From the NCBI GenBank assembly GCA_014653605.1, contig JACWEG010000001.1:121118-185117 (forward strand): DNA of 64,000 nucleotides, in the 5' to 3' direction. This document shows, one piece after another, positions 1 through 64,000 of the stretch. The notes beneath the pieces are model-generated. The model searched no databases, had not been told where the DNA came from, and saw only the letters and a program-made list of their open reading frames with translations. Every line of letters begins with the position of its first letter. Positions within the stretch are counted from its first letter, which is position 1. The stretch is from Pelagibacterales bacterium SAG-MED37. Its GTDB lineage: Bacteria; Pseudomonadota; Alphaproteobacteria; Pelagibacterales; Pelagibacteraceae. The position numbers were made by a program, and so were the translations under genes.

Positions 1-1
1 T

Positions 2-2269
2 ATGAGCTACTCTGTAGGTCAATTACATAAATATGCAGTCGATCTATATAAAAAATTAGAAGATGAAACAGGAAAGAATGTTGGATTTAGTGTTGTATCG
101 AATATTCGTTTAGCAAGTACAAAAGATAGAATGGATGAATACCATCAATATGCTGGAGTAGCTAAAACTATTGGTGTTGATGTAAAATTTTTAACGCCTC
201 AACAAGTAAAAGAAATTTGGCCTTTATGTCATACTGATGATTTAGTAGGTGCTATTCAACATCCTGAAGATGGTTATATTCAGCCTGCAGATTTAACTCA
301 AGCACTTGCTACAGGTGCAAGAAATATGGGAGCCGAGATTTACAGGAACACAACAGTGATTGCAATGAAGCAAAATAAAGAAGGATGGATTGTTGAAACA
401 GACAAAGGTTCGATTGAATGTGAACATATAATTTCTTGTTCTGGAAACTTTGCAAGACAAACTGGGGAAATGGTTGGATTAGATATTCCAGTAATTCCTG
501 TTGAACATCAATATATTGTTACTGAGCCTCACCCAGAAATTCAAAAAAGAAAAAAAGAAGGTCTTCCTGAAATGGGAGTGCTAAGAGATAGTGATAGTAG
601 ATGGTATATGAGAGAAGAGGCTGGTGGATTAATATTAGGTCCTTATGAAGATGGTGCTCCTGCTTGTTATGTAGAAGGTCCATCTAAGAGTTCAGAATAT
701 GAATTATTTCAAGAAGATTTAGATAGACTTGCCCCACACATAGAAGGAGCAATACATAGAGTTCCTGCTTTTGGTGAGGTAGGAGTTAAAAAAGTTTATA
801 ATGGTGCAATTTGTTACACACCAGATGGAAATCCTATAGTTGGACCAGCTTGGGGTCTAAAAAATTTTTGGATTAATGAAGGTCATAGTTTTGGAATTAC
901 TGCTGCTGGTGGAGCTGGTTGGCAATTAGCAGAATGGATAGTAGATGGAGAACCAACCATTGATATGCTAGGCGTTGAACCAAGACGTTATGGAAACTAT
1001 GCAACTAAATCTTATTTAAAAGCTAAAAATGAGGAAGCTTACAGTCATGTTTTTATTACTCACTATCCAGATGAAGAAAGACCAGCTGCAAGACCTTTAA
1101 GAACATCACCATGTTATGAAAGAATGAAAAATTTAGGTGCAGTATTTGGACAAAAATTTGGTTGGGAAAGACCAAATTTTTTTGCAACTGATGGCATGGA
1201 ACAAAAAGATGATTGGTCTTTTAGAAGATCTAAATGGTTTGATGCTATAAAAAAAGAATGTCAAAACGTAAAAAAAAATGTTGGCCTTTTAGATATGACA
1301 GCTTTTGCCAAATGTAGAATAAGAGGACCAAAAGCAGAGGAATTTTTAGATTATTTAGTGGCTAACAAGCTTCCAAAAAAAATTGGAAGAATAAATTTAT
1401 GTCATGCTCTTAATACTAAGGGTGGTGTTCATTCAGAATTTACAATTATGAAAGAAGCTGAAAATAAATATTATCTTGTTTCAGCAGGCGCAAATTTAAG
1501 ATTAGACCATGACTGGATCCAAAAGTGGATGCCCACAGATGGATCAGTTATATTTGAAGACTTAACAAATAGTACTGGAGTACTTGTTGTGGCAGGGCCA
1601 AAAGCAAGAGAATTAATGCAAAAAGTTTCTGTAGATGATTTTTCAAGCGAAAATTTTAAATGGTTAACAGCTAAAAATGTTAACGTTGGATATGCTCCAG
1701 TCAATGCTATGAGAGTAAACTTCGTTGGTGAATTAGGCTGGGAGCTACACCATCCGATTGAATATCAAAACCATATATTTGATAAGTTAATGGAAGCAGG
1801 AAAAGATTTGGGAATTAAACCTTTTGGAATAAGAGCAATGAATAGCTTGAGACTTGAAAAATCTTATAAATTAGTTGGTACAGAATTATCTATTGAGTAT
1901 TCACCTTACGAGTCTGGTTTAGATAGATTTATTCATCCTAACAAAGGTAATTTCATTGGGCTTGAGGCTTTAAACAAATGGAGAGAAAAAGGTTTTGATA
2001 ATAAATTAGTTACACTAGAAGTTCACAACACAACAGACTCAGATGTTTTAGGAAACAATCCCATTTATAAAGATGATAAAGTAGTAGGAAGAGCTACAGG
2101 TGGAGAATATGGATTTAGACTGGATAAATCTATAGCTTTAGCAATGGTGAAACCTGATCTTGCTAATGTTGGTGAAAAACTTAAAGTTGATATATTAGGA
2201 AAAATGTACGAGGCTACAATTTTAGAAGAAAGTCCATACGATGTTGAAAATAAATTGTTGAGAGCCTAA
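2..2269 (+). CDS. FAD-dependent dehydrogenase with GcvT domain (dimethylglycine/sarcosine dehydrogenase type), 5'-truncated by window edge
   Basis: The family oxidatively demethylates N-methylated amines and passes the one-carbon unit to tetrahydrofolate in its C-terminal domain. The visible 755 residues hold the rest of a DAO-type FAD oxidoreductase (about 1-370), followed by a GcvT-like folate-binding domain (about 410-750, with motifs such as [10 protein letters not shown]). The N-terminal GxGxxG FAD motif is missing, but the protein lines up with the complete paralogue at 38312-40756 from about residue 60 of that protein. The first Met is therefore internal and the gene starts upstream of the window. 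The stop overlaps the start of etfB (TAATG), so it is cotranscribed with its likely electron acceptor ETF. The exact substrate (dimethylglycine, sarcosine or another methylamine) cannot be read from sequence. Confidence 0.85.
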
Positions 2270-3018
2270 TGAAAATTTTAGTCGCAGTAAAAAGAGTTAT
2301 TGATTACAACGTTCAAATAAGAGTTAAAGAAGATAATACAGGTGTAGTTACTGATAATGTTAAGATGTCTACTAATCCACCAGATGATAATGCTATAGAA
2401 GAGGCGGTAAAAATTAAAGAGGCTGGAAAAGCTACTGAAGTTATAGCTGTTAGCATTGGAGAAGAGAAAGCTCAAGAGACGGTACGTAAAGCTTTAGCAG
2501 TAGGTGCAGACAGAGGTATACTTGTTAAGACTGAGGGGATTTTAGAACCATTAGCAGTTTCTAAACTTTTACAAAAAATAGTTGAAAAAGAAAAACCAGA
2601 TTTAGTTTTTATGGGCAAACAAGCAATTGATGATGATTGTAATCAAACTGGTCAAATGCTAAGTGCATTACTTAATTGGCCTCAAGCGACTTTCGCATCT
2701 AAAATTGAGATTAAAGATAAATCCTTGGAAGTTACAAGAGAAATCGATGAGGGGTTAGAAACAATAGAAATAAATGTTCCAGCAATCGTTACATGTGATC
2801 TAAGATTAAATGAACCTAGATATGCGTCATTACCAAATATAATGAAAGCCAAGAAAAAGCCAATTGAACAAATAAATGCGTCAGATTTAGGAGTAGATAC
2901 AACTCCAAGAATCGAGCAAACTAGGGTTGAAGAACCACCTAAAAGAAAAGCAGGTATAAAAGTTTCTAGTGTGGCAGAATTAGTTCAGAAATTAAAAAAT
3001 GAAGCAAAGGTAATATAA
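2269..3018 (+). CDS. etfB: Electron transfer flavoprotein beta subunit
   Basis: This is the beta subunit of the soluble heterodimeric ETF, which takes electrons from FAD dehydrogenases and hands them to ETF-ubiquinone oxidoreductase. Its 249 residues match the usual length. The N-terminus [14 protein letters not shown] and the segment around [17 protein letters not shown] are typical of the family's AMP-binding fold. The start overlaps the stop of the upstream dehydrogenase by one base, and the gene directly abuts etfA. The order dehydrogenase-etfB-etfA-ETFQO suggests a dedicated electron chain for methylamine oxidation, though the same ETF probably serves other dehydrogenases too. Confidence 0.96.
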
Positions 3019-3972
3019 ATGTCAGTTTTATTAATAGCAGAACATAATAATAAAGAACTTAGACCTTTTACTCTTAATGCTGCAACTGCAGCTTCTCAAA
3101 TAGATACAGATGTTCATGCGGTTATTATAGGTCATGAATGTGGAGAAGCAGCTAAAGCACTTTCAGAATTAGAATTGATAAAAAAAGTTATTCAAGTTGA
3201 AGCTCCTCACTATGAAAATTTTGTTGCTGAAAATTTTGCCCCAGTAATTGTTAAATTATCAGAAAATTATTCACACATTATTTCTTCCGCAAATACTTTT
3301 GGTAAAAATTTAATGCCAAGAATTGCTGCAGCTTTAGATACTTCTCAAATTAGTGATATTACAAAAGTTGTGTCTAATGATACTTTTTTAAGACCAATTT
3401 ATGCTGGGAATGCTTTTGCTACTGTAAAAAGTAAAGACAACAAAAAATGTGTAACAATAAGACCTACCTCATTTGATCCTTGTGAAAGTTCTGGGGGATC
3501 TGCACCTATTGAAAAAGCAGAAGCAGGTGAAGAATTTGTACAAACAAAATTTATAAAAAGAGAAGAAATTAAATCTGATAGACCTGAACTTGGAACGGCT
3601 AGAGTAGTTGTTTCTGGTGGTAGAGGAATGCAAAGTGGTGATAATTTTAAATTAATTACTTCACTAGCTGACAAATTAAATGCAGCAATTGGTGCATCTA
3701 GAGCAGCTGTTGATGCAGGTTATATAAGTAATGATCATCAAGTTGGGCAAACAGGTAAAGTTGTAGTGCCAGATTTATATATTGCAGTAGGTATATCTGG
3801 AGCTATTCAACATTTAGCTGGAATGAAAGAAAGTAAAGTAATAGTTGCAATTAACAAAGATGGTGAAGCACCAATATTTAGTGTTGCTGATTATGGTCTT
3901 GAAGCTGATCTTTTTGAAGCACTTCCTCAATTCTTAGAGGAATTGAACAAATTAAACACTATACAAAAATAA
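3019..3972 (+). CDS. etfA: Electron transfer flavoprotein alpha subunit
   Basis: This is the FAD-carrying subunit of ETF. It has an N-terminal alpha/beta domain and a C-terminal FAD domain (from about residue 195) with the characteristic stretch SGGRGMQSG and then VGQTGKVVVPDLYIAVGISG and GAIQHLAGM. Its 317 residues match bacterial EtfA. It starts at the base after the etfB stop, so expression is tightly coupled. A weak inverted repeat lies between it and the next gene. Confidence 0.96.
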   Translation: MSVLLIAEHNNKELRPFTLNAATAASQIDTDVHAVIIGHECGEAAKALSELELIKKVIQVEAPHYENFVAENFAPVIVKLSENYSHIISSANTFGKNLMPRIAAALDTSQISDITKVVSNDTFLRPIYAGNAFATVKSKDNKKCVTIRPTSFDPCESSGGSAPIEKAEAGEEFVQTKFIKREEIKSDRPELGTARVVVSGGRGMQSGDNFKLITSLADKLNAAIGASRAAVDAGYISNDHQVGQTGKVVVPDLYIAVGISGAIQHLAGMKESKVIVAINKDGEAPIFSVADYGLEADLFEALPQFLEELNKLNTIQK

Positions 3973-3973
3973 T

Positions 3974-3997
3974 ATAATCTGTAAAAAATTAGATTAT
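3974..3997 (+). other. Hairpin between etfA and ETF-QO covering the annotated start codon
   Basis: Arms ATAATCT and AGATTAT (7 bp, loop of 10) fill the short gap. The 3' arm includes the first two bases of the ATG at 3996. There is no T-tract directly after it, so it is not a classical terminator. It may only matter if it hides the start; a second in-frame ATG at 4011 follows AGAGAG and could be the real start. Confidence 0.35.
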
Positions 3998-5615
3998 GTC
4001 CAGAGAGACGATGGAATATGATGTTGTAATAATAGGTGGTGGACCATCAGGTCTATCAACAGCTATTAAACTTAAACAGCTTGATTCAAATTTAAATGTT
4101 TGTTTACTAGAAAAAGCATCAGAAATAGGTGCGCATATTTTGAGTGGAAATGTTTTTGAGACTAGAGCATTAGATGAATTAATTCCTACTTGGAAAGAAT
4201 TAAACTCACCTATTAAAACTAAAGTTAGTAAGGAAAAATTCTTGTTTTTAGGAAAAACAAAATCATTAAGCTGGCCAACATGGCTTTTACCCTCGGTTCA
4301 ACAAAATCATAAAAATTATATCATCAGTCTTGCAAACTTATGCAGATGGCTTGCTGAGCAAGCTGAAGCATTAGGTGTTGAGATTTTTCCAGGGTTCCCA
4401 GCTAGTGAAATTTTATATAACGAGGATGGCTCTGTTAAAGGAGTAGCAACTCAAGACATGGGTATAGATAAAGAAGGAAATAAAAAAGATAGTTTTGAAC
4501 CGGGCATTGAACTTTTAGGTAAAGTAACAGTCTTCGCCGAAGGTTGTAGAGGTCATTTGGGAAAACAGTTAATTAAAAATTTTGAACTAGATAAAGGCAA
4601 AGATCCTCAACAATATGGCATTGGTTTTAAAGAAATTTGGGAAATAGATGAGAAAAATCATGAAGAAGGAATGGTAATGCACACCGCTGGATGGCCGCTT
4701 GATAAAAATACATATGGTGGAAGTTTTATCTATCATGCTGAAAATAAGCAGATTTTTTTAGGATATGTAATTGGTTTAGATTATAAAAATCCACATTTAT
4801 CTCCGTTTGATGAATTTCAGAGATTTAAAACTCATCCTGCAATTAAAAAGATTGTTGAAGGTGGAAAAAGAATTTCTTACGGAGCTAGAGCTTTAATTGA
4901 GGGAGGATTTCAAAGTTTACCTAAAATGTTTATGCCAGGGGCACTATTAGTTGGATGTGACGCTGGAACATTGAATATGCCAAAAATTAAAGGATCACAT
5001 ACAGCAATGAAAAGTGGAATTATTGCAGCAGAAGCAATTCATGAACATATAAAGGATAAAAAAGACTTATCAATCTTTGAAGAAAAATTTAAAAATAGTT
5101 GGTTACATGAAGAATTATATAAAGCTAGGAATGTAAAGCCAAGTTTTAGTTGGGGATTAATATTAGGTATTATTTTTACAGGAATAGACCAAATCTTATT
5201 TAGAGGTAAATTACCATTTACTCTTAAGCACAAACATGCAGATCACGAAACTTTAAAGCCTGCAAATGAAATGCCAAAAATTGATTATCCAAAGCCAGAT
5301 AATGTAATTACTTTTGATAAGACAAGTTCAGTTTATTTAACAGGAACTAATCATTCAGATAATCAACCTGTACATTTACAATTAAAAGATCCAAATTTAC
5401 CAATTAGCTATACTTTAGAAAAATTTGATGAACCAGCGCAAAGATATTGTCCAGCAGGTGTATATGAAATTCAGAAAGAAAATGAAGTAAATAAGTTTGT
5501 AATCAACGCGCAGAATTGTATTCATTGTAAAACTTGTGATATTAAAGAGCCTTCTCAAAATATTAATTGGGTTACGCCAGAAGGTGGTGGTGGTCCAAAA
5601 TATGGAAATATGTAG
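3996..5615 (+). CDS. Electron transfer flavoprotein-ubiquinone oxidoreductase
   Basis: This inner-membrane-associated enzyme passes electrons from reduced ETF to ubiquinone. The 539-residue protein shows the N-terminal FAD motif (VVIIGGGPSGLSTA, about residues 9-22). The central ubiquinone-binding/FAD domain carries GCDAGTLNMPKIKG, typical of this family. A C-terminal 4Fe-4S region has Cys residues in RYCPAGVY and CIHCKTCDIK. It follows etfA by 23 bp. An alternative start five codons downstream (4011) has a better purine-rich leader. The stop abuts the end of the convergent DUF2237 gene with no gap. Confidence 0.96.
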   Translation: MSRETMEYDVVIIGGGPSGLSTAIKLKQLDSNLNVCLLEKASEIGAHILSGNVFETRALDELIPTWKELNSPIKTKVSKEKFLFLGKTKSLSWPTWLLPSVQQNHKNYIISLANLCRWLAEQAEALGVEIFPGFPASEILYNEDGSVKGVATQDMGIDKEGNKKDSFEPGIELLGKVTVFAEGCRGHLGKQLIKNFELDKGKDPQQYGIGFKEIWEIDEKNHEEGMVMHTAGWPLDKNTYGGSFIYHAENKQIFLGYVIGLDYKNPHLSPFDEFQRFKTHPAIKKIVEGGKRISYGARALIEGGFQSLPKMFMPGALLVGCDAGTLNMPKIKGSHTAMKSGIIAAEAIHEHIKDKKDLSIFEEKFKNSWLHEELYKARNVKPSFSWGLILGIIFTGIDQILFRGKLPFTLKHKHADHETLKPANEMPKIDYPKPDNVITFDKTSSVYLTGTNHSDNQPVHLQLKDPNLPISYTLEKFDEPAQRYCPAGVYEIQKENEVNKFVINAQNCIHCKTCDIKEPSQNINWVTPEGGGGPKYGNM

Positions 5616-5990
5616 CTAAGAAAGGTCTATTGCAAATTTTTTTAAAGTTTCAATAGGCAAAATTTTTAAAGTATTTTCATGTGTTCTTTTTAAAAAAATT
5701 GGACATCCTTTTCCAGCTTCTACTGCTCTTGCATACCAAGTAGCACAAACACACCAGCCATCTCCATCTTTAAGACCTGGAAACCCAAATTCTGGATGAG
5801 GTGTAATTAAATCATTACCAGCTTCTTTACACCATTCTAAAAATTCAGTAGTTACTTTTGCACATACAGTATGCAAACCATGGTCATTCTCATCTGTGTT
5901 ACAGCAACCATCTCTATACCATCCAGTTAAAGGGTCTAAAGAACACTCTTCTAGACTTTCACCTAGAACATTTTTTTGGTTTTTGTTCAT
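5616..5990 (-). CDS. DUF2237 family protein
   Basis: A small 124-residue protein rich in Cys and Trp, resembling the DUF2237 family by its GWYRDGCCNTDENDHG segment, the GWCVCATWYARA segment and the closing TLKILP-type stretch. The family's function is unknown to me. It sits directly downstream of hisI on the same strand with no gap (hisI stop ends at 5991), so the two are probably cotranscribed. The many conserved Cys and His residues suggest metal binding, which is inference. Confidence 0.75.
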   Translation of the reverse strand: MNKNQKNVLGESLEECSLDPLTGWYRDGCCNTDENDHGLHTVCAKVTTEFLEWCKEAGNDLITPHPEFGFPGLKDGDGWCVCATWYARAVEAGKGCPIFLKRTHENTLKILPIETLKKFAIDLS

Positions 5991-6458
5991 TTATATTTTT
6001 GTAGGATTGGGTTGACCTTTATAAACTTTTTCTGGATCAAATTTTTTTTCTTTTTCAGTAAATTTCATTTCTACTTCTCTACCATTATCTATTGGTCCTA
6101 AAGGTATAGATCTATAAAAACAAGATCGATAACCTACATGACAGCTTGATCCTTCTCCTATATCAACAGTTAACCATATCGAGTCTTGATCATCATCAAT
6201 TCTAATTTCAGTTACTTTTTGCGTAAAGCCACTTGTTTTACCTTTATGCCATAGCGCATTTCTTGATCTACTAAAATAATGAGCTTCCTTTGTTTCAATT
6301 GTTTTTTTTAAAGCTTCAACATTCATGTATCCATGCATTAAAATTTCTTTTGTTTTAGCGCACATCGTAATGACTGGAATAAGCCCATCATTATCAAATT
6401 TTGGAGAAAGGAGATTCCCTTCCTCGATTTCAAGTACATTTTCTCTTTTTTTGAACAT
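5991..6458 (-). CDS. hisI: Phosphoribosyl-AMP cyclohydrolase (histidine biosynthesis)
   Basis: Catalyses ring opening of phosphoribosyl-AMP, the third step of histidine synthesis, in the cytoplasm. The diagnostic features are SRSRNALWHKGKTSG, an Asp cluster for Mg2+ (RIDDDQDSIW) and the zinc cysteines in SSCHVGYRSCFYR. At 155 residues it is a monofunctional HisI with no HisE domain, plus about 20 extra residues at each end. It is divergent from folE across about 76 bp. Confidence 0.93.
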   Translation of the reverse strand: MFKKRENVLEIEEGNLLSPKFDNDGLIPVITMCAKTKEILMHGYMNVEALKKTIETKEAHYFSRSRNALWHKGKTSGFTQKVTEIRIDDDQDSIWLTVDIGEGSSCHVGYRSCFYRSIPLGPIDNGREVEMKFTEKEKKFDPEKVYKGQPNPTKI

Positions 6459-6534
6459 AAATGGTAATTATGTAGCACATATATAGATATATTAAATATT
6501 TTAAAAATGCGCATTTATAGGTATAAAACTCTCC

Positions 6535-7149
6535 ATGAAATTAGTTAAAGATATAGATAATAACGAAAATTCAAAAAAAGTTTCAGATAAAGAAGCTGAA
6601 GAAGCATTTAAGACAATATTGTCTTGGATGGGTGAAGATCCTAACAGAGAAGGATTATTAGAAACCCCTAAAAGAGTTGTAAAAGCATTTAAAGAATATT
6701 TTAAAGGCTACAAAGAGGATCCAATTCAAATTTTAGATAAAACTTTTGGTGACGTCGATGGTTATGACGATATGGTTGTTCAAAAAAATATTTCAGTGCA
6801 AAGTCATTGTGAGCATCATATGGCTCCTATTATTGGAAAAGCTCATGTAGCTTATATTCCAAAAGAAAGAGTAGTTGGGTTAAGTAAATTAGCAAGAGTT
6901 GTTGAAGTATTTTCAAAAAGATTGCAAACCCAGGAAAGATTAACTATGCAAATTGCGAATACCCTTATGGAATCTTTAGATGCAAAAGGAGTAGCTGTAA
7001 CAATAGATTCTACTCATCAGTGTATGACTATGAGAGGTATTAAAAAAGAACAAGCTACAACAGTAACAAACTATTACTTAGGTCAATTTAAAGAAGACCT
7101 TAGTTATCAAAACAGATACCTAAGATTTATCAGCATAACAAAAGATTAA
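6535..7149 (+). CDS. folE: GTP cyclohydrolase I
   Basis: Converts GTP to dihydroneopterin triphosphate, the first step of folate/pterin synthesis. The 204-residue protein contains the zinc-binding and catalytic signature SHCEHHMAPIIGKAHVAYIP and the later HQCMTMRG motif. Length is normal for the homodecameric FolE1 type. The AcuI-like gene follows one base after its stop, so they share a transcript. Confidence 0.96.
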   Translation: MKLVKDIDNNENSKKVSDKEAEEAFKTILSWMGEDPNREGLLETPKRVVKAFKEYFKGYKEDPIQILDKTFGDVDGYDDMVVQKNISVQSHCEHHMAPIIGKAHVAYIPKERVVGLSKLARVVEVFSKRLQTQERLTMQIANTLMESLDAKGVAVTIDSTHQCMTMRGIKKEQATTVTNYYLGQFKEDLSYQNRYLRFISITKD

Positions 7150-7150
7150 A

Positions 7151-8152
7151 GTGACTGCTCAATTTAAAGCATTAATTTTAGATCAAAAAGGTGAAGAGTT
7201 TACCCGTGAGGTAAAATCAATTGATAAAAGTTTTTTAAAGCATGGAGATGTTACTATTAAAGTAGATTATTCTGATCTTAATTTTAAAGATGGGATGATC
7301 TTAAAAAATGGTGGAAGATTAGTTAAAGAGTTTCCCCACATTCCAGGTATTGATTTCTCAGGAACAGTTTTAGAAAGTGAAAATTCAAATTTTAAAGAAG
7401 GTGATGAAGTAATCTTAACAGGATTTAGAGTAGGTGAAATTTTTTATGGTGGATACTCTCAATTTGCAAAAGTTAATGGAGATTTTTTAGTTAAAAAACC
7501 AAAAAATTTAACTAGCAAACAAGCAATGATACTTGGTACTGCTGGCTTTACTTCATTAATGAGTGCTTTTGCAATTAAAGCAAGAGAAGAAATATTACTT
7601 GGAGAAAAAGTAAATAATGTTTTAGTAACCGGAGCAACAGGTGGTGTCGGAAGTGTTGCAGTGATCGCATTAAATAAAATGGGATACAACGTTACTGCAG
7701 TTACAGGAAAGGACTCTAAAGCAGATTATTTAAAATCTTTAGGTGCTAAAACTGTTGTAAATCGAGCTGAATTTGACAAAGATCCAAGACTTATCGATAA
7801 AGGTTTGTGGGATGGTGTTGTAGATACTGTTGGAGGAAAGATATTAGCTAATGCAATAGTTCAAACTAATCCAAATGGAATTATAGCAGTTTGTGGTAAT
7901 GCAAATACTAATGAACTTAATACAAGTGTTATCCCTTTCATGCTTAGAGGAATTAAACTTTGGGGAATGGACTCAGCAAATTGTAGTATAAAAAGAAGAG
8001 AATTTATTTGGGGTGAAGCTGCAAATTTAATTGATTTTGATTTATTAGAAAAATCTATTCAAACAGTTAGCTTGGAAGAGTTAATCGAGACTTACCCTAA
8101 AATATTAAAAGGTGAAATTTCAGGAAGAGTTTTGGTTGACCTTAATAAATAA
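7151..8152 (+). CDS. acuI: AcuI/YhdH-type acryloyl-CoA reductase (MDR oxidoreductase)
   Basis: A medium-chain NADPH-dependent oxidoreductase without the zinc ligands of alcohol dehydrogenases. The YhdH/AcuI subgroup reduces toxic acryloyl-CoA to propionyl-CoA, which matters in DMSP-using marine bacteria. Visible are the N-terminal segment with NFKDGMILKNGG, and a Rossmann motif VTGATGGVGSVAV at about residues 157-169. The start is GTG one base after the folE stop. Its last base overlaps the LysR gene start. The subgroup call rests on overall resemblance; another quinone-reductase-like role is possible. Confidence 0.8.
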   Translation: MTAQFKALILDQKGEEFTREVKSIDKSFLKHGDVTIKVDYSDLNFKDGMILKNGGRLVKEFPHIPGIDFSGTVLESENSNFKEGDEVILTGFRVGEIFYGGYSQFAKVNGDFLVKKPKNLTSKQAMILGTAGFTSLMSAFAIKAREEILLGEKVNNVLVTGATGGVGSVAVIALNKMGYNVTAVTGKDSKADYLKSLGAKTVVNRAEFDKDPRLIDKGLWDGVVDTVGGKILANAIVQTNPNGIIAVCGNANTNELNTSVIPFMLRGIKLWGMDSANCSIKRREFIWGEAANLIDFDLLEKSIQTVSLEELIETYPKILKGEISGRVLVDLNK

Positions 8153-9042
8153 TGGATTGGGATAAATTAAAAATATTTCACGCAGTTGCTGAGGCAGGCA
8201 GTTTCACCAATGCCACAGTAAATTTAAATCTTAGTCAATCAGCCATCAGTAGACAAATTCAATCTCTAGAGCAGGATTTAAAGGTTCAGTTATTTGAGAG
8301 ACATGCTAGAGGTTTAACTTTGACCGAAAATGGTGAATATGTATTTAAAACAGCTCATGAGGTTATAAGTAAGTTAAAAGAGGTAGAAACCTCATTAGGA
8401 GACCAAAAGAATAAACCAACTGGAAAATTAACCATTACAACAGTTAGAAGTTTTGGAACTCACTGGCTTACTCCAAGAATCCAGGAATTTATGAGTTTAA
8501 ATCCAGAAATAGAAATTGACTTAGTTTTTGATGATAAAGAGCTTGATTTAAGCACCCGTCAGGCAGACATAGGTATTTTTATGAGAAGACCAAAACAGCT
8601 TAATTATATTCAAAAAAAACTCGTTGATATTAAGTACTTTATATATGGTTCTAATAAATATTTAGAAAAATACGGAATGCCCAAAACAATAGCTGATTTA
8701 AACAAACATAAATTCATCTCGTTTGGAAAAGGCGCTCCATCTCCAGTTTATAATCCAGATTGGGCCTTAAAACTTGGTATGCATGACAGTAAAAAAAGGA
8801 AATCTATTATGAAAGTTAATAGTGTGATGGGACTTCTTTTAGCAGTCGAATCTGGAGTAGGACTTGCAGCATTACCTGAGTATTTAGTTACAAATTCAAA
8901 CAATGTAATTAAAGTGCTACCTAAATCAGAGGGACCAATTACTGAGGCTCATTTCGTTTATCCTCAATCATTAAAAAATACTGCTAGAGTTCAAGCATTT
9001 AGAAACTTCCTTTTTAGTAAAATAGGCGACTGGAAGTCTTAA
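8152..9042 (+). CDS. LysR-family transcriptional regulator
   Basis: A 296-residue LysR-type regulator. The N-terminal winged helix (WDKLKIFHAVAEAGSFTNAT, then LSQSAISRQIQSLE) is followed by a periplasmic-binding-like effector domain from about residue 90. The start overlaps the end of the AcuI-like gene by one base (TAATG), which is unusual for a LysR gene because these commonly sit divergent from their target. It may respond to a substrate of the upstream reductase, but its target and ligand are not evident. Confidence 0.93.
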   Translation: MDWDKLKIFHAVAEAGSFTNATVNLNLSQSAISRQIQSLEQDLKVQLFERHARGLTLTENGEYVFKTAHEVISKLKEVETSLGDQKNKPTGKLTITTVRSFGTHWLTPRIQEFMSLNPEIEIDLVFDDKELDLSTRQADIGIFMRRPKQLNYIQKKLVDIKYFIYGSNKYLEKYGMPKTIADLNKHKFISFGKGAPSPVYNPDWALKLGMHDSKKRKSIMKVNSVMGLLLAVESGVGLAALPEYLVTNSNNVIKVLPKSEGPITEAHFVYPQSLKNTARVQAFRNFLFSKIGDWKS

Positions 9043-9065
9043 AATACCTGCGACATTATTGCGAT

Positions 9066-9096
9066 TGATAATCATTCTCATTGAGAATAGTTATCA
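9066..9096. promoter_or_regulatory. Fur-like iron operator (two adjacent 7-1-7 boxes)
   Basis: A 31-bp imperfect palindrome lies 38 bp upstream of the ferric-binding-protein gene. It consists of TGATAATCATTCTCA and TGAGAATAGTTATCA, each close to the classical Fur 7-1-7 pattern (TGATAAT-N-ATTATCA). The position in front of an iron transporter makes an iron-responsive Fur-family operator very likely. Which alphaproteobacterial regulator (Fur, Mur or Irr type) binds it cannot be told. Confidence 0.85.
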
Positions 9097-9133
9097 TTTT
9101 CAATTAATCAATATGCGGAGATAAGGGTCTTAA

Positions 9134-10162
9134 ATGAAAAGAGGATGGATAATTGCTTTAATTACATCATTGTTTGTATCAACATTTGCAATTGCAAATG
9201 AAGTAAATGTATTTAATGCAAGACACTATAAAGCGGATGCAGAGCTTTATTCCAAGTTTACAAACAAAACTGGAATTAAAGTAAATTTAATAAACGGTAA
9301 AGCAGGAGCGCTTGAAAAAAGAATGATTGAAGAGGGTACCGACTCTTCAGCTGATTTGTATATCACAGCAGATGCAGGAAGATGTGGAGCATTCAAAGCA
9401 AAAGGAATGACCCAAGGAGGATTAACATCTGCAGCAATTAAAGCAGCTGTTCCGTCTAACTTTAGAACTTCGCATTGGGTTGGAGTAGCTAAAAGAGCAA
9501 GAATTATTTACTATGCTCCAGAAAGAGTTAGTGGTGCTGAGTTATCTGGATTAACATATGAAAGTTTAGCTGATCCAAAATGGAAAGGCAGATTAGTAAT
9601 AAGAAAATCAAGTAATATTTATAATAAGTCACTTGTAGCTTCTTTAGTTAAGAACAATGGAAAAGCAGCTACAGCTAAATGGGCTGAAGGCGTTGTTGCT
9701 AATATGGCAAGAACACCAAAAGGTAATGATAGAGCACAAATTATGGCAGTAGCAGCTGGAGAAGCTGACATAGCGGTAGCTAACACTTATTACTTAGCAC
9801 TTATGTTATCTGGAAATAAAGGAGCTGAACAACAAGCAGCAGCTAAAAAAGTTAAAGCATTTTTTCCAAACCAAAATGATAGAGGTACACACATGAATAT
9901 TAGTTGTGCTGCCATGGTCAAGGGGGCGCCTAATAAGTCTAATGCAATAGCACTTGTTGAGTATCTATTAACTCCAGAGGCTCAAGAACATTTCACTAAT
10001 AATACTTTTGAGTTTCCAATGATAGATGGTGTTTCACCAAATCCATTAGTTGTGAATAATTTAGGATTAGATTTTAAACAAGATCTAAAAACTAAAGTTT
10101 CAAGCTATGGAGCAAAACAAACAGATGCATTAGAGGTAATGACAGCTGCAGGTTGGAAGTAA
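9134..10162 (+). CDS. futA: Fe(3+) ABC transporter substrate-binding protein (FutA/FbpA/IdiA family)
   Basis: This periplasmic protein captures ferric iron and delivers it to an inner-membrane ABC permease. Residues 1-21 are a signal peptide (ending about IAIANEVNV). The mature protein starts VFNARHYKADAEL, typical of FutA/FbpA. Tyr residues in IANTYYLALM and near ITADAGRCG are expected iron ligands of this family. Its 342 residues match the family length. It sits behind a Fur-like box with AAGGG ahead of the ATG. It is followed by a 55-aa ORF and a strong hairpin before the permease, which would favour excess binding protein. Confidence 0.94.
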   Translation: MKRGWIIALITSLFVSTFAIANEVNVFNARHYKADAELYSKFTNKTGIKVNLINGKAGALEKRMIEEGTDSSADLYITADAGRCGAFKAKGMTQGGLTSAAIKAAVPSNFRTSHWVGVAKRARIIYYAPERVSGAELSGLTYESLADPKWKGRLVIRKSSNIYNKSLVASLVKNNGKAATAKWAEGVVANMARTPKGNDRAQIMAVAAGEADIAVANTYYLALMLSGNKGAEQQAAAKKVKAFFPNQNDRGTHMNISCAAMVKGAPNKSNAIALVEYLLTPEAQEHFTNNTFEFPMIDGVSPNPLVVNNLGLDFKQDLKTKVSSYGAKQTDALEVMTAAGWK

Positions 10163-10330
10163 ATGAAAGAAAAAAAATTTATTTCTGATATTGATTTAAA
10201 TAAATCTTCCAAGCCATGTTCCCCATGTAAGTTGGAGTGTGAAAAAATCAATAAAAGATTAAATCAAAGAAAAATATCTCAAATTAAAACTAAGGAGGTT
10301 CCGCATATTCTAAAAGTATTTAATTTTTGA
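10163..10330 (+). CDS. Small Cys-motif protein of the iron operon (55 aa)
   Basis: This short ORF starts immediately after the futA stop (TAA then ATG) and encodes 55 residues, too short for the supplied track. It is Lys-rich, with a clustered C-x2-C-x3-C motif (PCSPCKLEC) near residues 19-26 and no membrane segment. I do not recognise it. Its position between the iron-binding protein and the attenuator means it would be made at the same high level as futA. The Cys cluster hints at metal binding. It could alternatively be a chance ORF, but its immediate coupling argues for a gene. Confidence 0.55.
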   Translation: MKEKKFISDIDLNKSSKPCSPCKLECEKINKRLNQRKISQIKTKEVPHILKVFNF

Positions 10331-10341
10331 TTTTCTTGAAT

Positions 10342-10387
10342 AGTGTCTGGTATGAATGGGGATTCATACTGGACACTTTACTTTTTT
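10342..10387 (+). terminator. Attenuator/terminator hairpin between futA and futB
   Basis: A 16-bp stem (10342-10357 with 10362-10377, including two adjacent G-U pairs in RNA) closes a GGGG loop and is followed by TTTACTTTTTT. It lies 11 bp after the 55-aa ORF and 35 bp before the permease start. Partial read-through would reduce permease and ATPase expression relative to the binding protein. Confidence 0.85.
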
Positions 10388-10411
10388 CATGTTTATAAGG
10401 CGGATTGTAAT

Positions 10412-12031
10412 ATGAAATTTAATAGCTGGTATCTTTCTTCTTTCTTAATTTCTTTTGTAGTATTAATTCCTATTATTACTGTATTTAGCAGTTTTTTTGA
10501 AAGTACTTCTAATTATTATGAAATTTTAAAGAATACTTTTTTAATGGAGTATATCTTTAATTCGATAATTTTATTAATATCTGTATTAGCACTAACATTT
10601 GTGATTGGCACTGGGACAGCCTATTTAGTATCTTTTTATAATTTTCCAGGTAGTAACTTTTTTAAATGGGCACTGATATTATCATTCGCAGTTCCTCCCT
10701 ATATTTATGCTTACTCTTTAACAGCTTTTTTTGAAAATTATGGAACTGCATTTACTATTTTAAAAAATTTATTTGGTGATGCAAATTATAATAAAAATAT
10801 TCCAAAATTTGATGGTATGTTTGGAGCAATATTGTCGATATCTTTTTCTTTGTATGCTTACGTTTATATTCTTGCTAGAGCATCATTTTTATATCAATCT
10901 CAAAACTTAATTGATTTAGGTAAAAATCTTGGTTTTTCTAAATTTAAATCTTTTTATAAAATAATTTTACCAGCAGCGCGGCCTGCAATAGTTGCTGGAT
11001 TATCGCTCGTTGCCATGGAAACTCTAGCAGAATTTGGAGCAGTTGATTTTTTTTCCATTAATACATTAACCACAGGTATTTATAATTCATGGATAACTTT
11101 TGATGATTTAGCTTTTGCAAATCGAATATCTTTTTTTTTATTACTATTTATATTTTCTTTATTTGTTTTAGAAAATTTATCTAGACGCAGAGCAAAATAT
11201 CATCTCAATTCTAAAGGAGGATTTAAACAAAAACAAAAAACTAAACTTTTTGGTAAAAGTTCTTTTTTAGCATTTATATTTTGTTTTTTAATATTTTTTA
11301 TGAGTTTTTTATTTCCATTAGGTCAAATGCTATATTGGACAATAAAATTTCCTGAAAATTTATTTGACTTACAGATAATTGATCTTGTACTGAATACTTT
11401 ATATCTTGTTGTATTATCTAGCCTAGTTTTATTAATATTTTCACTTATATCAAACTACGGAAATAGAGTTTCAAACAATAAAAGTTTAAATTTTTTATCA
11501 ACCATATCAATTTCAGGCTATGCTATTCCTGGAGTTATATTAGCTATAGCATTTATTACTTTTATTGCTTGGTTGGATGACAGTATAATTAAATCATTAG
11601 GATTTGCTTCAATCAAAAAAGTTTTTATTGGTTCTATTCTTGGTTTGGTATTAGTTTATTTTATAAGATTTTATTCTTTAGCTTTTAATGGAATAAAGTC
11701 AGGATATGAAAAAATTAACATTTCAGTAGATGAGAGTGCGTACCTATTAGGCTATTCTAAAAGAAAAACATTTATGAATATTCATATTCCTTTTTTGAGA
11801 AATTCTCTTTTATTTATAATTATTTTAATCTCATTAGAAATAATAAGAGAATTACCCATTACATTAATTTTAAGACCTTTTAATTTTGAAACTTTTGCAA
11901 CAACAGCATACATTTCTGCCTCTGAGGACTTATTGGAGGCTGCTGCAGTACCTTCATTGTTTTTAATACTAATTGCTTCTTTATTCATTATAATTAGTTC
12001 AAAATATATTTTAAAAGAAAATAATGAGTAA
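10412..12031 (+). CDS. futB: Fe(3+) ABC transporter permease, double-length (FutB/FbpB family)
   Basis: This inner-membrane permease moves ferric iron. It has two tandem BPD_transp_1 halves in one chain (about 12 membrane segments), as in FbpB/SfuB. Each half carries an EAA-type loop for the ATPase: near FSKFKSFYKIILPAARPAI in the first and the YSKRKTFMNIHIPFLR region in the second. I place the start at ATG 10412 (539 aa) because it follows a strong ribosome site, AAGGCGG. The longer track version begins with GTG inside the attenuator hairpin. It overlaps the ATPase gene by 8 bp. Confidence 0.93.
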   Translation: MKFNSWYLSSFLISFVVLIPIITVFSSFFESTSNYYEILKNTFLMEYIFNSIILLISVLALTFVIGTGTAYLVSFYNFPGSNFFKWALILSFAVPPYIYAYSLTAFFENYGTAFTILKNLFGDANYNKNIPKFDGMFGAILSISFSLYAYVYILARASFLYQSQNLIDLGKNLGFSKFKSFYKIILPAARPAIVAGLSLVAMETLAEFGAVDFFSINTLTTGIYNSWITFDDLAFANRISFFLLLFIFSLFVLENLSRRRAKYHLNSKGGFKQKQKTKLFGKSSFLAFIFCFLIFFMSFLFPLGQMLYWTIKFPENLFDLQIIDLVLNTLYLVVLSSLVLLIFSLISNYGNRVSNNKSLNFLSTISISGYAIPGVILAIAFITFIAWLDDSIIKSLGFASIKKVFIGSILGLVLVYFIRFYSLAFNGIKSGYEKINISVDESAYLLGYSKRKTFMNIHIPFLRNSLLFIIILISLEIIRELPITLILRPFNFETFATTAYISASEDLLEAAAVPSLFLILIASLFIIISSKYILKENNE

Positions 12032-13085
12032 AAATTTTTTTGAAGTTAAAAATGTTGATTTTAAGGTTGGAGGCAAAACTAAAGTAGCAAATGTATCCTT
12101 TGCTATTGAGAAAGAAGGAGATGTTATTTGCCTTTTGGGTCCATCAGGTATTGGAAAAACTACTATTCTAAGAACAATTGCAGGTTTAGAAAAAATTAAA
12201 AAAGGATCGATAGAACTAAAGGGAAATGTTTTATCCTCAGAAAAAATAAATCTTGAACCAGAAGATAGAAACATATCTCTGGCGTTTCAAGAAAATAGTT
12301 TATTTCCACATTACACTGTTGAAAAAAATATATTGTTAGGTGCTGAAAAAAATAAAGGTAAAAAAGATCATCAAGTCAGCTTACAAGAAATTATAGAATT
12401 ACTAGATATTTCATTAATATTAGATAAATATCCACATGAAATTAGTGCCGGTGAAGCACAAAGAGCTTCTCTTGCAAGATCTTTAGTAACTCAGCCTGAT
12501 TTATTATTATTAGATGAACCATTATCAAATGTGGATCAGAGTTTTAAAGAAGAAATACAAGAAAAATTAAAAAAAATATTAAAGAGTTCAAAGATCACCA
12601 CAATAATTGTTACTCATGACTCTTATGAAGCTTTTTATTTAGGATCTAAATGTGGAATAATTTTAAATCAAGAGCTGAAACAATTCGATGATCCATATAA
12701 CGTATACCATTTACCTAACTCAATTGAAGTAGTTAACTTTTTAAATAGAGGAACACTTATTCATGCTGAAGTAACAAGTCCTAAAAGCTTGGAAAATAAA
12801 GACCTTGGAACAATTACTGGTAATTTTATTAAGCCTTTTCCAATAGGATCAAAAGTAAAGCTTTTAGTACAACCAGAGGACTTACACCATGATGATAAAA
12901 GTAATTTAAAATTTGAAGTAGTGGATAGAAAGTTTAGAGGTACTAATTTTATTTATACACTTAAAACTCCCAGTAATACCCTAATTCCAGTTTTTGTTCA
13001 CTCTCATCATATCCATCAACATGAGATTGACGAAAAATTTGGTATCAAAAGGCCAATTCATATTGATCATATAGTTTGCTTCTAA
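12024..13085 (+). CDS. futC: Fe(3+) ABC transporter ATP-binding protein (FutC/FbpC family)
   Basis: The ATPase of the iron importer, cytoplasmic and docked on FutB. It shows Walker A GPSGIGKTT (about residues 37-45), an ABC signature in the form ISAGEAQRAS instead of the usual LSGGQ, and Walker B LLLLDEPLSNVD. A C-terminal regulatory extension (about 235-353) of the TOBE type follows. Its 353 residues are normal for FbpC/CysA-like ATPases. The start overlaps futB by 8 bp, so the two are translationally coupled. Confidence 0.93.
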   Translation: MSKNFFEVKNVDFKVGGKTKVANVSFAIEKEGDVICLLGPSGIGKTTILRTIAGLEKIKKGSIELKGNVLSSEKINLEPEDRNISLAFQENSLFPHYTVEKNILLGAEKNKGKKDHQVSLQEIIELLDISLILDKYPHEISAGEAQRASLARSLVTQPDLLLLDEPLSNVDQSFKEEIQEKLKKILKSSKITTIIVTHDSYEAFYLGSKCGIILNQELKQFDDPYNVYHLPNSIEVVNFLNRGTLIHAEVTSPKSLENKDLGTITGNFIKPFPIGSKVKLLVQPEDLHHDDKSNLKFEVVDRKFRGTNFIYTLKTPSNTLIPVFVHSHHIHQHEIDEKFGIKRPIHIDHIVCF

Positions 13086-13104
13086 TAGAAAGCTTTTTAA
13101 TAAA

Positions 13105-13797
13105 ATGAATAGTAATTTTAAAATATTCTTAAAAGGAATTGTTGATGTAAGTCCATTGATGATACCCGTTGTACCATTTGGTTTAATATTTGGTGTCCTT
13201 GCTATTGATATAGGATTTACCCCTTTAGAAACAATGGGAATGTCTTTAATAGTATTTGGTGGCGCTTCCCAGATTGTTCTTTTACAATTATTTTCTGGAG
13301 GTGCTTCTTCTTTAGTTATCATTAGTTCAGTCGGAGCTGTAAACTCAAGACATTTACTTTATGGAGCAGTAGTCTCTGAACATTTATCAGATTTGAAATT
13401 AATTTGGAAAATTATAATTTCTTACTTTCTAATTGATCAAGCTTTTGCAATATCCAATGAATATTTAAAGAAAAATAAAGATAGAAATCGATATTTTCAT
13501 CTAGTTGGTGGTGGGGCAACTTGTTGGGTTATCTGGCAATCAACAACATTATTAGGAATCATTTTAGGTGCATCTATACCTGAAAAGCTGGGGCTAAGTT
13601 TTGCTGTTCCATTAACTTTTTTAGCATTATTAGTTAATGATTTTAGAAAATTTATAAATGTAATTGTAATAATTATTTCGGGAACAGTAGCTACTCTAGG
13701 TTATAATTATATTCCTTTCAAAGCTTATGTAATAGTTGCAGCTTTAGCTGGTTTATTTACTGCTATGATATTAACCAAAACCATTAAAATAAAATGA
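13105..13797 (+). CDS. azlC: AzlC family branched-chain amino acid exporter, large subunit
   Basis: An inner-membrane protein of the AzlC/YgaZ family, which pairs with a small AzlD/YgaH partner to export branched-chain amino acids. The 230 residues have several membrane segments and the family-typical opening with GILD-like VDVSPLMIPVVPFGLIFG and FGGASQIVLLQL. It lies 19 bp after futC on the same strand and overlaps azlD by 4 bp. It could be part of the iron transcript, but a separate role is more likely. The true substrate is inferred from family only. Confidence 0.9.
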   Translation: MNSNFKIFLKGIVDVSPLMIPVVPFGLIFGVLAIDIGFTPLETMGMSLIVFGGASQIVLLQLFSGGASSLVIISSVGAVNSRHLLYGAVVSEHLSDLKLIWKIIISYFLIDQAFAISNEYLKKNKDRNRYFHLVGGGATCWVIWQSTTLLGIILGASIPEKLGLSFAVPLTFLALLVNDFRKFINVIVIIISGTVATLGYNYIPFKAYVIVAALAGLFTAMILTKTIKIK

Positions 13798-14108
13798 GCA
13801 ATTGGACTTTAATTATATATTGTGGATTAATTACTTATCTCACTAGATTTACAATGATAGCATTAATCAAAAAAGAAATGTTTAATGACAGGATAAGAGA
13901 GATATTATCTTTTGTACCATCTGCAATATTCCCAGCTATTATTTTTCCTGCAATTTTTATAAATGAGACAGGACTATTCCAAATAGAGGAAAACCCAAAG
14001 ATATTAGCAGCAATAATTGCAATGGTGATTGGGATATTATCTCGAAGTATAATTGCGACAATTTTTTCTGGATTAGCATCTTATTGGTTTCTAATTTTTG
14101 TTGTATAA
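13794..14108 (+). CDS. azlD: AzlD family branched-chain amino acid transport protein, small subunit
   Basis: The small hydrophobic partner of AzlC, with 104 residues and about four membrane segments. The N-terminal LIIYCGLITYLTRFTMIAL and the following FVPSAIFPAIIFPAIF segment are typical of AzlD. The ATGA overlap with azlC shows translational coupling and supports the pair as one exporter. Confidence 0.9.
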   Translation: MSNWTLIIYCGLITYLTRFTMIALIKKEMFNDRIREILSFVPSAIFPAIIFPAIFINETGLFQIEENPKILAAIIAMVIGILSRSIIATIFSGLASYWFLIFVV

Positions 14109-14114
14109 AAACCT

Positions 14115-14504
14115 ATGAAAAAAATTTACATATTTATTTTTTGTATATTAGCTTTTAGTGCTAATGCGATGGAGAAAAAGACAACCTTTAATAAAGAGTT
14201 GTTTGATAAAGCACAGTCAGAGGGTAAATTTGTAGTAGTAAGTTCTTGGATTAAATATTGTTCATCTTGCGCTGGTCAGATGAAAATTCTCAAGCAAGCC
14301 AAAAATGAAGGTGGACTATCCGACATTAAATTTGATAATATTGAATATTTTTCATTTGATGTAACAAATGAAGAAATTGCTAATTTACTAAATGTACAGT
14401 ACCAAACTACACTTTTAATTTTTAAAGATAACAAAGAAATTTATAGAAGTGTTGGTGAGACAACTAAAGATTTAATTTACGAGGCTATTAAATCTTCAAT
14501 TTAA
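14115..14504 (+). CDS. Exported thioredoxin-fold protein with CSSC motif
   Basis: A 129-residue protein with a signal peptide (about 1-18, ending ANA) and a thioredoxin fold. The redox motif is SWIKYCSSCAGQM at about residue 50, resembling the C-terminal domain of DsbD and other periplasmic thioredoxins. The cis-Pro region QYQTTLLIF replaces the usual TxPT, so the cis-proline appears absent. It probably acts in periplasmic thiol redox, but the partner is unknown. It starts 6 bp after azlD and overlaps the convergent persulfide dioxygenase by 4 bp. Confidence 0.75.
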   Translation: MKKIYIFIFCILAFSANAMEKKTTFNKELFDKAQSEGKFVVVSSWIKYCSSCAGQMKILKQAKNEGGLSDIKFDNIEYFSFDVTNEEIANLLNVQYQTTLLIFKDNKEIYRSVGETTKDLIYEAIKSSI

Positions 14505-15187
14505 AGTTCAGCACCTAATTTAAGATTATTTGCAACATTAAAATCTATTGCTACTGGCTTCTTTAAATTTAGGTTGTTCATTATCTCAATATATTCCTCA
14601 ACATTATTAACCTGTAATCTTGGATTAAATTTCTTTTCTTTTCCAATGGTACTAACTTTTTCTCCCTTATAATCATGCGCGGGGTAGACAAGAGTTTCGT
14701 CAGGTAGTTTTAAAAGTCTATTGAATAACGAGTTATAAGCATCTTTTGAATTACCATTTTGGAAATCTGTTCTTCCAGTACCATTAATGAGCAAGGTATC
14801 TCCTGAAAATAAATAATTATCCATTAAAAAACTAAAGCTGTCAGAAGTATGGCCTGGAGTATAAAGAGCTTTAATCTTTAATTGATCAAGTTTAATTATT
14901 TCTTCATCTTTAACTTTTATCTCAACAGCATCTGTCGGGGTGTGTTCTCCCATAATAGTCACACATTGAGTTTTGTCTCTCAATTTACCAGCACCAGTGA
15001 CATGATCAGCATGAATATGGGTATCTATTACCTTTACTAGTTTTAAATTTAATTCAGTAAGTAACTTTATGTAGTCCTCAACATTTTCTAAAACAGGATC
15101 AATGATTAAAGCTTCTCTTCCCTCTGCTGAGGCAATTATGTAGGTGTAAGTGCTGGATTTTTGATCAAAAACTTGTTTAAAAATCAT
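14501..15187 (-). CDS. Persulfide dioxygenase-like MBL-fold hydrolase (ETHE1 type)
   Basis: A metallo-beta-lactamase fold protein of 228 residues. The ETHE1/Blh group oxidises glutathione persulfide to sulfite and GSH with a mononuclear iron. The metal motif reads THIHADHVTGAG, followed by LYTPGHTSDSFSF, SGDTLLINGTGRTDFQ and YPAHDY, all in family order. It faces the DUF4396 gene divergently. A role in sulfide or sulfur-amino-acid oxidation is inferred; the subgroup call over a generic glyoxalase II rests on the GTGRTDFQ stretch. Confidence 0.85.
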   Translation of the reverse strand: MIFKQVFDQKSSTYTYIIASAEGREALIIDPVLENVEDYIKLLTELNLKLVKVIDTHIHADHVTGAGKLRDKTQCVTIMGEHTPTDAVEIKVKDEEIIKLDQLKIKALYTPGHTSDSFSFLMDNYLFSGDTLLINGTGRTDFQNGNSKDAYNSLFNRLLKLPDETLVYPAHDYKGEKVSTIGKEKKFNPRLQVNNVEEYIEIMNNLNLKKPVAIDFNVANNLKLGAEL

Positions 15188-15209
15188 AAGTAAATATTAT
15201 CATAAAATT

Positions 15210-15647
15210 ATGGAAACCACTACATTTGACTGGTCCTGTAAAAATACCTGGAAACAAAGTGCAAAAAATACTGCATGGTGTTTGCTCGGATGTGCCATAG
15301 GAGATTTTGGTACTATTTTATTTTTTCAATTAACAGAAATACCATTTCCGGTTTTAGGAATAATGATTCTTGCAATAATAAATGGTTTAATAACTAGCGT
15401 AATGCTTGAAACTTTTATCTTACTTAGACAAAATATAAGTTTTAATAATGCATTAAAAACAGCTTTAGGTATGAGCTTTATCGCTATGGTAAGTATGGAA
15501 ATTGCGATGAATTTAACTGATTATTTTTTAACTGGTGGAGCAATATTAACTTGGTGGGTTATACCTTTAATGCTTGGAGCAGGTTTTGTAACTCCATGGC
15601 CCTATAATTATTGGAGACTTAAAAAATTTGGCATCAACTGTCATTAA
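15210..15647 (+). CDS. DUF4396-like membrane protein
   Basis: A 145-residue membrane protein with about four hydrophobic segments and the ending WPYNYWRLKKFG, which I associate with DUF4396 proteins. Function is unknown. Some relatives occur with cation or copper stress genes, but nothing here proves that. It is divergent from the persulfide dioxygenase gene across 22 bp and overlaps the next gene by 20 bp. Confidence 0.65.
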   Translation: METTTFDWSCKNTWKQSAKNTAWCLLGCAIGDFGTILFFQLTEIPFPVLGIMILAIINGLITSVMLETFILLRQNISFNNALKTALGMSFIAMVSMEIAMNLTDYFLTGGAILTWWVIPLMLGAGFVTPWPYNYWRLKKFGINCH

Positions 15648-16338
15648 AAACTGGGATAATAAAACTTGGCTTTCTTCCAATGATTACATTAGGTCATTTC
15701 ATAAATTTTTATTCAAAAATATAAAATTAAACCCAAATTCTGAAATATTAGATATTGGATGTGGTCGAGGTAAAATCTTAGGAACAATAAAATCAAGTTT
15801 AAAACTTAAAAATAAGCCAACCGGTATTGATATTATAAATCACAAAGATAAAGATAAAAGAATAAATTTCAAAAAATCAGATGCCACATCATTCTTTTTA
15901 ACTAGTAAGAAAAAATTTGATTTAATTTTGATTAAACAAACAATTCATTTGTTAACTTTTAAAAAAATAAAGAGATTATTATTTCTTTGTAAGAAAAATT
16001 TGAAACATAATGGTAAAATTTTTATTTTAACATTAGATAGTAAAAAAAATGAATTACCTACCTTTAGAAAAATGAAAATAAGACTTAATAAATCTCTTAA
16101 AAGAGATAACAAGGTTTTAAAACTCATCACTAGACTTTATCCTCAACGAAAAAGAAAAAACTTTATCTATAAAGTTAAAATCAATAAAAAAAAATATCTT
16201 ACTATGATTGAAAATAGATATATCTCAATTTTATTACCATTATCAAAAAATGAAATTTTAGAAGGTATTGAGGAAATTAATTATAAATATAAAAATTACA
16301 TTCAATTTAGAGATAAACTGGATTGTTTTATTTTATAA
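15628..16338 (+). CDS. Class I SAM-dependent methyltransferase
   Basis: A 236-residue protein with a clear SAM-binding motif I (EILDIGCGRGKIL, about residues 39-51) and a motif-II-like acidic segment (TGIDIINHKDK), followed by DLILIKQTIHLL. The rest is very Lys-rich. The start is TTG inside the end of the DUF4396 gene (20-bp overlap) because no ATG precedes the SAM motif in a usable position. The substrate is unknown. Confidence 0.78.
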   Translation: MASTVIKNWDNKTWLSSNDYIRSFHKFLFKNIKLNPNSEILDIGCGRGKILGTIKSSLKLKNKPTGIDIINHKDKDKRINFKKSDATSFFLTSKKKFDLILIKQTIHLLTFKKIKRLLFLCKKNLKHNGKIFILTLDSKKNELPTFRKMKIRLNKSLKRDNKVLKLITRLYPQRKRKNFIYKVKINKKKYLTMIENRYISILLPLSKNEILEGIEEINYKYKNYIQFRDKLDCFIL

Positions 16339-16878
16339 GATTCTTTTTAGTAAGTTTTCTTTAAATAAAACTTTATGTGCTATTACTGCTAAAATATGTA
16401 ATGAGATTAAGGCAATCAGAAAATAATTTGAAATTATATGGATATCATAAAATATTTCTGCTAGTTCGAAGTTATCTTTAATTTCTAGATTAAAGAAAAA
16501 TAAGTCAAGTATTTCACCATTAAATAATTTTTTTAAAGCACCTGAAATAGTAATAGTCAAAATAGTTAAATACAAAAGTACATGATTCATTGTCGCTATT
16601 AACTTTTGTCCTGGAAAAACACTGTTACCTAAAGATGGAGTTGGATTGAAAATTTTATAGATTAACCTCAATATAGTTAAATAAAATATCGAAAGACCAA
16701 CAACAACATGAATACTCTCAATAGTTAATCTTGTTTCATTAAAATCAAGATCAACCAAGTAGAAACCCAATGGTATTTGAAGAATTAATGCTGCGGCACT
16801 TAACCAATGAAATGTTTTAGAAATAAAGCCATATTCTGTTGAGTTATTTGTTAGTTTCATAGGATTTAAGAATATCAT
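16333..16878 (-). CDS. Cytochrome b561 family membrane protein
   Basis: A four-helix di-heme b561-type membrane protein of 181 residues. Candidate heme ligands are the His residues in KTFHWLSAA (helix 1), ESIHVVVGL, TMNHVLLYL and LISLHILAVIAHKV. It would move electrons between quinol and a periplasmic acceptor. A second in-frame ATG six codons in (MKLTN) could be the real start; no Shine-Dalgarno site decides. It is divergent from the DUF411/cytochrome c pair, suggesting a small redox module. Confidence 0.8.
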   Translation of the reverse strand: MIFLNPMKLTNNSTEYGFISKTFHWLSAAALILQIPLGFYLVDLDFNETRLTIESIHVVVGLSIFYLTILRLIYKIFNPTPSLGNSVFPGQKLIATMNHVLLYLTILTITISGALKKLFNGEILDLFFFNLEIKDNFELAEIFYDIHIISNYFLIALISLHILAVIAHKVLFKENLLKRIL

Positions 16879-16997
16879 AAATAAAATTTTAAAGGAGTCT
16901 CTGTTATTAAAACAACTGTGACCAAATTGAACAATATGGATGATATACCTAATATTTTTTTGTTGATATAAGGGTTAGTAGTTAATTATTATTTCAT

Positions 16998-17480
16998 ATG
17001 ATATTAAAAAATAATTTGATTAGGTTAGCAGTCTTAATGATATTAACAATATCATTCTTTTATATAATTAATTTTGCAACATATGAAAAAAATGCTTTGG
17101 CTAATATTAATAATAAACAGAATGTCGAAATTTTTAAAACTCCTACTTGTGGATGTTGCAATGGATATGTTTCATTTTTAGAAAAAGAAAAATTTAAAGT
17201 AAAACAAACAGATATGGGAAGTCTTCATACAATTAAACAAAAATTTAATATTCCGTTAGAAATGCAGTCTTGTCACACTACAATCATGGACAAATACTTT
17301 ATTGAAGGTCATGTTCCGCTAGAAGCGATAAATAAATTATTAAAAGAGCAACCTGATATTGATGGAATAGCATTGCCCGGAATGCCGATTGGCACACCAG
17401 GTATGCCTGGTGATAAGGATGAGCCTTATGTTATTTATCAACTTATTGAAGGGAAATTCTCAGTATTCATGACAATATAA
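16998..17480 (+). CDS. DUF411 family protein with N-terminal membrane anchor
   Basis: A 160-residue protein with an N-terminal hydrophobic anchor (about 8-28), then the DUF411 core: the CGCC motif in KTPTCGCCNGY and the later MQSCHTTIMDKYFIEGHVP, both standard for the family. The conserved Cys and His residues suggest copper or other soft-metal binding outside the cytoplasm, and related proteins appear in copper-resistance settings. It is followed 5 bp later by a cytochrome c gene. Confidence 0.87.
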   Translation: MILKNNLIRLAVLMILTISFFYIINFATYEKNALANINNKQNVEIFKTPTCGCCNGYVSFLEKEKFKVKQTDMGSLHTIKQKFNIPLEMQSCHTTIMDKYFIEGHVPLEAINKLLKEQPDIDGIALPGMPIGTPGMPGDKDEPYVIYQLIEGKFSVFMTI

Positions 17481-17485
17481 AGTTT

Positions 17486-17935
17486 ATGGTACAAAAAATA
17501 AAAATAATAAAAATATTTATAATTATTTTTTCCTTAATCTTTCCTTTTTCCACCAACGCTCAAACTGTAGAAGAAATTATTAAAGGTAGAAAAGCATTAT
17601 TTAGTAAAAATTACAGTACTGCTAAGAGGGTTCAAACTTTTGCCAGTAAAGGTGATTTTGTTAAGGCTTCAAGCTTGATGAAAGAAATGAGTGAAAATTA
17701 CTTAACTTTACTCGAATATTTTCCAGATAATACAAAAGAGGGTTTTAAAACAGGGGCTTTACCAATTATATGGGAGAATAAAGATGAGTTTAACAGTTTG
17801 ATGAAAAAATCCTCTACTGACATGATTGAGCTAGTTAAAGTTATAGAGTCTAGTGATGATGTTAGAGCTACCTTACAAAAATTTATGTGGAGTAATTGTA
17901 AGGCTTGTCATAGTAAATTTAGAGCCCCTCATTAA
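17486..17935 (+). CDS. Class II cytochrome c (c'/c556-like)
   Basis: A periplasmic heme protein of 149 residues with a signal peptide (about 1-26, ending TNAQ). It has a four-helix-type body and a heme-attachment motif near the C-terminus (CKACHSKFR), the layout of class II cytochromes c. It directly follows the DUF411 gene and faces the b561 gene, so it may accept electrons from that membrane cytochrome. The physiological partner is unknown. Confidence 0.85.
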   Translation: MVQKIKIIKIFIIIFSLIFPFSTNAQTVEEIIKGRKALFSKNYSTAKRVQTFASKGDFVKASSLMKEMSENYLTLLEYFPDNTKEGFKTGALPIIWENKDEFNSLMKKSSTDMIELVKVIESSDDVRATLQKFMWSNCKACHSKFRAPH

Positions 17936-17977
17936 ATTTTGAATTGCATTAAAGACAAATATATATAAATTTAAATT

Positions 17978-18157
17978 ATGAAATATATAAGTGGATTAAT
18001 TAATTTAATTTCTAGTCTTATTATCTCTACAATAATTATTTATGGAATAAATATTGTTGCAGGATTTGCTGGTGCAGACTATTCATTTACACATGGAGAA
18101 ACATTTGTTATTTGGATACTGATGGCAATACTAGTCAATAACTGTTTTAAAAAATAA
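17978..18157 (+). CDS. Small membrane protein (59 aa), unrecognised
   Basis: An ORF of 59 residues just below the track cut-off. It has two predicted membrane segments (about residues 5-30 and 42-56) separated by a short polar loop (GADYSFTHGE), ending in Lys. It begins 42 bp after the cytochrome c gene and ends 2 bp before the convergent dioxygenase gene. The clean two-helix layout and exact fit in the gap favour a real gene. Function unknown. Confidence 0.6.
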   Translation: MKYISGLINLISSLIISTIIIYGINIVAGFAGADYSFTHGETFVIWILMAILVNNCFKK

Positions 18158-18159
18158 AT

Positions 18160-19260
18160 TTAAATATTTAACTCTCGCTTGAGATGTTTTAATTTACCTT
18201 CTGTACTATCATAATCAATATAACAACCCTGAAGAAATCTATTACCTTCATTAGCATCGTATCTAGTTCGACCATGTAAAAGTCTATGATTGTCCATCAT
18301 TATTAAATCACCTGGAATTAATTTAAATTCAATACGGAATTTATCTGAATTATATAGCTCAGATATTTTTTTTCTTGCCGAATAAAATAATTCTAATTTT
18401 TCTTTATCTATTAAAGGAACAAAATCGAGCCTCGGACTAAATCTTACTTGTTTAAAATTTCCGTTTTGATCAAGTTCAATCATTTCTGACCAATTTTCTA
18501 AAATGACACTTCGATCTATAAATTGAAATCTTACTTTTGTTTCAGTTAAAATTTTATAATATTCAGGATAATCTTTTTTAAGACTTTCACTTACATTATA
18601 ACCATCAACTAAAGTAGACAAACCTCCTGTAACTTCGTTCTCGATACAATGTAGTAATTGAATACATGGCACAGGATTTCTATAGGGATTGTCTGTATGA
18701 GGAGCTAGAGGTAATGATGTATATGCTAAATCATTTGGATTGGGTTTTGATTTAACATTAAAAAATTCTCCAAAATTTGTTCTTCTAACACTTCCAATTG
18801 AATTAGCGAAATTTACAATAAAATTATTTTGGGTAGGTACTTTTTTAAATATAACAAAACCGTATTTATAAAAATGGATTAAAGCTTCATACATACTTTT
18901 CTTTTCAAAAATATTTTCTTCAAAATTAAAATTATTTGAGATTTTAAATGAAGAGTCCCATTTAACTTTACCTACATTTTGGTTATAACTGTCGTTTAAA
19001 AACTCTTTTAAAATATTTTCGATACTATATTTATTGTAAGTGCCATCGTTAAATGTAACTTCCAAGAAATTATCAGATAAGTTTAATTTATCGATTTTAA
19101 TGTTGTTTTTCAGTTCTGTTGGATCGAAAAGTCTTTGTTGTGTGATTTGATCTATGTATTTATCTCCATCAATTCTTTCTCTAAGCCAAAATGGATGAAT
19201 TTCTTTTTTTAACCCTTTATTTTCTAAAAAAACTTTATTTTCATTTAATTCAATTTTCAT
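18160..19260 (-). CDS. Gamma-butyrobetaine hydroxylase-like 2-oxoglutarate dioxygenase
   Basis: A 366-residue Fe(II)/2-oxoglutarate dioxygenase of the BBOX/TauD superfamily. The N-terminal small domain (about 1-95, DUF971-like) includes HPFWLRER and QQRLFDP. The catalytic domain has the H-x-D iron pair in PHTDNPYR and the distal His in HRLLHGRTRYD. The Cys residues that bind zinc in the N-terminal domain of known gamma-butyrobetaine hydroxylases are not present. It probably hydroxylates a trimethylammonium or related compound, but the substrate is uncertain. Confidence 0.85.
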   Translation of the reverse strand: MKIELNENKVFLENKGLKKEIHPFWLRERIDGDKYIDQITQQRLFDPTELKNNIKIDKLNLSDNFLEVTFNDGTYNKYSIENILKEFLNDSYNQNVGKVKWDSSFKISNNFNFEENIFEKKSMYEALIHFYKYGFVIFKKVPTQNNFIVNFANSIGSVRRTNFGEFFNVKSKPNPNDLAYTSLPLAPHTDNPYRNPVPCIQLLHCIENEVTGGLSTLVDGYNVSESLKKDYPEYYKILTETKVRFQFIDRSVILENWSEMIELDQNGNFKQVRFSPRLDFVPLIDKEKLELFYSARKKISELYNSDKFRIEFKLIPGDLIMMDNHRLLHGRTRYDANEGNRFLQGCYIDYDSTEGKLKHLKRELNI

Positions 19261-19326
19261 AAAGATTTTAAATGATTATTTAAAATTTAGCTTTAATCAA
19301 TAGTAATTAAATAGTATTAGTCCTGT

Positions 19327-20133
19327 GTGCCAATATTAAATTCTAGAGAATATAAAATTTACTCAAAATTCCTTGAAAATTTAGCAAGGAAATTAACCAG
19401 TTATTATTACTCCAAATTGAACAAAACCTTTAAAGTTTCAAATAAATTAAAGGGAAGGGGATATGACCCAGTTACAACCTCAGATAAAGCATTTGAAAAA
19501 TTTATTAGAAATGAGATTAAAAAGAAATTTCCAAACCATCAAGTGATTGGTGAAGAATTTGGATATAAAAAAACTAAAAGTGAATACACTTGGATAATTG
19601 ACCCAATTGATGGAACCAGGTCCTATGTAATAGGAAATCCTACTTGGAGCAATTTAGTTTCTCTAAATTATAAAGGCACACCTGTAGTTGGTTTAGCTAA
19701 TTATCCAGTACTTAGAAAATTTTACTTTAATTCGTCGGATAAGTTAGCCCATGTAGTTGAAAATGGAAAAAGAAAGAAAATAAAAGTTAATAAAAAAGCT
19801 TCTTTTAAAAATATTAAAATGTCAGCTGCTTTTCATGGAATGTTATCCTTAAATAAACAAAAAAAAATACCTCAAATATTAAAGTTAATGCAATTTCCCT
19901 GTGCAGATGCCCTTAGTTATTCTCACCTTGCAGAAGGAAAAGTAGATGTTGTTATTCAATGTGCAAATAAAAAATGGGATATTCACCCTTTAATTCCAAT
20001 TATAAAAGCTGCTGGTGGTGTCGTGAGTACTTGGAATAATAATGATGCGATTAAAGCCGGTAATATTGTCTCTTCTGCTAACTTGAAGATCCAAAATAAA
20101 ATTTTGAAATTATTGAAACCTGTTGCTAAGTAG
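19327..20133 (+). CDS. hisN: Inositol-monophosphatase-family phosphatase (HisN-type histidinol phosphatase)
   Basis: A Mg2+-dependent IMPase-fold phosphatase of 268 residues. The metal motifs are clear: TTSDKAFE, VIGEEFG, the IDPIDGTRSYVIG core, and KWDIHPLIPI near the end. The alphaproteobacterial HisN subgroup removes phosphate from histidinol phosphate, and the RSYVIGNPTW segment fits it. Other sugar phosphatases cannot be excluded. The start is GTG at 19327. The 3' end overlaps the convergent SMR gene by 8 bp. Confidence 0.78.
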   Translation: MPILNSREYKIYSKFLENLARKLTSYYYSKLNKTFKVSNKLKGRGYDPVTTSDKAFEKFIRNEIKKKFPNHQVIGEEFGYKKTKSEYTWIIDPIDGTRSYVIGNPTWSNLVSLNYKGTPVVGLANYPVLRKFYFNSSDKLAHVVENGKRKKIKVNKKASFKNIKMSAAFHGMLSLNKQKKIPQILKLMQFPCADALSYSHLAEGKVDVVIQCANKKWDIHPLIPIIKAAGGVVSTWNNNDAIKAGNIVSSANLKIQNKILKLLKPVAK

Positions 20134-20461
20134 TTTTACCAAAAGTATTTAATATAATTACTCCAATTATTATTAACGAGATCCCTAATATTCCATAAAA
20201 GTTTGGCATTTGATTGTATTTAATCAAACCAAAAACAGCAATTGCAGTTATTGTTAAACCTCCGTAAGTCGCATAAGTAAAGCCAACTGGGATTACTGAC
20301 ATTGCTTTTGAAAGAGAAAACATACAAACAAACATTAATACAAGACATGCAATTGTTGGGTTTAGTTTTGAAAATCCATCTGAAATTTTTGCAAAACTAT
20401 TAGCACTAATACCAGTTAAGATACCAAGTCCTAAAAACATATAACCTGAAAAAACACTCAT
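20126..20461 (-). CDS. SMR-family membrane protein lacking the conserved Glu
   Basis: A four-helix protein of 111 residues that aligns along its length with small multidrug resistance transporters (opening YMFLGLGILTG, then FAKISDGF and VGFTYATYGGLT). In EmrE-type members the helix-1 Glu drives proton-coupled export. Here the aligned position is Gly (ILTGISAN versus ILAEVIG in EmrE), and the conserved Trp of helix 3 is Tyr. It may transport by another mechanism, act in a heteromer, or have another role. It is the last gene of the minus-strand directon. Confidence 0.8.
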   Translation of the reverse strand: MSVFSGYMFLGLGILTGISANSFAKISDGFSKLNPTIACLVLMFVCMFSLSKAMSVIPVGFTYATYGGLTITAIAVFGLIKYNQMPNFYGILGISLIIIGVIILNTFGKTT

Positions 20462-20475
20462 TACAGAGAATATGA

Positions 20476-20697
20476 TTATTTAGTTATTTTATCTACAAAC
20501 TTTTTTGCAAGAGGACCAACTAAAAATGCAGCTGCTATAGCGATAGGAAGTCCAACTACCCATGCTTTCATAAACCTATTCAGATATCCATTATCCATAC
20601 CAGTATTAATATATGTAATGATTAAAGTCATGATTAAACTCATGCTAAAGCCCATGACCAATATAAATAGAAAGTTTGAATATTTTTTAGGCAACAT
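20476..20697 (-). CDS. DUF2798 family membrane protein
   Basis: A small protein of 73 residues with two membrane segments, matching the DUF2798 pattern: FILVMGFSMSLIMTLIIT, then RFMKAWVVGLPIAIAAAFLVGPLAKKFV. Function is unknown. I place the start at the ATG at 20697, which overlaps the stop of the upstream gene (TAATG) and fits coupled translation. The track start at 20712 adds five residues. Confidence 0.85.
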   Translation of the reverse strand: MLPKKYSNFLFILVMGFSMSLIMTLIITYINTGMDNGYLNRFMKAWVVGLPIAIAAAFLVGPLAKKFVDKITK

Positions 20698-21287
20698 TAT
20701 TTTTTTGCCCAATTAATAGCATCTTCCATTCTATCATCACCCCAAAATATTTCATTTTCAACTATAAAAGATGGACTACCAAATACTTTTTTTTTTCGTG
20801 CAGAATCTGTATTCGACATATATTTTTTCTCGAATATTTCAGATTTGGCTCTAGAAATTATCTCGTCTTTATTTAAACCTAATTCTTTACAAATTTCAGA
20901 AATACTAGGATCGATAGCTGGTTCTTTTCCTTCTTGAAACCATTTTTTATAAGTAAGTCTGATATAATCTGTACCCCAACCTTTATCTAATCCAAGAATA
21001 GCAATTTGATTTGCTAAGTCAAATTCAGATAATGGATAGGGCACTGGTGTTTTAGCAAAAAAACCATAGCCCTCAGCACGTCTCTCTATGTCTCGCCACA
21101 TATAATTTACTTTATTTATTTTATCTTTCGGAAATGGAATATTGTCCATTTCTTTCATAATTACTCTGACACTAAAAGGTTTCCAATTAAATTTAATCTG
21201 ATGCTTTTTTTCTACATCAAGAATTCTAGTGACAGTCAGATAGGTATATGTACTTCCTATTGAAAAATAAAAATCTATATTTTTCAC
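20697..21287 (-). CDS. DsbA-family oxidoreductase / 2-hydroxychromene-2-carboxylate isomerase-like
   Basis: A 196-residue thioredoxin-fold protein of the kappa-GST/HCCA isomerase group. Near the N-terminus, FYFSIGSTYTYL replaces the CxxC of DsbA, as in glutathione-dependent isomerases. FGSPSFIVENEIFWGDDRM near the C-terminus is the family's cis-Pro and closing segment. It probably uses glutathione on a small aromatic or electrophilic substrate, which is unknown. The start is GTG immediately after the stop of the NTF2-like gene. It belongs to the 12-gene directon. Confidence 0.85.
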   Translation of the reverse strand: MKNIDFYFSIGSTYTYLTVTRILDVEKKHQIKFNWKPFSVRVIMKEMDNIPFPKDKINKVNYMWRDIERRAEGYGFFAKTPVPYPLSEFDLANQIAILGLDKGWGTDYIRLTYKKWFQEGKEPAIDPSISEICKELGLNKDEIISRAKSEIFEKKYMSNTDSARKKKVFGSPSFIVENEIFWGDDRMEDAINWAKK

Positions 21288-21608
21288 TTATTTTGAAAGT
21301 TTAGTTGCACCTGTCTCTAAACTAATAATTTTTCCATCTTTGTATTTGTAAACTGCCATTACAGCTTCAACATTTCCATCATTAAATGTAACTATTGAAT
21401 GATGAACTCCAACTTCATCATTTTCGTAGACTACTCTTGCTTTATCTTGATTAATATCGCCACTCATTGCCCATTTTATAACATCAGCCTTACCTATGGT
21501 ATTTCCTGATTTATGCATTGTAAATTTAAAATCATCATGCAAAAGTTCATTCATAGTTGACTCATCTTTATTATTAATTGCTTTTGTATATTTCTCTAAC
21601 ATCGACAT
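21288..21608 (-). CDS. NTF2/SnoaL-like small protein
   Basis: A 106-residue cone-fold protein resembling the SnoaL/NTF2-like group: MLEKYTKAINNKDESTMNELLHDDFKF, then GKADVIKWA and a beta-rich second half ending ISLETGATKLSK. The fold binds small hydrophobic molecules and serves as isomerase, cyclase or binding protein. No catalytic set can be assigned. It is packed one base after the DUF1330 gene and directly before the isomerase-like gene, suggesting a shared small-molecule pathway. Confidence 0.75.
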   Translation of the reverse strand: MSMLEKYTKAINNKDESTMNELLHDDFKFTMHKSGNTIGKADVIKWAMSGDINQDKARVVYENDEVGVHHSIVTFNDGNVEAVMAVYKYKDGKIISLETGATKLSK

Positions 21609-21609
21609 T

Positions 21610-21897
21610 TTATACTCCTTTAATAATTATTCCATTACTGACTGAATTGTCTAAACGGATTTGTTTAATTGGTTTATATTCCTCTGAGTCATACCACTCT
21701 AAAGCTTTTTCGTAACTTGGAAATTTTATAATGATTGTTCTGGGATATGTCCAGGTACCTTCAATCACTTTAGTTTCACCACCTCTGACAATATATTCAC
21801 CTCCAAATTTTTTAGCTATTGATGTTACCTTCTCAACGTATTCTTTATATTCTTCAGGTTTTTTTATTTCTATATTAAAAATAACAAAACCTGGCAT
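21610..21897 (-). CDS. DUF1330 family protein
   Basis: A 95-residue dimeric alpha/beta-barrel type protein of the DUF1330 family. It shows YKEYVEKVTSIAKKFGGEYIVRGG, then IIIKFPSYEKALEWYDSEEY, which are the two halves of the family signature. Biochemical function is unknown. Members resemble small monooxygenases or isomerases. It lies 6 bp downstream of the cupin gene. Confidence 0.88.
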   Translation of the reverse strand: MPGFVIFNIEIKKPEEYKEYVEKVTSIAKKFGGEYIVRGGETKVIEGTWTYPRTIIIKFPSYEKALEWYDSEEYKPIKQIRLDNSVSNGIIIKGV

Positions 21898-21903
21898 TAA
21901 AGA

Positions 21904-22254
21904 TCATTCACCCCACATTCCATGAAATTCATAAACAACTGCTGGTTCATTTCCAACTACCCAACCATCGTGTCCAGGCTGAATCGAATAAGCATCCCCA
22001 GCTTTGTATGTCATCTCTGTACCATCATTATGTTTCGCGCAAACAGCTCCTGAAACAATTACACCCAAATGTGTTGCTTGGCAGCTATCACCACCAACTG
22101 TAGGCTTGATATCTTTTGACCATTTCCATCCAGGTTGCAATGTAAGTTTCATTACCCTCTGGTTTCCAACTTTTACTGCTTCAATTTTTGCATTATTAAA
22201 ACTATTATTAACTTCATCTGCTTTTTCAAAAGTTTTCACTTCTACTCCTGCCAT
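21904..22254 (-). CDS. Cupin-domain protein
   Basis: A 116-residue single-domain cupin. The first cupin motif is ATHLGVIVSGAVCAKHNDG and the second is AGDAYSIQPGHDGWVVG. Only some of the usual metal-binding His/Glu residues are visible (H in ATHLG, H in PGHDGW), so metal binding is plausible but not certain. It may be a dioxygenase, isomerase or sensor. It is encoded mid-directon, 15 bp after a membrane protein gene and 6 bp before DUF1330. Confidence 0.85.
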   Translation of the reverse strand: MAGVEVKTFEKADEVNNSFNNAKIEAVKVGNQRVMKLTLQPGWKWSKDIKPTVGGDSCQATHLGVIVSGAVCAKHNDGTEMTYKAGDAYSIQPGHDGWVVGNEPAVVYEFHGMWGE

Positions 22255-22269
22255 GACATCTCCTTTTAT

Positions 22270-22686
22270 TTAAACGTAGATTTTATCAGCCAAACCATAA
22301 CAAAGTACAGCACTTAATATAGTATGGGCTAATGGGCCATAAATTGCTTCATCCGAAGTTTTATCTGTATGTCCAAGTTTATTTATTTTAGTACTATAAA
22401 AACCAACAATAAAAGCACATAGGTTTTGTAAAAATACTAAATTAAAGAATGCCCAAGCAGCTTCTAAGCCGTTAGGTCTTATAAAGCCGACATAGATTGC
22501 CATTAAGGTTGAACCGATAAAAAAACATCCAAAAAATCTAACTACACCTGCGCCTGTAGCATCGATCCCATATTTATCCAAAAAAGTTTGAGTTTGGACA
22601 ACACATCTAAATCCATAAAAAGCATAACCTATAAAATGAATTATAAAAATTGCTAAGTAAAATATTCCACCAAATTTATCTATCAT
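22270..22686 (-). CDS. Four-helix membrane protein, unrecognised
   Basis: A 138-residue protein with about four hydrophobic segments (near residues 6-26, 45-65, 74-95 and 118-136) and a short polar loop HTDKTSDEAIYG before the last. I do not recognise the family with confidence. Its place between small soluble enzymes suggests a membrane partner or carrier in the same pathway. It has a normal ribosome site and no oddities. Confidence 0.7.
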   Translation of the reverse strand: MIDKFGGIFYLAIFIIHFIGYAFYGFRCVVQTQTFLDKYGIDATGAGVVRFFGCFFIGSTLMAIYVGFIRPNGLEAAWAFFNLVFLQNLCAFIVGFYSTKINKLGHTDKTSDEAIYGPLAHTILSAVLCYGLADKIYV

Positions 22687-22713
22687 TACTATTTTCTTAA
22701 TCCTTTGTTAAAT

Positions 22714-23025
22714 TTATTCACTAAAGATCGGTCTGATCTCATCTTCAATTGTTCCTTCTATAGCAACATCTTTTAATTGCTCTTGAAGTTTTATATATTC
22801 AGGATCTGCAGACATGTTAGCGTCAGCATCATTATCACCTTCAAACATAGTTCCAATTAAAGTTTCTCTTATTGTTCTTGGATCTCCACCCATTTGAAAA
22901 GAAAAATAGACATCATGGTTAGGATAATGTTTTTTTCTAACTGCTGCTAAACCTTTTCCAATTTCCATAGCTTTTCCTAGACCATCATCTTTCACTCTCA
23001 TTGTTCTAGTATAAATTGCCTTCAT
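22714..23025 (-). CDS. Small soluble protein (103 aa), probably alpha/beta-barrel type, unrecognised
   Basis: A 103-residue cytosolic protein. The N-terminal MKAIYTRTMRVKDDGLGKAMEIGKG and a middle beta segment around DVYFSFQMGGD look like a ferredoxin-like (dimeric alpha/beta barrel) fold, as in NIPSNAP or ABM proteins. No family can be named. A C-terminal acidic stretch is present. It has a GGAG ribosome site and lies between two other small ORFs of similar size in the directon. Confidence 0.7.
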   Translation of the reverse strand: MKAIYTRTMRVKDDGLGKAMEIGKGLAAVRKKHYPNHDVYFSFQMGGDPRTIRETLIGTMFEGDNDADANMSADPEYIKLQEQLKDVAIEGTIEDEIRPIFSE

Positions 23026-23059
23026 TGTTTCTCCTTATTGAGTCAAAGTTTAGATACTT

Positions 23060-23350
23060 TTATTTAGCATTAAAATCTATAATATCATCTGTACACTCAA
23101 CAAATTTGTGAGGTTCATAGAAATCGTTCATAGACTCTAATTGTTTATTAATTGCATCTGGATCTGTACCTTTCCACCAGCAAAACATTGTTAAGTTATC
23201 ACCTGGCGTATTCCAGCTCATTTGACACTTTGCATTGTCACTTGTCATTGCCTTAGTCATATCTTCCATCGACATTGAACCAGTAACTTCTATCATTTTA
23301 GCTTTTGCCTCTTTTGACTTAAAAGTGTGTGTGACTATATAATTTTTCAT
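23060..23350 (-). CDS. Small soluble protein (96 aa), unrecognised
   Basis: A 96-residue protein with a beginning like ferredoxin-like fold proteins (MKNYIVTHTFKSKEAKAKM) and a C-half containing TMFCWWKGTDPDAI and MNDFYEPHKFVECTDD. Its size and predicted beta-alpha-beta pattern resemble the adjacent 94- and 103-residue proteins, so the three may be diverged members of one fold. Function unknown. It is packed 7 bp after the 94-aa gene. Confidence 0.7.
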   Translation of the reverse strand: MKNYIVTHTFKSKEAKAKMIEVTGSMSMEDMTKAMTSDNAKCQMSWNTPGDNLTMFCWWKGTDPDAINKQLESMNDFYEPHKFVECTDDIIDFNAK

Positions 23351-23357
23351 ATTTCTC

Positions 23358-23642
23358 CTATTTTACTTTTGTTAAATCATAAATGGAATAGCTATCTATA
23401 ACAGCATCCATAACAGGTTTTGATACCTCAGTACCTTCAATGAACTTATGCAATCCAGGTTCATCAATGCAAAATATCTTAAACATCACAGTTTTTTTAT
23501 CTGGGGCTACCGTTCCAATAGTTTTTTCCACTACTGCAACTTTAGCTCTTTCTGCCAAACCCTCTGGTGATTGCATAAATCCCATAAACTTTTCTAACGT
23601 ACCTTCTTTTAATTTAGCCACTACTAACATTTCTTTTTCCAT
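23358..23642 (-). CDS. Small soluble protein (94 aa), monooxygenase-like fold, unrecognised
   Basis: A 94-residue protein opening MEKEMLVVAKLKEGTLEKFMGFMQS, an arrangement seen in antibiotic-biosynthesis-monooxygenase-like folds, with a second beta strand pair around KTVMFKIFCID. I cannot assign a family. It follows the secreted beta-rich protein gene by 23 bp and has a strong GGAG ribosome site. Confidence 0.7.
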   Translation of the reverse strand: MEKEMLVVAKLKEGTLEKFMGFMQSPEGLAERAKVAVVEKTIGTVAPDKKTVMFKIFCIDEPGLHKFIEGTEVSKPVMDAVIDSYSIYDLTKVK

Positions 23643-23665
23643 TTTATCTCCTTTAATTAATTAAT

Positions 23666-24142
23666 TTAATATGTGTACTCACCACTCATTTGATTCATTG
23701 AATGAGCAAATCCACTTTTTCCTTTAAGGTTCTGTCTACTTGAAAAACCAGTTCCTGAAATTTTTTCATATTTTCCAGTACCGCCAACAATTATAAAACT
23801 TCCAGATCCACCTTGACCTCCAGTTCCTTTACCTTTGTAATTTATAAAAACTTTTTCACCATCAGCTAAATAAAAAGTACACATACCTGTTTCATCTTCA
23901 AACTTACCACCCACTAATGTAAGTCCTCCAACACAATTCATTGTAGATTTATCAAATATACTATTAGGGTCTTTGTCAGCAAGACCAGCATTTCCATCAT
24001 AAGTTATAGCCATATTACCATTGCCAGCATTCATGATATTCATTTCCCAAGATCCCATGCCACTTGCATTAAATTTCCCTGAATTAGCAAAAGCCACTGT
24101 AGAAATAATTGTAAACATTAAAGTTATTATTATCTTTTTCAT
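23666..24142 (-). CDS. Secreted beta-barrel-like protein (158 aa)
   Basis: A 158-residue protein with a signal peptide (about 1-19, cleavage after AFA). The mature part is Gly-rich and mostly beta, with two Cys (MNCVGG and GMCTF) that could form a disulfide. A GGTGKYEKISGTG segment resembles that found in allene-oxide-cyclase-like and dirigent-like barrels. It is therefore probably a small periplasmic barrel that binds a hydrophobic ligand; this is inference from one motif. Second gene of the directon. Confidence 0.7.
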   Translation of the reverse strand: MKKIIITLMFTIISTVAFANSGKFNASGMGSWEMNIMNAGNGNMAITYDGNAGLADKDPNSIFDKSTMNCVGGLTLVGGKFEDETGMCTFYLADGEKVFINYKGKGTGGQGGSGSFIIVGGTGKYEKISGTGFSSRQNLKGKSGFAHSMNQMSGEYTY

Positions 24143-24157
24143 TTTTGCTCCTTTCTA

Positions 24158-24550
24158 TTAATATAAAGTTTGGATTACTTTTTTAACTCTTTCAGCCCCA
24201 TTAGGAACTAAAGCCTCAACGTAAGAATGACATTTGTCAGTTTTAGCTTTGTCATATTTCGATCCGTAATGTTTATCCACTGCTTTATTAACTCCTTCAT
24301 CCCACTCTTTTTCTGGAATACCTATTTCAAGAGCGTAAGATTTTAAAACCTTTACAGTTGATATAGATTTTTCTTTCATTGCGTATTCAAATGTTTCACC
24401 AGATGGAAGAAAGTAGTTAGCCATATAAATACCAACGCAGTCCCAAGCTTTGGACTTATCGTTGTCACTCATACCAGCCAATGATGCAGTAGATATTAGA
24501 ATTGCTACACAGTAAGTAGCAAATATTTTTAAAGTATTTTTTATAAGCAT
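24158..24550 (-). CDS. Secreted helical protein with conserved-looking Cys pair (130 aa)
   Basis: First gene of the directon. It has a signal peptide (about 1-25, ending ASLA) and a mature helical protein with Cys in AWDCVGIYM and DKCHSYVEAL, which could form a disulfide. I do not recognise the family. I start it at the ATG at 24550 because GGAG lies at the correct distance upstream; the track's TTG at 24565 adds five residues and overlaps that ribosome site. Two exported proteins at the head of the directon imply a periplasmic task. Confidence 0.7.
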   Translation of the reverse strand: MLIKNTLKIFATYCVAILISTASLAGMSDNDKSKAWDCVGIYMANYFLPSGETFEYAMKEKSISTVKVLKSYALEIGIPEKEWDEGVNKAVDKHYGSKYDKAKTDKCHSYVEALVPNGAERVKKVIQTLY

Positions 24551-24619
24551 TGTATCTCCATTCAAATAAAGATCTCCGCTAATCTTTATTTAATTTTTAC
24601 GTTAATTAAATATATGTTT

Positions 24620-24640
24620 AAAAAGTAACAGTTTTGTTAC
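24620..24640 (-). terminator. Terminator-like hairpin after cysK
   Basis: Read on the minus strand, a 6-bp stem GTAACA/TGTTAC with loop AAAC is followed by TTTTT, 18 bp after the cysK stop. The stem is short and AT-rich, so termination is probably partial. It separates cysK from the directon that begins at 24550. Confidence 0.55.
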
Positions 24641-24652
24641 ATAGCAGCTATG
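24640..24652. promoter_or_regulatory. 13-bp palindrome upstream of the directon
   Basis: CATAGC-A-GCTATG is a perfect odd palindrome directly next to the cysK terminator and about 90 bp upstream of the first directon gene. It may extend the terminator structure or be an operator for the directon. Nothing in the window identifies a regulator. Confidence 0.4.
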
Positions 24653-24657
24653 CGATA

Positions 24658-25659
24658 TTATAACCAACTAGGAATTGGAAGCTTTTTTTCCTTTAAAAAA
24701 GATTTGTTAAACATCTTTGAGTTGTATTTATCTGATCTATCACAAAGGATAGTTACAATAGTTTTTCCTGGCCCCAATTCTTTTCCTAATCTGATTGCTC
24801 CAGCAATATTAATTCCACAGCTAGTTCCTAAACTTAATCCCTCATTTTGAATTAAATCATAGAGGATAGGTAAAGCTTCATTATCATCTATTGAATACGC
24901 ATCATCAATTTTTGCATTTTCAAAATTTTTAGTAACTCTACTAGATCCAATTCCTTCAGTTATAGAATTTCCATCAGACTTTAACTCTCCATTTTTAATA
25001 TAGTTATAAAGAGAAGATCCTTTAGGATCTGACAAATAAATTTTTACATCTTTATTTTTTTCTTTTAAAAAATTACTTACACCTGAAATCGTTCCACCAG
25101 TTCCAGAAGAACAAACGAAGCCATCTACTTTACCTTCAGTTTGTTCCCAAATTTCTTTCCCAGTTCCATCATAATGACCTTTGGCATTAGCAGTGTTATC
25201 AAATTGGTTAGCCCAGACTACCCCATTATTATTTGTGGGTCTTAATTCATCAGCTAATCTAGCTGCAACTTTAACAAAATTATTATCATCTTTATAAGGT
25301 TTGGCTGGTACTAATCTTAATTCAGCACCTAAGTTTCTTAAAGTATCTTTTTTTTCTTGGGTTTGATTATCATTCATTACAATAATAGTTTTATAACCAA
25401 GAGAATTACCTAATAGTCCTAAGCCTATACCGGTGTTTCCAGCTGTACCTTCAACAACAATACCACCTTTGGAGATCAATTTTTTTTGTTGAGCATCTTT
25501 AATAAGAGCTAAAGCAGCTCTATCTTTAACTGAGCCACCAGGATTTAAAAATTCAGCTTTGCCATAAATATTACATCCAGTAATTTCTGAGGCTGCTCTT
25601 AATTTAATTAAAGGTGTATTTCCAATTCCAGAAATAAAATCTTCTTGATTATTTTTCAT
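24658..25659 (-). CDS. cysK: Cysteine synthase (O-acetylserine sulfhydrylase)
   Basis: A PLP enzyme that makes cysteine from O-acetylserine and sulfide. It shows the PLP-lysine region [10 protein letters not shown], the substrate loop [12 protein letters not shown] and the phosphate-binding [12 protein letters not shown] place the start at the ATG at 25659 (333 aa), giving the canonical N-terminus and an 11-bp overlap with cysE. The longer track version would extend far into cysE in another frame. CysE directly upstream supplies its substrate and is known to bind CysK as a complex. Confidence 0.92.
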
Positions 25660-26233
25660 TACCATTTTCTTTAGAGTCTTCTGTAACAGCATAGGGTTTA
25701 AATTCTCCAGAGGTTGTACCAACATTTCTTGCAGGTATGCCAATCATTACTGCGTTATCAGGGACATTTTTTGTAACAACTGCGTTAGCTCCAACTTTAG
25801 CATTCTTTCCAATTATAACTGGACCTAATATTTGCGCACCAGAGCCAACAACCACATTATCCATTAATGTTGGATGTCTTTTAATTTCTCTTTGGCTATC
25901 AGAGTTTATACTTGGAGCAATACCTCCTAAAGTTACCATATGATAGATTGTAACGTTATCTCCAATTTCAGATGTTTCTCCAATGACCACACCCATTCCA
26001 TGATCAATAAATAAATTTTTTCCAATTTTAGCCTTAGGATGAATTTCTATACCTGTTAAGAATCGCGAAAGTTGTGAAATGATTCTTGCAATTAAATCAA
26101 ACTTAGCGATAGCAAAAAAATTAGCTATCTTATGAAAAAAAATAGCTTTAACTCCTGGGTAAGTTAAAATTAAACTTAACTTTGATTTTGACGCAGGATC
26201 TCTATCTATTATAGATTGTAAAAAGTCATTCAT
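25649..26233 (-). CDS. cysE: Serine O-acetyltransferase
   Basis: Makes O-acetylserine from serine and acetyl-CoA. The C-terminal part is a left-handed beta helix of hexapeptide repeats: [22 protein letters not shown], with the catalytic-type His, then [27 protein letters not shown]. At 194 residues it is the short EpsC/SrpH-like form without the long N-terminal helical domain of E. coli CysE. It overlaps cysK by 11 bp and is divergent from the VOC gene. Confidence 0.93.
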
Positions 26234-26305
26234 AAGTATTTGTCAGCTTGATAAAAATAATTAATGCTTATATAGTTATTTTAAACAGTATTTAAAGGAG
26301 AAATT

Positions 26306-26716
26306 ATGTACAAAAACACTAATTGTTTTCATCTAGCAATCCCTTGTGGAGATCTAGAAATAGCAAAAAAGTTTTATAGTGAAACTTTGGGTTGCCGACT
26401 TGATAACTCAGCTCAAGAATGGGCTGATGTTGATTTTTGGGGAAATGAATTAACACTTCATGCAAGTGATCATAAGTTAGACAGTGAAAGACATGATGTG
26501 GACATGGGAAATGTTTCTGTTCCTCATTTTGGAGTTCACTTATCTAGAAAAGATTTTGATGCTTTAAAAAATAGATTAAAAGAAAATGGTGCGAAATATT
26601 ATGATGAACCTTACTTAAGATTTAAAGGTACAAAATATGAGCAAGAAACTTTTTTTGTAAAAGATCCTAACGAAAATATTTTAGAGATTAAAACATTAAC
26701 GGCTAATTCAGAATAA
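26306..26716 (+). CDS. VOC-family (glyoxalase/bleomycin-resistance fold) protein
   Basis: A 136-residue single VOC module pair. The opening NCFHLAIPCGDLEIAKKFYSETLGC gives the first metal His. HFGVHLSRKDF and VKDPNENILEIKTL carry further ligand candidates (His, Glu), the arrangement of extradiol-type or glyoxalase I-type proteins. The substrate is unknown. It has a good AAAGGAG ribosome site and is followed by a LysE exporter. Confidence 0.87.
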   Translation: MYKNTNCFHLAIPCGDLEIAKKFYSETLGCRLDNSAQEWADVDFWGNELTLHASDHKLDSERHDVDMGNVSVPHFGVHLSRKDFDALKNRLKENGAKYYDEPYLRFKGTKYEQETFFVKDPNENILEIKTLTANSE

Positions 26717-26727
26717 TCTGATTTTAG

Positions 26728-27342
26728 ATGGAATACCTGGTATTGGGTTTTTTTACCGGGCTTAGTTTAATATTAGCAATAGGTGCACAAAACATTTTTG
26801 TAATAGAGCAGGGGCTAAAAAAACAACATGTATTTTTAGTCTGTATAGTTTGTTCTTTATCAGATTTATTATTAATATTTTCTGGTATCCTTCTATTTCA
26901 TTTTTTTCATCAATATTTTAATTTATTTGTAGAGTTAGTTTTAAATATCTCATTAATAATTTTTTTAATTTATTTTATATATTCTAAAATCAAATCTTTA
27001 AAAATTGATGTTAATTTTAATAGCGAATTTAAAGATATTTCTAGTTCTGAGATTTTATTAAAGACACTTGGTTTTACTTATCTGAATGCACATGTTTATT
27101 CTGATACGGTTTTCTTTTTAGGAAATTTTTCAAAAAATTTTCTTTTTGATGAAAAAATTTATTTTGGTGTTGGTGCATCAATTGCATCATTAATATTTTT
27201 CTTTCTGTTGGGTTATTTATCTGTTTACTTTTCAAAATATGCCCAGAGTGATAAAACATGGAAATATATTAATATATTTATAATTGGCTTTATGTCCTTG
27301 CTTACAATTTATATAGTTAAAGAAACAGTATATTTTCTTTAA
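26728..27342 (+). CDS. LysE/ArgO-family amino acid exporter
   Basis: A 204-residue inner-membrane exporter with about six helices. The N-terminus LVLGFFTGLSLILAIGAQNIFVIEQGL is the LysE/ArgO signature, including the conserved GAQN. Later, LGFTYLNAHVYSDTVFFLG matches the family's LNPHVYLDT-like segment, here with Ala for Pro. It probably exports basic amino acids. Start is ATG, 11 bp after the VOC gene. Confidence 0.9.
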   Translation: MEYLVLGFFTGLSLILAIGAQNIFVIEQGLKKQHVFLVCIVCSLSDLLLIFSGILLFHFFHQYFNLFVELVLNISLIIFLIYFIYSKIKSLKIDVNFNSEFKDISSSEILLKTLGFTYLNAHVYSDTVFFLGNFSKNFLFDEKIYFGVGASIASLIFFFLLGYLSVYFSKYAQSDKTWKYINIFIIGFMSLLTIYIVKETVYFL

Positions 27343-27358
27343 TTAATAACATTTTTAG

Positions 27359-28087
27359 GTGACAATTATAGCGCATGTTAAATTCTCTATTAGTAATTAT
27401 TTTAAAAATATGAGTGATTTAAATAAACATTTTCAACCAAAAAACTTTAGTGACAAGGTTGCTTTATCTTTTACTAAATTTTTAAGGTTGCTAGCAGATA
27501 CTTTTTTTAAAAAAAGATATGGCCATAGAGCTGTAGTACTAGAAACAGTTGCAGCTGTCCCAGGAATGGTTGCTGGAATGTTGTTACACTTAAAATCTCT
27601 TAGAAAAATAGAAGATGATAAAGGTTGGATAAAAACTCTTTTAGATGAAGCTGAAAATGAAAGAATGCATTTAATGACTTTTGTTCATATTGCAAAACCA
27701 ACTGCTATTGAAAGATTTATAATTATGATTGCTCAATTCATTTTTATTTTAACTTATGCAATAATATATTTAGTCTCTCAAAGAACTGCACATAGAATTG
27801 TTGGTTATTTTGAAGAGGAAGCTGTTATTAGTTATACTGAATATTTAAATGAGCTTGAAGCTGGAACTATTCCTGATCAACCTGCTCCTGAAATTGCAAT
27901 AAATTATTGGAACCTACCACTACATTCAACACTTAAAGATGTTGTAAGAGTAATAAGAGATGATGAAGCTGGACATAGAGATGTAAATCATCAGTTTGCT
28001 AATTTAATTAATATAAAAAAATCAAAAAAAAATATTGTTACAAAAGACAAAATTAAAGAAGAAAAAACTGAAGAAATTTTAAATTAA
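27359..28087 (+). CDS. aox: Alternative oxidase (cyanide-insensitive ubiquinol oxidase)
   Basis: A membrane-bound di-iron quinol oxidase that reduces oxygen without proton pumping. All family iron-ligand motifs are present: [10 protein letters not shown] (Glu), [13 protein letters not shown] (Glu, His), [14 protein letters not shown] (Glu), and [12 protein letters not shown] (Glu, His). Two membrane-binding hydrophobic helices lie between. Length (242) is short because mitochondrial targeting sequence is absent. The track start is GTG at 27359; ATG at 27410 is an alternative, and neither has a good ribosome site. Confidence 0.93.
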
Positions 28088-28100
28088 TCCTTAATTTAAT

Positions 28101-28562
28101 ATGATTGATAAAAGAAAATTTTTAAAATTATTAGGATTTTCTTATTTATTATTTTTAGCTTTACCCTACAGGGTTTTATCATCAGCAACCAAAAAAATTA
28201 TTAATCCAAATCTTTCAAAAGCTCAAAAAAATATAATGTTTAATGAAGGTACAGAAAGAGCTTTTACAAGTGATTTACTTAAAGAAGATAGAGAGGGATT
28301 TTATCATTGTGCAAACTGTAATGCTAAGCTATTTGCATCTAATTCAAAATTTGATAGTGGAACAGGGTGGCCTTCATTTTCAGAAGCGTTACCAGGAGCG
28401 TTTAAAACAAAAATAGATTATTCTTTTGGTATGAAGCGAGTTGAATATCATTGTGCAAACTGCGGTGCTCATCATGGTCATGTTTTTTTAGATGGTCCAA
28501 CTGCTACTGGAAAAAGATTTTGTAATAATGGATTGTGTTTAATTTTTATTCCAGAAAATTAA
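28101..28562 (+). CDS. msrB: Exported peptide-methionine (R)-S-oxide reductase
   Basis: Repairs oxidised methionine. The zinc Cys pairs are CANCNAKLF and CANCGAHHGHVF. The substrate motif DSGTGWPSF and the C-terminal catalytic Cys in GKRFCNNGLCLIF fit MsrB. The N-terminus (MIDKRKFLKLLGFSYLLFLALP) looks like a secretion signal with a K-R-x-F-L-K twin-arginine-like motif, so the protein may be exported folded, like periplasmic MsrB forms. It follows the alternative oxidase by 13 bp. Confidence 0.92.
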   Translation: MIDKRKFLKLLGFSYLLFLALPYRVLSSATKKIINPNLSKAQKNIMFNEGTERAFTSDLLKEDREGFYHCANCNAKLFASNSKFDSGTGWPSFSEALPGAFKTKIDYSFGMKRVEYHCANCGAHHGHVFLDGPTATGKRFCNNGLCLIFIPEN

Positions 28563-29845
28563 TTAGAAAAACCGTATTTTCTAAGTCTTGCATCACCTGT
28601 TCTGGCGTGAGCTTCCATACCTTCATATCTTGAAATCCTTGCACAGGCTGCTCCAACAGATTTTGTAGACTCTTTTGTCATTCTTTGAAAACTTAATGTT
28701 TTAATAAATTTTCCTACAAACAATCCACCTGTATAACGACCAGCACCTTTTGTAGGCAAGATATGATTTGTGCCAGAGCATTTATCTCCGTAAGCAACAG
28801 TTGTTTCTTCACCAATAAATAGTGAACCATAATTTTTTAATCTTTTATGAAACCATTCTAGATTTTGAGTTTGAACCTCTAAATGTTCAGGTGCATACTC
28901 ATCACTTATAGTAGCCATTTCCTCATCAGTATCACAAAGTATAACCTCACCATAATCTCTCCATGCTGCTTCAGCACTTGTTCTTGGAACTTCAGGCAAT
29001 TCAGCAATCAATTCAGGAACTCTTTTTAATACTTCTTCAGCTAGTCTTTTGCTGGTTGTGTATAACCAAGCAGGAGAATTATATCCATGTTCAGCTTGAC
29101 CAACTAAGTCTACAGCAACCATTTCAGCATCAGCCTTGTCATCCGCAATTACAGCAATTTCTGTTGGACCGGCAAATAAATCTATTCCAACTTTTCCAAA
29201 TAAAATTCTTTTTGCCTCTGCAACAAACTGATTTCCTGGACCAACTAATATATCTGCAGGTGGATTTTTAAATAGTCCATTAGTCATTGCAGCAATACCA
29301 GGAACTCCACCTAAATTTAGTATTACATCAGCACCACACAAATCAGCTGTATAAACAATTGCTGGATGAGCTCCAACTCCCTCTTTGGGAGGACTACAGG
29401 CAATAATATTTTTTACTCCAGCAACTTTAGCTGTTGTTACACTCATAACAGCAGAGGCTATATGTGCGTAACGTCCGCCAGGTATATAACAGCCGGCAGT
29501 GTTGACTGGTATTAATTTTTGACCAGCAAATAATCCTGGAGAAAGTTCTACTTCAAAATCTTGACCATAGTTTTTTAATTGGGCTTCAGCAAATTTTCTT
29601 ACTCTTTCATGAGAAAATTGAATGTCATCTTTTGTTTTTTGATCTAATTCTTTTTTGATATTTTCAATTCTTTCTTTTGAAACAATAATTTCACCGTCAT
29701 ATTTATCAAATTTTTTAGTTAAATTGATACATGCTTCTTCTTTTGAATTTTCAATTTCTTTTAATAAATTTTTAACTATCTCAGTAGTTTTAGTATCATC
29801 TGTAGAAGATGTTTTAGGAGATTTTTTTAAATAAGTAATTGCCAT
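28559..29845 (-). CDS. hpsN: HpsN-like sulfopropanediol 3-dehydrogenase (histidinol dehydrogenase family)
   Basis: An NAD-dependent, zinc-type HisD-family dehydrogenase of 428 residues. The segment NTAGCYIPGGRYAHIASAV and the following VAGVKNIIACSPP are those I know from the HpsN subgroup, which oxidises 2,3-dihydroxypropane-1-sulfonate (DHPS) to sulfolactate, and not from true HisD. The zinc His/Asp region (GQAEHGYNSPAW, YAPEHLEVQ) is intact. Its place at the end of a minus-strand run with Pta-like, Ldh2-like and taurine-transporter genes supports a sulfonate role. Subgroup certainty is moderate. Confidence 0.78.
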   Translation of the reverse strand: MAITYLKKSPKTSSTDDTKTTEIVKNLLKEIENSKEEACINLTKKFDKYDGEIIVSKERIENIKKELDQKTKDDIQFSHERVRKFAEAQLKNYGQDFEVELSPGLFAGQKLIPVNTAGCYIPGGRYAHIASAVMSVTTAKVAGVKNIIACSPPKEGVGAHPAIVYTADLCGADVILNLGGVPGIAAMTNGLFKNPPADILVGPGNQFVAEAKRILFGKVGIDLFAGPTEIAVIADDKADAEMVAVDLVGQAEHGYNSPAWLYTTSKRLAEEVLKRVPELIAELPEVPRTSAEAAWRDYGEVILCDTDEEMATISDEYAPEHLEVQTQNLEWFHKRLKNYGSLFIGEETTVAYGDKCSGTNHILPTKGAGRYTGGLFVGKFIKTLSFQRMTKESTKSVGAACARISRYEGMEAHARTGDARLRKYGFSN

Positions 29846-29906
29846 AGTTTTTATTTGAATTAATGGGACTATTTAATGCAAATTAGTTTTTTTTTCAATG
29901 AAACTA

Positions 29907-30818
29907 TTAATCTAAAGCTACCACTGCAGCAGCAATCGAGGCTAATCTAGCAGGTGCTTCGTCTGATCGACTTGTAATTACCACTGGTACTTTACCACCA
30001 ATTACAACTCCAGCAGCACAGGCTCCACAGAAATATATTAACATTTTAACTAAAGCGTTTCCTGTTTCTACACTTGGAACCAATAAAACATCAGCTTCAC
30101 CAGCTACAATATTTTTTATTCCTTTAATTGATGCTGATTTTTTTGAAATACTATTATCAAAAGCTAATGGACCAAAAACATCTGCATTTAAATTATCTTC
30201 TTTAGCTAGTTTTGTTATTTCAGCTGCTTCTTTTGAACTTGGAACACTATCTAGCACTTCCTCAGTAGCAGAAAGAATAGCAACTTTTGGCTTATCAATT
30301 CTGATTCTATTTGAAAAATTTATTACATTTTTTAAAATATGCATCTTTGTTTTTATATTTGGCAATACATTTAATGCTCCATCAGTAATTATTAATGGTT
30401 TGCTTTCTTTATCAATAGTCATGTGCCAGATATGACTTAGTCTAGTTTTTCCTAATAAATCATATTCTCTTTTTAAAACTTCTTTCATTAAAACATCAGT
30501 ATGAATATGTCCTTTGACAATAATTCTAACTTTTTTTTCACTAGCTAATTTTGCAGCTATTGGTGCAGTATTATTTTCAACAGGTTCGTTTATGATTTCA
30601 TAATTAGAAATATCCCATTTTAAATCTTCAGCACATTTTAAAATTTCTTTTTCATCACCGATAAAAATTGGCTCTATTAAATTCTCATTTACAGCATCTT
30701 GTATTGAAAGCATAGGAAGTGGTTTACCTGCGTTAACTATTGCTGCTTTAACACCCTTTTTTTTATGGGCAACATCTAAAAGGTTATTTGGACAGACTAT
30801 TTCCTTATTTGATAGCAT
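29907..30818 (-). CDS. pta: Phosphate acetyltransferase-like enzyme
   Basis: A 303-residue member of the phosphate acetyl/butyryltransferase family, converting acyl phosphate to acyl-CoA. Visible are GHIHTDVLMKEVLKREYDLLG, RLSHIWHM, ITDGALNVLP, and the C-terminal VLLVPSVETGNALVKML and ITSRSDEAPARLASIA. In taurine and sulfoacetate dissimilation this enzyme takes acetyl phosphate from Xsc to acetyl-CoA, which fits the neighbours; a butyryl-type substrate cannot be excluded. It is spaced 4 bp from the upstream Ldh2-like gene. Confidence 0.82.
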   Translation of the reverse strand: MLSNKEIVCPNNLLDVAHKKKGVKAAIVNAGKPLPMLSIQDAVNENLIEPIFIGDEKEILKCAEDLKWDISNYEIINEPVENNTAPIAAKLASEKKVRIIVKGHIHTDVLMKEVLKREYDLLGKTRLSHIWHMTIDKESKPLIITDGALNVLPNIKTKMHILKNVINFSNRIRIDKPKVAILSATEEVLDSVPSSKEAAEITKLAKEDNLNADVFGPLAFDNSISKKSASIKGIKNIVAGEADVLLVPSVETGNALVKMLIYFCGACAAGVVIGGKVPVVITSRSDEAPARLASIAAAVVALD

Positions 30819-30822
30819 AAAT

Positions 30823-31827
30823 TTAATTCTTAAGTATTTTTAAATCTTTTTTAATTGTTTCTGAAATTTTAATATCCTTTTTTGAATTCATTTTGAACCT
30901 TTTAAATTTATTTTCACCAGGGTACATAATATTTTTAACACCTTTAATTTTAGGTAATTTTTTTATTGTTTTAATATTATTTTTAATTCTACTATTATAA
31001 TCCTTCACAAATAAATTTGTTTTAAATGTGATAAATAAATGGCCGATATTTTGAGGGCCTGAAAAATCATCAAATGGATCTTTAACTCTGCCAGCATGAT
31101 TACTTCCTGTTAAAACACCACTTAAAATATCAACCATCCAAGCTAATCCTGAACCTCTAAAACCAGCAATAGGTAACTGAACTCCTTTAAGAGCTTTTTT
31201 TGCATCTGTTGTGGGTTTGCCAAATTTATCTAAAGCAACACCTTCTGGAATTTTTTGATTATTTCTTGCAGCTACTCTTATCTTTCCTCTATTAATCATT
31301 GAAATAGAGGTATCTAAAATAAATGGAATTTTTGAACCTGTAGGAGTTCCAAAACAAATCGGGTTAGTACCAAATAAACTTTTTAATGCTCCATGAGGAG
31401 CTACTGCTGGTGGTGCACTTGTGTAAATCATAGTAACCAGATTTTTTTTTACTGCTTGTTCCGCATAATACCCTGAAAGACCATAATGACCGCTATTTTT
31501 TACTGCAACCATTCCTATCCCTGTTTTATTTGCATTTTGAATTGCTTTTTTTATAGCAACATCTGCAGCTACAAAACCTATACTATTATTTGCATCTACA
31601 AGTGAAATAGACTGTGAAATTTTTTTAATCTTAATTTTAGGTTTTGGATTAATAACTTTTTTAGAAATTCTTTCACAATACATTTTTAATCGTGAAAGAC
31701 CGTGCCCATAGGCGCCAACTAACTCGGCATTGATTAAAGCATTTGCCGAAATCAAAGCATGATTATTGTTTAAGCCAAATTTTTTAAAGATTTTAATAAC
31801 TTCTTTTTTTAAAATATCCGTTTTCAA
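30823..31827 (-). CDS. Ldh2/MDH2-family (malate/L-lactate/L-sulfolactate) dehydrogenase
   Basis: A 334-residue NAD(P)-dependent dehydrogenase of the Ldh2 family. It includes LVGAYGHGLSRLKMYCERI, VKNSGHYGLSGYYAEQA with the catalytic-type His, and a late GFRGSGLAWMVDILSGVLTGS. The same family includes ComC, the (L)-sulfolactate dehydrogenase of coenzyme M and sulfolactate pathways, and the location between a taurine-type transporter and a HpsN-like gene makes that role attractive. Other 2-hydroxyacids remain possible. It lies 1 bp after the permease gene. Confidence 0.82.
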   Translation of the reverse strand: MKTDILKKEVIKIFKKFGLNNNHALISANALINAELVGAYGHGLSRLKMYCERISKKVINPKPKIKIKKISQSISLVDANNSIGFVAADVAIKKAIQNANKTGIGMVAVKNSGHYGLSGYYAEQAVKKNLVTMIYTSAPPAVAPHGALKSLFGTNPICFGTPTGSKIPFILDTSISMINRGKIRVAARNNQKIPEGVALDKFGKPTTDAKKALKGVQLPIAGFRGSGLAWMVDILSGVLTGSNHAGRVKDPFDDFSGPQNIGHLFITFKTNLFVKDYNSRIKNNIKTIKKLPKIKGVKNIMYPGENKFKRFKMNSKKDIKISETIKKDLKILKN

Positions 31828-31828
31828 A

Positions 31829-33754
31829 CTATCCTTTTCCGCGCCATGGGATTGTTTTATCTATAATTTTTCTCAAAGTGATATCAAACAATAATCCAAG
31901 CATACCCATTATAAATATTGTTATCCAAATCACTTCATATTGAAAATATTTTTTTGCAACGTTTTCTACAAATCCAATACCCGTTGTACCTGCTAAAAAC
32001 TCTGCTGCAACTAAAGTTCCCCAACACATACCTACTGCAACTCTTATACCAGTAAGAATTTCCGGTAATGAATTAGGAAATATTACGTGTCTTAGTATTT
32101 GTCGTTTAGATGCTCCCAATGAATGAGCAGCATGAATCTTAGAAAGCTGAGTCCCGGAGGCACCAGCTCTAGCTGAAATAATCATAATTGATAAAGAAAC
32201 CATAAATAAAAGAAATACTTTTCCAGTGTTATCTATACCCAATACAGAAATAATTAGTGGTGCCCAAGCTAAAGGGGGAACAGGTCTATAAAGTTCAATC
32301 AAAGGATCAAAAAAACCTTTGGCAAATCTATTTAGTCCCATGAATAAACCTAACGGTACACCAATGATTATTCCAAACACTAATCCTAGAAAAACTCTCA
32401 AAAATGAATCCCAGATGTGTCCGTAAGGTACTGGTACCTTAAATAATTTGAAATCACCTGTTACAACTTTTAAAACATTACCTTTGAAATTTTCTTTTAC
32501 AATTCCATCTTTAGTATGAACTGGATATTCACCAGGTAAAATATCTGCTATCCAATCAGGTAAAATAAATCCAATCATTTTACTGACATCAACCATATCT
32601 ATCCAAAGAAGAGGTATATCTTTGTAACCAACGCTTGGTTTTGACATTAATATAAACTTGTTAAAAGTATCAGATGGTTTTGGAAGCCATCTACCAGAAC
32701 CTTGTTCAGAACAACTTGGACCACTAGCAACTATTGTTCCGGCTGGGAATAACAAAATATCTATAAATCTTAGACCACCTTGTGTCTTTAATTGTGCATT
32801 ATCAAATTTAATAATAGCATTTTGCATTTTGTTTAATGCATTAGGTGGATATATACTTGCAAATTCTATTCTTCTTGCGATCTTTATAATATTTTTTGCA
32901 TAGGTAGATGCTACTTCCTCACTGTCACTTAGATCTTTTCTATAAGATTTAATATCATCTTTAAGCTGTTTAATTTGATTTTTAAATTGAGGATTATGAT
33001 TTCTTAGTTTAAAAAATTCATCACTAATTAAGTTTAATTCTTGCGCAGCAGCATGAAATTTTAAACCTCTATCAGTTGCTGGAATTAAGGGTACTTCCAT
33101 AGTATTTTCTATAGAACCAGTTCCTGATTGTACTTTTACAATTCCCCATCCACCTTCTTCACTTACAGCTTTAAGTCTTTCATTAAGTTCCTGTTCAGTT
33201 TCAAATGGATAATCTGGTTTTTGAAAATTTTCAGTTAAAAGGTTAATTTTACCTGTTATATCATTAATCTTTTGTTTGGTTTCATTTTCAATCAAATCTT
33301 CATTTGTTAATAATGGAATTAATTGATTTGTTTTCTTTATAAATCCCGCAAGAACTGTTTTTTGTTGATTATCTATTTCTTGAGAATTTTGTATTTCGTT
33401 TAAAATTAGATTAAGATTTTTATTTTCTTTCTTGATTTGAGATGTACTTTTGAATTCCCTTTCTTCAATAGGAAATTGATATTTTAAACCTAGCAATGAG
33501 TCATTTACTTTTGCTACTTGGCAAAGTTCGTTAGCAGATTTTGGATAAAATCCTTTTGCAATATCCCATGAATAATAAAGCCAAACTAAAAGAAGAAAGC
33601 TGCTTCCTACGATAACCCAATGCGTACCACCTAATGCTCTTTCAGGATTACCAAATACCGCATCAACTTTTTCAGTTTTAATTAGTTTTCTTCCATAAAG
33701 AATACAGCCTATAACCGCTACAAAAATTAAAAAAGTTACTATTTGAGTAAGCAT
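31829..33754 (-). CDS. tauC: TauC-like ABC permease with a large N-terminal extension
   Basis: The inner-membrane permease of the adjacent ABC importer. The last about 200 residues (from about 438) are a standard TauC/SsuC domain with the ATPase-contact loop HSLGASKRQILRHVIFPNSLPEI. The first about 435 residues are extra. Two membrane segments near 3-20 and 47-66 are followed by a mostly helical region of about 330 residues, probably periplasmic, with a short hydrophobic re-entry around 325-345 and 385-400. Normal TauC proteins are 250-280 residues, so this is more than twice the usual size. Frame is open throughout, so it is not a frameshift artefact. Confidence 0.88.
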   Translation of the reverse strand: MLTQIVTFLIFVAVIGCILYGRKLIKTEKVDAVFGNPERALGGTHWVIVGSSFLLLVWLYYSWDIAKGFYPKSANELCQVAKVNDSLLGLKYQFPIEEREFKSTSQIKKENKNLNLILNEIQNSQEIDNQQKTVLAGFIKKTNQLIPLLTNEDLIENETKQKINDITGKINLLTENFQKPDYPFETEQELNERLKAVSEEGGWGIVKVQSGTGSIENTMEVPLIPATDRGLKFHAAAQELNLISDEFFKLRNHNPQFKNQIKQLKDDIKSYRKDLSDSEEVASTYAKNIIKIARRIEFASIYPPNALNKMQNAIIKFDNAQLKTQGGLRFIDILLFPAGTIVASGPSCSEQGSGRWLPKPSDTFNKFILMSKPSVGYKDIPLLWIDMVDVSKMIGFILPDWIADILPGEYPVHTKDGIVKENFKGNVLKVVTGDFKLFKVPVPYGHIWDSFLRVFLGLVFGIIIGVPLGLFMGLNRFAKGFFDPLIELYRPVPPLAWAPLIISVLGIDNTGKVFLLFMVSLSIMIISARAGASGTQLSKIHAAHSLGASKRQILRHVIFPNSLPEILTGIRVAVGMCWGTLVAAEFLAGTTGIGFVENVAKKYFQYEVIWITIFIMGMLGLLFDITLRKIIDKTIPWRGKG

Positions 33755-34552
33755 TTAAATATCTTTCCCCATAATTTCTTCTTCCATATTCCAAATCATT
33801 TCTAAAATTTCTTCACGCTTTGCAGAAAAATCTTTATTTTTTTTTATTTCCCTTAAATCTTCTTTTAATCCCATCGAAGCAAAAGGTAGATTGTATTCTT
33901 TATGTATACGGCCTGGTCTAGGAGCCATCACGTAAAGTCTTTCACCAAGTAATAAAGCCTCTTCAACTGAGTGAGTAATTAAGATAATTGTTTTGCCAGT
34001 TTCTTTCCAAATTTTTAAAACTAAAGACTGCATTTTTTCTCTGGTTAATGCATCAAGTGCACCTAATGGTTCATCCATTAAAATTAAATCTGGATCGTTA
34101 ATTAGACATCTTGCTAGAGCAACTCTTTGCTGCATTCCTCCTGACAACTGATAGGTTGGAGTATTACCAAATCCCTGTAAACCTACAATTTCCAACCACT
34201 CATCTACTTTTTTTGCAGTTTGTATAGGATCTTCTTTCTTCATTCTTAATCCAAAGTTTACATTCTCTGCAACAGTTAACCATTCAAACAAAGCTCCTTG
34301 TTGAAAAACCATTCCTCTTTCAACACCAGGACCATCAATTTCTTTATTATTTAAAGTGATAACACCTGAAGTTGGCCTGATAAATCCTGCAGTGATATTA
34401 AGTAAAGTTGTTTTCCCACAACCAGATGGACCAAGAACTGTAAGAAGTTCTCCTTTTTTAAGTGTAAAATTTAAATCTTTTAAAGCGTGAACCGTTTCTC
34501 CTTTTGGAGTCTTAAAAATCATATTAAGATTTTGAGAAATTAGATCACTCAT
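33755..34552 (-). CDS. tauB: Taurine/sulfonate-type ABC transporter ATP-binding protein
   Basis: The ATPase of the importer, 265 residues. Walker A is GPSGCGKTT (about 41-49), signature QLSGGMQQRVALARCL, Walker B LILMDEPLGALD and switch His in ILITHSVEEA. It groups with the nitrate/sulfonate/taurine ATPases. It abuts the permease gene and is separated from the binding-protein gene by a strong hairpin. Confidence 0.92.
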   Translation of the reverse strand: MSDLISQNLNMIFKTPKGETVHALKDLNFTLKKGELLTVLGPSGCGKTTLLNITAGFIRPTSGVITLNNKEIDGPGVERGMVFQQGALFEWLTVAENVNFGLRMKKEDPIQTAKKVDEWLEIVGLQGFGNTPTYQLSGGMQQRVALARCLINDPDLILMDEPLGALDALTREKMQSLVLKIWKETGKTIILITHSVEEALLLGERLYVMAPRPGRIHKEYNLPFASMGLKEDLREIKKNKDFSAKREEILEMIWNMEEEIMGKDI

Positions 34553-34580
34553 AAAATGACTTTATATTAAAATTTTTATT

Positions 34581-34620
34581 AAAAAAATAGGCACCAATTT
34601 AATAAAATTGGCGCCTATTT
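34581..34620 (-). terminator. Attenuator/terminator hairpin between tauA and tauB
   Basis: On the minus strand, 16-bp arms (34605-34620 and 34585-34600, one G-U pair) close a 4-base loop and run into a T-rich tract. The hairpin lies about 20 bp after the binding-protein stop and about 30 bp before the ATPase start. It should give more binding protein than ATPase and permease. Confidence 0.85.
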
Positions 34621-34640
34621 AAATTTTAAATACCTTTAGA

Positions 34641-35582
34641 TTATAAAGGTAAGAAACTAGTGTCTACATTCCCTCTTGGAGTTCCCATACCTTTTAGGAA
34701 CGCATCAAGATTTCCACTTTCCATAGAACTTTTTGTTTCTTCTGGAGTTAGGAATTTAAATCCACTTAAAGTATCTTTCATATCAGCAACTTTCATTTCT
34801 GAAGCTTTTGCCATAACACTCATATTGCTTTTACCAGCTTTGTATCTAGCATTAGCTTCGTGAGTTACTTCTATAAAAGTTCTAAGCATACCTGGATTTT
34901 CTTTCATAAACTTTGTAGTTACTGAAGTAATATCTATTCCAAGAATACCTGCAGCTCTAGCTTCGTCTACTGTTAGAAGTCTTGATCCTACAGCAGTAGC
35001 AGCTTTAATTGAGTTACCACCAAATAAACATGCCATTACAACATCACCACTTACTAATGCAGCAGCTCCTTCTTCAGGATCCATTTGAATAATATCCATT
35101 TTGCCTCTATCAGCTCCAACTACTTTCATACTTTCATCAAAAACGTATTCAGCCATTGTTCCTAATGGAACAGCAACTTTCTTACCTTCTAATTCAGTAG
35201 CATTTGCTTTTGTAATTCCAGAAGCATTAGAAGTAACACAAGTTGTTCCTCCCATTCCGTATTCCATAGCAATATCAACTAGTTTAATTGGTGCTTTAGA
35301 TTTAACAGCATTAATGAAAGGTACTAAACCTTGAGAATAAGAAATATCTATATCTCCTGCAAGCATAGCATCAGTCATTGCTCCACCGTTTGTAAAATTT
35401 GTCCATTTAACTGGAACACCAAGAGCTTTAGCGAACGCTTTTTTTTGCATATCCTCTAAATTTGGACTTGGCCATTCTAGAAAATAAGCAACTCTAACTT
35501 CATTAGCAGCCGCATTAGCAGCAGAAATACTTAAGTTAAGAGCTACAAAACATCCTAGAAGAAAACTTATTATTTTTTTCAT
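34641..35582 (-). CDS. tauA: Taurine ABC transporter substrate-binding protein (TauA-like)
   Basis: A periplasmic binding protein of 313 residues with a signal peptide (about 1-24, ending ANAA). It is type II, with the TauA/SsuA-style opening VRVAYFLEWPSPNL and a ligand-pocket region around SYSQGLVPF and VPLGTMAEYVFDE. Taurine specificity is inferred from the divergent taurine aminotransferase gene and from family resemblance. It is the first gene of the minus-strand operon and has its own downstream hairpin for high expression. Confidence 0.87.
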   Translation of the reverse strand: MKKIISFLLGCFVALNLSISAANAAANEVRVAYFLEWPSPNLEDMQKKAFAKALGVPVKWTNFTNGGAMTDAMLAGDIDISYSQGLVPFINAVKSKAPIKLVDIAMEYGMGGTTCVTSNASGITKANATELEGKKVAVPLGTMAEYVFDESMKVVGADRGKMDIIQMDPEEGAAALVSGDVVMACLFGGNSIKAATAVGSRLLTVDEARAAGILGIDITSVTTKFMKENPGMLRTFIEVTHEANARYKAGKSNMSVMAKASEMKVADMKDTLSGFKFLTPEETKSSMESGNLDAFLKGMGTPRGNVDTSFLPL

Positions 35583-35655
35583 TTATTCCCCTATCTTTAA
35601 TTATTTAATTGTAGATATTTAAATTCAATTTTGAATAGAAGTAAAACAAATTATA

Positions 35656-35667
35656 TCTGGAACCAGA
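35656..35667. promoter_or_regulatory. Candidate operator in the tauA/tpa divergent promoter region
   Basis: The inverted repeat TCTGG-AA-CCAGA sits near the centre of the 215-bp gap between the divergent tauA and tpa genes. About 30 bp away a second dyad, ACAA(N7)TTGT, occurs at about 35698-35712. Both could bind a regulator shared by the two transcripts. No regulator gene is adjacent. Confidence 0.4.
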
Positions 35668-35797
35668 ATTGCAAAATTTTCAATTGTACAATTTAAAGTT
35701 GTATTGTATGATTAGTCCAATTTGAGTTTTAATAAATTTCTAGCAAACAAACAAATTTAGTCTATTAATTTAAAAAATACTTAAATAATAATTAATT

Positions 35798-37144
35798 ATG
35801 AGCTCAGAAAATAGAACAAATATTCCTAATTCTCTAAATGAACATTGGATGCCGTTTACATCCAATAAAGATTTTAAAAAAAATCCTAGATTAATTACTG
35901 AAGCAAAAGGTGTCTATCTTAAAACACACCATGGAAAAACCCAAATTGATGCAAGCTCGGGTTTGTTTTGTAATCCTCTTGGTCATGGAAGAAAAGAAAT
36001 AACAGAAGCAGTTACAAAACAATTAGAAACTTTAGATTATGCCCAACCATTCCAACAAGGTTTTGGTGGATCATTTGAATTAGCTACTAAAATTTCAAAA
36101 CATACACCAGGTGATTTAAATAAAATATTTTATACTATTTGTGGATCAACAGCAGTTGAAACTGCTCTTAAAATTGCAATTGCGTATCATAGAGCCAAAG
36201 GTCATGCAGAAAGATTTAGATTTGTAGGTAGAGAACGAGGATATCACGGAATGAATATAGGGTGTATTTCAGTCGGTGGAATGATTAATAATGTTAAAAC
36301 GTTTGCTAGCGTTTTAATGCCAGGTGTTCAACATATAAGCCATACTCATTTACCAGAACATAAATTTGTTAGTGGTCAACCAGAAACAGGAGATTATTTA
36401 GCGAATGATTTAGAAACCATATGTGCAAATTTTGGTGGAGAAAATATTGCAGCATGTATAGTTGAACCTATTGCTGGATCTACAGGAACATTAGTTCCTC
36501 CGAAAGGGTATTTACAAAAATTAAGAGAAATTTGTGATAAGCATGGAATTCTATTAATTTTTGATGAAGTTATCACTGGGTGGGGAAGAACTGGATCAAA
36601 GTTTGCAGCACATGAGTTTGGAGTTACTCCAGATATAATGACAATGGCAAAAGCAACAACTAATGGAGTGGTTCCAATGGGTGTTGTTGCATGTAACGAT
36701 TATATTTATGATGCAGTAATGGACTCTTCTCCAATGGGTTCAGTTGAATTATTTCATGGTTATACTTATTCAGGAATTCCTGTTGCAGTGGCTGCTGCAT
36801 TGGCAGTTCAAGACATTTTTGAAAAAGAAGATATTTTTAATCGAGCAAAAGATTTAGCACCTTATTTTCAAAAAGGTTTATTTTCACTTCAAGATTTAGA
36901 ATCTGTTGATAACATAAGAGGTTATGGAATGATGGGTGGAATAGATATGAAACTAAATACGAAACCCGGTAAAGCTGGATATGAAACTTTTAAATCTTGT
37001 TATGAAGCAGGTGTAAATTTCAAAGCAACAGGTGATTGTTTAATCATTGCTCCACAATTTATATGTGAAAAAAAACACATCGATGAGATTATTGATAAAT
37101 TAAGAACAGGTATCACTAACTATCAAAAGAACCAGAAGAACTAG
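35798..37144 (+). CDS. tpa: Taurine:pyruvate aminotransferase (class III aminotransferase)
   Basis: A PLP enzyme of 448 residues that moves the amino group of taurine to pyruvate, giving sulfoacetaldehyde and alanine. The class III features are LNEHWMPFTS at the N-terminus, FDEVITGWGRTGSKFA with the PLP Asp, the PLP-Lys in MTMAKATTNG, and FHGYTYSGIPVA. The opening with HWMPF and the alanine dehydrogenase and taurine transporter next door support Tpa over other omega-aminotransferases. It is divergent from tauA. Confidence 0.87.
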   Translation: MSSENRTNIPNSLNEHWMPFTSNKDFKKNPRLITEAKGVYLKTHHGKTQIDASSGLFCNPLGHGRKEITEAVTKQLETLDYAQPFQQGFGGSFELATKISKHTPGDLNKIFYTICGSTAVETALKIAIAYHRAKGHAERFRFVGRERGYHGMNIGCISVGGMINNVKTFASVLMPGVQHISHTHLPEHKFVSGQPETGDYLANDLETICANFGGENIAACIVEPIAGSTGTLVPPKGYLQKLREICDKHGILLIFDEVITGWGRTGSKFAAHEFGVTPDIMTMAKATTNGVVPMGVVACNDYIYDAVMDSSPMGSVELFHGYTYSGIPVAVAAALAVQDIFEKEDIFNRAKDLAPYFQKGLFSLQDLESVDNIRGYGMMGGIDMKLNTKPGKAGYETFKSCYEAGVNFKATGDCLIIAPQFICEKKHIDEIIDKLRTGITNYQKNQKN

Positions 37145-37188
37145 TTAGTTTACATTTTTCATATCTATAATTAACACAGAGAGAGATA

Positions 37189-38307
37189 ATGCGGATAGGC
37201 GTACCTAAAGAAATAAAACCTCAAGAAAATAGAATTGGGTTAACACCCGAAAGTGTAAAAACTTTAGTATCTGAAGGTCACGAAGTTTTAGTTGAAAATA
37301 ATGGTGGTTTTGAAGCTGGTTTTGAAAATGATCAATATACAAAAGCTGGTGCTAAAATAGCCAGTAATGCAGCTGACATTTTTAATGATGCTGAAATAAT
37401 TGTTAAAGTAAAAGAGCCTCAAAAAGTTGAAGTTGACATGATTAGAGAAAATCAAATTGTTTATACTTATCTTCATTTAGCTGCTGCAAAAGAACTTACC
37501 GAGGGATTAATTAAATCTAAAAGTATTAATATTGCCTATGAAACTGTGACTGATGATAATGGTAGACTTCCTTTGCTTGCACCTATGAGTGCTGTTGCAG
37601 GACGAATGTCTGTTCAAGCAGGAGCACATTGTTTAGAAAAAAATCAAAAAGGTAGAGGTCTTTTATTAGGGGGTGCACCAGGGGTAACTGGTGGAACAGT
37701 AGTAATTTTAGGTGGTGGAGTAGTTGGGGAAAATGCTGCAGTTATAGCAACAGGGATGCAAGCTAAAGTTCATATAGTTGATAAATCAGAAGCAAGACTC
37801 AATCAATTAGTTGAAATGTTTGGTGATAAAATTATTCCTGAACAAAGTGATAAAATAGATTTAAATAATTTAATTGCAGAAGCAGATCTAGTCGTTGGGG
37901 GTGTACTTATACCTGGAGCTGAAGCACCAAAATTAGTTACAAAAGATATGTTAAAATTAATGAAAAGAGGTTCTGTAATAGTGGATGTAGCAATAGACCA
38001 AGGAGGGTGTGTTGAAACTAGCAAACCAACAACTCATGGTGACCCAACGTATATAGTTGATGATGTTGTTCATTATTGTGTAGCAAATATGCCTGGTGGA
38101 GTTCCTAGAACTTCAACATTAGCTTTAAATAAAGCAACACTTCCTTTTTTAGTAAAATTAGCAAACAAAGGTTACCAAAAAGCTTTAGGGGAAGATAAAA
38201 ACTTTTTAGCAGGATTAAATGTTCATAAAGGCCATGTGACTTATAAAGCAGTTGCAGATGTATTTGGACACGAATATCTTGATCCTGGAGAAGCTATCAA
38301 AAATTAA
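37189..38307 (+). CDS. ald: Alanine dehydrogenase
   Basis: Oxidises alanine to pyruvate and ammonia with NAD. The 372-residue protein has MRIGVPKEIKPQENRIGLTPE at the N-terminus, the catalytic His region YTYLHLAA, and the NAD motif VVILGGGVVGENAAVIA, then HYCVANMPGGVPRTST, all family-typical. Next to tpa it regenerates pyruvate as amino acceptor and releases the taurine nitrogen as ammonium. The ribosome site is GAGAGA. The next gene begins 4 bp after its stop. Confidence 0.96.
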   Translation: MRIGVPKEIKPQENRIGLTPESVKTLVSEGHEVLVENNGGFEAGFENDQYTKAGAKIASNAADIFNDAEIIVKVKEPQKVEVDMIRENQIVYTYLHLAAAKELTEGLIKSKSINIAYETVTDDNGRLPLLAPMSAVAGRMSVQAGAHCLEKNQKGRGLLLGGAPGVTGGTVVILGGGVVGENAAVIATGMQAKVHIVDKSEARLNQLVEMFGDKIIPEQSDKIDLNNLIAEADLVVGGVLIPGAEAPKLVTKDMLKLMKRGSVIVDVAIDQGGCVETSKPTTHGDPTYIVDDVVHYCVANMPGGVPRTSTLALNKATLPFLVKLANKGYQKALGEDKNFLAGLNVHKGHVTYKAVADVFGHEYLDPGEAIKN

Positions 38308-38311
38308 TTAA

Positions 38312-40756
38312 ATGAAAAAAAAACTACCAAATAGCACTAAGGTTGTTGTTATTGGAGGCGGTGTAGTAGGTTGTTCTGTTGCTTATCATTTAGCAAAATT
38401 TGGTTGGAAAGATACAATTCTTTTAGAAAGAGATCAGTTAACATCAGGAACAACTTGGCACGCAGCAGGATTAGTTAGTCAATTAGGTCCAACAGCTGCA
38501 ATAACTAAAATAAGAAAATATACATTAGATTTATATAAAAAACTTGAAAAGGAAGTTGATCATTCTGCAGGTTTAAGATTAAACGGTGCCCTTTCAATCG
38601 CTCAAAACAAAGGAAGGTGGCAAGAACTTCAAAGACAAGCAACTACGGCACAACTTTATGATGTTGATGTAAGAATTTTAGATAAAAATCAAATTAAAAA
38701 AGATTATCCAATTATTAATACCGATGAAGTCATTGGTGGAATTTTAATGCCTGGAGATGGTGCTGCTGATCCATCAGGTGTTACTCACATGTTAGCTAAA
38801 GCTGCAAGAAAAGAGGGAGCACAAATTTTTGAAAAATCTCCAGTAGATGAAATTTTAACTAAGAATGGAAAAATCTCAGGAGTAAAAGTTAATGGGCAAG
38901 AAATTGAATGTGAATATATTGTTTTAGCCTCTGGAATGTGGTCAAGACAAATTGGAGAAAAAGCTGGAGTAAGTATCCCACTTTATCCTGCTGAACACTT
39001 TTATATTATTACTGAACCAATAGAAAATTTGTCTAAAACATTACCTGTAATTAGAGACTTTGATAATCGAACTTATATTAAAGAAGATGCAGGTAAAATA
39101 TTAGTTGGTATTTTTGAGGGAAATTCTATTCCCGCTTGGGATAAGACAAACAAAGTACCAGAAGATTTTTCTTTTGGTGAGTTTCAAGAGAATTTTGAAC
39201 ATTTTGAACCTTATTTAGCCTCTGCTATAAAAAGATTTCCAGTTTTAGAGTCTGCTGGTATTAGAAAATTCTTTTCAGGACCAGAGTCTTTTACACCTGA
39301 TACAAATACATTATTAGGAGAAGTGCCAGAAGTTAAAAACTTTTTTGTTTGTTGTGGGTTAAATAGTATTGGCATAGGGAGTGGAGGAGGTGTTGGTAAA
39401 GTTACCGCAGAATGGTTAATGACTGGCCATATCAATGAAGATATTTTTAGCTACGATATAAAAAGATTTCAAAAATTTCATTCAGAGTTGGGTTTTATTA
39501 AAAAAAGGATTACAGAGACTTTAGGGGATTTGTATGGAATGCATTGGCCATTCAAGCAACATAAAACCTCTAGAAATATTAAAACTTTACCTCACCATGA
39601 TAATCTAAAAAGCTTTGGTGCATGTTTTGGTGTTTCAGGTGGCTATGAAAGACCTATGTGGTTTGCTTTGGATGGGGAAAAAGCTGAGTACGAATATAGT
39701 TACAATTATCAAAGCTGGTATCCATCTGCTGAATATGAAACAAATAATACAGTTAAAAATGTTGGTTTATTTGACTTAACTCCTTTTTCTAAGTTTGAAA
39801 TAAAATCAGATAAAGCACATCAAGAATTACAGAAGATTTGTACTGCAAACATTAAAAATGAGCCTGGAAAATGTGTTTATACACATATGTTAAACCCTGA
39901 TGGTGGAATAGAGACTGATTTAACAGTTGTATGTGTTGATAAAAATCATTTTAGAATAATCAGTTCTGCAGCTACAAGAGAGAGAGATAAATTTCATATT
40001 AACAAACATCTTTCAAAAAATGTTGAATTAAAAGATATTACAGATGATTTATGTGTGTTTGGTTTGTTTGGTCCAAAAAGTAGGAATTTACTTAAAACAT
40101 TAAGCGAAGATAATTTTGAAAATGATCAATTTAAATTTGGATTTGCAAAGTTTATTACAATTGATGGGGTTAAAATCTGGACACAAAGATTATCTTATGT
40201 AGGTGAATTAGGCTACGAGCTATATGTAGATCTTAAAGATGCAAAAAAAATATACGAATTACTTATAGAAAAAGGTAAAGATTTTAATCTTTCTAATTGT
40301 GGAATGCATGCAATGGATATTATGCGAATGGAAAGTGGATTTTTACATTGGGGACATGATATTTCCCCCGAAGAGAACCAGTATCAAGCAGGTTTAGCTT
40401 TTACTATTAGCAATAAAAAAGATGTAGATTTTATAGGTAAACAAGCTCTTGAAAAAATTAAACAAGATAAAGTTAAAACTAGATTTTCAATGTTTACTTT
40501 AAAAGAAAGTGAACCAGGAAAACCATTATTACTTCATGATGAACCAATTTATGATGGTGAAAAAATTATAGGAAGATCAACATCTGGAAACTACTCATTT
40601 AATTTTAAAAAGAATTTAGTATTTGGATATATCAATAATGATTTATCTAATGAAGAACTTCAGACTAAAAACTTATTTATTGAGGTAGAAAAAAAGAAAT
40701 ATCCAATTGAAATAATCAACAAACCTTTAAAACAAACAAATTTTAAAAATAATTAA
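38312..40756 (+). CDS. FAD-dependent dehydrogenase with GcvT domain (sarcosine/dimethylglycine dehydrogenase type)
   Basis: A complete 814-residue enzyme. The FAD motif VVVIGGGVVGCSVAYHLA lies at about 10-27 and TSGTTWHAAGLVSQ just after it, with a DAO-type domain to about 400. GcvT and GcvT_C domains follow, including YVGELGYELYVDL and CGMHAMDIMRME for folate. It oxidises an N-methyl group and loads formaldehyde onto tetrahydrofolate. It is paralogous to the truncated gene at 2-2269. It sits 4 bp after ald in what looks like a taurine operon, so an N-methylated sulfonate is a possible substrate (inference). It overlaps the convergent BASS gene by 4 bp. Confidence 0.88.
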   Translation: MKKKLPNSTKVVVIGGGVVGCSVAYHLAKFGWKDTILLERDQLTSGTTWHAAGLVSQLGPTAAITKIRKYTLDLYKKLEKEVDHSAGLRLNGALSIAQNKGRWQELQRQATTAQLYDVDVRILDKNQIKKDYPIINTDEVIGGILMPGDGAADPSGVTHMLAKAARKEGAQIFEKSPVDEILTKNGKISGVKVNGQEIECEYIVLASGMWSRQIGEKAGVSIPLYPAEHFYIITEPIENLSKTLPVIRDFDNRTYIKEDAGKILVGIFEGNSIPAWDKTNKVPEDFSFGEFQENFEHFEPYLASAIKRFPVLESAGIRKFFSGPESFTPDTNTLLGEVPEVKNFFVCCGLNSIGIGSGGGVGKVTAEWLMTGHINEDIFSYDIKRFQKFHSELGFIKKRITETLGDLYGMHWPFKQHKTSRNIKTLPHHDNLKSFGACFGVSGGYERPMWFALDGEKAEYEYSYNYQSWYPSAEYETNNTVKNVGLFDLTPFSKFEIKSDKAHQELQKICTANIKNEPGKCVYTHMLNPDGGIETDLTVVCVDKNHFRIISSAATRERDKFHINKHLSKNVELKDITDDLCVFGLFGPKSRNLLKTLSEDNFENDQFKFGFAKFITIDGVKIWTQRLSYVGELGYELYVDLKDAKKIYELLIEKGKDFNLSNCGMHAMDIMRMESGFLHWGHDISPEENQYQAGLAFTISNKKDVDFIGKQALEKIKQDKVKTRFSMFTLKESEPGKPLLLHDEPIYDGEKIIGRSTSGNYSFNFKKNLVFGYINNDLSNEELQTKNLFIEVEKKKYPIEIINKPLKQTNFKNN

Positions 40757-41604
40757 TTTTTATTTTTAAGAAGAAAAACAAATATAAATCCAGTTATATA
40801 CATTGTTAATCCATAAGCGGCGGTTGGAGTTATATATAAAATATCAGCACCAAATATTTGAGTTGAAACAAAAATTGCTAATGTACCATTTTGTAGACCA
40901 CATTCTAAAGCAATACATTTCATTTGTTTAATTCCTGAGGCAAAAGATTTTGCAAGATAATAAGCAATAATCATCATTGTTATATTAAGAGCTAAAGCAA
41001 TTAGACCAGCTTGTTTAAAGAAACTAATAAAGTTTTCTCTTTCTTCATAAAATGCTGCTATGAAAAAAATAATAAACAAAACGATATTAAGTTTGTTAAA
41101 TATTTGAGTTTTTGAAGCCACAAAGTTTTCAGCAAATTTTCTTATAATCATTCCCAAGACAACTGGAACCGTGACAACTAAAAACATTTTTAGTGCTATA
41201 CCAGTCATTGAAATATTTTGAGAAATATTTGTAATTCCAAATAAATCAGCAGATGTAAAAATTATAAGAGGAACTGTGATAATAGAAATCAAACTAATTA
41301 CAGCTGTTAAAGTAATAGATAAAGCGACATCTCCGTTAGCAAATTTAGTTAATATATTCGATGTAACTCCACCTGGTGCAGCAGCAATAATCATAACTCC
41401 AATAGCAATTTCAGGCGGTGTTTTTAAAATAATAATTAATAAGTAAGCAACTAACGGAAGAATTATTAATTGAGAAAAAAAACCTACAAAAAAATCTTTT
41501 GGAGTTTTTAATACTCTCGTAAAATCTTCAATTTTTAAACCTAAACCCAAACCCAACATTATTAATGCGAGTATAATAGGTGCTATTTTTGTTACTACTT
41601 CCAT
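40753..41604 (-). CDS. Bile acid:sodium symporter family (BASS) transporter
   Basis: A 283-residue membrane protein with about nine hydrophobic segments. Visible are IIAAAPGGVTSNILTKFANGDVALSITLT (the family's core substrate/sodium region) and CIALECGLQNGTLAIFVS, which together identify BASS. Bacterial members carry organic anions such as pantoate, pyruvate or sulfonates; the substrate here is unknown. It is convergent with the FAD/GcvT gene. Confidence 0.88.
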   Translation of the reverse strand: MEVVTKIAPIILALIMLGLGLGLKIEDFTRVLKTPKDFFVGFFSQLIILPLVAYLLIIILKTPPEIAIGVMIIAAAPGGVTSNILTKFANGDVALSITLTAVISLISIITVPLIIFTSADLFGITNISQNISMTGIALKMFLVVTVPVVLGMIIRKFAENFVASKTQIFNKLNIVLFIIFFIAAFYEERENFISFFKQAGLIALALNITMMIIAYYLAKSFASGIKQMKCIALECGLQNGTLAIFVSTQIFGADILYITPTAAYGLTMYITGFIFVFLLKNKN

Positions 41605-41669
41605 CCCCCTCCAAATGAAATAAAAAATTTATAATCAATATATTTAAATTTTTTGAAAAAAAAAGAATT

Positions 41670-42689
41670 TTATGAAATTGTCAAAAGATTAAGAACTTTT
41701 CTAATGAATTTAGCTTTATTTTTGAAAATTAATTTTTGATATGGCAAAACTCTTCGAACATTAAAACCTGTTAAGACGTATTGTTTTTTTTCATTTAATC
41801 TTAAGAAATCATTTTTTAATAAAAACTTACATTTTCTAATTACTGTTGCTCGAGGGATTCCAGTCATATCAGAAACAGACATCGCACTAACACCGTTACT
41901 TTTAGCTTTATCACCTCTTATCATCTCTTCGTTAAATGTATTATAATCACCTGTAAATAGTTCTTTCTGAAAATCCATATAGTCATGTGTTTGATTGGAG
42001 CCGTTCCTTTTATCTAAGGCTGTTTTATAATTAAAAGCTTGGTTCATACAAACTGTTCCCCAAACATGAAATGTTGTTAGGTCCTCAAACATATCATGAT
42101 ATCCAATAATCATTGGAATTTGCATCCTATAAAACCATCTCCAACAAATAGAGAAATTTTTCTTTAACACATTTTCAATCGTTTTTACTTCAAGTTTTTT
42201 GGAATAAAGTTTTTCTTTAGCAAGTATTTCTGAGATTTTCAAAATATAACCAGCTGTATATTTCATTTGGTTTTCAGGTTTAATAAAAGTAAATGACCTT
42301 CGATCAATTATAATTTGTTTTTTCTGTCTTTTAAGAACTCCTAATTTTTCAAGTTCTAAAACTTTTCTTCTAACAGTTTCTTTTGGTAGTTGAAGTTTTT
42401 CACATAACTCTGTGATACTAAATTTATCTATTTGGAGAAAATTTTTTGAATAATATTGCTCATACGATAATATAATATTCATCTGATCATAAAATTGTAA
42501 AGTTTTTTCAACCAGCGAAATGATAATCATATATTTATAGTGATCCTTGAAAGCTTGATAAACTGCATTCATCCACCTCCATTGATGATTGATCCAATCT
42601 TTTCCTAATTGATCATAGTTGGCCATCATATGATCATAAACTTGTTCATCGTTTAGAACTTTTGAAAAATCTATTTGTTGTAAACTCAT
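41670..42689 (-). CDS. Double winged-helix DNA-binding protein, unrecognised
   Basis: A 339-residue protein with two helix-turn-helix segments: SITELCEKLQLPKETVRRKVLELEKLGVL (about 110-140 from my start) and SVSDMTGIPRATVIRKCKFLLKNDFL (about 275-300). Both resemble winged helices of the MarR/Crp type. Each is preceded by a helical region with Trp and Tyr (QWRWMNAVY; CWRWFYRM), so the protein looks like an internal duplication. I do not recognise the family. The start is set at ATG 42689 (MSLQQIDFS), but the track's 42737 is possible. Confidence 0.72.
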   Translation of the reverse strand: MSLQQIDFSKVLNDEQVYDHMMANYDQLGKDWINHQWRWMNAVYQAFKDHYKYMIIISLVEKTLQFYDQMNIILSYEQYYSKNFLQIDKFSITELCEKLQLPKETVRRKVLELEKLGVLKRQKKQIIIDRRSFTFIKPENQMKYTAGYILKISEILAKEKLYSKKLEVKTIENVLKKNFSICWRWFYRMQIPMIIGYHDMFEDLTTFHVWGTVCMNQAFNYKTALDKRNGSNQTHDYMDFQKELFTGDYNTFNEEMIRGDKAKSNGVSAMSVSDMTGIPRATVIRKCKFLLKNDFLRLNEKKQYVLTGFNVRRVLPYQKLIFKNKAKFIRKVLNLLTIS

Positions 42690-42801
42690 AATTGTATAAA
42701 TAGGATTTGAAACCCATAATGGACATGTGTCAACCATATTATGACCCAGTATGAACTTTTACAAAATTGTTAAGTATCTATTTTGTTGGTTAAATGTAAT
42801 T

Positions 42802-43029
42802 ATGAGTGATAAAGGCTTTGCAGATAATCAAACTAGTATCGAGACCCCAAATGATATTGGAGTTGCTGAAAAGCCTTTATCAAATCAACCTATTTCTGGA
42901 AGAGTAGATATTAACGTTCTTAAGTCAAAACTCCAAGAGAGTGAAAGTAAAGAATTTAAAAAGAATATGACTATTCTATCTGCTCTAATTTTAGCTTTAA
43001 GTGTTCTAGGCATTTACCTATCTTTCTAA
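42802..43029 (+). CDS. Small C-terminally anchored membrane protein, copy 1
   Basis: A 75-residue protein with a polar N-terminal part and one membrane helix at the end (about 54-74). The segment RVDINVLKSKLQESE is echoed in the next gene (DINVLLNRIKLDKK), also followed by basic residues and a terminal helix, so the two are tandem paralogues. I start at ATG 42802 because it gives a polar start like the second copy; the track ORF from 42751 adds 17 residues. Function unknown. Confidence 0.68.
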   Translation: MSDKGFADNQTSIETPNDIGVAEKPLSNQPISGRVDINVLKSKLQESESKEFKKNMTILSALILALSVLGIYLSF

Positions 43030-43274
43030 TGTTTGCAAATTTCAAAAATTCGTGGTCTACTAGAATTATGAAAAATGTCGGATTTAGTGTTAAAGAGAAA
43101 TTAGTTGCTAAATATTTAGAAAAAGATCAAAAAAATGTTCAACCTAAAAGCAGCGATATTAATGTTCTTTTAAACAGAATTAAATTGGATAAAAAAAGTG
43201 AAAAGAGAAAAAAAATTTATTTTTCAGCAGCAGCTTCCACAGGGTTAATATTATTTGGATTAATTATCTTTTAG
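43029..43274 (+). CDS. Small C-terminally anchored membrane protein, copy 2
   Basis: An 81-residue basic protein with a C-terminal membrane helix (about 62-81) and the DINVLLNRI segment shared with the preceding gene. Its start overlaps the stop of copy 1 by one base (TAATG), so both are translated together. The layout resembles subunits that form a heteromer at the inner membrane. It lies upstream of a tRNA gene. Function unknown. Confidence 0.68.
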   Translation: MFANFKNSWSTRIMKNVGFSVKEKLVAKYLEKDQKNVQPKSSDINVLLNRIKLDKKSEKRKKIYFSAAASTGLILFGLIIF

Positions 43275-43369
43275 TAATTCTTAATAAATCTCATTAAATT
43301 TGTAAGTATTTGTTCAATTAATTGATATTGAATCAATTTATTAAACTATTATAAGTCAAAATAATATAT

Positions 43370-43446
43370 GGCGGGGTAGCTCAGTTGGTTAGAGCGCGGG
43401 ACTCATAAGCCCGAGGTCAGTGGTTCGATCCCACTTCCCGCTACCA
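43370..43446 (+). tRNA. tRNA with CAU anticodon (elongator Met; Ile2 not excluded)
   Basis: A 77-nt cloverleaf with encoded CCA end. The acceptor stem GGCGGGG pairs with TCCCGCT (first and last pairs are G-U). The D arm is GCTCAGTTGGTTAGAGC, the anticodon loop CTCATAA with CAU, and the T loop GGTTCGATCC. The first base is G, so it is not initiator tRNA. Position 31-39 of the anticodon stem reads A-G, a mismatch. A CAU tRNA can be read as Met or, if lysidinylated, Ile; sequence alone does not settle it, but Met is more likely. Confidence 0.93.
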
Positions 43447-43459
43447 ATATATCAAAGAT

Positions 43460-44302
43460 ATGAACGACCAAGATATAACCGTTATAATCACCTCTTTTCA
43501 TAGTGGTGAAAAAATTTTTAATTGCATTGAGTCAATAAATAAGGCTGTAAAGATCATTGTAGTAGAGAATTCAAATGATCAAGAACTAAAAGAAAAAATT
43601 CAATCGAAATATAAAAATGTAGATTGTATCTTATCAAAGGAGAATTTAGGTTATGGAGCAGGAAACAATCTGGGCTTATCAAAGGTCCTGACTAACTATG
43701 CATTAATTGTTAATCCTGATGTAACTTTAGAAAATGATACGATAGATAATTTTTTTTTAACTATTAAGAATATTAAAAATTTTGGAATAATTGCCCCAAT
43801 ATCAAAAGATGAGATATATACTAATTTTAGTATAGATAGTGATAAAAATCTTAAAGAAGTTGAAAGTGTAAAAGGGTTTGCCATGTTTTTAAGCATGAAT
43901 AATTTAAAAGAAATTAAATTTTTTGATGAAAATTTTTTCCTTTATTTTGAAGAAATTGATTTATGTAAAAGAATCAGAAAAAATGATATTAAAATATATA
44001 TTGATCCTTCAATCAAAGTAAATCATTTAGGAGGGACGTCTCATAATTCTGAAATAAACAAAACAATGGAACTATCAAGAAATTGGCATTGGATGTGGTC
44101 GTCTTTTTATTATCATAAAAAGCACTATGGATATATTAACGCTCTTCTTAAGATTTCTCCAAAATTACTATCATCTTTAACTAAGTTTATTTTTTATTTA
44201 TTAATTTTTCAAAAATTTAAAAGTGATATTTATAAACACAGAGTTTTTGGCATTATTAACTCTGTTTTATTAAAAAAATCATGGTATAGACCTAGAATCT
44301 AA
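43460..44302 (+). CDS. Glycosyltransferase family 2
   Basis: A 280-residue GT-A-fold glycosyltransferase, cytoplasmic side of the membrane. It has VIITSFHSGEKIFNCIESI at the start, NLGYGAGNNLGLS, and the metal/donor region LIVNPDVTLEND (a D-x-D-like motif). LYFEEIDLCKRIRK is the rhamnosyltransferase-like acceptor segment. The last third is hydrophobic or basic and probably binds the membrane. It begins 13 bp after the tRNA and heads a sugar-modification group. Confidence 0.9.
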   Translation: MNDQDITVIITSFHSGEKIFNCIESINKAVKIIVVENSNDQELKEKIQSKYKNVDCILSKENLGYGAGNNLGLSKVLTNYALIVNPDVTLENDTIDNFFLTIKNIKNFGIIAPISKDEIYTNFSIDSDKNLKEVESVKGFAMFLSMNNLKEIKFFDENFFLYFEEIDLCKRIRKNDIKIYIDPSIKVNHLGGTSHNSEINKTMELSRNWHWMWSSFYYHKKHYGYINALLKISPKLLSSLTKFIFYLLIFQKFKSDIYKHRVFGIINSVLLKKSWYRPRI

Positions 44303-44324
44303 TATTGAATTTATTTAATTTAAA

Positions 44325-45338
44325 ATGACAAAAAAGTACAAGATATTAATTACAGGAGCTGCAGGTTTTTTAGGTTCTCATTTATCAGAAAAATTAACTG
44401 AACTAGGCCATACTGTTGTTGGAATAGACAACATGATAGGAGGTTATAAAGATAACATCCCAAATAATATTGAGTTCCACGACTTAGATTGTTGTGACTT
44501 TCCAAAAATTAAAAAAATTATGAAAGATGTAGAAGTGGTTTATCATTGTGCAGCAACAGCACATGAAGGTCTATCAGTCTTTTCCCCGTATGAAATTACA
44601 AGAAACAATTATTTAGCTTCTGTTTCAATTTTTTCAGCAGCTATAAATGAAAAAGTAAAAAGAATAATTTATTGTTCATCAATGGCAAGATACGGTGATC
44701 AAAAAACACCTTTTACTGAAGATATGAAAGCAAAACCAGTAGATCCTTATGGCATTTCTAAAGTTGCAGCAGAAGAAGTTTTAAAAAATTTGTGTGAACT
44801 AAATAATATTGAGTATGTTATTGCTGTCCCACACAATATAATTGGTCCAAAACAAATTTATACAGATCCTTATAGAAATGTTGTTTCTATATTTTTAAAT
44901 AGAATGATGCAGGGAAAAGCGCCTATAGTTTATGGTGATGGCGAGCAAAGAAGATGCTTTTCTTATATTGATGACTGCTTAAGCTGCATGATACCTATGC
45001 TAGATCAAGAAAATTTGAATAAACAGATTATTAATATAGGGCCAGATGAGGAATTTGTTACCGTTAATAAAGTTGTTGAAATTTGCTCTAATATTACTGG
45101 TTCAAATCTAGAGCCTATTCATATGGCAGATAGACCTCAGGAAGTAAAACATGCAACCTGTTCAGCGGATAAAGCAAGAAAACTTTTAAATTATGAAACA
45201 AAAGTTAATTTAAATGAAGGAATTAAGGAAACTTATGAGTATATAAAAAAAAGAGGTACTAAAGATTTCGATTACAGGCTATCAATTGAGATTGATAATG
45301 ATTTAACTCCCAAAACTTGGAAAAATAAAGAAATTTAG
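44325..45338 (+). CDS. NAD-dependent nucleotide-sugar epimerase/dehydratase
   Basis: An extended SDR of 337 residues. The NAD motif TGAAGFLGSHL lies at about 9-19, followed by VYHCAATAHEGLS, the catalytic Ser region YCSSMARYGDQ and the YxxxK pair in DPYGISKVAAEE. It resembles UDP-glucose 4-epimerase/GDP-mannose-type enzymes. It probably supplies or alters a sugar for surface polysaccharide together with the upstream GT2. The exact sugar is unknown. Confidence 0.88.
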   Translation: MTKKYKILITGAAGFLGSHLSEKLTELGHTVVGIDNMIGGYKDNIPNNIEFHDLDCCDFPKIKKIMKDVEVVYHCAATAHEGLSVFSPYEITRNNYLASVSIFSAAINEKVKRIIYCSSMARYGDQKTPFTEDMKAKPVDPYGISKVAAEEVLKNLCELNNIEYVIAVPHNIIGPKQIYTDPYRNVVSIFLNRMMQGKAPIVYGDGEQRRCFSYIDDCLSCMIPMLDQENLNKQIINIGPDEEFVTVNKVVEICSNITGSNLEPIHMADRPQEVKHATCSADKARKLLNYETKVNLNEGIKETYEYIKKRGTKDFDYRLSIEIDNDLTPKTWKNKEI

Positions 45339-45344
45339 TATTAA

Positions 45345-46022
45345 TTAAAAAATTTTTTTAAATTCTTCTAAGCTTATAACTCTTAAATATTCTTTATAAT
45401 TCGTATAATAGTCTCTAAATTTTAAATTATTAATTGGTTTATTTAAATTTAGAATTGAAGAATTTTTATTCTTTTTAATTACCCCGATTCCCTGATCCAT
45501 TTCACAAGTAAAAATTTCTAAATCTTCTTTTTGTCTAAGATCAGTTATTGCTTTCCAAACATCTCCGTTCCAAATCATTCTATATCTAGGTACTGCTTGT
45601 TTACTTAAGCTATCAGGCATACAATCATGAACTAAAATTATTCCATTTTCTTTAAGGCAATCAACTGAATTCAAAATATCTTTCTTTACTTGATCGTATG
45701 TATGTAAACCATCAATAAAAATGATATCAAACATTTCATCATTTGCTTGAAAAAAATCATCACTTGTTTTTCTTATGTTACCACCACTTACAGGATCAAC
45801 ACCCTTTTTATTATTAATTCGAATTTTTGAAAATAATTGATCTTGATCACAACCAATTTCTAGATAGTCAGAATAATTATTTTTTTCAATTAAATACTCA
45901 ATTAAATCCCACCGATGATAGTTTTGTGGAAAATTATAAGTTAATTTTCCTTTAAAGCTTTCAACAAAAGTTTGATAATAAATTTTTCTGAAAAATTTAG
46001 TGAATTTATTAAGTTTTTCCAT
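45345..46022 (-). CDS. Class I SAM-dependent methyltransferase (Methyltransf_24 type)
   Basis: A 225-residue methyltransferase with SAM motif I in YLEIGCDQDQLF (about residue 52). The IIFIDGLHTYDQVKKDI segment and LVHDCMPDS are typical of the Methyltransf_24 group, which includes sugar and natural-product O-methyltransferases. It faces the epimerase gene, so it may methylate the same glycan; this is inference. It is 10 bp upstream of nothing on its own strand apart from apt, which starts at 46560. Confidence 0.82.
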   Translation of the reverse strand: MEKLNKFTKFFRKIYYQTFVESFKGKLTYNFPQNYHRWDLIEYLIEKNNYSDYLEIGCDQDQLFSKIRINNKKGVDPVSGGNIRKTSDDFFQANDEMFDIIFIDGLHTYDQVKKDILNSVDCLKENGIILVHDCMPDSLSKQAVPRYRMIWNGDVWKAITDLRQKEDLEIFTCEMDQGIGVIKKNKNSSILNLNKPINNLKFRDYYTNYKEYLRVISLEEFKKIF

Positions 46023-46032
46023 TTACAAGATT

Positions 46033-46560
46033 TTAGTGTCCAGGGAATTCTATTAAATTTTCAACTTTATACCCCTTATTAATTAAATTATCAGATCCAT
46101 TTAAGTCAAACAAGTTAATTACAAAAATAAAAGCAGCAACATTACCTTTAGAAATTTCTATAAGTCTTGCTGCAGCTTCTGCTGTACCTCCTGTAGCAAT
46201 TAAATCATCAATTATCAAAACTGAGTCTTTTTCATTTATAGAGTCTTTGTGAACTTCAATCGTTGCTTTTCCGTATTCAAGTTCAAAATCAACTGAATGA
46301 ACATCAGCAGGTAGTTTATTTTTTTTTCGCAGCATAACAAAAGGTTTTTTAAGTATATAGGAAACAGCTGATGCAAAAACAAAACCTCTAGACTCAATTG
46401 CAGCTACTTTAGAAAATTCAAATTTTTTTGATCTTTCTACAATTTGGTTAATAGTTTCTGCAAATGCATTTTCATCTTTAATAAGTGTTGTAATATCTCT
46501 AAATAAGATTCCTTTTTTTGGATAATCTGGTATTGATCTAATATATTTTTTAAGGTCCAT
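46033..46560 (-). CDS. apt: Adenine phosphoribosyltransferase
   Basis: Salvages adenine to AMP. The 175-residue protein has the type I PRTase PRPP motif VLIIDDLIATGGTAEAA (about 117-133), the N-terminal IRSIPDYPKKGILFRDIT and VAAIESRGFVFA, all normal for Apt. It is divergent from the MTA-nucleosidase-like gene with only 7 bp between the starts. That neighbour would release adenine, so the two form a salvage pair. Confidence 0.95.
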   Translation of the reverse strand: MDLKKYIRSIPDYPKKGILFRDITTLIKDENAFAETINQIVERSKKFEFSKVAAIESRGFVFASAVSYILKKPFVMLRKKNKLPADVHSVDFELEYGKATIEVHKDSINEKDSVLIIDDLIATGGTAEAAARLIEISKGNVAAFIFVINLFDLNGSDNLINKGYKVENLIEFPGH

Positions 46561-46567
46561 TATTTAT

Positions 46568-47101
46568 ATGAATAGAATATTTGTCGCTGCATTAAAAGAG
46601 GAAACCCATGGTTTAAATTTTTTTTATCATACAGGTGCTGGTAAAATTAATGCAACTTATAATTTAACAAAATTGATTAAGACTCATCAACCTAAAGAGG
46701 TAATCAATTTTGGGAGTGCTGGAGCTATTTCTAAAAATTTGGAAGGTATAGTAGAGTGTACAAAATTTTATCAGAGAGACATGGATGTGACTGCTCTAAT
46801 GAATTTAAAAATTGGTGAAACTCCTTTTGATGATATTAATGAAATAATTCTATCTTCCAATGGATATTCTTGTGGGACAGGAGATAGCTTTGTAACCGGT
46901 TCAATTCCTATTAAAGTAGATGTTGTTGATATGGAGGCCTATGCATTTGCAAAAGTTTGTAAATTAGAAAATATTAATTTTAGATGTTTTAAATTTATTT
47001 CTGATAATGCAGATGAATCTGCAAGTTTAGATTGGAAGGAAAATTGTAAAAAGGGTGCAAAATTATTTGAGCAAAAATTAAAAGATTTGACTTTATTATA
47101 A
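46568..47101 (+). CDS. MTA/SAH nucleosidase-like protein (short form)
   Basis: A 177-residue nucleoside phosphorylase-fold protein resembling 5'-methylthioadenosine/S-adenosylhomocysteine nucleosidase. It shows the beginning FVAALKEE, an INFGSAGAI segment, VDMEAYAFAKVC (the ribose-binding Met-Glu) and FISDNADESA (the catalytic Asp region). The usual length is about 230, so it is short, but key motifs remain. It would cleave the methylthioadenosine made by the downstream spermidine synthase, and Apt would use the adenine. Start ATG is 8 bp from the apt start. Confidence 0.8.
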   Translation: MNRIFVAALKEETHGLNFFYHTGAGKINATYNLTKLIKTHQPKEVINFGSAGAISKNLEGIVECTKFYQRDMDVTALMNLKIGETPFDDINEIILSSNGYSCGTGDSFVTGSIPIKVDVVDMEAYAFAKVCKLENINFRCFKFISDNADESASLDWKENCKKGAKLFEQKLKDLTLL

Positions 47102-47119
47102 AACTCATATTTGATTGAT

Positions 47120-47149
47120 ATTTAAGTTAAAAATCTGCACTTAAATTTT
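47120..47149 (+). other. Hairpin in the speDE leader
   Basis: Arms ATTTAAGT and ACTTAAAT (8 bp, 11-base loop) followed by TTT lie in the 65-base gap ahead of the fusion gene. It might be a weak terminator for the nucleosidase gene or a leader element. The gene then has an unusually strong ribosome site (AGGGGGA). Support is only structural. Confidence 0.35.
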
Positions 47150-47166
47150 GTAGGGGGAAGATATAA

Positions 47167-48207
47167 ATGACTAAGGTCGGGGAACATATTACACTGGATA
47201 TAATAGGCACAACTAAAGAGTATGACCCTTCCATATTTGAAAAGGTAATTCACGATATTGCAAAAGCTGCAAAAGTAACAATCTTAAATATCTCAAAATA
47301 TAAATTTGAGCCACAAGGATTTACAATCTTAGCTTTATTAGCTGAAAGTCACATAAGCTTTCACACATTTCCTGAAAAAGGAATTATAAGTTTTGATTTT
47401 TTTACATGCGGTAAGGTAAATCCTTCTGTAGCAATTGATATAATTAAAAAAAATTTTGAGTATAAAAGAATTGTCAAGAAAGAATTTAACAGAGATACAA
47501 AATCTTTATATCACGATATTTATAGTTCGCCAGGTTTGCAAAAGTCATACGTTGTAAATAATGTGTTAGAAGATTTTAAATCTAAAGTCGGTCAACATAT
47601 AGAAATTTTAGAATTAGAAGAATTTGGTAAATCTTTATTTATTGATGGTGAAATTCAAGTAGCATCATCAGATGAACATTTATATAGTTCAACTTTCGTT
47701 GGCTCAGGTCTAAAATTAAATAAAGATAATGAGAGAGCGGCAATCATTGGTGGTGGTGATGGTGGTGTTGCTAGAGAATGTATTTCTAAAAAATTTAATT
47801 TTGTTGATTGGTATGAGCTTGATCCTGAAGTAGTTGAAATATGCAATAAACATTTGGGCAGTATTAGTAATAAAGCTACAGAAAAAAATTCTGTTAAATG
47901 TGTTTGGGGCGATGCTTTTGAAAGTATTAAAGCTGTAGGTGATGATACTTATGATCATATATTTGTAGATTTAAATGATGATCAGTTTTGCATTGATTTA
48001 GCTGCAAAAAATATGGACTCACTTGTAAGGATTTTAAAACCAAAAGGGGTAATTACAACTCAAGTTGGTAGTCAAGACAAAAAACCTCTTCAAGTTGAAA
48101 ATTGGTTAAACGTTTTTAATCATCATTTTGGAAATACTAATTTATCGAGAGTTTATATACCTAGTTTTGATTGCTCTTGGAATTTCTCATCTTCAATCAA
48201 CCACTAA
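47167..48207 (+). CDS. speDE: S-adenosylmethionine decarboxylase-spermidine synthase fusion (SpeD-SpeE)
   Basis: One 346-residue chain carries two consecutive enzymes. Residues about 1-110 are a bacterial AdoMet decarboxylase with the self-cleavage site ESHISFHTFPEKG (Ser becomes pyruvoyl). Residues about 115-346 are an aminopropyltransferase with QVASSDEHLYS, the SAM-type motif IIGGGDGGVAREC and the acidic site VDLNDDQ. It makes decarboxylated AdoMet and joins it to putrescine to give spermidine and methylthioadenosine. The SpeE part is shorter than usual at its end. Self-cleavage at the Ser would separate a short beta chain from the alpha-SpeE chain. Confidence 0.88.
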   Translation: MTKVGEHITLDIIGTTKEYDPSIFEKVIHDIAKAAKVTILNISKYKFEPQGFTILALLAESHISFHTFPEKGIISFDFFTCGKVNPSVAIDIIKKNFEYKRIVKKEFNRDTKSLYHDIYSSPGLQKSYVVNNVLEDFKSKVGQHIEILELEEFGKSLFIDGEIQVASSDEHLYSSTFVGSGLKLNKDNERAAIIGGGDGGVARECISKKFNFVDWYELDPEVVEICNKHLGSISNKATEKNSVKCVWGDAFESIKAVGDDTYDHIFVDLNDDQFCIDLAAKNMDSLVRILKPKGVITTQVGSQDKKPLQVENWLNVFNHHFGNTNLSRVYIPSFDCSWNFSSSINH

Positions 48208-48271
48208 ATTTTTCTTTTTAAACTCTTTGTTTTGTGAAATACTTGTTTCAAATTTATTAAAGGAGAAAATA

Positions 48272-49102
48272 ATGAATATATTAAAAAAGACTATTTTTTC
48301 AGTTCTTGCTTCTTTGTTAATTATTGGAAACGTTTATGCGTCTGATAAAATAAAGATTGGAACTGAAGGTGCTTATCCTCCATGGAATTCAAAAGATGCT
48401 TCTGGTAAGCTAATTGGTTTTGAAGTTGAATTGGCTTGGTCATTATGTAGATACATGGGAAAACAATGTACGATAGTAGAGCAAGATTGGGATGGAATGA
48501 TACCAGCTTTAATTATGAGAAAATTTGATGCGATTATGGCAGGAATGTCAATAACTGCTGAAAGACAAAAAGCTATTAGCTTTTCACAAGGTTATGCAGA
48601 TGAAGTTGCATCTTTAGCTGTTATGAAAGGATCAGATCTAGAGGGAATGAATACTCCTGAGGGTGTTAATCTTACTTTAGGTGGTTCAAGCGTTAACAAA
48701 GCTCTTAAAACTTTGACAGGAGCTCTTGCTGGAAAAACTGTTTGCACTCAAACGGCTACAATTCATCAAAACTTTTTAGAGTCAGGTGATGTTGGTAAAA
48801 TAAATTTAAGAACTTATAAAACTCAAGATGAGGTAAACTTAGATTTAGCTTCTGGTAGATGTGACGTTGCATTAGCTGCAGCAGTAGCTTTTACTGATTA
48901 TGCAGAAAAGTCTGGAAAACCAGTTGTACTTGTTGGTCCGACTTTTTCAGGTGGAGCATTTGGTAATGGCGTTGGAGTTGGTATCAGAAAAGATGATACT
49001 GAACTTTTAAAAGCATTTAACAAAGCTATTAATCAAGCAAGAAAAAATGGAGACATTAGTAGAATAGCTACTAAATGGTTCGGTTTCGACGCTTCTATGT
49101 AA
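48272..49102 (+). CDS. Polar amino acid ABC transporter substrate-binding protein
   Basis: A periplasmic family-3 binding protein of 276 residues with a signal peptide (about 1-22, ending VYA) and mature start KIKIGTEGAYPPWNSKDASGKLIGFEVEL, a hallmark of HisJ/ArtJ/OccT-type proteins. Later segments (AGMSITAERQKAISFSQGY and ATKWFGFD) also fit. Start is ATG 48272 behind AAGGAGA; the track's 48-residue extension covers the end of speDE and is rejected. Ligand is probably a basic or opine-type amino acid. Confidence 0.92.
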   Translation: MNILKKTIFSVLASLLIIGNVYASDKIKIGTEGAYPPWNSKDASGKLIGFEVELAWSLCRYMGKQCTIVEQDWDGMIPALIMRKFDAIMAGMSITAERQKAISFSQGYADEVASLAVMKGSDLEGMNTPEGVNLTLGGSSVNKALKTLTGALAGKTVCTQTATIHQNFLESGDVGKINLRTYKTQDEVNLDLASGRCDVALAAAVAFTDYAEKSGKPVVLVGPTFSGGAFGNGVGVGIRKDDTELLKAFNKAINQARKNGDISRIATKWFGFDASM

Positions 49103-49117
49103 TAATTTATTTGAAAC

Positions 49118-49142
49118 GGCGGTTATTTAATTAACCGCCTTT
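49118..49142 (+). terminator. Attenuator/terminator hairpin after the amino acid binding-protein gene
   Basis: An 8-bp GC-rich stem GGCGGTTA/TAACCGCC with a 6-base loop, followed by TTT, lies 15 bp after the binding-protein stop and 7 bp before the permease ATG. It resembles the hairpins after the other binding-protein genes in this window, although its T-tract is short. Confidence 0.75.
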
Positions 49143-49146
49143 CATT

Positions 49147-49839
49147 ATGGAACTTCTAGCATTTGGAGATACTGGTTGGGGTGATGAGTTATTTTATGCA
49201 ACTCTGATGACAATCGCTGTGTCAATAACAGCAATGCTTATTGGTTTTCTTTTCGCTTTAATATTTACACCACTTAAATTATCAAAAAACAAATTTTTAA
49301 ATTTAATTGCAAATTCCTACACTACAGTTATAAGGGGTGTTCCAGAGTTATTAGTAATTTACCTTTTATTTTTTGGTGGAACTGGTGCTGTAATGTATGT
49401 TGCTTCAATTTTTGGCTATAATGAATACATTGAAATAAATGCATTTATTACAGGAGCATTTTCGATCGGGATCATTTCTGGTGCTTATTCAACAGAAGTT
49501 TTTAGAGGGGCAATTCAATCTATTGATAAAGGTCAGTTTGAGGCAGCTAATGTTTTAGGATTAAATAAGTTTGGTAAATTCTTTAAAATTATTCTACCTC
49601 AAACTTTAAGATTAGCCATACCAAATTTGAGTAATGTTTGGCAAATTACTTTAAAAGATACATCATTAATTTCAGTAACTGGTTTAGTTGAAATTATGAG
49701 ACAATCATATATTGCTGCTGGTTCCACTAGAGATCCATTGTTCTTTTATTCTTTTGCAGCAGTTTTATATTTATTGCTTACTTTTTTAAGCATGAAATTA
49801 ATTAATAAACTAGAAGTCAGATATAGCAGGGGATATTAA
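49147..49839 (+). CDS. Polar amino acid ABC transporter permease (HisQ/OccQ-type)
   Basis: A 230-residue inner-membrane permease, about five helices, HisQM type. Present are the N-terminal YATLMTIAVSITAML segment, RGVPELLVIYLLFFGG, the GAYSTEVFRGAI segment, and the ATPase-binding loop ANVLGLNKFGKFFKIILPQTLRLAIP. Directly abuts the second permease (overlap of one base). Confidence 0.92.
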   Translation: MELLAFGDTGWGDELFYATLMTIAVSITAMLIGFLFALIFTPLKLSKNKFLNLIANSYTTVIRGVPELLVIYLLFFGGTGAVMYVASIFGYNEYIEINAFITGAFSIGIISGAYSTEVFRGAIQSIDKGQFEAANVLGLNKFGKFFKIILPQTLRLAIPNLSNVWQITLKDTSLISVTGLVEIMRQSYIAAGSTRDPLFFYSFAAVLYLLLTFLSMKLINKLEVRYSRGY

Positions 49840-50513
49840 TGGATATTGAACTTATGGTAAGCAGTTTTCCTAAATTATTAGGCGCCACTGTTATAACTTT
49901 AAAACTTTTATCAGTATCTTTAGTTATCGGTTTATTTATAGGTTTAATATTTGCAATTTTAAGATTAAACAAAAATATTTTTATTAATAGATTTGCATAC
50001 GGGTATTCATATATTTTTAGGGGAACGCCTCTTTTAGTTCAAATATTCATTATATATTTTGGCTTAGGTCAAATCGAGTATCTAAGGTCAACGGTTTTAT
50101 GGGTAATTTTAAAAGAACCATATTGGTGTGCAATTATTGCCTTTGCATTAAATACTGGAGCCTATACTTCAGAGATTTTGAGATCTGCATTTCAAACAAT
50201 AAAACCAGGTTTGATTGAAGCAGGTAAAAGTTTAGGTATTTCAAATAAAATAATTTTTTATAAAATTCAAATACCAATAGCGATAAGACAATCTCTTCCA
50301 GCATATGGTAATGAAATTATTTTGATGATGAAAGGCACTTCTCTAGCTAGCACAGTAACCTTAATGGATTTAACTGGTGTTGCTAAATATATCATTTCTA
50401 CAACTTTTAAGCCTGTAGAGGTATTTATTGTGGCAGGAGGTATATATTTATTTATGACGTTTATTATTCATAATGCGATTAAATATTTAGAAAAAAAATA
50501 TAGTTTTAATTAA
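49839..50513 (+). CDS. Polar amino acid ABC transporter permease (HisM/OccM-type)
   Basis: The partner permease of 224 residues, with RGTPLLVQIFIIYFGLGQ, GAYTSEILRSAFQTI and the EAA loop GKSLGISNKIIFYKIQIPIAIRQSLP. It overlaps the first permease by one base. No ATPase gene follows: the next gene is on the opposite strand, so the importer must borrow a nucleotide-binding subunit from elsewhere. Confidence 0.92.
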   Translation: MDIELMVSSFPKLLGATVITLKLLSVSLVIGLFIGLIFAILRLNKNIFINRFAYGYSYIFRGTPLLVQIFIIYFGLGQIEYLRSTVLWVILKEPYWCAIIAFALNTGAYTSEILRSAFQTIKPGLIEAGKSLGISNKIIFYKIQIPIAIRQSLPAYGNEIILMMKGTSLASTVTLMDLTGVAKYIISTTFKPVEVFIVAGGIYLFMTFIIHNAIKYLEKKYSFN

Positions 50514-51661
50514 AGAACGACTAAGTCTAGTTTTTGTTTACCCAATCTTTCATTACCATTTTCTGTTACAAGATACGTTTCCCCTAGATTCATTGCTAAA
50601 TTACTTTGTGAATCCATAAGTATCATGTGCATAAAGAACACATTACCAGGTTCTATTACATACGGATTGCCAGTGTATAGCATAGGCCAATCCATCCAAT
50701 TTGGAGAAAATGTAGATCCAAGAGAATAACCACAAGCATTCATTCTAGCTTTATTAAAACCAAGATCATCAAAGGTCTTTGCATGAATGTCAAAAACTTC
50801 TCCAATTTTATTTCCTGATTTTAATTTACTTTCACAATTTTTTAATGCCTGAACACAAGCTTCATGCATTTTAATATGTTTTGGATCAGTTTTTCCTAAA
50901 AGAATAGTTCTAAACATTGCAGAGTGATAATGTTTATAAGTGCCAGCCCATTCAATGCTTAATTGATCTTGATTTGATAAATTTCTTTTTTCTGCCTGGT
51001 ATCTACATAATAAAGCATTATGCCCCGAACCAATTATGTATTCATTTGCTGGGTAATCACCACCTCCTTCTAAAACTATTTTTTGCATTTCTGCTAAAAT
51101 TTTTGCTTCATTCACACCTGCCTTACAATATTTCCAAGCTTGATCCAGAGCATTGTCTGCTAATTCTCCTGCTTTCTTTACATAAACAATTTCTTCTTGA
51201 GATTTGATCACTCTAAGTTTTGTTATTAACTCAGATTCATCTTTTAAATCGCAGTAATCTTTTAAAGTTTCATTTAATCTTAAAGCGTTACGTCCAGTCA
51301 TTCCATAAGCTTCATATTCAACACCTATTTTTTTTCCTTTTAATGAAAGTTCATTTAAAATTTTCTTAAGATCTTCTGTTGGGTTTGATTTATCTTTATC
51401 CACCCAAATTCTTATATCTTCAATGTTAGATGTATTTTGTGCTTGTCTTAAATCTGGTGCTCTAGTTAAAAGTATTAAATTTCCATTTTTATCTAAAACT
51501 AAAGTTTGGAAAAAAACATATCCAAAAGTATCATATCCTGTTAGCCAATACATCGACTCTTGTCTGAACATCAATAATGCATCTAAATTTTGCTTATTCA
51601 TTGATTTTAGAACATCATCTTTTCTTTTTTGAAATTCCTCTTTTGAAAAATGAAGTGCCAT
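50510..51661 (-). CDS. M24-family (pita-bread fold) hydrolase, creatinase/ectoine-hydrolase-like, with altered metal site
   Basis: A 383-residue two-domain protein: an N-terminal creatinase domain (about 1-145) and a C-terminal pita-bread domain. Compared with metal-dependent Xaa-Pro peptidases, the D-D pair is changed (SIEWAGTYKHYHSAMFRT), the GHG His region reads GYSLGSTFSP, and one Glu site reads VFFMHMILM; only the last Glu in GETYLVTENG remains. This looks like metal-free creatinase or ectoine hydrolase (DoeA-like) enzymes that open small cyclic substrates. The exact substrate is uncertain. It is the last gene of a five-gene minus-strand run. Confidence 0.75.
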   Translation of the reverse strand: MALHFSKEEFQKRKDDVLKSMNKQNLDALLMFRQESMYWLTGYDTFGYVFFQTLVLDKNGNLILLTRAPDLRQAQNTSNIEDIRIWVDKDKSNPTEDLKKILNELSLKGKKIGVEYEAYGMTGRNALRLNETLKDYCDLKDESELITKLRVIKSQEEIVYVKKAGELADNALDQAWKYCKAGVNEAKILAEMQKIVLEGGGDYPANEYIIGSGHNALLCRYQAEKRNLSNQDQLSIEWAGTYKHYHSAMFRTILLGKTDPKHIKMHEACVQALKNCESKLKSGNKIGEVFDIHAKTFDDLGFNKARMNACGYSLGSTFSPNWMDWPMLYTGNPYVIEPGNVFFMHMILMDSQSNLAMNLGETYLVTENGNERLGKQKLDLVVL

Positions 51662-51664
51662 TAA

Positions 51665-52468
51665 TTAATTTAATATCGACATAGGATCGAGCCTAGTTTG
51701 AAACCAATTAACTCTAAAATCTAAGTGGGGACCTGTAGATCTTCCTGTTGAGCCTACTGTTCCAATAAGATCACCTTTATTGATTTTATCACCAACTGAA
51801 ACTAAAACCGTTTCTAAGTGTGAATATATAGTAGAGATTCCATGACCATGGTCCATTATGATTGTGCCACCTGTATAATATAAATCATCTTCAGCCATTG
51901 TTACAACACCCGAACCTGACGATTTAATCATAGTTCCTTTTTTCGCTGCGATATCTATCCCATAATGAGGCCACCTTGGTTTTCCATTTAAAATTCTTTG
52001 GCTTCCATAAACACCACTTATTATTCCCTCTACTGGCATTATAAATTGATTTTTAAAAAAAGGTAAATCTGAATTTATGGCTCGAGCCTCTCCAATTTTA
52101 TTATTTTCTTTTTTAATTCTTTTATAAACAGACTCAGGTGGAGTTACTTTACTTTCTTCCAAACCGTCTATTCTTTGAATATTGTATTTTCTCTTTAAAA
52201 CCTTTTTTATTATTTTTTCTTTTTTTCCATTGTTTATTTTTGTTATTGTAAGATCAAACTTTCTATCTCTATCAATTCCAAATACAAAATATCCATCCTC
52301 TGAAACTTTAACATTTTTTTTATCTATAATTATTTTTGATGAAGGATCAGTTACTCCAACTATATAATGGCCTTGAATGAATTTACCCTTAAACTCAACA
52401 GCATTAAGTTGAGTTGTAGTTAAAAAAGTTATTATTAAAAATAATTTAGAAATTATTTTGCTGTCCAT
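51665..52468 (-). CDS. M23-family (LytM) peptidase
   Basis: A 267-residue exported protein with a signal peptide (about 1-23) and an N-terminal beta-rich region. The LytM/peptidase_M23 domain begins at about residue 145 with zinc motif HYGIDIAAKKG (H-x3-D) and later HLDFRVNW (H-x-H region reads THLDF-like, GPHLDFRV). It would cut peptidoglycan cross-bridges in the periplasm. It overlaps the SDR gene by 16 bp. Confidence 0.88.
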   Translation of the reverse strand: MDSKIISKLFLIITFLTTTQLNAVEFKGKFIQGHYIVGVTDPSSKIIIDKKNVKVSEDGYFVFGIDRDRKFDLTITKINNGKKEKIIKKVLKRKYNIQRIDGLEESKVTPPESVYKRIKKENNKIGEARAINSDLPFFKNQFIMPVEGIISGVYGSQRILNGKPRWPHYGIDIAAKKGTMIKSSGSGVVTMAEDDLYYTGGTIIMDHGHGISTIYSHLETVLVSVGDKINKGDLIGTVGSTGRSTGPHLDFRVNWFQTRLDPMSILN

Positions 52469-53220
52469 CCGCCATCAACCAATAAAGAAGTTCCTGTTAT
52501 CATTGATGCTGCTTCAGAGGCAAGAAAAACTACCGCTGAAGATATCTCAGATAATTCTGCAAATCTTCCAAGAGGAATATTACTAAGCATATCCCTTTTA
52601 AATTTTTTATTTTTTAGAAATTTTTTAGTCATTGGGGTTACAACAAAAGTAGGGCAAACAGTATTTACCCTGATATTGTATTTTGCAAGATCAATAGACA
52701 TACCTTTAGTTAAACCTTCTAATCCAAATTTGTTCATGTTATAAACACTTCTTATTGGTCCACCCACATGTCCCATTTGAGAAGACATATTTACTATGGA
52801 TCCACCAATTTTTTTTCGATTTTTAGATTTTATCATTTTTAATGCACACAAGTGGGCAAGATTGAATGTGGCAATTGTATTGATCTTAACCATATATTCC
52901 ATATCTTTAGTTTTAACCTTTGTAAAATGCGCTGGAATATTATTTCCTGCATTATTGATCAAAATATCTATTTTAGATTGTTTATTAATAATTTCTTTGA
53001 TTTCATTATAATTAGTAATGTCGCAGACATAAGATCTACATTTTGACTTAAGTTTTTTTATCTTTTTAGAAACTTCATCCAAATCTTTTTTTGTTCTACT
53101 GATTATTATTAGATTTGCTCCTGCCTCAGCTAAAGCTATTGCACAGGCTCTTCCAAGACCTTTTCCAGCACCAGTAACTACTGCTGTTTTATTTTTGAGG
53201 TTATAATTTTTTAAAAACAT
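52453..53220 (-). CDS. Short-chain dehydrogenase/reductase
   Basis: A classical 255-residue SDR. It has the cofactor motif VTGAGKGLGRACAIALAE, the NNAG motif INNAGNNIP, catalytic Ser in IVNMSSQMG and YxxxK in VYNMNKFGL. It ends with a DGGWTAK. The substrate is unknown. It shares a run with a GMC oxidoreductase and could act on the aldehyde or ketone that enzyme makes. Its start abuts the TerC gene. Confidence 0.92.
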   Translation of the reverse strand: MFLKNYNLKNKTAVVTGAGKGLGRACAIALAEAGANLIIISRTKKDLDEVSKKIKKLKSKCRSYVCDITNYNEIKEIINKQSKIDILINNAGNNIPAHFTKVKTKDMEYMVKINTIATFNLAHLCALKMIKSKNRKKIGGSIVNMSSQMGHVGGPIRSVYNMNKFGLEGLTKGMSIDLAKYNIRVNTVCPTFVVTPMTKKFLKNKKFKRDMLSNIPLGRFAELSEISSAVVFLASEAASMITGTSLLVDGGWTAK

Positions 53221-53813
53221 TATAAAAATAGTATTTTAATATCTGTATAAATCAACTCTATAGCAACAAAAAGAATTGCTAACAAACCAGCCCAAGCTAT
53301 CCATTTATATTTCTTAATCCAGTTTGATATTAATGTTGCTGCTGTTGCCATTAATATTATTGACAAAATTAGACCAAAAATTAGCAATCCATAATGATCA
53401 CCTGCTGCTCCAGCTACACCTAAAACATTATCTAAACTCATTGTAAAATCAGCTAATAGAATAGTCCAAATAGCTTTTAAAAAGTTAGAATTATCTACCT
53501 TAATGTTATCTTCGTATGTGGCTCCCTTTATAACATCAACGTAAAGTTTATAGACTATATAAAGAAGAAGTAATCCTCCAATTAATCTTAAACCAGTAAT
53601 TTGTAATAAATATGCAGTTAATAGGGTAAGAATTATTCTTAATATTACAGCTCCTCCAATACCCCAAAATATAATTTTTTTTCTTTGTTCAGTTGGAAAT
53701 TTAGAAGCAACCATTCCTATGATAATTGCGTTGTCTCCTGCTAAAACAAGATCAATCAAAATTATTTGGGTTAGTATAGTTAGCTGTTCTGGGGAAAATA
53801 AATCAATGAACAT
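53220..53813 (-). CDS. TerC/YjbE-family integral membrane protein
   Basis: A 197-residue membrane protein with about six or seven helices and the TerC signatures IDLVLAGDNAIIIGMVAS and DFTMSLDNVLGVAGAAGDH, whose Asp and Asn residues bind a metal in this family. Members export manganese or other divalent ions or deal with tellurite. It abuts genes on both sides by single-base overlaps. Confidence 0.9.
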   Translation of the reverse strand: MFIDLFSPEQLTILTQIILIDLVLAGDNAIIIGMVASKFPTEQRKKIIFWGIGGAVILRIILTLLTAYLLQITGLRLIGGLLLLYIVYKLYVDVIKGATYEDNIKVDNSNFLKAIWTILLADFTMSLDNVLGVAGAAGDHYGLLIFGLILSIILMATAATLISNWIKKYKWIAWAGLLAILFVAIELIYTDIKILFL

Positions 53814-55408
53814 TAGCTTTCTAGTATCATATCTGCACCTTTCTCTGCAATCATAATTGTCGGTGCATTTGTGTTACCAGATGTAATGTTTGGCATAATA
53901 GAAGCATCAATGACTCGTAAATTCTCAACACCTTTCACTTTTAATTTTTCATCAACTACTGCCAAATCATCTTGTCCCATTTTACATGTTCCTACTGGAT
54001 GAAATATTGTTTGTGTATAATCTGATCCAGCTTTAACTAACTCTTCATCATTATTAATATTAATTCCAGGTCTATATTCTTCAGGTTTATATTTTTTAAA
54101 GGTTTCAGACTCCATCACTATTTTTCTTGTAAGTTTAAGTCCTTTTGCTGCAACCATTCTATCATGATCTGTAGAAAGATAATTTAGTTTTACCTTTGCA
54201 TAAGTTCTGGAGTCTTTATCAATAATATTTACATGACCTCTACTGGTTGGTCTAATATTTGATACAGTTGGTGTAAAAGCATGAAAGTCATGATTCTTTG
54301 TTGCTCCCAAGGTGTCCATGCTCATTGGCTGAACATGCCATTGAAGATCTGGTAGTTCTAATGAGGGATCACTTTTAGCAAACATACACATCTGACTTGC
54401 CCCCATTGTCATTGGACCACTCCTGTTAAATACATATTCTAATCCGATCATTAGTTTACCAAATAAACTATTAACTTTTTTGTTGAGTGATTTTAGTCCA
54501 TGAACTTTATAAATAGGTCTAAACATCAAATGATCTTGAAGATTTTCTCCTACACCTTTTAATTCTTGAACAACTTCAATACCTAAATTATTTAGTTTAT
54601 TTGCGTTTCCTATACCTGAGGTTTGAAGAATTTGAGGAGAACCAATAGATCCTGATGATAAAATAATTTCTCGATTTACAACTAACTTCTTTACTTCGTT
54701 ATCTTGCCAATACTCTACTTCTTTAGCTATTTTATTTTGAAAATTAATTTTTTTAACATGTGCATTTGTTATTATCTTTAAATTTCCTCTTTTTTTAATT
54801 GGGTTTAAATATCCAACAGCAGTACTACATCTAAAACCATCTTTTTCAGTAACTTGAAAATAGCCACATCCATTATTATCCCCTGTGTTAAAATCTTTGG
54901 TTTTAGGAATACCAAATTCTTCTGCAGCATTTTGAAATTCATTTAATAAAGGTAATTGAATTCTTTGATCAGAGACAGATAAAGGTCCACCAGTTCCATG
55001 AAATTCATTTTTTCCTCTTTCTTGATTTTCAGCTTTAATAAAATAAGGCAAAACATCATCCCAGCCCCAACCAGTATTACCTAATTGTCTCCAAACATCG
55101 TAATCTCTACTTTGACCCCTTATATAAAGAAGACCATTTATTGCAGAACTACCACCTAATGTTTTTCCCCTAGGATATCGAATAGATCTGCCATTCATTG
55201 TTTCATCAGGTTCAGTTTTGTAACACCAATCAACAGAAGGATTATGCATCGTCTTGAAATATCCTACTGGAATATGTATCCAAGGATAATTATCTTTCCC
55301 TCCGGCCTCTATTAGAGCTACTTTATTATTAGGATTTGCAGTGAGTCTGTTAGCTAAAACGCAACCTGCTGATCCTGCTCCAATAATAATGTAATCGAAA
55401 TTTTCCAT
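53813..55408 (-). CDS. GMC-family FAD oxidoreductase (choline dehydrogenase-like)
   Basis: A 531-residue flavoprotein. The FAD motif IIIGAGSAGCVLANRL is at about 7-22. The GMC signature includes RYPRGKTLGGSSAINGLLYIRG. The C-terminal catalytic His lies in FHPVGTCKMG, followed by SGNTNAPTIMIAEKGADMI. It oxidises an alcohol, and the choline-dehydrogenase group is closest by eye, but the substrate is unproven. It is the first gene of the minus run and is divergent from the TRAP operon. Confidence 0.9.
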   Translation of the reverse strand: MENFDYIIIGAGSAGCVLANRLTANPNNKVALIEAGGKDNYPWIHIPVGYFKTMHNPSVDWCYKTEPDETMNGRSIRYPRGKTLGGSSAINGLLYIRGQSRDYDVWRQLGNTGWGWDDVLPYFIKAENQERGKNEFHGTGGPLSVSDQRIQLPLLNEFQNAAEEFGIPKTKDFNTGDNNGCGYFQVTEKDGFRCSTAVGYLNPIKKRGNLKIITNAHVKKINFQNKIAKEVEYWQDNEVKKLVVNREIILSSGSIGSPQILQTSGIGNANKLNNLGIEVVQELKGVGENLQDHLMFRPIYKVHGLKSLNKKVNSLFGKLMIGLEYVFNRSGPMTMGASQMCMFAKSDPSLELPDLQWHVQPMSMDTLGATKNHDFHAFTPTVSNIRPTSRGHVNIIDKDSRTYAKVKLNYLSTDHDRMVAAKGLKLTRKIVMESETFKKYKPEEYRPGININNDEELVKAGSDYTQTIFHPVGTCKMGQDDLAVVDEKLKVKGVENLRVIDASIMPNITSGNTNAPTIMIAEKGADMILES

Positions 55409-55510
55409 CGCTAGTTGAATAGTTCTTTAATTAATTTTATTTAAACATCTTTACACTCATATTTATCAATTGTCACTTGTGTCTGCTTTATTTTTCTGGT
55501 TGTATGCTCG

Positions 55511-55524
55511 AGTTAAATTTAACT
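55511..55524. promoter_or_regulatory. Perfect 14-bp palindrome upstream of the TRAP operon
   Basis: AGTTAAATTTAACT reads the same on both strands and lies 16 bp before the TRAP binding-protein start, within the divergent gap to the GMC gene. Its position between promoter and ribosome site suits an operator. No regulator gene is adjacent, and AT-rich sequence can give such palindromes by chance. Confidence 0.4.
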
Positions 55525-55540
55525 AACAAGAGGAAAAATA

Positions 55541-56635
55541 ATGAAAAAAATCATTTCAATGTTATTTGCAACGGTTTTAGTGCTAGGATTTGTTTCTAAT
55601 GCTAATGCTGCAAAAACACTAAAATGTCAGACTGTTCTTAACACTAAGGCTGATGAAGTTAAGATGTTAAAGGACTTTACTGATACAGTAACTGAATTAA
55701 CGAGTGGATCGTTAAAGTTTGAGATACTTCCTGCGGGAGCTGTTGTTGGAGTTAAAGAAACTCTAGATGCAGTTGACAAAGGATTGATCGATTGTGGATT
55801 CGCATGGACTCACTATTGGTCAGGTGATCACCCTGCAGCTATGCTATTTGGTTCTCCAGTAGCTGGTGGTGGAGTAGGTATTGATAACTTAGCGTTCTTA
55901 TCTTGGTTCCAATATGGTGGTGGTAAAGAATTATACGACCAACTTTGGAAAGAAATGGGAAGAGACATCAAAGGATTTATGTTGCAACCAGTTGGACCTG
56001 AAGCTTTAGGTTGGTTTCCAAAACCAATTAAAGATATGGCTGACTTTAGAAAATATAAATTCAGAACTCCTCCAGGAATTCCAGGACAAACTTATAAAGA
56101 CATTGGTATAGCATCTGTTGCTATGGGTGGTGGAGATATTCTTCCAGCTCTTGAAGCAGGAACTATCGATGCTGCTGAATGGTGTTGTCCAAAACCAGAT
56201 ATGGTATTTGGTTTCCAAAAAGTATTAAAGCACTACTACCTACAAGGTTTACACCAAGTAGTCGTAAATGCTGACTTTTACATTACTGGAAAAACTTATA
56301 AAGCTATGAGTGCTCATGAGAAGAAGTCTCTTGAAGTTGCTGCTAATGCTTCATTAGCAAAATCTTTAAGTTACAGAATCTATGAAAATGGAAAAGCTTT
56401 ACAAACACTAACTACTAAGCACGGAGTAAAATTAGAAGATACTCCATCTGACTACTTTGTTGAATATATGGCAGCTGCAAAAGCTACATTGAATAAGAAT
56501 GCAGAGAAAAATGCATTTTTCAAAAAAGTATATGACTCTATGAAGGACTTTGCTGATGTTGCAGTTCCTTTCTGGAGCGGTGCTCAAATGTCTAATGCGA
56601 AGCTAGGAATGGCTCACGCAGCAACATTAAAGTAA
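55541..56635 (+). CDS. dctP: TRAP transporter substrate-binding protein (DctP family)
   Basis: A periplasmic binding protein of 364 residues with signal peptide (about 1-23, ending ANA). It has the DctP segment RTPPGIPGQTYKDIG, with the substrate-anchoring Arg in KYKFRTPPG, and GGGDILPALEAGTIDAAEW, which fits the TakP/YiaO-like branch. Two adjacent Cys in AEWCCPKPD are unusual and lie near the usual ligand pocket. The ligand is an organic acid that cannot be named. A strong hairpin follows. Confidence 0.93.
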   Translation: MKKIISMLFATVLVLGFVSNANAAKTLKCQTVLNTKADEVKMLKDFTDTVTELTSGSLKFEILPAGAVVGVKETLDAVDKGLIDCGFAWTHYWSGDHPAAMLFGSPVAGGGVGIDNLAFLSWFQYGGGKELYDQLWKEMGRDIKGFMLQPVGPEALGWFPKPIKDMADFRKYKFRTPPGIPGQTYKDIGIASVAMGGGDILPALEAGTIDAAEWCCPKPDMVFGFQKVLKHYYLQGLHQVVVNADFYITGKTYKAMSAHEKKSLEVAANASLAKSLSYRIYENGKALQTLTTKHGVKLEDTPSDYFVEYMAAAKATLNKNAEKNAFFKKVYDSMKDFADVAVPFWSGAQMSNAKLGMAHAATLK

Positions 56636-56656
56636 TCAGTAATTAATCTTAATATT

Positions 56657-56692
56657 TTAGAGCGGACTTTTACAGTCCGCTCTAATTTTTTT
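56657..56692 (+). terminator. Attenuator/terminator hairpin between dctP and dctQ
   Basis: A 12-bp perfect stem (56657-56668 with 56674-56685) with loop TTTAC is followed by seven T. It lies 21 bp after the dctP stop and 20 bp before dctQ. It is the strongest of the four hairpins located after binding-protein genes in this window. Confidence 0.92.
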
Positions 56693-56704
56693 AACTAAAA
56701 TTTT

Positions 56705-57319
56705 ATGACTGACGAACCATCAAAATTAGATATTTCAGATGAAATGATTGCCGAAAGGCGAGGTGGTTCAGGCAAGATGCCAGATGATATGCCGTTATGG
56801 ATGGCAAAATCTATCGTTAATATTGATAAATTTAGTAAATGGGTTGGAAATATTGTTTGCTGGATTTTAATGCCATTAATTTTTGCGATGACCTATGAAG
56901 TTCTAGCAAGAAAATTATTTTTAGCTCCAACAATTTGGGCCTATGACATCAGTAGGTTTTTGTATGGGGCATTGTTTATGTTAGGTGCCGGATATGCACT
57001 TTCAAGAGGTGTTCATATTAGAGCTGATTTTTTATATAGAAATTTTAAAACCAAAACTCAGGGAACAATAGATTTTTGGTTATATCTTTTATTTTATTTT
57101 CCTGGTCTTATCGTTTTTCTTTATATGACCATTGGATATGTAGGCGAGTCTATCCAAAGAGGTGAAAGAGGAATGGATACTACCTGGATGCCATATATGT
57201 GGCCTATAAAAACTTGTTTATTAATTGGAATAATATTTTTACTTGTTCAAGGAATTTCAGAATTATTTAAAAGCTATTGGGCTGCTAAAAAAGGTGAATG
57301 GCCAGGAGATTCTAAATGA
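56705..57319 (+). CDS. dctQ: TRAP transporter small membrane subunit (DctQ)
   Basis: A four-helix DctQ protein of 204 residues. It has a polar N-terminal tail (about 1-35) that is longer than usual, then VNIDKFSKWVGNIVCWIL, TYEVLARKLFLAPTIWAYDISRFLYGALFMLG and GVHIRADFLY, all characteristic. It overlaps dctM by 4 bp. Confidence 0.9.
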   Translation: MTDEPSKLDISDEMIAERRGGSGKMPDDMPLWMAKSIVNIDKFSKWVGNIVCWILMPLIFAMTYEVLARKLFLAPTIWAYDISRFLYGALFMLGAGYALSRGVHIRADFLYRNFKTKTQGTIDFWLYLLFYFPGLIVFLYMTIGYVGESIQRGERGMDTTWMPYMWPIKTCLLIGIIFLLVQGISELFKSYWAAKKGEWPGDSK

Positions 57320-58650
57320 TTGCTGAATTTATGGATCCAGCAATACTTGGTTTTATTCTTGTAGGTGTAATGCTTTTTGCAATATTTGTTGGATTTCCAA
57401 TATCATTTACTTTGATATTTTTAGGATTTGTATTTGGTTATTTAGGTTTTGGAAAATTAGTTTTCTATTTAATGACCCTTCAATTCTCCATGGTAATGAC
57501 AGAACAAACTCTTGCCGCCGTTCCACTCTTTGTCTTTATGGGGATAATGATGGAACAAGCTGGCTTAATGGAAAGATTATTTTCTGCTTTTCAACTAATG
57601 TTAGCTAAAGTTAGAGGATCATTATATTACGCAGTTTTATTTGTTTCTGTAATATTTGCAGCTGCAACAGGAATAGTAGGAGCTTCTGTTACCATTCTTG
57701 GAATTATGGCTGCGAAATCAATGAATAGATCAGGCTATGATGTCAGACTTGCAGCTGGAACAATCACTGCTGGTGGAACTTTAGGAATTTTAATTCCGCC
57801 AAGTATTATGCTTGTAGTGATGGGTCCTATAATGGAAATTCCTGTTATTGATTTATTTGCAGCAGCTATTTTTCCTGGGATTTTACTTGCAACTTTATAC
57901 GCAGCTTACACAACAATTAGATGCATGATTAACCCAAAATTAGGACCAGTGTTACCTGAAGATATGAGAGCCGCAAGCATGAAAGAAGTATGGGTAGAGT
58001 TTTTTTTAGGATTAGTACCACCTGCAGCATTAGTTTTTGCTGCATTAGGAAGTATCTTATTTGGATTTGCAACTCCAACAGAAGCTGCGGGTTGTGGAGC
58101 AATGGGTGCTCTTTTATTATCTTTAGCTTATAAAAAATTAACGTTACCAAAACTCCAAGAAGCTTTGGTTAAAACTCTTGAGATAACTGCTTTAATAATG
58201 GTTTTAGTTGCTGCATCAAATTTTTTTGGTGCTGTGTTTGCTAGATTGGGAACTCCTACATTATTAACTGAATTTTTATTAGGTCTAGAAATGAATAAAT
58301 ATTTAATCCTGGCAATGATAATGGTTATGATTTTCTTATTAGGTTGGCCTTTAGAGTGGGTCCCTATAGTAATGATAATTATTCCAATTATCTTACCACT
58401 AGTAGAGGCTTTAGGTTTTAATTTAACTTGGTTTGCAATACTAGTAGCTGTAAATTTACAGACCGCCTGGCTGTCTCCTCCAGTTGCTCTTTCAGCATAT
58501 TTTTTAAAAGGAGTAGTGCCTGAGTGGGATCTTAAGGATATCTATTACGGGATGATGCAATTTATGGTCTTACAAGTCATAGGATTAGTTTTAATTATTG
58601 TATTTCCTCAAATTGCTCTTTGGTTGCCAACTCTCTTATATGGACAGTAG
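57316..58650 (+). CDS. dctM: TRAP transporter large membrane subunit (DctM)
   Basis: A 444-residue transporter subunit with about 12 helices that does the sodium-driven import. Typical DctM segments are VPLFVFMGIMMEQAGLMERLF, GGTLGILIPPSIMLVVMG and FATPTEAAGCGAMGALL. It overlaps dctQ by 4 bp, as is common. The next gene (NCS1) follows 25 bp later. Confidence 0.95.
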   Translation: MIAEFMDPAILGFILVGVMLFAIFVGFPISFTLIFLGFVFGYLGFGKLVFYLMTLQFSMVMTEQTLAAVPLFVFMGIMMEQAGLMERLFSAFQLMLAKVRGSLYYAVLFVSVIFAAATGIVGASVTILGIMAAKSMNRSGYDVRLAAGTITAGGTLGILIPPSIMLVVMGPIMEIPVIDLFAAAIFPGILLATLYAAYTTIRCMINPKLGPVLPEDMRAASMKEVWVEFFLGLVPPAALVFAALGSILFGFATPTEAAGCGAMGALLLSLAYKKLTLPKLQEALVKTLEITALIMVLVAASNFFGAVFARLGTPTLLTEFLLGLEMNKYLILAMIMVMIFLLGWPLEWVPIVMIIIPIILPLVEALGFNLTWFAILVAVNLQTAWLSPPVALSAYFLKGVVPEWDLKDIYYGMMQFMVLQVIGLVLIIVFPQIALWLPTLLYGQ

Positions 58651-58675
58651 AAAATTTTAGTTTTATATTGTTTAA

Positions 58676-60133
58676 GTGAGTCAACAAAAATCAAAAAAAA
58701 CACTTATTAATTGGGATTTAGTTTCAGTAAATCCAAATAACAAAACTTGGGATTGGAAAGATTTATTTTATTTTTGGGGCGTTAACATTCAAAGTATTAT
58801 TGGATTTTCACTTATTGCATCTCTTTATATTATTTACGATATGAATTCGATGGTTGTTTTTTTTGGTACAGTATTAGGTTCTTTTTTGGTTTATTTATTT
58901 TCAAATTGGATTGGAAAACCATCACAAAAATTTGGATTACCGTTTGTTGTTTTATTGAGATCCTCATTAGGTTTTAATGGTGCTAAAATTTTTGGACTTT
59001 TAAGATGTATAACTGGAATCTTTATGTTTGGGGTTCAAACATATTTTTTGTCAAAAGCTATAGTTTACTTAATTAGGATAGGCATTTTTTCATTTAACCC
59101 TGAAATATTAAATAAAGAAATTTTTTTAATGTTCTTTTTAGGGTTAAATATCATCGACTGGTTCTCGCTTTTAATTACAATCATCGCTCAAGGATTTTTA
59201 TTCAGTGCAGGAATGATTTTTAATAGGAAGATAATAAAATTTTCTGCAATTACAGTTTATTTAGGAATGATACTATTTTTCTTTTCAACATTATTAATAG
59301 ATGTAAAGTCTTCATCTTACGCATTTATCAATTCTTTAAATTATCTTAGTTTTTTTGATAAAAATAATATTGCTCCATTGATTACAGTCACAGGTACAAT
59401 GTTCACATTTTTCTCAATAGTAATTATGAATTTTGGTGATTTTTCTAGATATGTTAAAAATGAAAAAGAACTTAAAAAAGGAAATTTGAGTTTATTATTA
59501 AATTTAATTATTTTTTCATTTTTTACATTATTTATAGTGACTGGAGCTGATGCTTTTTTAAAACAAGATCCAGATAATTTGAATAGAATACTAACAAATC
59601 CAACAGATATAATTGGAAAACTTAACAATTTACTTGTGACAATTTTAGTTTTATTTTTTATTATTATTGCTTCAGCATCCACAAATTTAATTGCTAATTT
59701 TATTCCCTCTCAATATTCTCTGATAAATTTTATTCCTTCATCTTTTTCATTAAAAAGTTCTAGTATTACAATAATAATTTTAGCTTTTGGGATTAGTATT
59801 TTCTGGCTTACTTATTTTAGTCAAATTGGTGCATTATCTTATTTGGATACTATAGGTGCTTTTTTTGGTCCATTAGCTGGAATAATGATATCTGATTTTT
59901 ATTTTATTAAAAAAGAAAATTTAGTTAATAAAGATATTTATTCTTTAGAAAAAGATGGTGCTTATTATTATTCCAGTGGGTGGCATATAAAGGGAACCTA
60001 TTCCTTAATTTTAGGGTTTATTTTTTCAGCATCAACCATTTGGAATAGTAATTTAATGTTTTTACAATCTTATTCATGGATAATAGGAGCTTTTATTACT
60101 TCTTTGGTTTATTACCTTTTAGCAAAAGACTAA
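58676..60133 (+). CDS. NCS1-family permease (purine/cytosine/allantoin type)
   Basis: A 485-residue membrane permease of the nucleobase:cation symporter-1 family, with about 12 helices. DLFYFWGVNIQSIIGF is the family's helix-1 region, RSSLGFNGAKIFGLLRCI the helix-3 region. It imports a nucleobase, hydantoin, allantoin or vitamin-like compound; subtype unclear. Start is GTG at 58676, 25 bp after the TRAP genes; an SDR gene follows 4 bp later. Confidence 0.87.
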   Translation: MSQQKSKKTLINWDLVSVNPNNKTWDWKDLFYFWGVNIQSIIGFSLIASLYIIYDMNSMVVFFGTVLGSFLVYLFSNWIGKPSQKFGLPFVVLLRSSLGFNGAKIFGLLRCITGIFMFGVQTYFLSKAIVYLIRIGIFSFNPEILNKEIFLMFFLGLNIIDWFSLLITIIAQGFLFSAGMIFNRKIIKFSAITVYLGMILFFFSTLLIDVKSSSYAFINSLNYLSFFDKNNIAPLITVTGTMFTFFSIVIMNFGDFSRYVKNEKELKKGNLSLLLNLIIFSFFTLFIVTGADAFLKQDPDNLNRILTNPTDIIGKLNNLLVTILVLFFIIIASASTNLIANFIPSQYSLINFIPSSFSLKSSSITIIILAFGISIFWLTYFSQIGALSYLDTIGAFFGPLAGIMISDFYFIKKENLVNKDIYSLEKDGAYYYSSGWHIKGTYSLILGFIFSASTIWNSNLMFLQSYSWIIGAFITSLVYYLLAKD

Positions 60134-60137
60134 TTAA

Positions 60138-60890
60138 ATGAATAAGAATCTATTTGATTTTAAAAATAAAACTGCGGTAATTACTGGGGGAGCACAAGGA
60201 TTTGGTTTAGATATCGCGAAAAGGTTTTTAGAAGGCGGTGCAAAAGTAGTTATTTGGGATATAGATTCTAAACTTTTAGAAAAAGTTCTTAACAACATTA
60301 ATAACGATAATTTAACTTCTAATGTAGTTGATGTTTCAAATTATAAAACAGTTGAAGATGCAGTAAATAAGATTCTTAAAAATTCAAATATAGATATACT
60401 AATCAATAATGCTGGCATTACCGGACCAACAGCACCATTATGGGAGTATGATGTTGATAAGTGGAATGAAATAGTAAAAATTAACCTATTTGGAACATTC
60501 AATTGTTGTAGAGCAATTGTACCTAGTATGATTAAAAATAACTATGGAAGGATTGTTAATGTTGCTTCAGTTGCTGGAAAAGATGGTAATGCAAATGCAA
60601 GTGCCTATAGTTCAGGAAAAGCAGGAGCGATTGGATTAACCAAATCACTTGGAAAAGAACTTGCTGATAAGAACATTGCAGTTAATGCTGTAACACCAGC
60701 AGGGGCAAAAACTAGAATTTTAGACCAAATGACCAAAGAACATGTCCAAAGAATGCTTTCAAAAGTGCCAAGAGGAAGATTTCTGGAGGTTGAAGAGTTT
60801 ACCTCTTTAGTTTGCTGGTTATCTTCAGAGGAGAATACTTTCTCTACAGCAGCTGTTTTTGATATCAGTGGAGGTCGATCGACTTATTAA
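60138..60890 (+). CDS. Short-chain dehydrogenase/reductase
   Basis: A 250-residue classical SDR. Cofactor motif VITGGAQGFGLDIAKRFLEG, NNAGITGPTAPLWEY, catalytic Ser in IVNVASVAG and the YxxxK pair AYSSGKAGAIGL are all present; the C-terminus has FDISGGRSTY. The Asp after beta-2 (VVIWDIDSK) suggests NAD preference. The substrate is unknown but is plausibly the compound imported by the upstream transporters. It overlaps the convergent small ORF by 4 bp. Confidence 0.92.
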   Translation: MNKNLFDFKNKTAVITGGAQGFGLDIAKRFLEGGAKVVIWDIDSKLLEKVLNNINNDNLTSNVVDVSNYKTVEDAVNKILKNSNIDILINNAGITGPTAPLWEYDVDKWNEIVKINLFGTFNCCRAIVPSMIKNNYGRIVNVASVAGKDGNANASAYSSGKAGAIGLTKSLGKELADKNIAVNAVTPAGAKTRILDQMTKEHVQRMLSKVPRGRFLEVEEFTSLVCWLSSEENTFSTAAVFDISGGRSTY

Positions 60891-61024
60891 CTTCGAGGTT
60901 TTTGCTCAAAAATCTTAATTTGATTGGCTTTTGCACGACTTATTTTTAAATCTTTAGACATAACAGGAGCAAAAATCATTACTGACCAGTAAATTAATAG
61001 GATAAATATAGAAATTGTCTTCAT
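60887..61024 (-). CDS. Small exported or membrane peptide (45 aa), uncertain
   Basis: From the ATG at 61024 this ORF encodes 45 residues with a hydrophobic signal-like N-terminus (MKTISIFILLIYWSVMIFAP) and a short basic tail. The track version (62 aa, from 61075) adds 17 residues without extra logic. No family is recognised. The signal-like start suggests a real gene, but confidence is low in such AT-rich sequence. Confidence 0.4.
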   Translation of the reverse strand: MKTISIFILLIYWSVMIFAPVMSKDLKISRAKANQIKIFEQKPRS

Positions 61025-61101
61025 AAAATATTTATAAATACAAAAATTGATTTTTGCATGTTTAAATTTTGTCAAAATAATGTATTAACAAATTTTTTAA
61101 A

Positions 61102-61752
61102 ATGAAAACTATTTTCAAATTTATAATTTTTGTCGTGTTGATGAACACGTACACACATGCAAATGAGGTTAAAGTTTTTGATTTTACAAAATTTGAACTA
61201 TCAGAACTACAAGTTAGGAAAGTAAGAGGTGCAGACAACAAAACAATTTATTCGATAGGTAAAAATGAAAGTGGCAATTTTCTTAAGGCAGTGGCAGATA
61301 ATGCAGCTTCTGGTCTAGGAAAAGAGGTAAAAATTAATCTTAATAAAACTCCATTTATTAATATTACTTGGAAAATCGAAAAAGATTTGGCTGGAATTAA
61401 AGAAGATACCAAAAAAGGACACGATTTTGCAGCTAGGGTATTTGCAGTAAAAAAGACAGGTGCCACACCACTTTCAAATAGAGCAATTAATTATGTCTTT
61501 TCAAGTAATAATGATGTTGGATCTAACTGGCCAAGTCCCTATACAAAAAAATCTATAGATAATGTTTTAGCAAGTACTCAAAATAATTTAAATGAATGGA
61601 TTACAGTTAAAGCAAATGTAAAAGAAGATTTTAAAAAGTTTCATAATCTAGATGTAAATGAATTAGATGGTTTAGCGATAATGTCAGATACAGATAACTC
61701 AAAAATGAGAGCGGTCGCATATTATCAAAATATTTATTTTTCAGCTAATTAA
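61102..61752 (+). CDS. DUF3047 family exported protein
   Basis: A 216-residue protein with a signal peptide (about 1-20, ending THA). The mature part is beta-rich, with NITWKIEKDLAGIKEDTKKGHDFAARVFAV, AINYVFSSN, and the closing GLAIMSDTDNSKMRAVAYYQNIYFS, which match the DUF3047 pattern. The family's function is unknown, but the fold resembles carbohydrate-binding jelly-roll proteins. It stands alone between small genes. Confidence 0.85.
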   Translation: MKTIFKFIIFVVLMNTYTHANEVKVFDFTKFELSELQVRKVRGADNKTIYSIGKNESGNFLKAVADNAASGLGKEVKINLNKTPFINITWKIEKDLAGIKEDTKKGHDFAARVFAVKKTGATPLSNRAINYVFSSNNDVGSNWPSPYTKKSIDNVLASTQNNLNEWITVKANVKEDFKKFHNLDVNELDGLAIMSDTDNSKMRAVAYYQNIYFSAN

Positions 61753-61893
61753 TTACATTTTAAGATATTTCTTCAAAATTGTTCCAAATAATGAGAGGAC
61801 AACTGCAACAATCACATCCTCTAATGGACTTGCCTGTGGGTAACCAAAGTTCCAAGCTATAACCATTACTAACCATATAACAAAAATATTCAC
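61753..61893 (-). CDS. Small membrane protein (46 aa), unrecognised
   Basis: The 198-base gap between DUF3047 and the thioesterase holds an antisense ORF of 46 residues from a GTG at 61893. It has one hydrophobic segment with VIAWNFGYP in its middle, a short acidic turn (PLEDV) and a second hydrophobic stretch ending LKKYLKM. Codon usage and the two-helix layout look protein-like, and the stop directly abuts the DUF3047 stop. No ribosome site is seen, so it remains tentative. Confidence 0.45.
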   Translation of the reverse strand: MNIFVIWLVMVIAWNFGYPQASPLEDVIVAVVLSLFGTILKKYLKM

Positions 61894-61950
61894 TAACAGT
61901 GTTATATCTTAGTTTATGTAAAATAGTTATTTTTTTGATATAATTAATTA

Positions 61951-62373
61951 ATGCATGAAAATTTTTTTCATAAGTTAAAAGTTTATTATGAGGATACAGA
62001 CTCGGGTGGGATTGTTTATTATGCGAATTATCTCAAGTTTTTAGAAAGAGCAAGAACAGAGGCTTTGTTTTCAATTGGATTTAGTAATAAAAAAATTCAA
62101 GAAAAATTTGATGCATTAATAATAGTTAAATCTTGCAATATTGAGTATAAAAAATCTGCATTTCTAGAGGATGAATTAACTATTAGATCCTTTGTGAAAT
62201 CTATAACTAAAACATCTTTTTTTATGAACCAAATAATTACAAAAGATGAGAAAATTATTGTAGAGGCTCAAGTCCATTTGGTTTTTATTGATAAAAATGG
62301 AAAACCAATAAAAATCCCTGAAGATATATATTTAAAATTTAAACCTTATTTTTGTGACACGATTAAAGCTTAG
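61951..62373 (+). CDS. ybgC: YbgC-type acyl-CoA thioesterase
   Basis: A hotdog-fold thioesterase of 140 residues. The signature YYEDTDSGGIVYYANYLKFLERARTE includes the catalytic Asp (DTDSGG) of the 4-hydroxybenzoyl-CoA thioesterase family. YbgC commonly sits with tol-pal genes, which are not in this window. It overlaps the convergent uracil-DNA glycosylase gene by 11 bp. Confidence 0.93.
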   Translation: MHENFFHKLKVYYEDTDSGGIVYYANYLKFLERARTEALFSIGFSNKKIQEKFDALIIVKSCNIEYKKSAFLEDELTIRSFVKSITKTSFFMNQIITKDEKIIVEAQVHLVFIDKNGKPIKIPEDIYLKFKPYFCDTIKA

Positions 62374-63043
62374 AAATTTTTTTGGCCTTTTTAAATAAGC
62401 TATTAATCATAGCATGAGTTACAACTTTGGTATTAACATTTCTTGGACTAGGATGATAACAAGCTATTAAAATTTTATTATCAGGTAATAGATATTTTTT
62501 GCCATGTTTAAATTCAAATTTATGATTAATGTTAAATTTTTTTTTGTAAATTTTTACACAATTATCGAATGCTACCTTACCAAGCGTTACAATAACTTTT
62601 ATTTTTTTTAGATAATCAATTTCTTTTATAAAATATTTTGAGCATTGACTTAATTCTTCATTCATAGGTCTGTCACCTGGAGGGACGCATTTTAGAATAT
62701 TTGTTATGTATGTAGACTTTAACTTTAAACCATCATCTTTATTTTCAGAAAAATCTTGATTAGATATTTTGACAGAATAAAGACTTTTAAAAAGAAAATT
62801 TCCAGATTTATCTCCTGTAAAAGCTCTACCTGTTCTTGTTCCCCCATGAGCTGCAGGAGCTAAACCAATAATCATTAATCTTGCATTTAAATCACCAAAA
62901 CCAGTAACAGGTTTTCCCCAATATTTTTCATTGAAATTTTGTTTCCTTTTTTCCAATGTTATTTTTTTTATAAAATTTGTTAAACGAGGACATTTTTTGC
63001 ATTTAACTATTGTTTTATTTAATTTTTTAAACTTAATGTTCAT
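62363..63043 (-). CDS. Uracil-DNA glycosylase, family 5 (UDGb type)
   Basis: Removes uracil and other deaminated bases from DNA. The 226-residue protein has the N-terminal Fe-S Cys pair (VKCKKCPRL), motif A IIGLAPAAHGGTRTGRAFTGD with the RTGR stretch that marks family 5, further Cys for the cluster (NILKCVPPGDR, QCSKYF), and motif B CYHPSPRNVNTK. Its start is only 2 bp from the divergent phosphatase start. Confidence 0.9.
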   Translation of the reverse strand: MNIKFKKLNKTIVKCKKCPRLTNFIKKITLEKRKQNFNEKYWGKPVTGFGDLNARLMIIGLAPAAHGGTRTGRAFTGDKSGNFLFKSLYSVKISNQDFSENKDDGLKLKSTYITNILKCVPPGDRPMNEELSQCSKYFIKEIDYLKKIKVIVTLGKVAFDNCVKIYKKKFNINHKFEFKHGKKYLLPDNKILIACYHPSPRNVNTKVVTHAMINSLFKKAKKISKL

Positions 63044-63045
63044 TA

Positions 63046-63603
63046 ATGAAATTACTAAATATTATATTAATTATATTTATAGCTTTAACAAACGAAATTA
63101 AAGCAGATTCAAAAAATCAACTTTTTGAAAAACTTCAAAAAGGGGGTAATTTAATTTTTATTAGACACGCTTATGCACCTGGAAATGGAGATCCTGATAA
63201 CTTTGATATTAAGGATTGTTCTACTCAGCGAAATTTAAGTGATTCAGGAAGAAAGCAATCAGAAAAAATTGGAAATTTTTTTAATGAAAATAAAATCCCA
63301 ATAGATTTAGTGATTTCAAGTGAATGGTGCAGGTGCAAAGAAACAGCTCAAATAGCATTTGATAAATTCAAAACAAAGGATTTTTTAAATTCGTTTTATA
63401 GTTCAAAATTTGCTAAAAATAAAAAATTTCAAATGTTAAATCTTGAAAAGTATATTGATAATTGGAATGAAGATAAGAATTTAGTTCTTATCACACATTA
63501 TGTGGTAATATCTGAAATACTAAATTATGCTCCAAGTTCAGGAGAAATTGTAGTATCAGATAAAAATTTTAAAATAATAGGAAATATAGAAATAGATTAT
63601 TAA
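63046..63603 (+). CDS. Exported histidine phosphatase family protein
   Basis: A 185-residue phosphatase with a signal peptide (about 1-20). The catalytic core starts LIFIRHAYAPGNGDP (RHA instead of the usual RHG), followed by the phospho-binding STQRNLSDSGRKQ, VISSEWCRCKETAQIAF and the proton-donor region LVLITHYVVIS with the second His. This is a SixA-like periplasmic type. The start is 2 bp from the divergent UDG gene. Confidence 0.87.
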   Translation: MKLLNIILIIFIALTNEIKADSKNQLFEKLQKGGNLIFIRHAYAPGNGDPDNFDIKDCSTQRNLSDSGRKQSEKIGNFFNENKIPIDLVISSEWCRCKETAQIAFDKFKTKDFLNSFYSSKFAKNKKFQMLNLEKYIDNWNEDKNLVLITHYVVISEILNYAPSSGEIVVSDKNFKIIGNIEIDY

Positions 63604-63608
63604 ATATC

Positions 63609-63734
63609 ATGTCCTCTAAAAGAGCAATGAAACAAGCACAAAAACAAGCTTACGCTAAACACAGAAGTAATATTACTAATAGTCGATTTGAGAAAAAAAA
63701 TAGAAATTCTATTAAAAACAAAAAAAAACGTTAA
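63609..63734 (+). CDS. Very small basic protein (41 aa), uncertain
   Basis: A 41-residue ORF starting 5 bp after the phosphatase gene. It is highly basic (Lys and Arg throughout) with a few polar residues and no hydrophobic core. It could be a nucleic-acid-binding peptide or chance in Lys-rich AT sequence. It overlaps the convergent gene at 63731 by 4 bp, which is common for real pairs here. Confidence 0.4.
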   Translation: MSSKRAMKQAQKQAYAKHRSNITNSRFEKKNRNSIKNKKKR

Positions 63735-64000
63735 CTTTCATTTTTAAATTTTTCAATTTTTTTACAAGTAGAAATTTTTGAGATACCCACTTCATCATTT
63801 AACACAGTTTTCATAAAAATTTCTTGTTTTCCTTTTTCAAATAAAATTTGAGTATAAAATTGTGGGTAGCCATGTTTATGAGTTAATATCTTTCCATTTT
63901 CCTCGTAAATATTTCTTACATAAGAATTTTTTTTTTTCACACTAAGATCTGTAATTCTATATTTTTGATATGTTTTTTGAACAGCTAAAAATTCAATTAT
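63731..64000 (-). CDS. Hypothetical protein, 5' end outside the window
   Basis: The track shows a 69-residue ORF from a GTG at 63940, but the same frame stays open to the window end, adding at least 20 residues, so this is the 3' part of a longer gene. The visible part is Lys-rich and soluble, with YVRNIYEENGKILTHKHGYPQFY and one Cys near the end (STCKKIEKF). No family recognised. Confidence 0.55.
   Translation of the reverse strand: MIEFLAVQKTYQKYRITDLSVKKKNSYVRNIYEENGKILTHKHGYPQFYTQILFEKGKQEIFMKTVLNDEVGISKISTCKKIEKFKNES

Follow-up and report, generated by a model that had tools for sequence, protein, structure and literature searches.

SAR11 bacteria are the commonest bacteria in the ocean, and apart from four hypervariable regions (HVR1-4) their genomes are regarded as highly conserved. 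The closest described systems are those regions and the replacement flexible genomic islands, clusters of surface-structure genes that are exchanged whole (PMC4033161), and homologous recombination is described as widespread in SAR11 (PMC12421898). The locus described here lies in the window, a 64,000-nucleotide stretch of a SAR11 draft genome that is 78.7% complete, so that statements on the rest of the source genome are limited. It occupies a slot that is distinct from all four of these regions and absent from the HVR1-4 gene lists (PMC2217521). In the literature searched we found no paper naming its protein families in SAR11, an absence that is no proof that none exists.

In the window, the slot is filled by a row of twelve minus-strand open reading frames (20126-24550) with gaps of 34 bp or less, a directon that the earlier note had described and that the reading frames and their coordinates confirm. 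The intergenic gaps, in coordinate order, are 14, -1, 0, 1, 6, 15, 27, 34, 7, 23 and 15 bp, a spacing that suggests that the twelve genes are co-transcribed. The features of the row and its borders are listed below, with occurrence given as the fraction of 133 SAR11 slots that contain the gene.

18160-20133, both strands: second border, an inositol-monophosphatase-like gene (IMP, plus strand) and a TauD-like gene (minus strand); Pfam E 3.5e-43 and 2e-42
20126-20461, minus strand: SMR-like membrane protein; Pfam E 6.5e-16, alignment to EmrE
20476-20697, minus strand: DUF2798 membrane protein, 73 aa; Pfam E 4.8e-21; 117/133 slots
20697-21287, minus strand: DsbA-fold protein without CxxC, isomerase-like; Pfam DSBA E 1.4e-25
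21288-21608, minus strand: SnoaL/NTF2-like protein; Pfam SnoaL_2 E 4.2e-8; 122/133 slots
21610-21897, minus strand: DUF1330 protein; Pfam E 5.7e-31; 65/133 slots
21904-22254, minus strand: cupin-like protein; Pfam Cupin_2 E 5.8e-4, below the cut-off; 40/133 slots
22270-22686, minus strand: TM4, membrane protein, 138 aa; alignment
22714-23025, minus strand: abC, 103 aa, predicted NIPSNAP/ABM-type alpha/beta-barrel; AlphaFold and Foldseek
23060-23350, minus strand: abB, soluble, 96 aa; weak Pfam match, SCO4226-like, E 0.073; dN/dS 0.037; 88/133 slots
23358-23642, minus strand: abA, soluble, 94 aa, at least two allele groups by alignment; 107/133 slots, also in another bacterial order
23666-24142, minus strand: barrel, exported, 158 aa, predicted beta barrel of dirigent/allene-oxide-cyclase type; AlphaFold and Foldseek; 50/133 slots
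24158-24550, minus strand: sec1, exported, 130 aa, no assigned family, first gene of the row; ORF; 114/133 slots
24562-24593, minus strand: candidate hairpin in the sec1 leader, restricted to one allele group; folding z -2.5
24620-24642, minus strand: conserved dyad with a T-run just after cysK; single exact copy in the genome
24658-26233, minus strand: first border, cysK and cysE (serine acetyltransferase-like); Pfam PALP E 2.4e-71, hexapeptide transferase

Confident Pfam matches in the row, to SMR, DUF2798, DSBA, SnoaL_2 and DUF1330, agree with family assignments made earlier from the DNA letters and the translated reading frames, and the match behind the cupin assignment is weak. The 103-, 96- and 94-aa proteins, TM4 and both exported proteins match no Pfam family above the cut-off, and an Rfam scan around the slot gave no match. 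All twelve genes have dN/dS values of 0.04-0.28, indicating purifying selection. Recurrence of the gene order in 133 slots and such values in all twelve genes put the row far outside what chance would produce.

The dyad behind cysK is probably the cysK terminator, and the row would have a separate promoter. The same motif was considered as the operator of a regulon and rejected, since the genome contains only one exact copy. In the leader hairpin, two pairs carry a change on both sides, in two allele variants, covariation that lends modest support to this predicted structure. At the other end of the row, the SMR gene and IMP, which lie on opposite strands, share eight bases at their ends (20126-20133). 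Elsewhere in the window lie an alternative-oxidase-like gene, read from motifs (27359-28087), with an MsrB-like gene nearby (28101-28562), and a transporter set resembling the taurine ABC transporter tauABC (31829-35582), with the TauD-like gene at 18160 in the same region.

A search with abC yielded 80 SAR11 loci, to which further slots from the same genus, some without abC, were added. Nearly all abC loci that reach far enough carry their genes between cysE-cysK and IMP-TauD. We counted slots in the SAR11 genus with both borders present, 133 in all; 68 slots were sampled through abC, which biases the sampling, and 12 of the 40 extra slots were left out because the IMP border was absent from the fetched stretch. 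The 133 slots contain 97 gene sets in 103 arrangements, with a median intergenic gap of 12 bp. The order of same-strand genes is conserved in 98.6% of pairs (99 slots), compared with 59% after shuffling; the remaining 34 slots, in which TM4 is inverted and lies beside cysK, conserve order in 94.8% of gene pairs, compared with 67% after shuffling. Whether the set stays together in SAR11, a check that the earlier note had proposed, can thus be answered: the genes are not scattered, and their order is near-fixed. Every one of the twelve, the supposed exporters included, is nonetheless absent or replaced in some slots, and one slot (L136) contains only an SMR pair, one gene of 69 aa and, on the opposite strand, F17 and F18.

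Other slots carry further families, among them GYD (below its cut-off), DUF3764, ABM, SnoaL and tautomerase. In one of them (L151:4073-8387), two photolyase-family genes, a DUF2805 gene, a DCC1-like gene and an SDR gene lie between the usual genes and IMP, and genes resembling this photolyase-type set are found near a lone abC in L161. An exported cupredoxin-like protein is encoded in three slots (L058:4153-4656, L121:10052-10558 and L149:3765-4268), a gene resembling it is present in L161 (13056-13553), and one slot has a glutathione-reductase-like gene. The part of the annotated slot genes that was scanned includes no integrase.

Small genes might simply accumulate behind cysK, where insertion would be harmless, without sharing any function. 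The highly varied content and single-copy oddities such as the photolyase cluster are what such a permissive site would produce, but order and strand are fixed relative to shuffles, the range of dN/dS values indicates selection on every gene, the same fold classes recur, and a four-gene cluster from the row is found elsewhere (see below), making this explanation very improbable. A phage-defence or phage-derived island is more improbable still: many variable islands of marine bacteria are considered phage-driven (PMC4033161), yet no PADLOC and no PHROG match was obtained (10 of the 12 proteins tested with each), and abC has no relative in viral contigs. Finally, the row could be a stress operon for the repair or removal of light and oxidative damage products (quinones, oxidised lipids and reactive aldehydes), its variants suiting different light or depth regimes. 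We consider this unlikely, since such genes are rare in the slots and no oxidative-stress regulator is present, despite the photolyase-family, DUF2805 and DCC1-like genes in one slot, the cupredoxin-like gene in three, the glutathione-reductase-like gene in one and a glyoxalase-family gene beyond cysE.

DNA identity to the window jumps from gene to gene within single slots. The L006 slot is 92% identical in cysK, 99% in abA and in the cupin gene and 100% in SnoaL, with 73% in SMR and 75% in IMP; L004 is 99% identical in abB and 98% in TM4, then 64% in SnoaL and 61% in SMR; and L022 has flanks 98-99% identical, compared with 82% for TM4 and 69% for SMR. The gene set differs in 69 of 120 locus pairs with flank proteins more than 97% identical. 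In a flank-protein tree, which rests on genes that may themselves recombine, the presence of single genes switches up to 28 times (barrel) and the alleles of abA, abB, abC, SnoaL and TM4 switch 12 to 19 times, while the inverted-TM4 arrangement switches only twice. Judged from these comparisons, alleles are swapped singly, gene by gene, and homologous recombination would be the simplest cause of the exchange.

Our preferred reading, with a probability of about 0.5, is that the twelve genes are the variant, in one strain, of a modular operon that encodes stand-alone small-molecule proteins and is exchanged gene by gene through recombination. One fixed pathway is unlikely because of the 97 gene sets, the near-identical flanks with differing content, the identity jumps and the single-allele swaps. 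A pathway that takes up a single compound, converts it stepwise and exports it, in which abA, cupin, abC and SnoaL might form the core and the other genes be accessories, would account for the single strand and fixed order in SAR11. It also gains from a different alphaproteobacterial order, in two genomes of which (G326 and G623) these four genes lie together between unrelated genes; a third genome, G601, has a lone, distant abC. Because the four genes are together at an unrelated site, the cluster speaks for a putative functional link among them and against chance piling, and its retention in another order hints at some cooperation. Every gene is missing from some slots, however, the four core candidates included, alleles vary independently, and the row contains neither a large biosynthetic gene nor one dedicated to uptake. 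The earlier proposal of a shared uptake, conversion and export pathway is therefore not supported by the comparison of slots, nor does it sit with an SMR protein that lacks Glu14 (see below).

Structure prediction places two of the row's products in known fold classes. The single-chain AlphaFold model of the 158-aa exported protein (pLDDT 86.7) is an eight-strand antiparallel barrel that Foldseek matches to dirigent, allene oxide cyclase (AOC) and PloI4 structures with moderate scores (TM about 0.4-0.6), which bears out the suggestion that this protein is barrel-like. In the abC model, also single-chain (pLDDT 80.4), the elements run beta-alpha-beta-beta-alpha-beta, and Foldseek matches it to structures of NIPSNAP, ABM and LsrG (best E 5.2e-6, TM up to 0.80). 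The idea of three alpha/beta-barrel proteins thus holds for abC, whereas no mutual relation among abA, abB and abC was found by comparison of their (shallow) profiles. Neither these three nor the barrel, the cupin or the DUF3764 group has a credible sequence match to a solved structure. Of the 297 genomes examined from the order, 63 encode abC, and these belong to a single genus; among 399 genomes drawn from the phylum, abC was found in none besides the window's own.

Among the other soluble and exported products, sec1 has a single N-terminal hydrophobic segment in a hydropathy scan, and the cupin-like protein conserves the His of its PGHD motif. A second DUF1330 gene stands alone elsewhere in the genome, and the SnoaL/NTF2-like protein is the only match to its family in the draft. 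CxxC, as expected of a DsbA thiol oxidoreductase, occurs in none of the 61 relatives of the DsbA-like protein, which fits a glutathione-dependent isomerase type with a putative catalytic Ser. Small hydrophobic compounds, suggested earlier as targets, are plausible on the fold class alone.

TM4, described earlier as a four-helix protein, is a membrane protein with three clear segments in a simple hydropathy scan, and the fourth is unconfirmed. The SMR-like protein belongs to the SMR family by its Pfam score (59.1 bits, cut-off 23.7) and scores below every NCBIfam SMR cut-off. Glu14 is essential in EmrE. All 224 related SMR proteins have Gly at this position; they have no acidic residue in helix 1 and carry Tyr or Phe at the position of Trp63. 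Since Gly replaces the essential Glu14 in all 224 relatives, ordinary proton-coupled drug export by the row's SMR protein is unlikely.

A modular operon would work as follows. Between cysE-cysK and IMP-TauD lies a tightly spaced row on one strand that retains its order, although individual genes have been acquired, lost, duplicated or exchanged for other alleles. The genes would be transcribed together and would pass from strain to strain through homologous recombination within the flanking and core genes, which are conserved. The soluble members appear to be small single-domain pocket folds (NIPSNAP/ABM-like, DUF1330, SnoaL, cupin, a dirigent/AOC-like barrel and a DsbA-like isomerase), assigned by modelling for two proteins and by family reading for the others. 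Each product would mostly act alone, by isomerising, cyclising, oxidising or binding small molecules that are hydrophobic or reactive; we infer this stand-alone action only because the genes are dispensable. The membrane proteins, including the Glu-less SMR protein, may pass or flip molecules across the membrane without pumping by proton exchange, and an altered gene mix would tune the compounds that a streamlined cell uses or detoxifies.

More tentatively, and with somewhat less confidence than we place in the modular operon itself, the slot may be an integrase-free counterpart of a cassette array: an operon of fixed address and fixed order in which single genes, for stand-alone barrel enzymes and a Glu-less SMR protein, are shuffled within the population by homologous recombination. 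This would allow a streamlined genome to try out many reactions of small molecules. A fixed slot with this many gene sets is a potential source of chemical differences between strains, it names small, expressible proteins for assay, and an entire group of SMR proteins that lack the coupling glutamate raises the question of cargo and mechanism.

The slot resembles replacement flexible genomic islands and HVR1-4 in its fixed address, changing content and signs of exchange between strains, and like those islands it has different genes at the same location (97 gene sets in 133 slots). It differs in that identity and alleles vary gene by gene within an ordered row, rather than by exchange of a whole cluster, and in that it encodes pocket-fold proteins that are soluble, together with small membrane proteins, instead of exposed cell structures. 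At the level of single proteins, the predicted fold of abC is that of NIPSNAP, ABM and LsrG proteins, and DUF1330, GYD, DUF3764 and ABM matches occur among the slot genes, yet no member of known structure is detectably related to abC in sequence. The modelled eight-strand barrel of the 158-aa protein is like those of dirigent proteins, allene oxide cyclase and the PloI4 cyclase, whereas the protein itself is exported and bacterial and has no sequence relation to the solved structures. Similarly, the slot SMR protein matches Pfam Multi_Drug_Res and aligns with EmrE over its full length, while its relatives depart from EmrE in having Gly in place of Glu14 (224/224) and an alternative aromatic residue, Tyr or Phe, in place of Trp63.

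Follow-up and report, generated by a model that had tools for sequence, protein, structure and literature searches.

A minority of SAR11 genomes carry one compact nucleosidase gene between apt, for adenine phosphoribosyltransferase, and speDE, for a SpeD-SpeE fusion, where it appears to stand in for the three-gene cassette of about 2.6 kb that occupies the same position in the commonest SAR11 layout. We consider it probable that at this minority locus spermidine is made, its by-product methylthioadenosine (MTA) is hydrolysed, the adenine is kept via Apt and methylthioribose is lost, and that the two modules are exchangeable. SAR11 ranks among the most abundant bacterial groups of the ocean and relies on reduced organic sulfur. 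The fate of MTA sulfur and carbon in these cells, recycled or discarded, bears on who supplies whom with organic sulfur. The locus offers a clean genetic contrast, with one address, two chemistries and repeated switches, and it suggests that loci regarded as 'streamlined' may differ through module swapping, beyond gene loss alone. In a search of the open literature we found no paper on this polymorphism between a nucleosidase and an mtnP-mtnA-aldolase cassette.

Locus organization

The window analysed here is a stretch of 64,000 nucleotides from a SAR11 (Pelagibacteraceae) genome; the nearest loci, from single-cell genomes of Pelagibacteraceae or Pelagibacterales, are 98–99% identical to it in the SpeD-SpeE fusion. 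The initial annotation had described divergent apt and nucleosidase genes followed by the fusion on the plus strand at 46033–48207, and its coordinates and strands were confirmed (Table 1). The three functions that it assigned, and the route from MTA through adenine to AMP, are likewise supported by an Apt that reaches the equivalog score of two families, a PF01048 nucleosidase and the domains of the fusion, with MTA as the presumed substrate.

Table 1. Features of the apt-nucleosidase-speDE locus and the adjoining transporter genes (window positions)
Feature	Positions	Strand	Evidence or remarks
apt, adenine phosphoribosyltransferase, 175 aa	46033-46560	-	NF002634 211.6 bits (cut-off 170); TIGR01090 198.9 bits (cut-off 185.9)
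Gap TATTTAT between the divergent starts of apt and the nucleosidase gene	46561-46567		7 bp
Compact MTAN-fold nucleosidase, 177 aa	46568-47101	+	PF01048; invariant catalytic residues; structure model
Intergenic leader of speDE	47102-47166	+	65 bp
SpeD-SpeE fusion, 346 aa	47167-48207	+	AdoMet_dc, Spermine_synt_N and Spermine_synth domains; S61/H66/C81; GGGDGG at 195
Amino-acid (Lys/Arg/Orn-like) ABC substrate-binding protein	48272-49102	+	TIGR01096 233.9 bits (cut-off 256); synteny
Two ABC permeases of the same transporter	49147-49839, 49839-50513	+	Domain matches; synteny

Given that the starts of apt and the nucleosidase gene are only 7 bp apart, promoter and ribosome-binding elements must fall within coding sequences, each promoter region overlapping the other gene. 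This start-to-start gap measures 5–7 bp in the nucleosidase loci of the same genus, L092 excepted, widens to 30–37 bp in L088–L090 and L092, and is typically 41 bp in mtnP loci. Compared with the leader of speDE seen here, mtnP-type loci with a short aldolase are tighter, the aldolase stop codon almost touching speDE. An Rfam scan of the window for riboswitches returned only one tRNA.

The synteny is conserved. Among the 61 related loci with 6 kb upstream of speDE, a divergent apt lies within that distance in 52, and a gene for an MTA-type enzyme or mtnA is found upstream in all 61, so the association of these genes exceeds chance. The apt side (43460–46022 in the window, and likewise in related loci) is a variable region with glycosyltransferase, epimerase and methyltransferase genes, and the speDE side is conserved. 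Downstream of speDE the substrate-binding protein and the two permeases (48272–50513 in the window) recur in related loci wherever the contig extends, with no ATPase gene seen adjoining them.

The SpeD part of the fusion has a class 1b AdoMetDC domain (TIGR03330, 97.6 bits, over the cut-off) joined to an aminopropyltransferase, and it keeps the Ser, His and Cys processing residues, which correspond to S63/H68/C83 of the T. maritima AdoMetDC (PMC10407285). The protein is already of a known kind: in a study on such fusions, the SAR11 isolate orthologues from Ca. Pelagibacter (WP_008544956 and WP_011282223), which resemble it in architecture and lineage, had measured AdoMetDC and spermidine, spermine and thermospermine synthase activity, and a speD mutant regained spermidine with them (PMC11107197). 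That study has the fusion as its subject and does not, in the text available, treat the neighbouring MTA-disposal genes. By analogy with these orthologues, the window fusion would act as an AdoMetDC, and not as a neofunctionalised ODC or ADC, forming decarboxylated AdoMet and moving the aminopropyl group onto putrescine, which frees MTA. The putrescine-producing genes that the initial annotation looked to elsewhere in the genome were found in L237 (1011–4118), as a cluster of an ADC-type decarboxylase gene with SpeY/deoxyhypusine-synthase-like and agmatinase-like genes, the latter two named by eye from the sequence. A SAR11 homologue of the ADC-type decarboxylase decarboxylates arginine (PMC9992855), which makes this enzyme a possible source of putrescine, and the arginine/lysine/ornithine-type transporter that follows speDE might feed arginine to this route.

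A compact nucleosidase with the MTAN fold

The nucleosidase matches PF01048 with 53 bits (cut-off 25.1) and stays under every NCBIfam cut-off for MTA/SAH nucleosidases (MtnN/Pfs, MTAN), with 69.8 against 169 bits for NF004079, 45.8 against 73.8 for TIGR01704, and 94.2 against 129 for the best model, the compact 'nucleosidase' NF004168. We therefore file it as MTAN-like and not as a certified MTAN. It belongs to the same length class as this compact nucleosidase (PRK05634/NF004168, model length 185 aa) and differs from it by the score; in a search of 385 alphaproteobacterial genomes, no genome reached the NF004168 cut-off.

The AlphaFold model of the protein is confident (pLDDT 89, pTM 0.87), and the 50 matches listed in a fold search against the PDB are all MTANs or futalosine hydrolases. 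With MTANs as the best of these matches and PF01048 over its cut-off, the predicted structure has the MTAN fold. TM-scores normalised by query reach 0.70–0.84 in the top matches, whereas identity in the fold alignments is only 18–26%, the protein has 177 aa against about 230 in MTANs, and its gene adjoins apt and speDE. Across 36 aligned relatives from SAR11, other alphaproteobacteria and viruses, E12, D121-M122-E123 and D146 are invariant, and E12, M122-E123 and D146 appear to be counterparts of the Glu, Met-Glu and Asp that MTANs use in catalysis. We take them, by motif and partly by the alignments, to be equivalent to Glu12, Met173-Glu174 and Asp197 of the E. coli enzyme; Glu12 and Asp197 mutants are named among the PDB matches.

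Two states at one address

The commonest SAR11 layout has apt on one side and mtnP, mtnA, a class II aldolase gene and speDE on the other (for example L010, 3398–5990). In cassettes of this type the MTA phosphorylase (MTAP) scores 444.7 bits and MtnA 453 bits, both over the cut-off; the aldolase is nearest to FucA (fuculose-phosphate-aldolase-like, 194.9 bits, under the FucA cut-off) and gives just 65.4 bits with MtnB. The DHAP shunt, known from E. coli, Rhodospirillum and Rhodopseudomonas, consists of mtnP (or mtnN plus mtnK), mtnA and a class II aldolase. With its MTAP, MtnA and aldolase the SAR11 cassette looks like this shunt and would, in most SAR11, take the sugar on to DHAP and a methylthio-aldehyde, but the SAR11 genes adjoin speDE and apt, and the window lineage is without all three. 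A third version (L035, 3882–5915) has, in place of the short class II aldolase, a 677-aa fusion of aldolase and short-chain dehydrogenase that is encoded on the opposite strand, recurs in seven more loci (L020, L022, L043, L048, L063, L066 and L073) and might oxidise the aldehyde product.

Ten of 147 genomes of the family contain the nucleosidase, nine of them chromosomally; that of G010 was left out of the counts because its contig bears phage-like genes and matches the viral contig L204. Neither a full-length MTA phosphorylase nor MtnA is found in any of the nine, against 106 and 108, respectively, of the other genomes among the 147. The probability of zero overlap by chance is 5e-6 for the 147 genomes and 1.5e-6 for the 53 most complete, with relatedness ignored in both cases. 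Both states share the address apt-X-speDE, and well-supported branches of the speDE tree force at least five changes of state; L012, for example, is the sister of the window clade (support 99/99) and yet of the aldolase type.

Divergence points the same way. Between loci of the same genus, leaving aside the near-identical pairs L085/L006 and L086/L087, the nucleosidase is 63–80% identical, compared with 78–91% for apt and 83–93% for speDE, while MTAP in mtnP-type loci averages 90–94% (minimum 86%) at comparable speDE distance. The nucleosidase is thus far more diverged than its flanks, which argues for alleles that long predate the surrounding backbone or came from outside it. In part the nucleosidase may simply have evolved faster, but across genera its conservation equals that of its neighbours, all three proteins of the window genus being about 58–69% identical to those of other genera. 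An AU test does not reject one common origin of the nucleosidase allele within the genus (p = 0.42), so the case for repeated exchange leans on the changes of state and on the contrast in divergence. At the level of sequence, the two modules behave as mutually exclusive and repeatedly exchanged.

Substrate and product fate

SahH was present in 20 of 20 genomes tested, and no full-length MTAP, MtnA, or MtnK over the cut-off was found in the window genome or the eight other nucleosidase genomes. With SahH universal where tested and MtnK not found, the most likely reaction is cleavage of MTA to adenine and methylthioribose, the products expected of an MTAN. A class II aldolase was not found in eight of the nine nucleosidase genomes, the exception being G078 with one unlinked aldolase. 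The set that defines the DHAP shunt or methionine salvage (MtnP or MtnK, MtnA, and an aldolase or MtnB) is accordingly not found in the window genome, which is 79% complete, and each absence from it is weak evidence when taken singly. An MtnK-like match near sahH was rejected: it scores 19–35 bits where the cut-off is 275, is present alongside loci of either type and, within the window genome, lies in a sahH-tsaE-kinase-nucleotidyltransferase context that we read as AmgK/MurU. An unfamiliar kinase may use methylthioribose instead.

We infer a half-salvage as the most likely outcome. The nucleosidase would split MTA, and probably 5'-deoxyadenosine too, Apt would by its family convert the adenine to AMP, and methylthioribose would be a dead end that stays unused and probably exits the cell; some E. 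coli strains do excrete methylthioribose (PMC6302742). The initial annotation had seen synthesis and salvage joined in an example of genome streamlining. The first part holds for adenine and fails for methylthioribose, with MtnK, MtnA and a class II aldolase not found in the window genome; as for the second, the locus is compact, but this form, present in a minority of 9 among 147 genomes, stands in place of mtnP-mtnA-aldolase and is a substitution, with a metabolic cost likely, beyond compaction alone.

In its widest form our reading is tentative: possibly, although short of an even chance, SAR11 has two modules for MTA disposal that can replace each other at a single chromosomal site, swapped between lineages from a diverged pool, and carriers of the nucleosidase lose the ribose and the methylthio group with each spermidine produced and release methylthioribose. 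If so, methylthioribose would be a cross-feeding currency of the surface ocean, and the module would indicate sulfur or phosphate status; phosphate is consumed by the phosphorylase and not by the nucleosidase.

Alternative explanations

That the by-product is recycled whole in an efficient streamlined locus, as first proposed, fits the compactness and the conserved apt-speDE synteny, but we regard it as improbable, given that the genes found recover adenine only and that the common SAR11 version is both longer and more complete. We give almost no credence to an SAH nucleosidase feeding the methyl cycle. The family is often annotated as MTA/SAH nucleosidase and the PDB matches are dual-function enzymes, but a full-length SahH in the window genome and SahH in 19 of 19 others searched make an SAH role dispensable and led us to reject SAH as the likely main substrate. 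More weight, although still well on the unlikely side, goes to an enzyme that chiefly clears 5'-deoxyadenosine from radical-SAM reactions, or other adenine nucleosides, with its position beside speDE secondary. MTANs are known to use 5'-deoxyadenosine (PMC6302742), phages carry apt-nucleosidase pairs without speDE adjoining, and the sister genus g5 is informative in both directions. Spermidine synthase is missing from 13 of 13 g5 genomes and a PF01048 gene from 11 of these 13, many of the genomes being incomplete; this joint loss is what would be expected with MTA as the main substrate, while 5'-deoxyadenosine should still be formed there. G005 (a single contig, 99% complete) nevertheless keeps apt-nucleosidase without SpeDE, and G028 keeps the nucleosidase without spermidine synthase, so the enzyme is not strictly tied to spermidine and also has another use, probably 5'-deoxyadenosine. 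MTA as the main substrate also agrees with the placement of the nucleosidase precisely at the mtnP site beside speDE.

The remaining alternative concerns origin, namely that the nucleosidase was taken directly from a phage apt-nucleosidase module. Such modules exist: apt lies directly upstream of the nucleosidase gene, usually overlapping it, in 45 of 80 IMG/VR loci (20 of 37 dereplicated), on contigs that also carry genes for phage replication. When viral and alphaproteobacterial relatives are placed in one tree, however, the SAR11 nucleosidases form one group (support 86) that adjoins two proteins of small-genome alphaproteobacteria (98*), separate from the viral clades, and SAR11 apt, about 80–98% identical when the window is compared with loci of either type from its genus, looks vertically inherited. 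Direct phage origin is thus unsupported by the tree, and we consider it very unlikely.

Viral and alphaproteobacterial pairs

The viral pair loci include L132, L137–L142, L150, L170, L178 and L204, with helicase, thymidylate synthase, primase and DNA polymerase genes nearby; the viral nucleosidases tested had no match in PHROG. L094 (G010:C37), a contig from a SAR11-family bin, bears phage-like genes, among them apt, the nucleosidase gene, a RimK-like gene and HNH, and its apt and nucleosidase are 100% identical to those of the IMG/VR locus L204. Some alphaproteobacteria likewise pair apt with the nucleosidase gene (L205, L209, L212 and L220).
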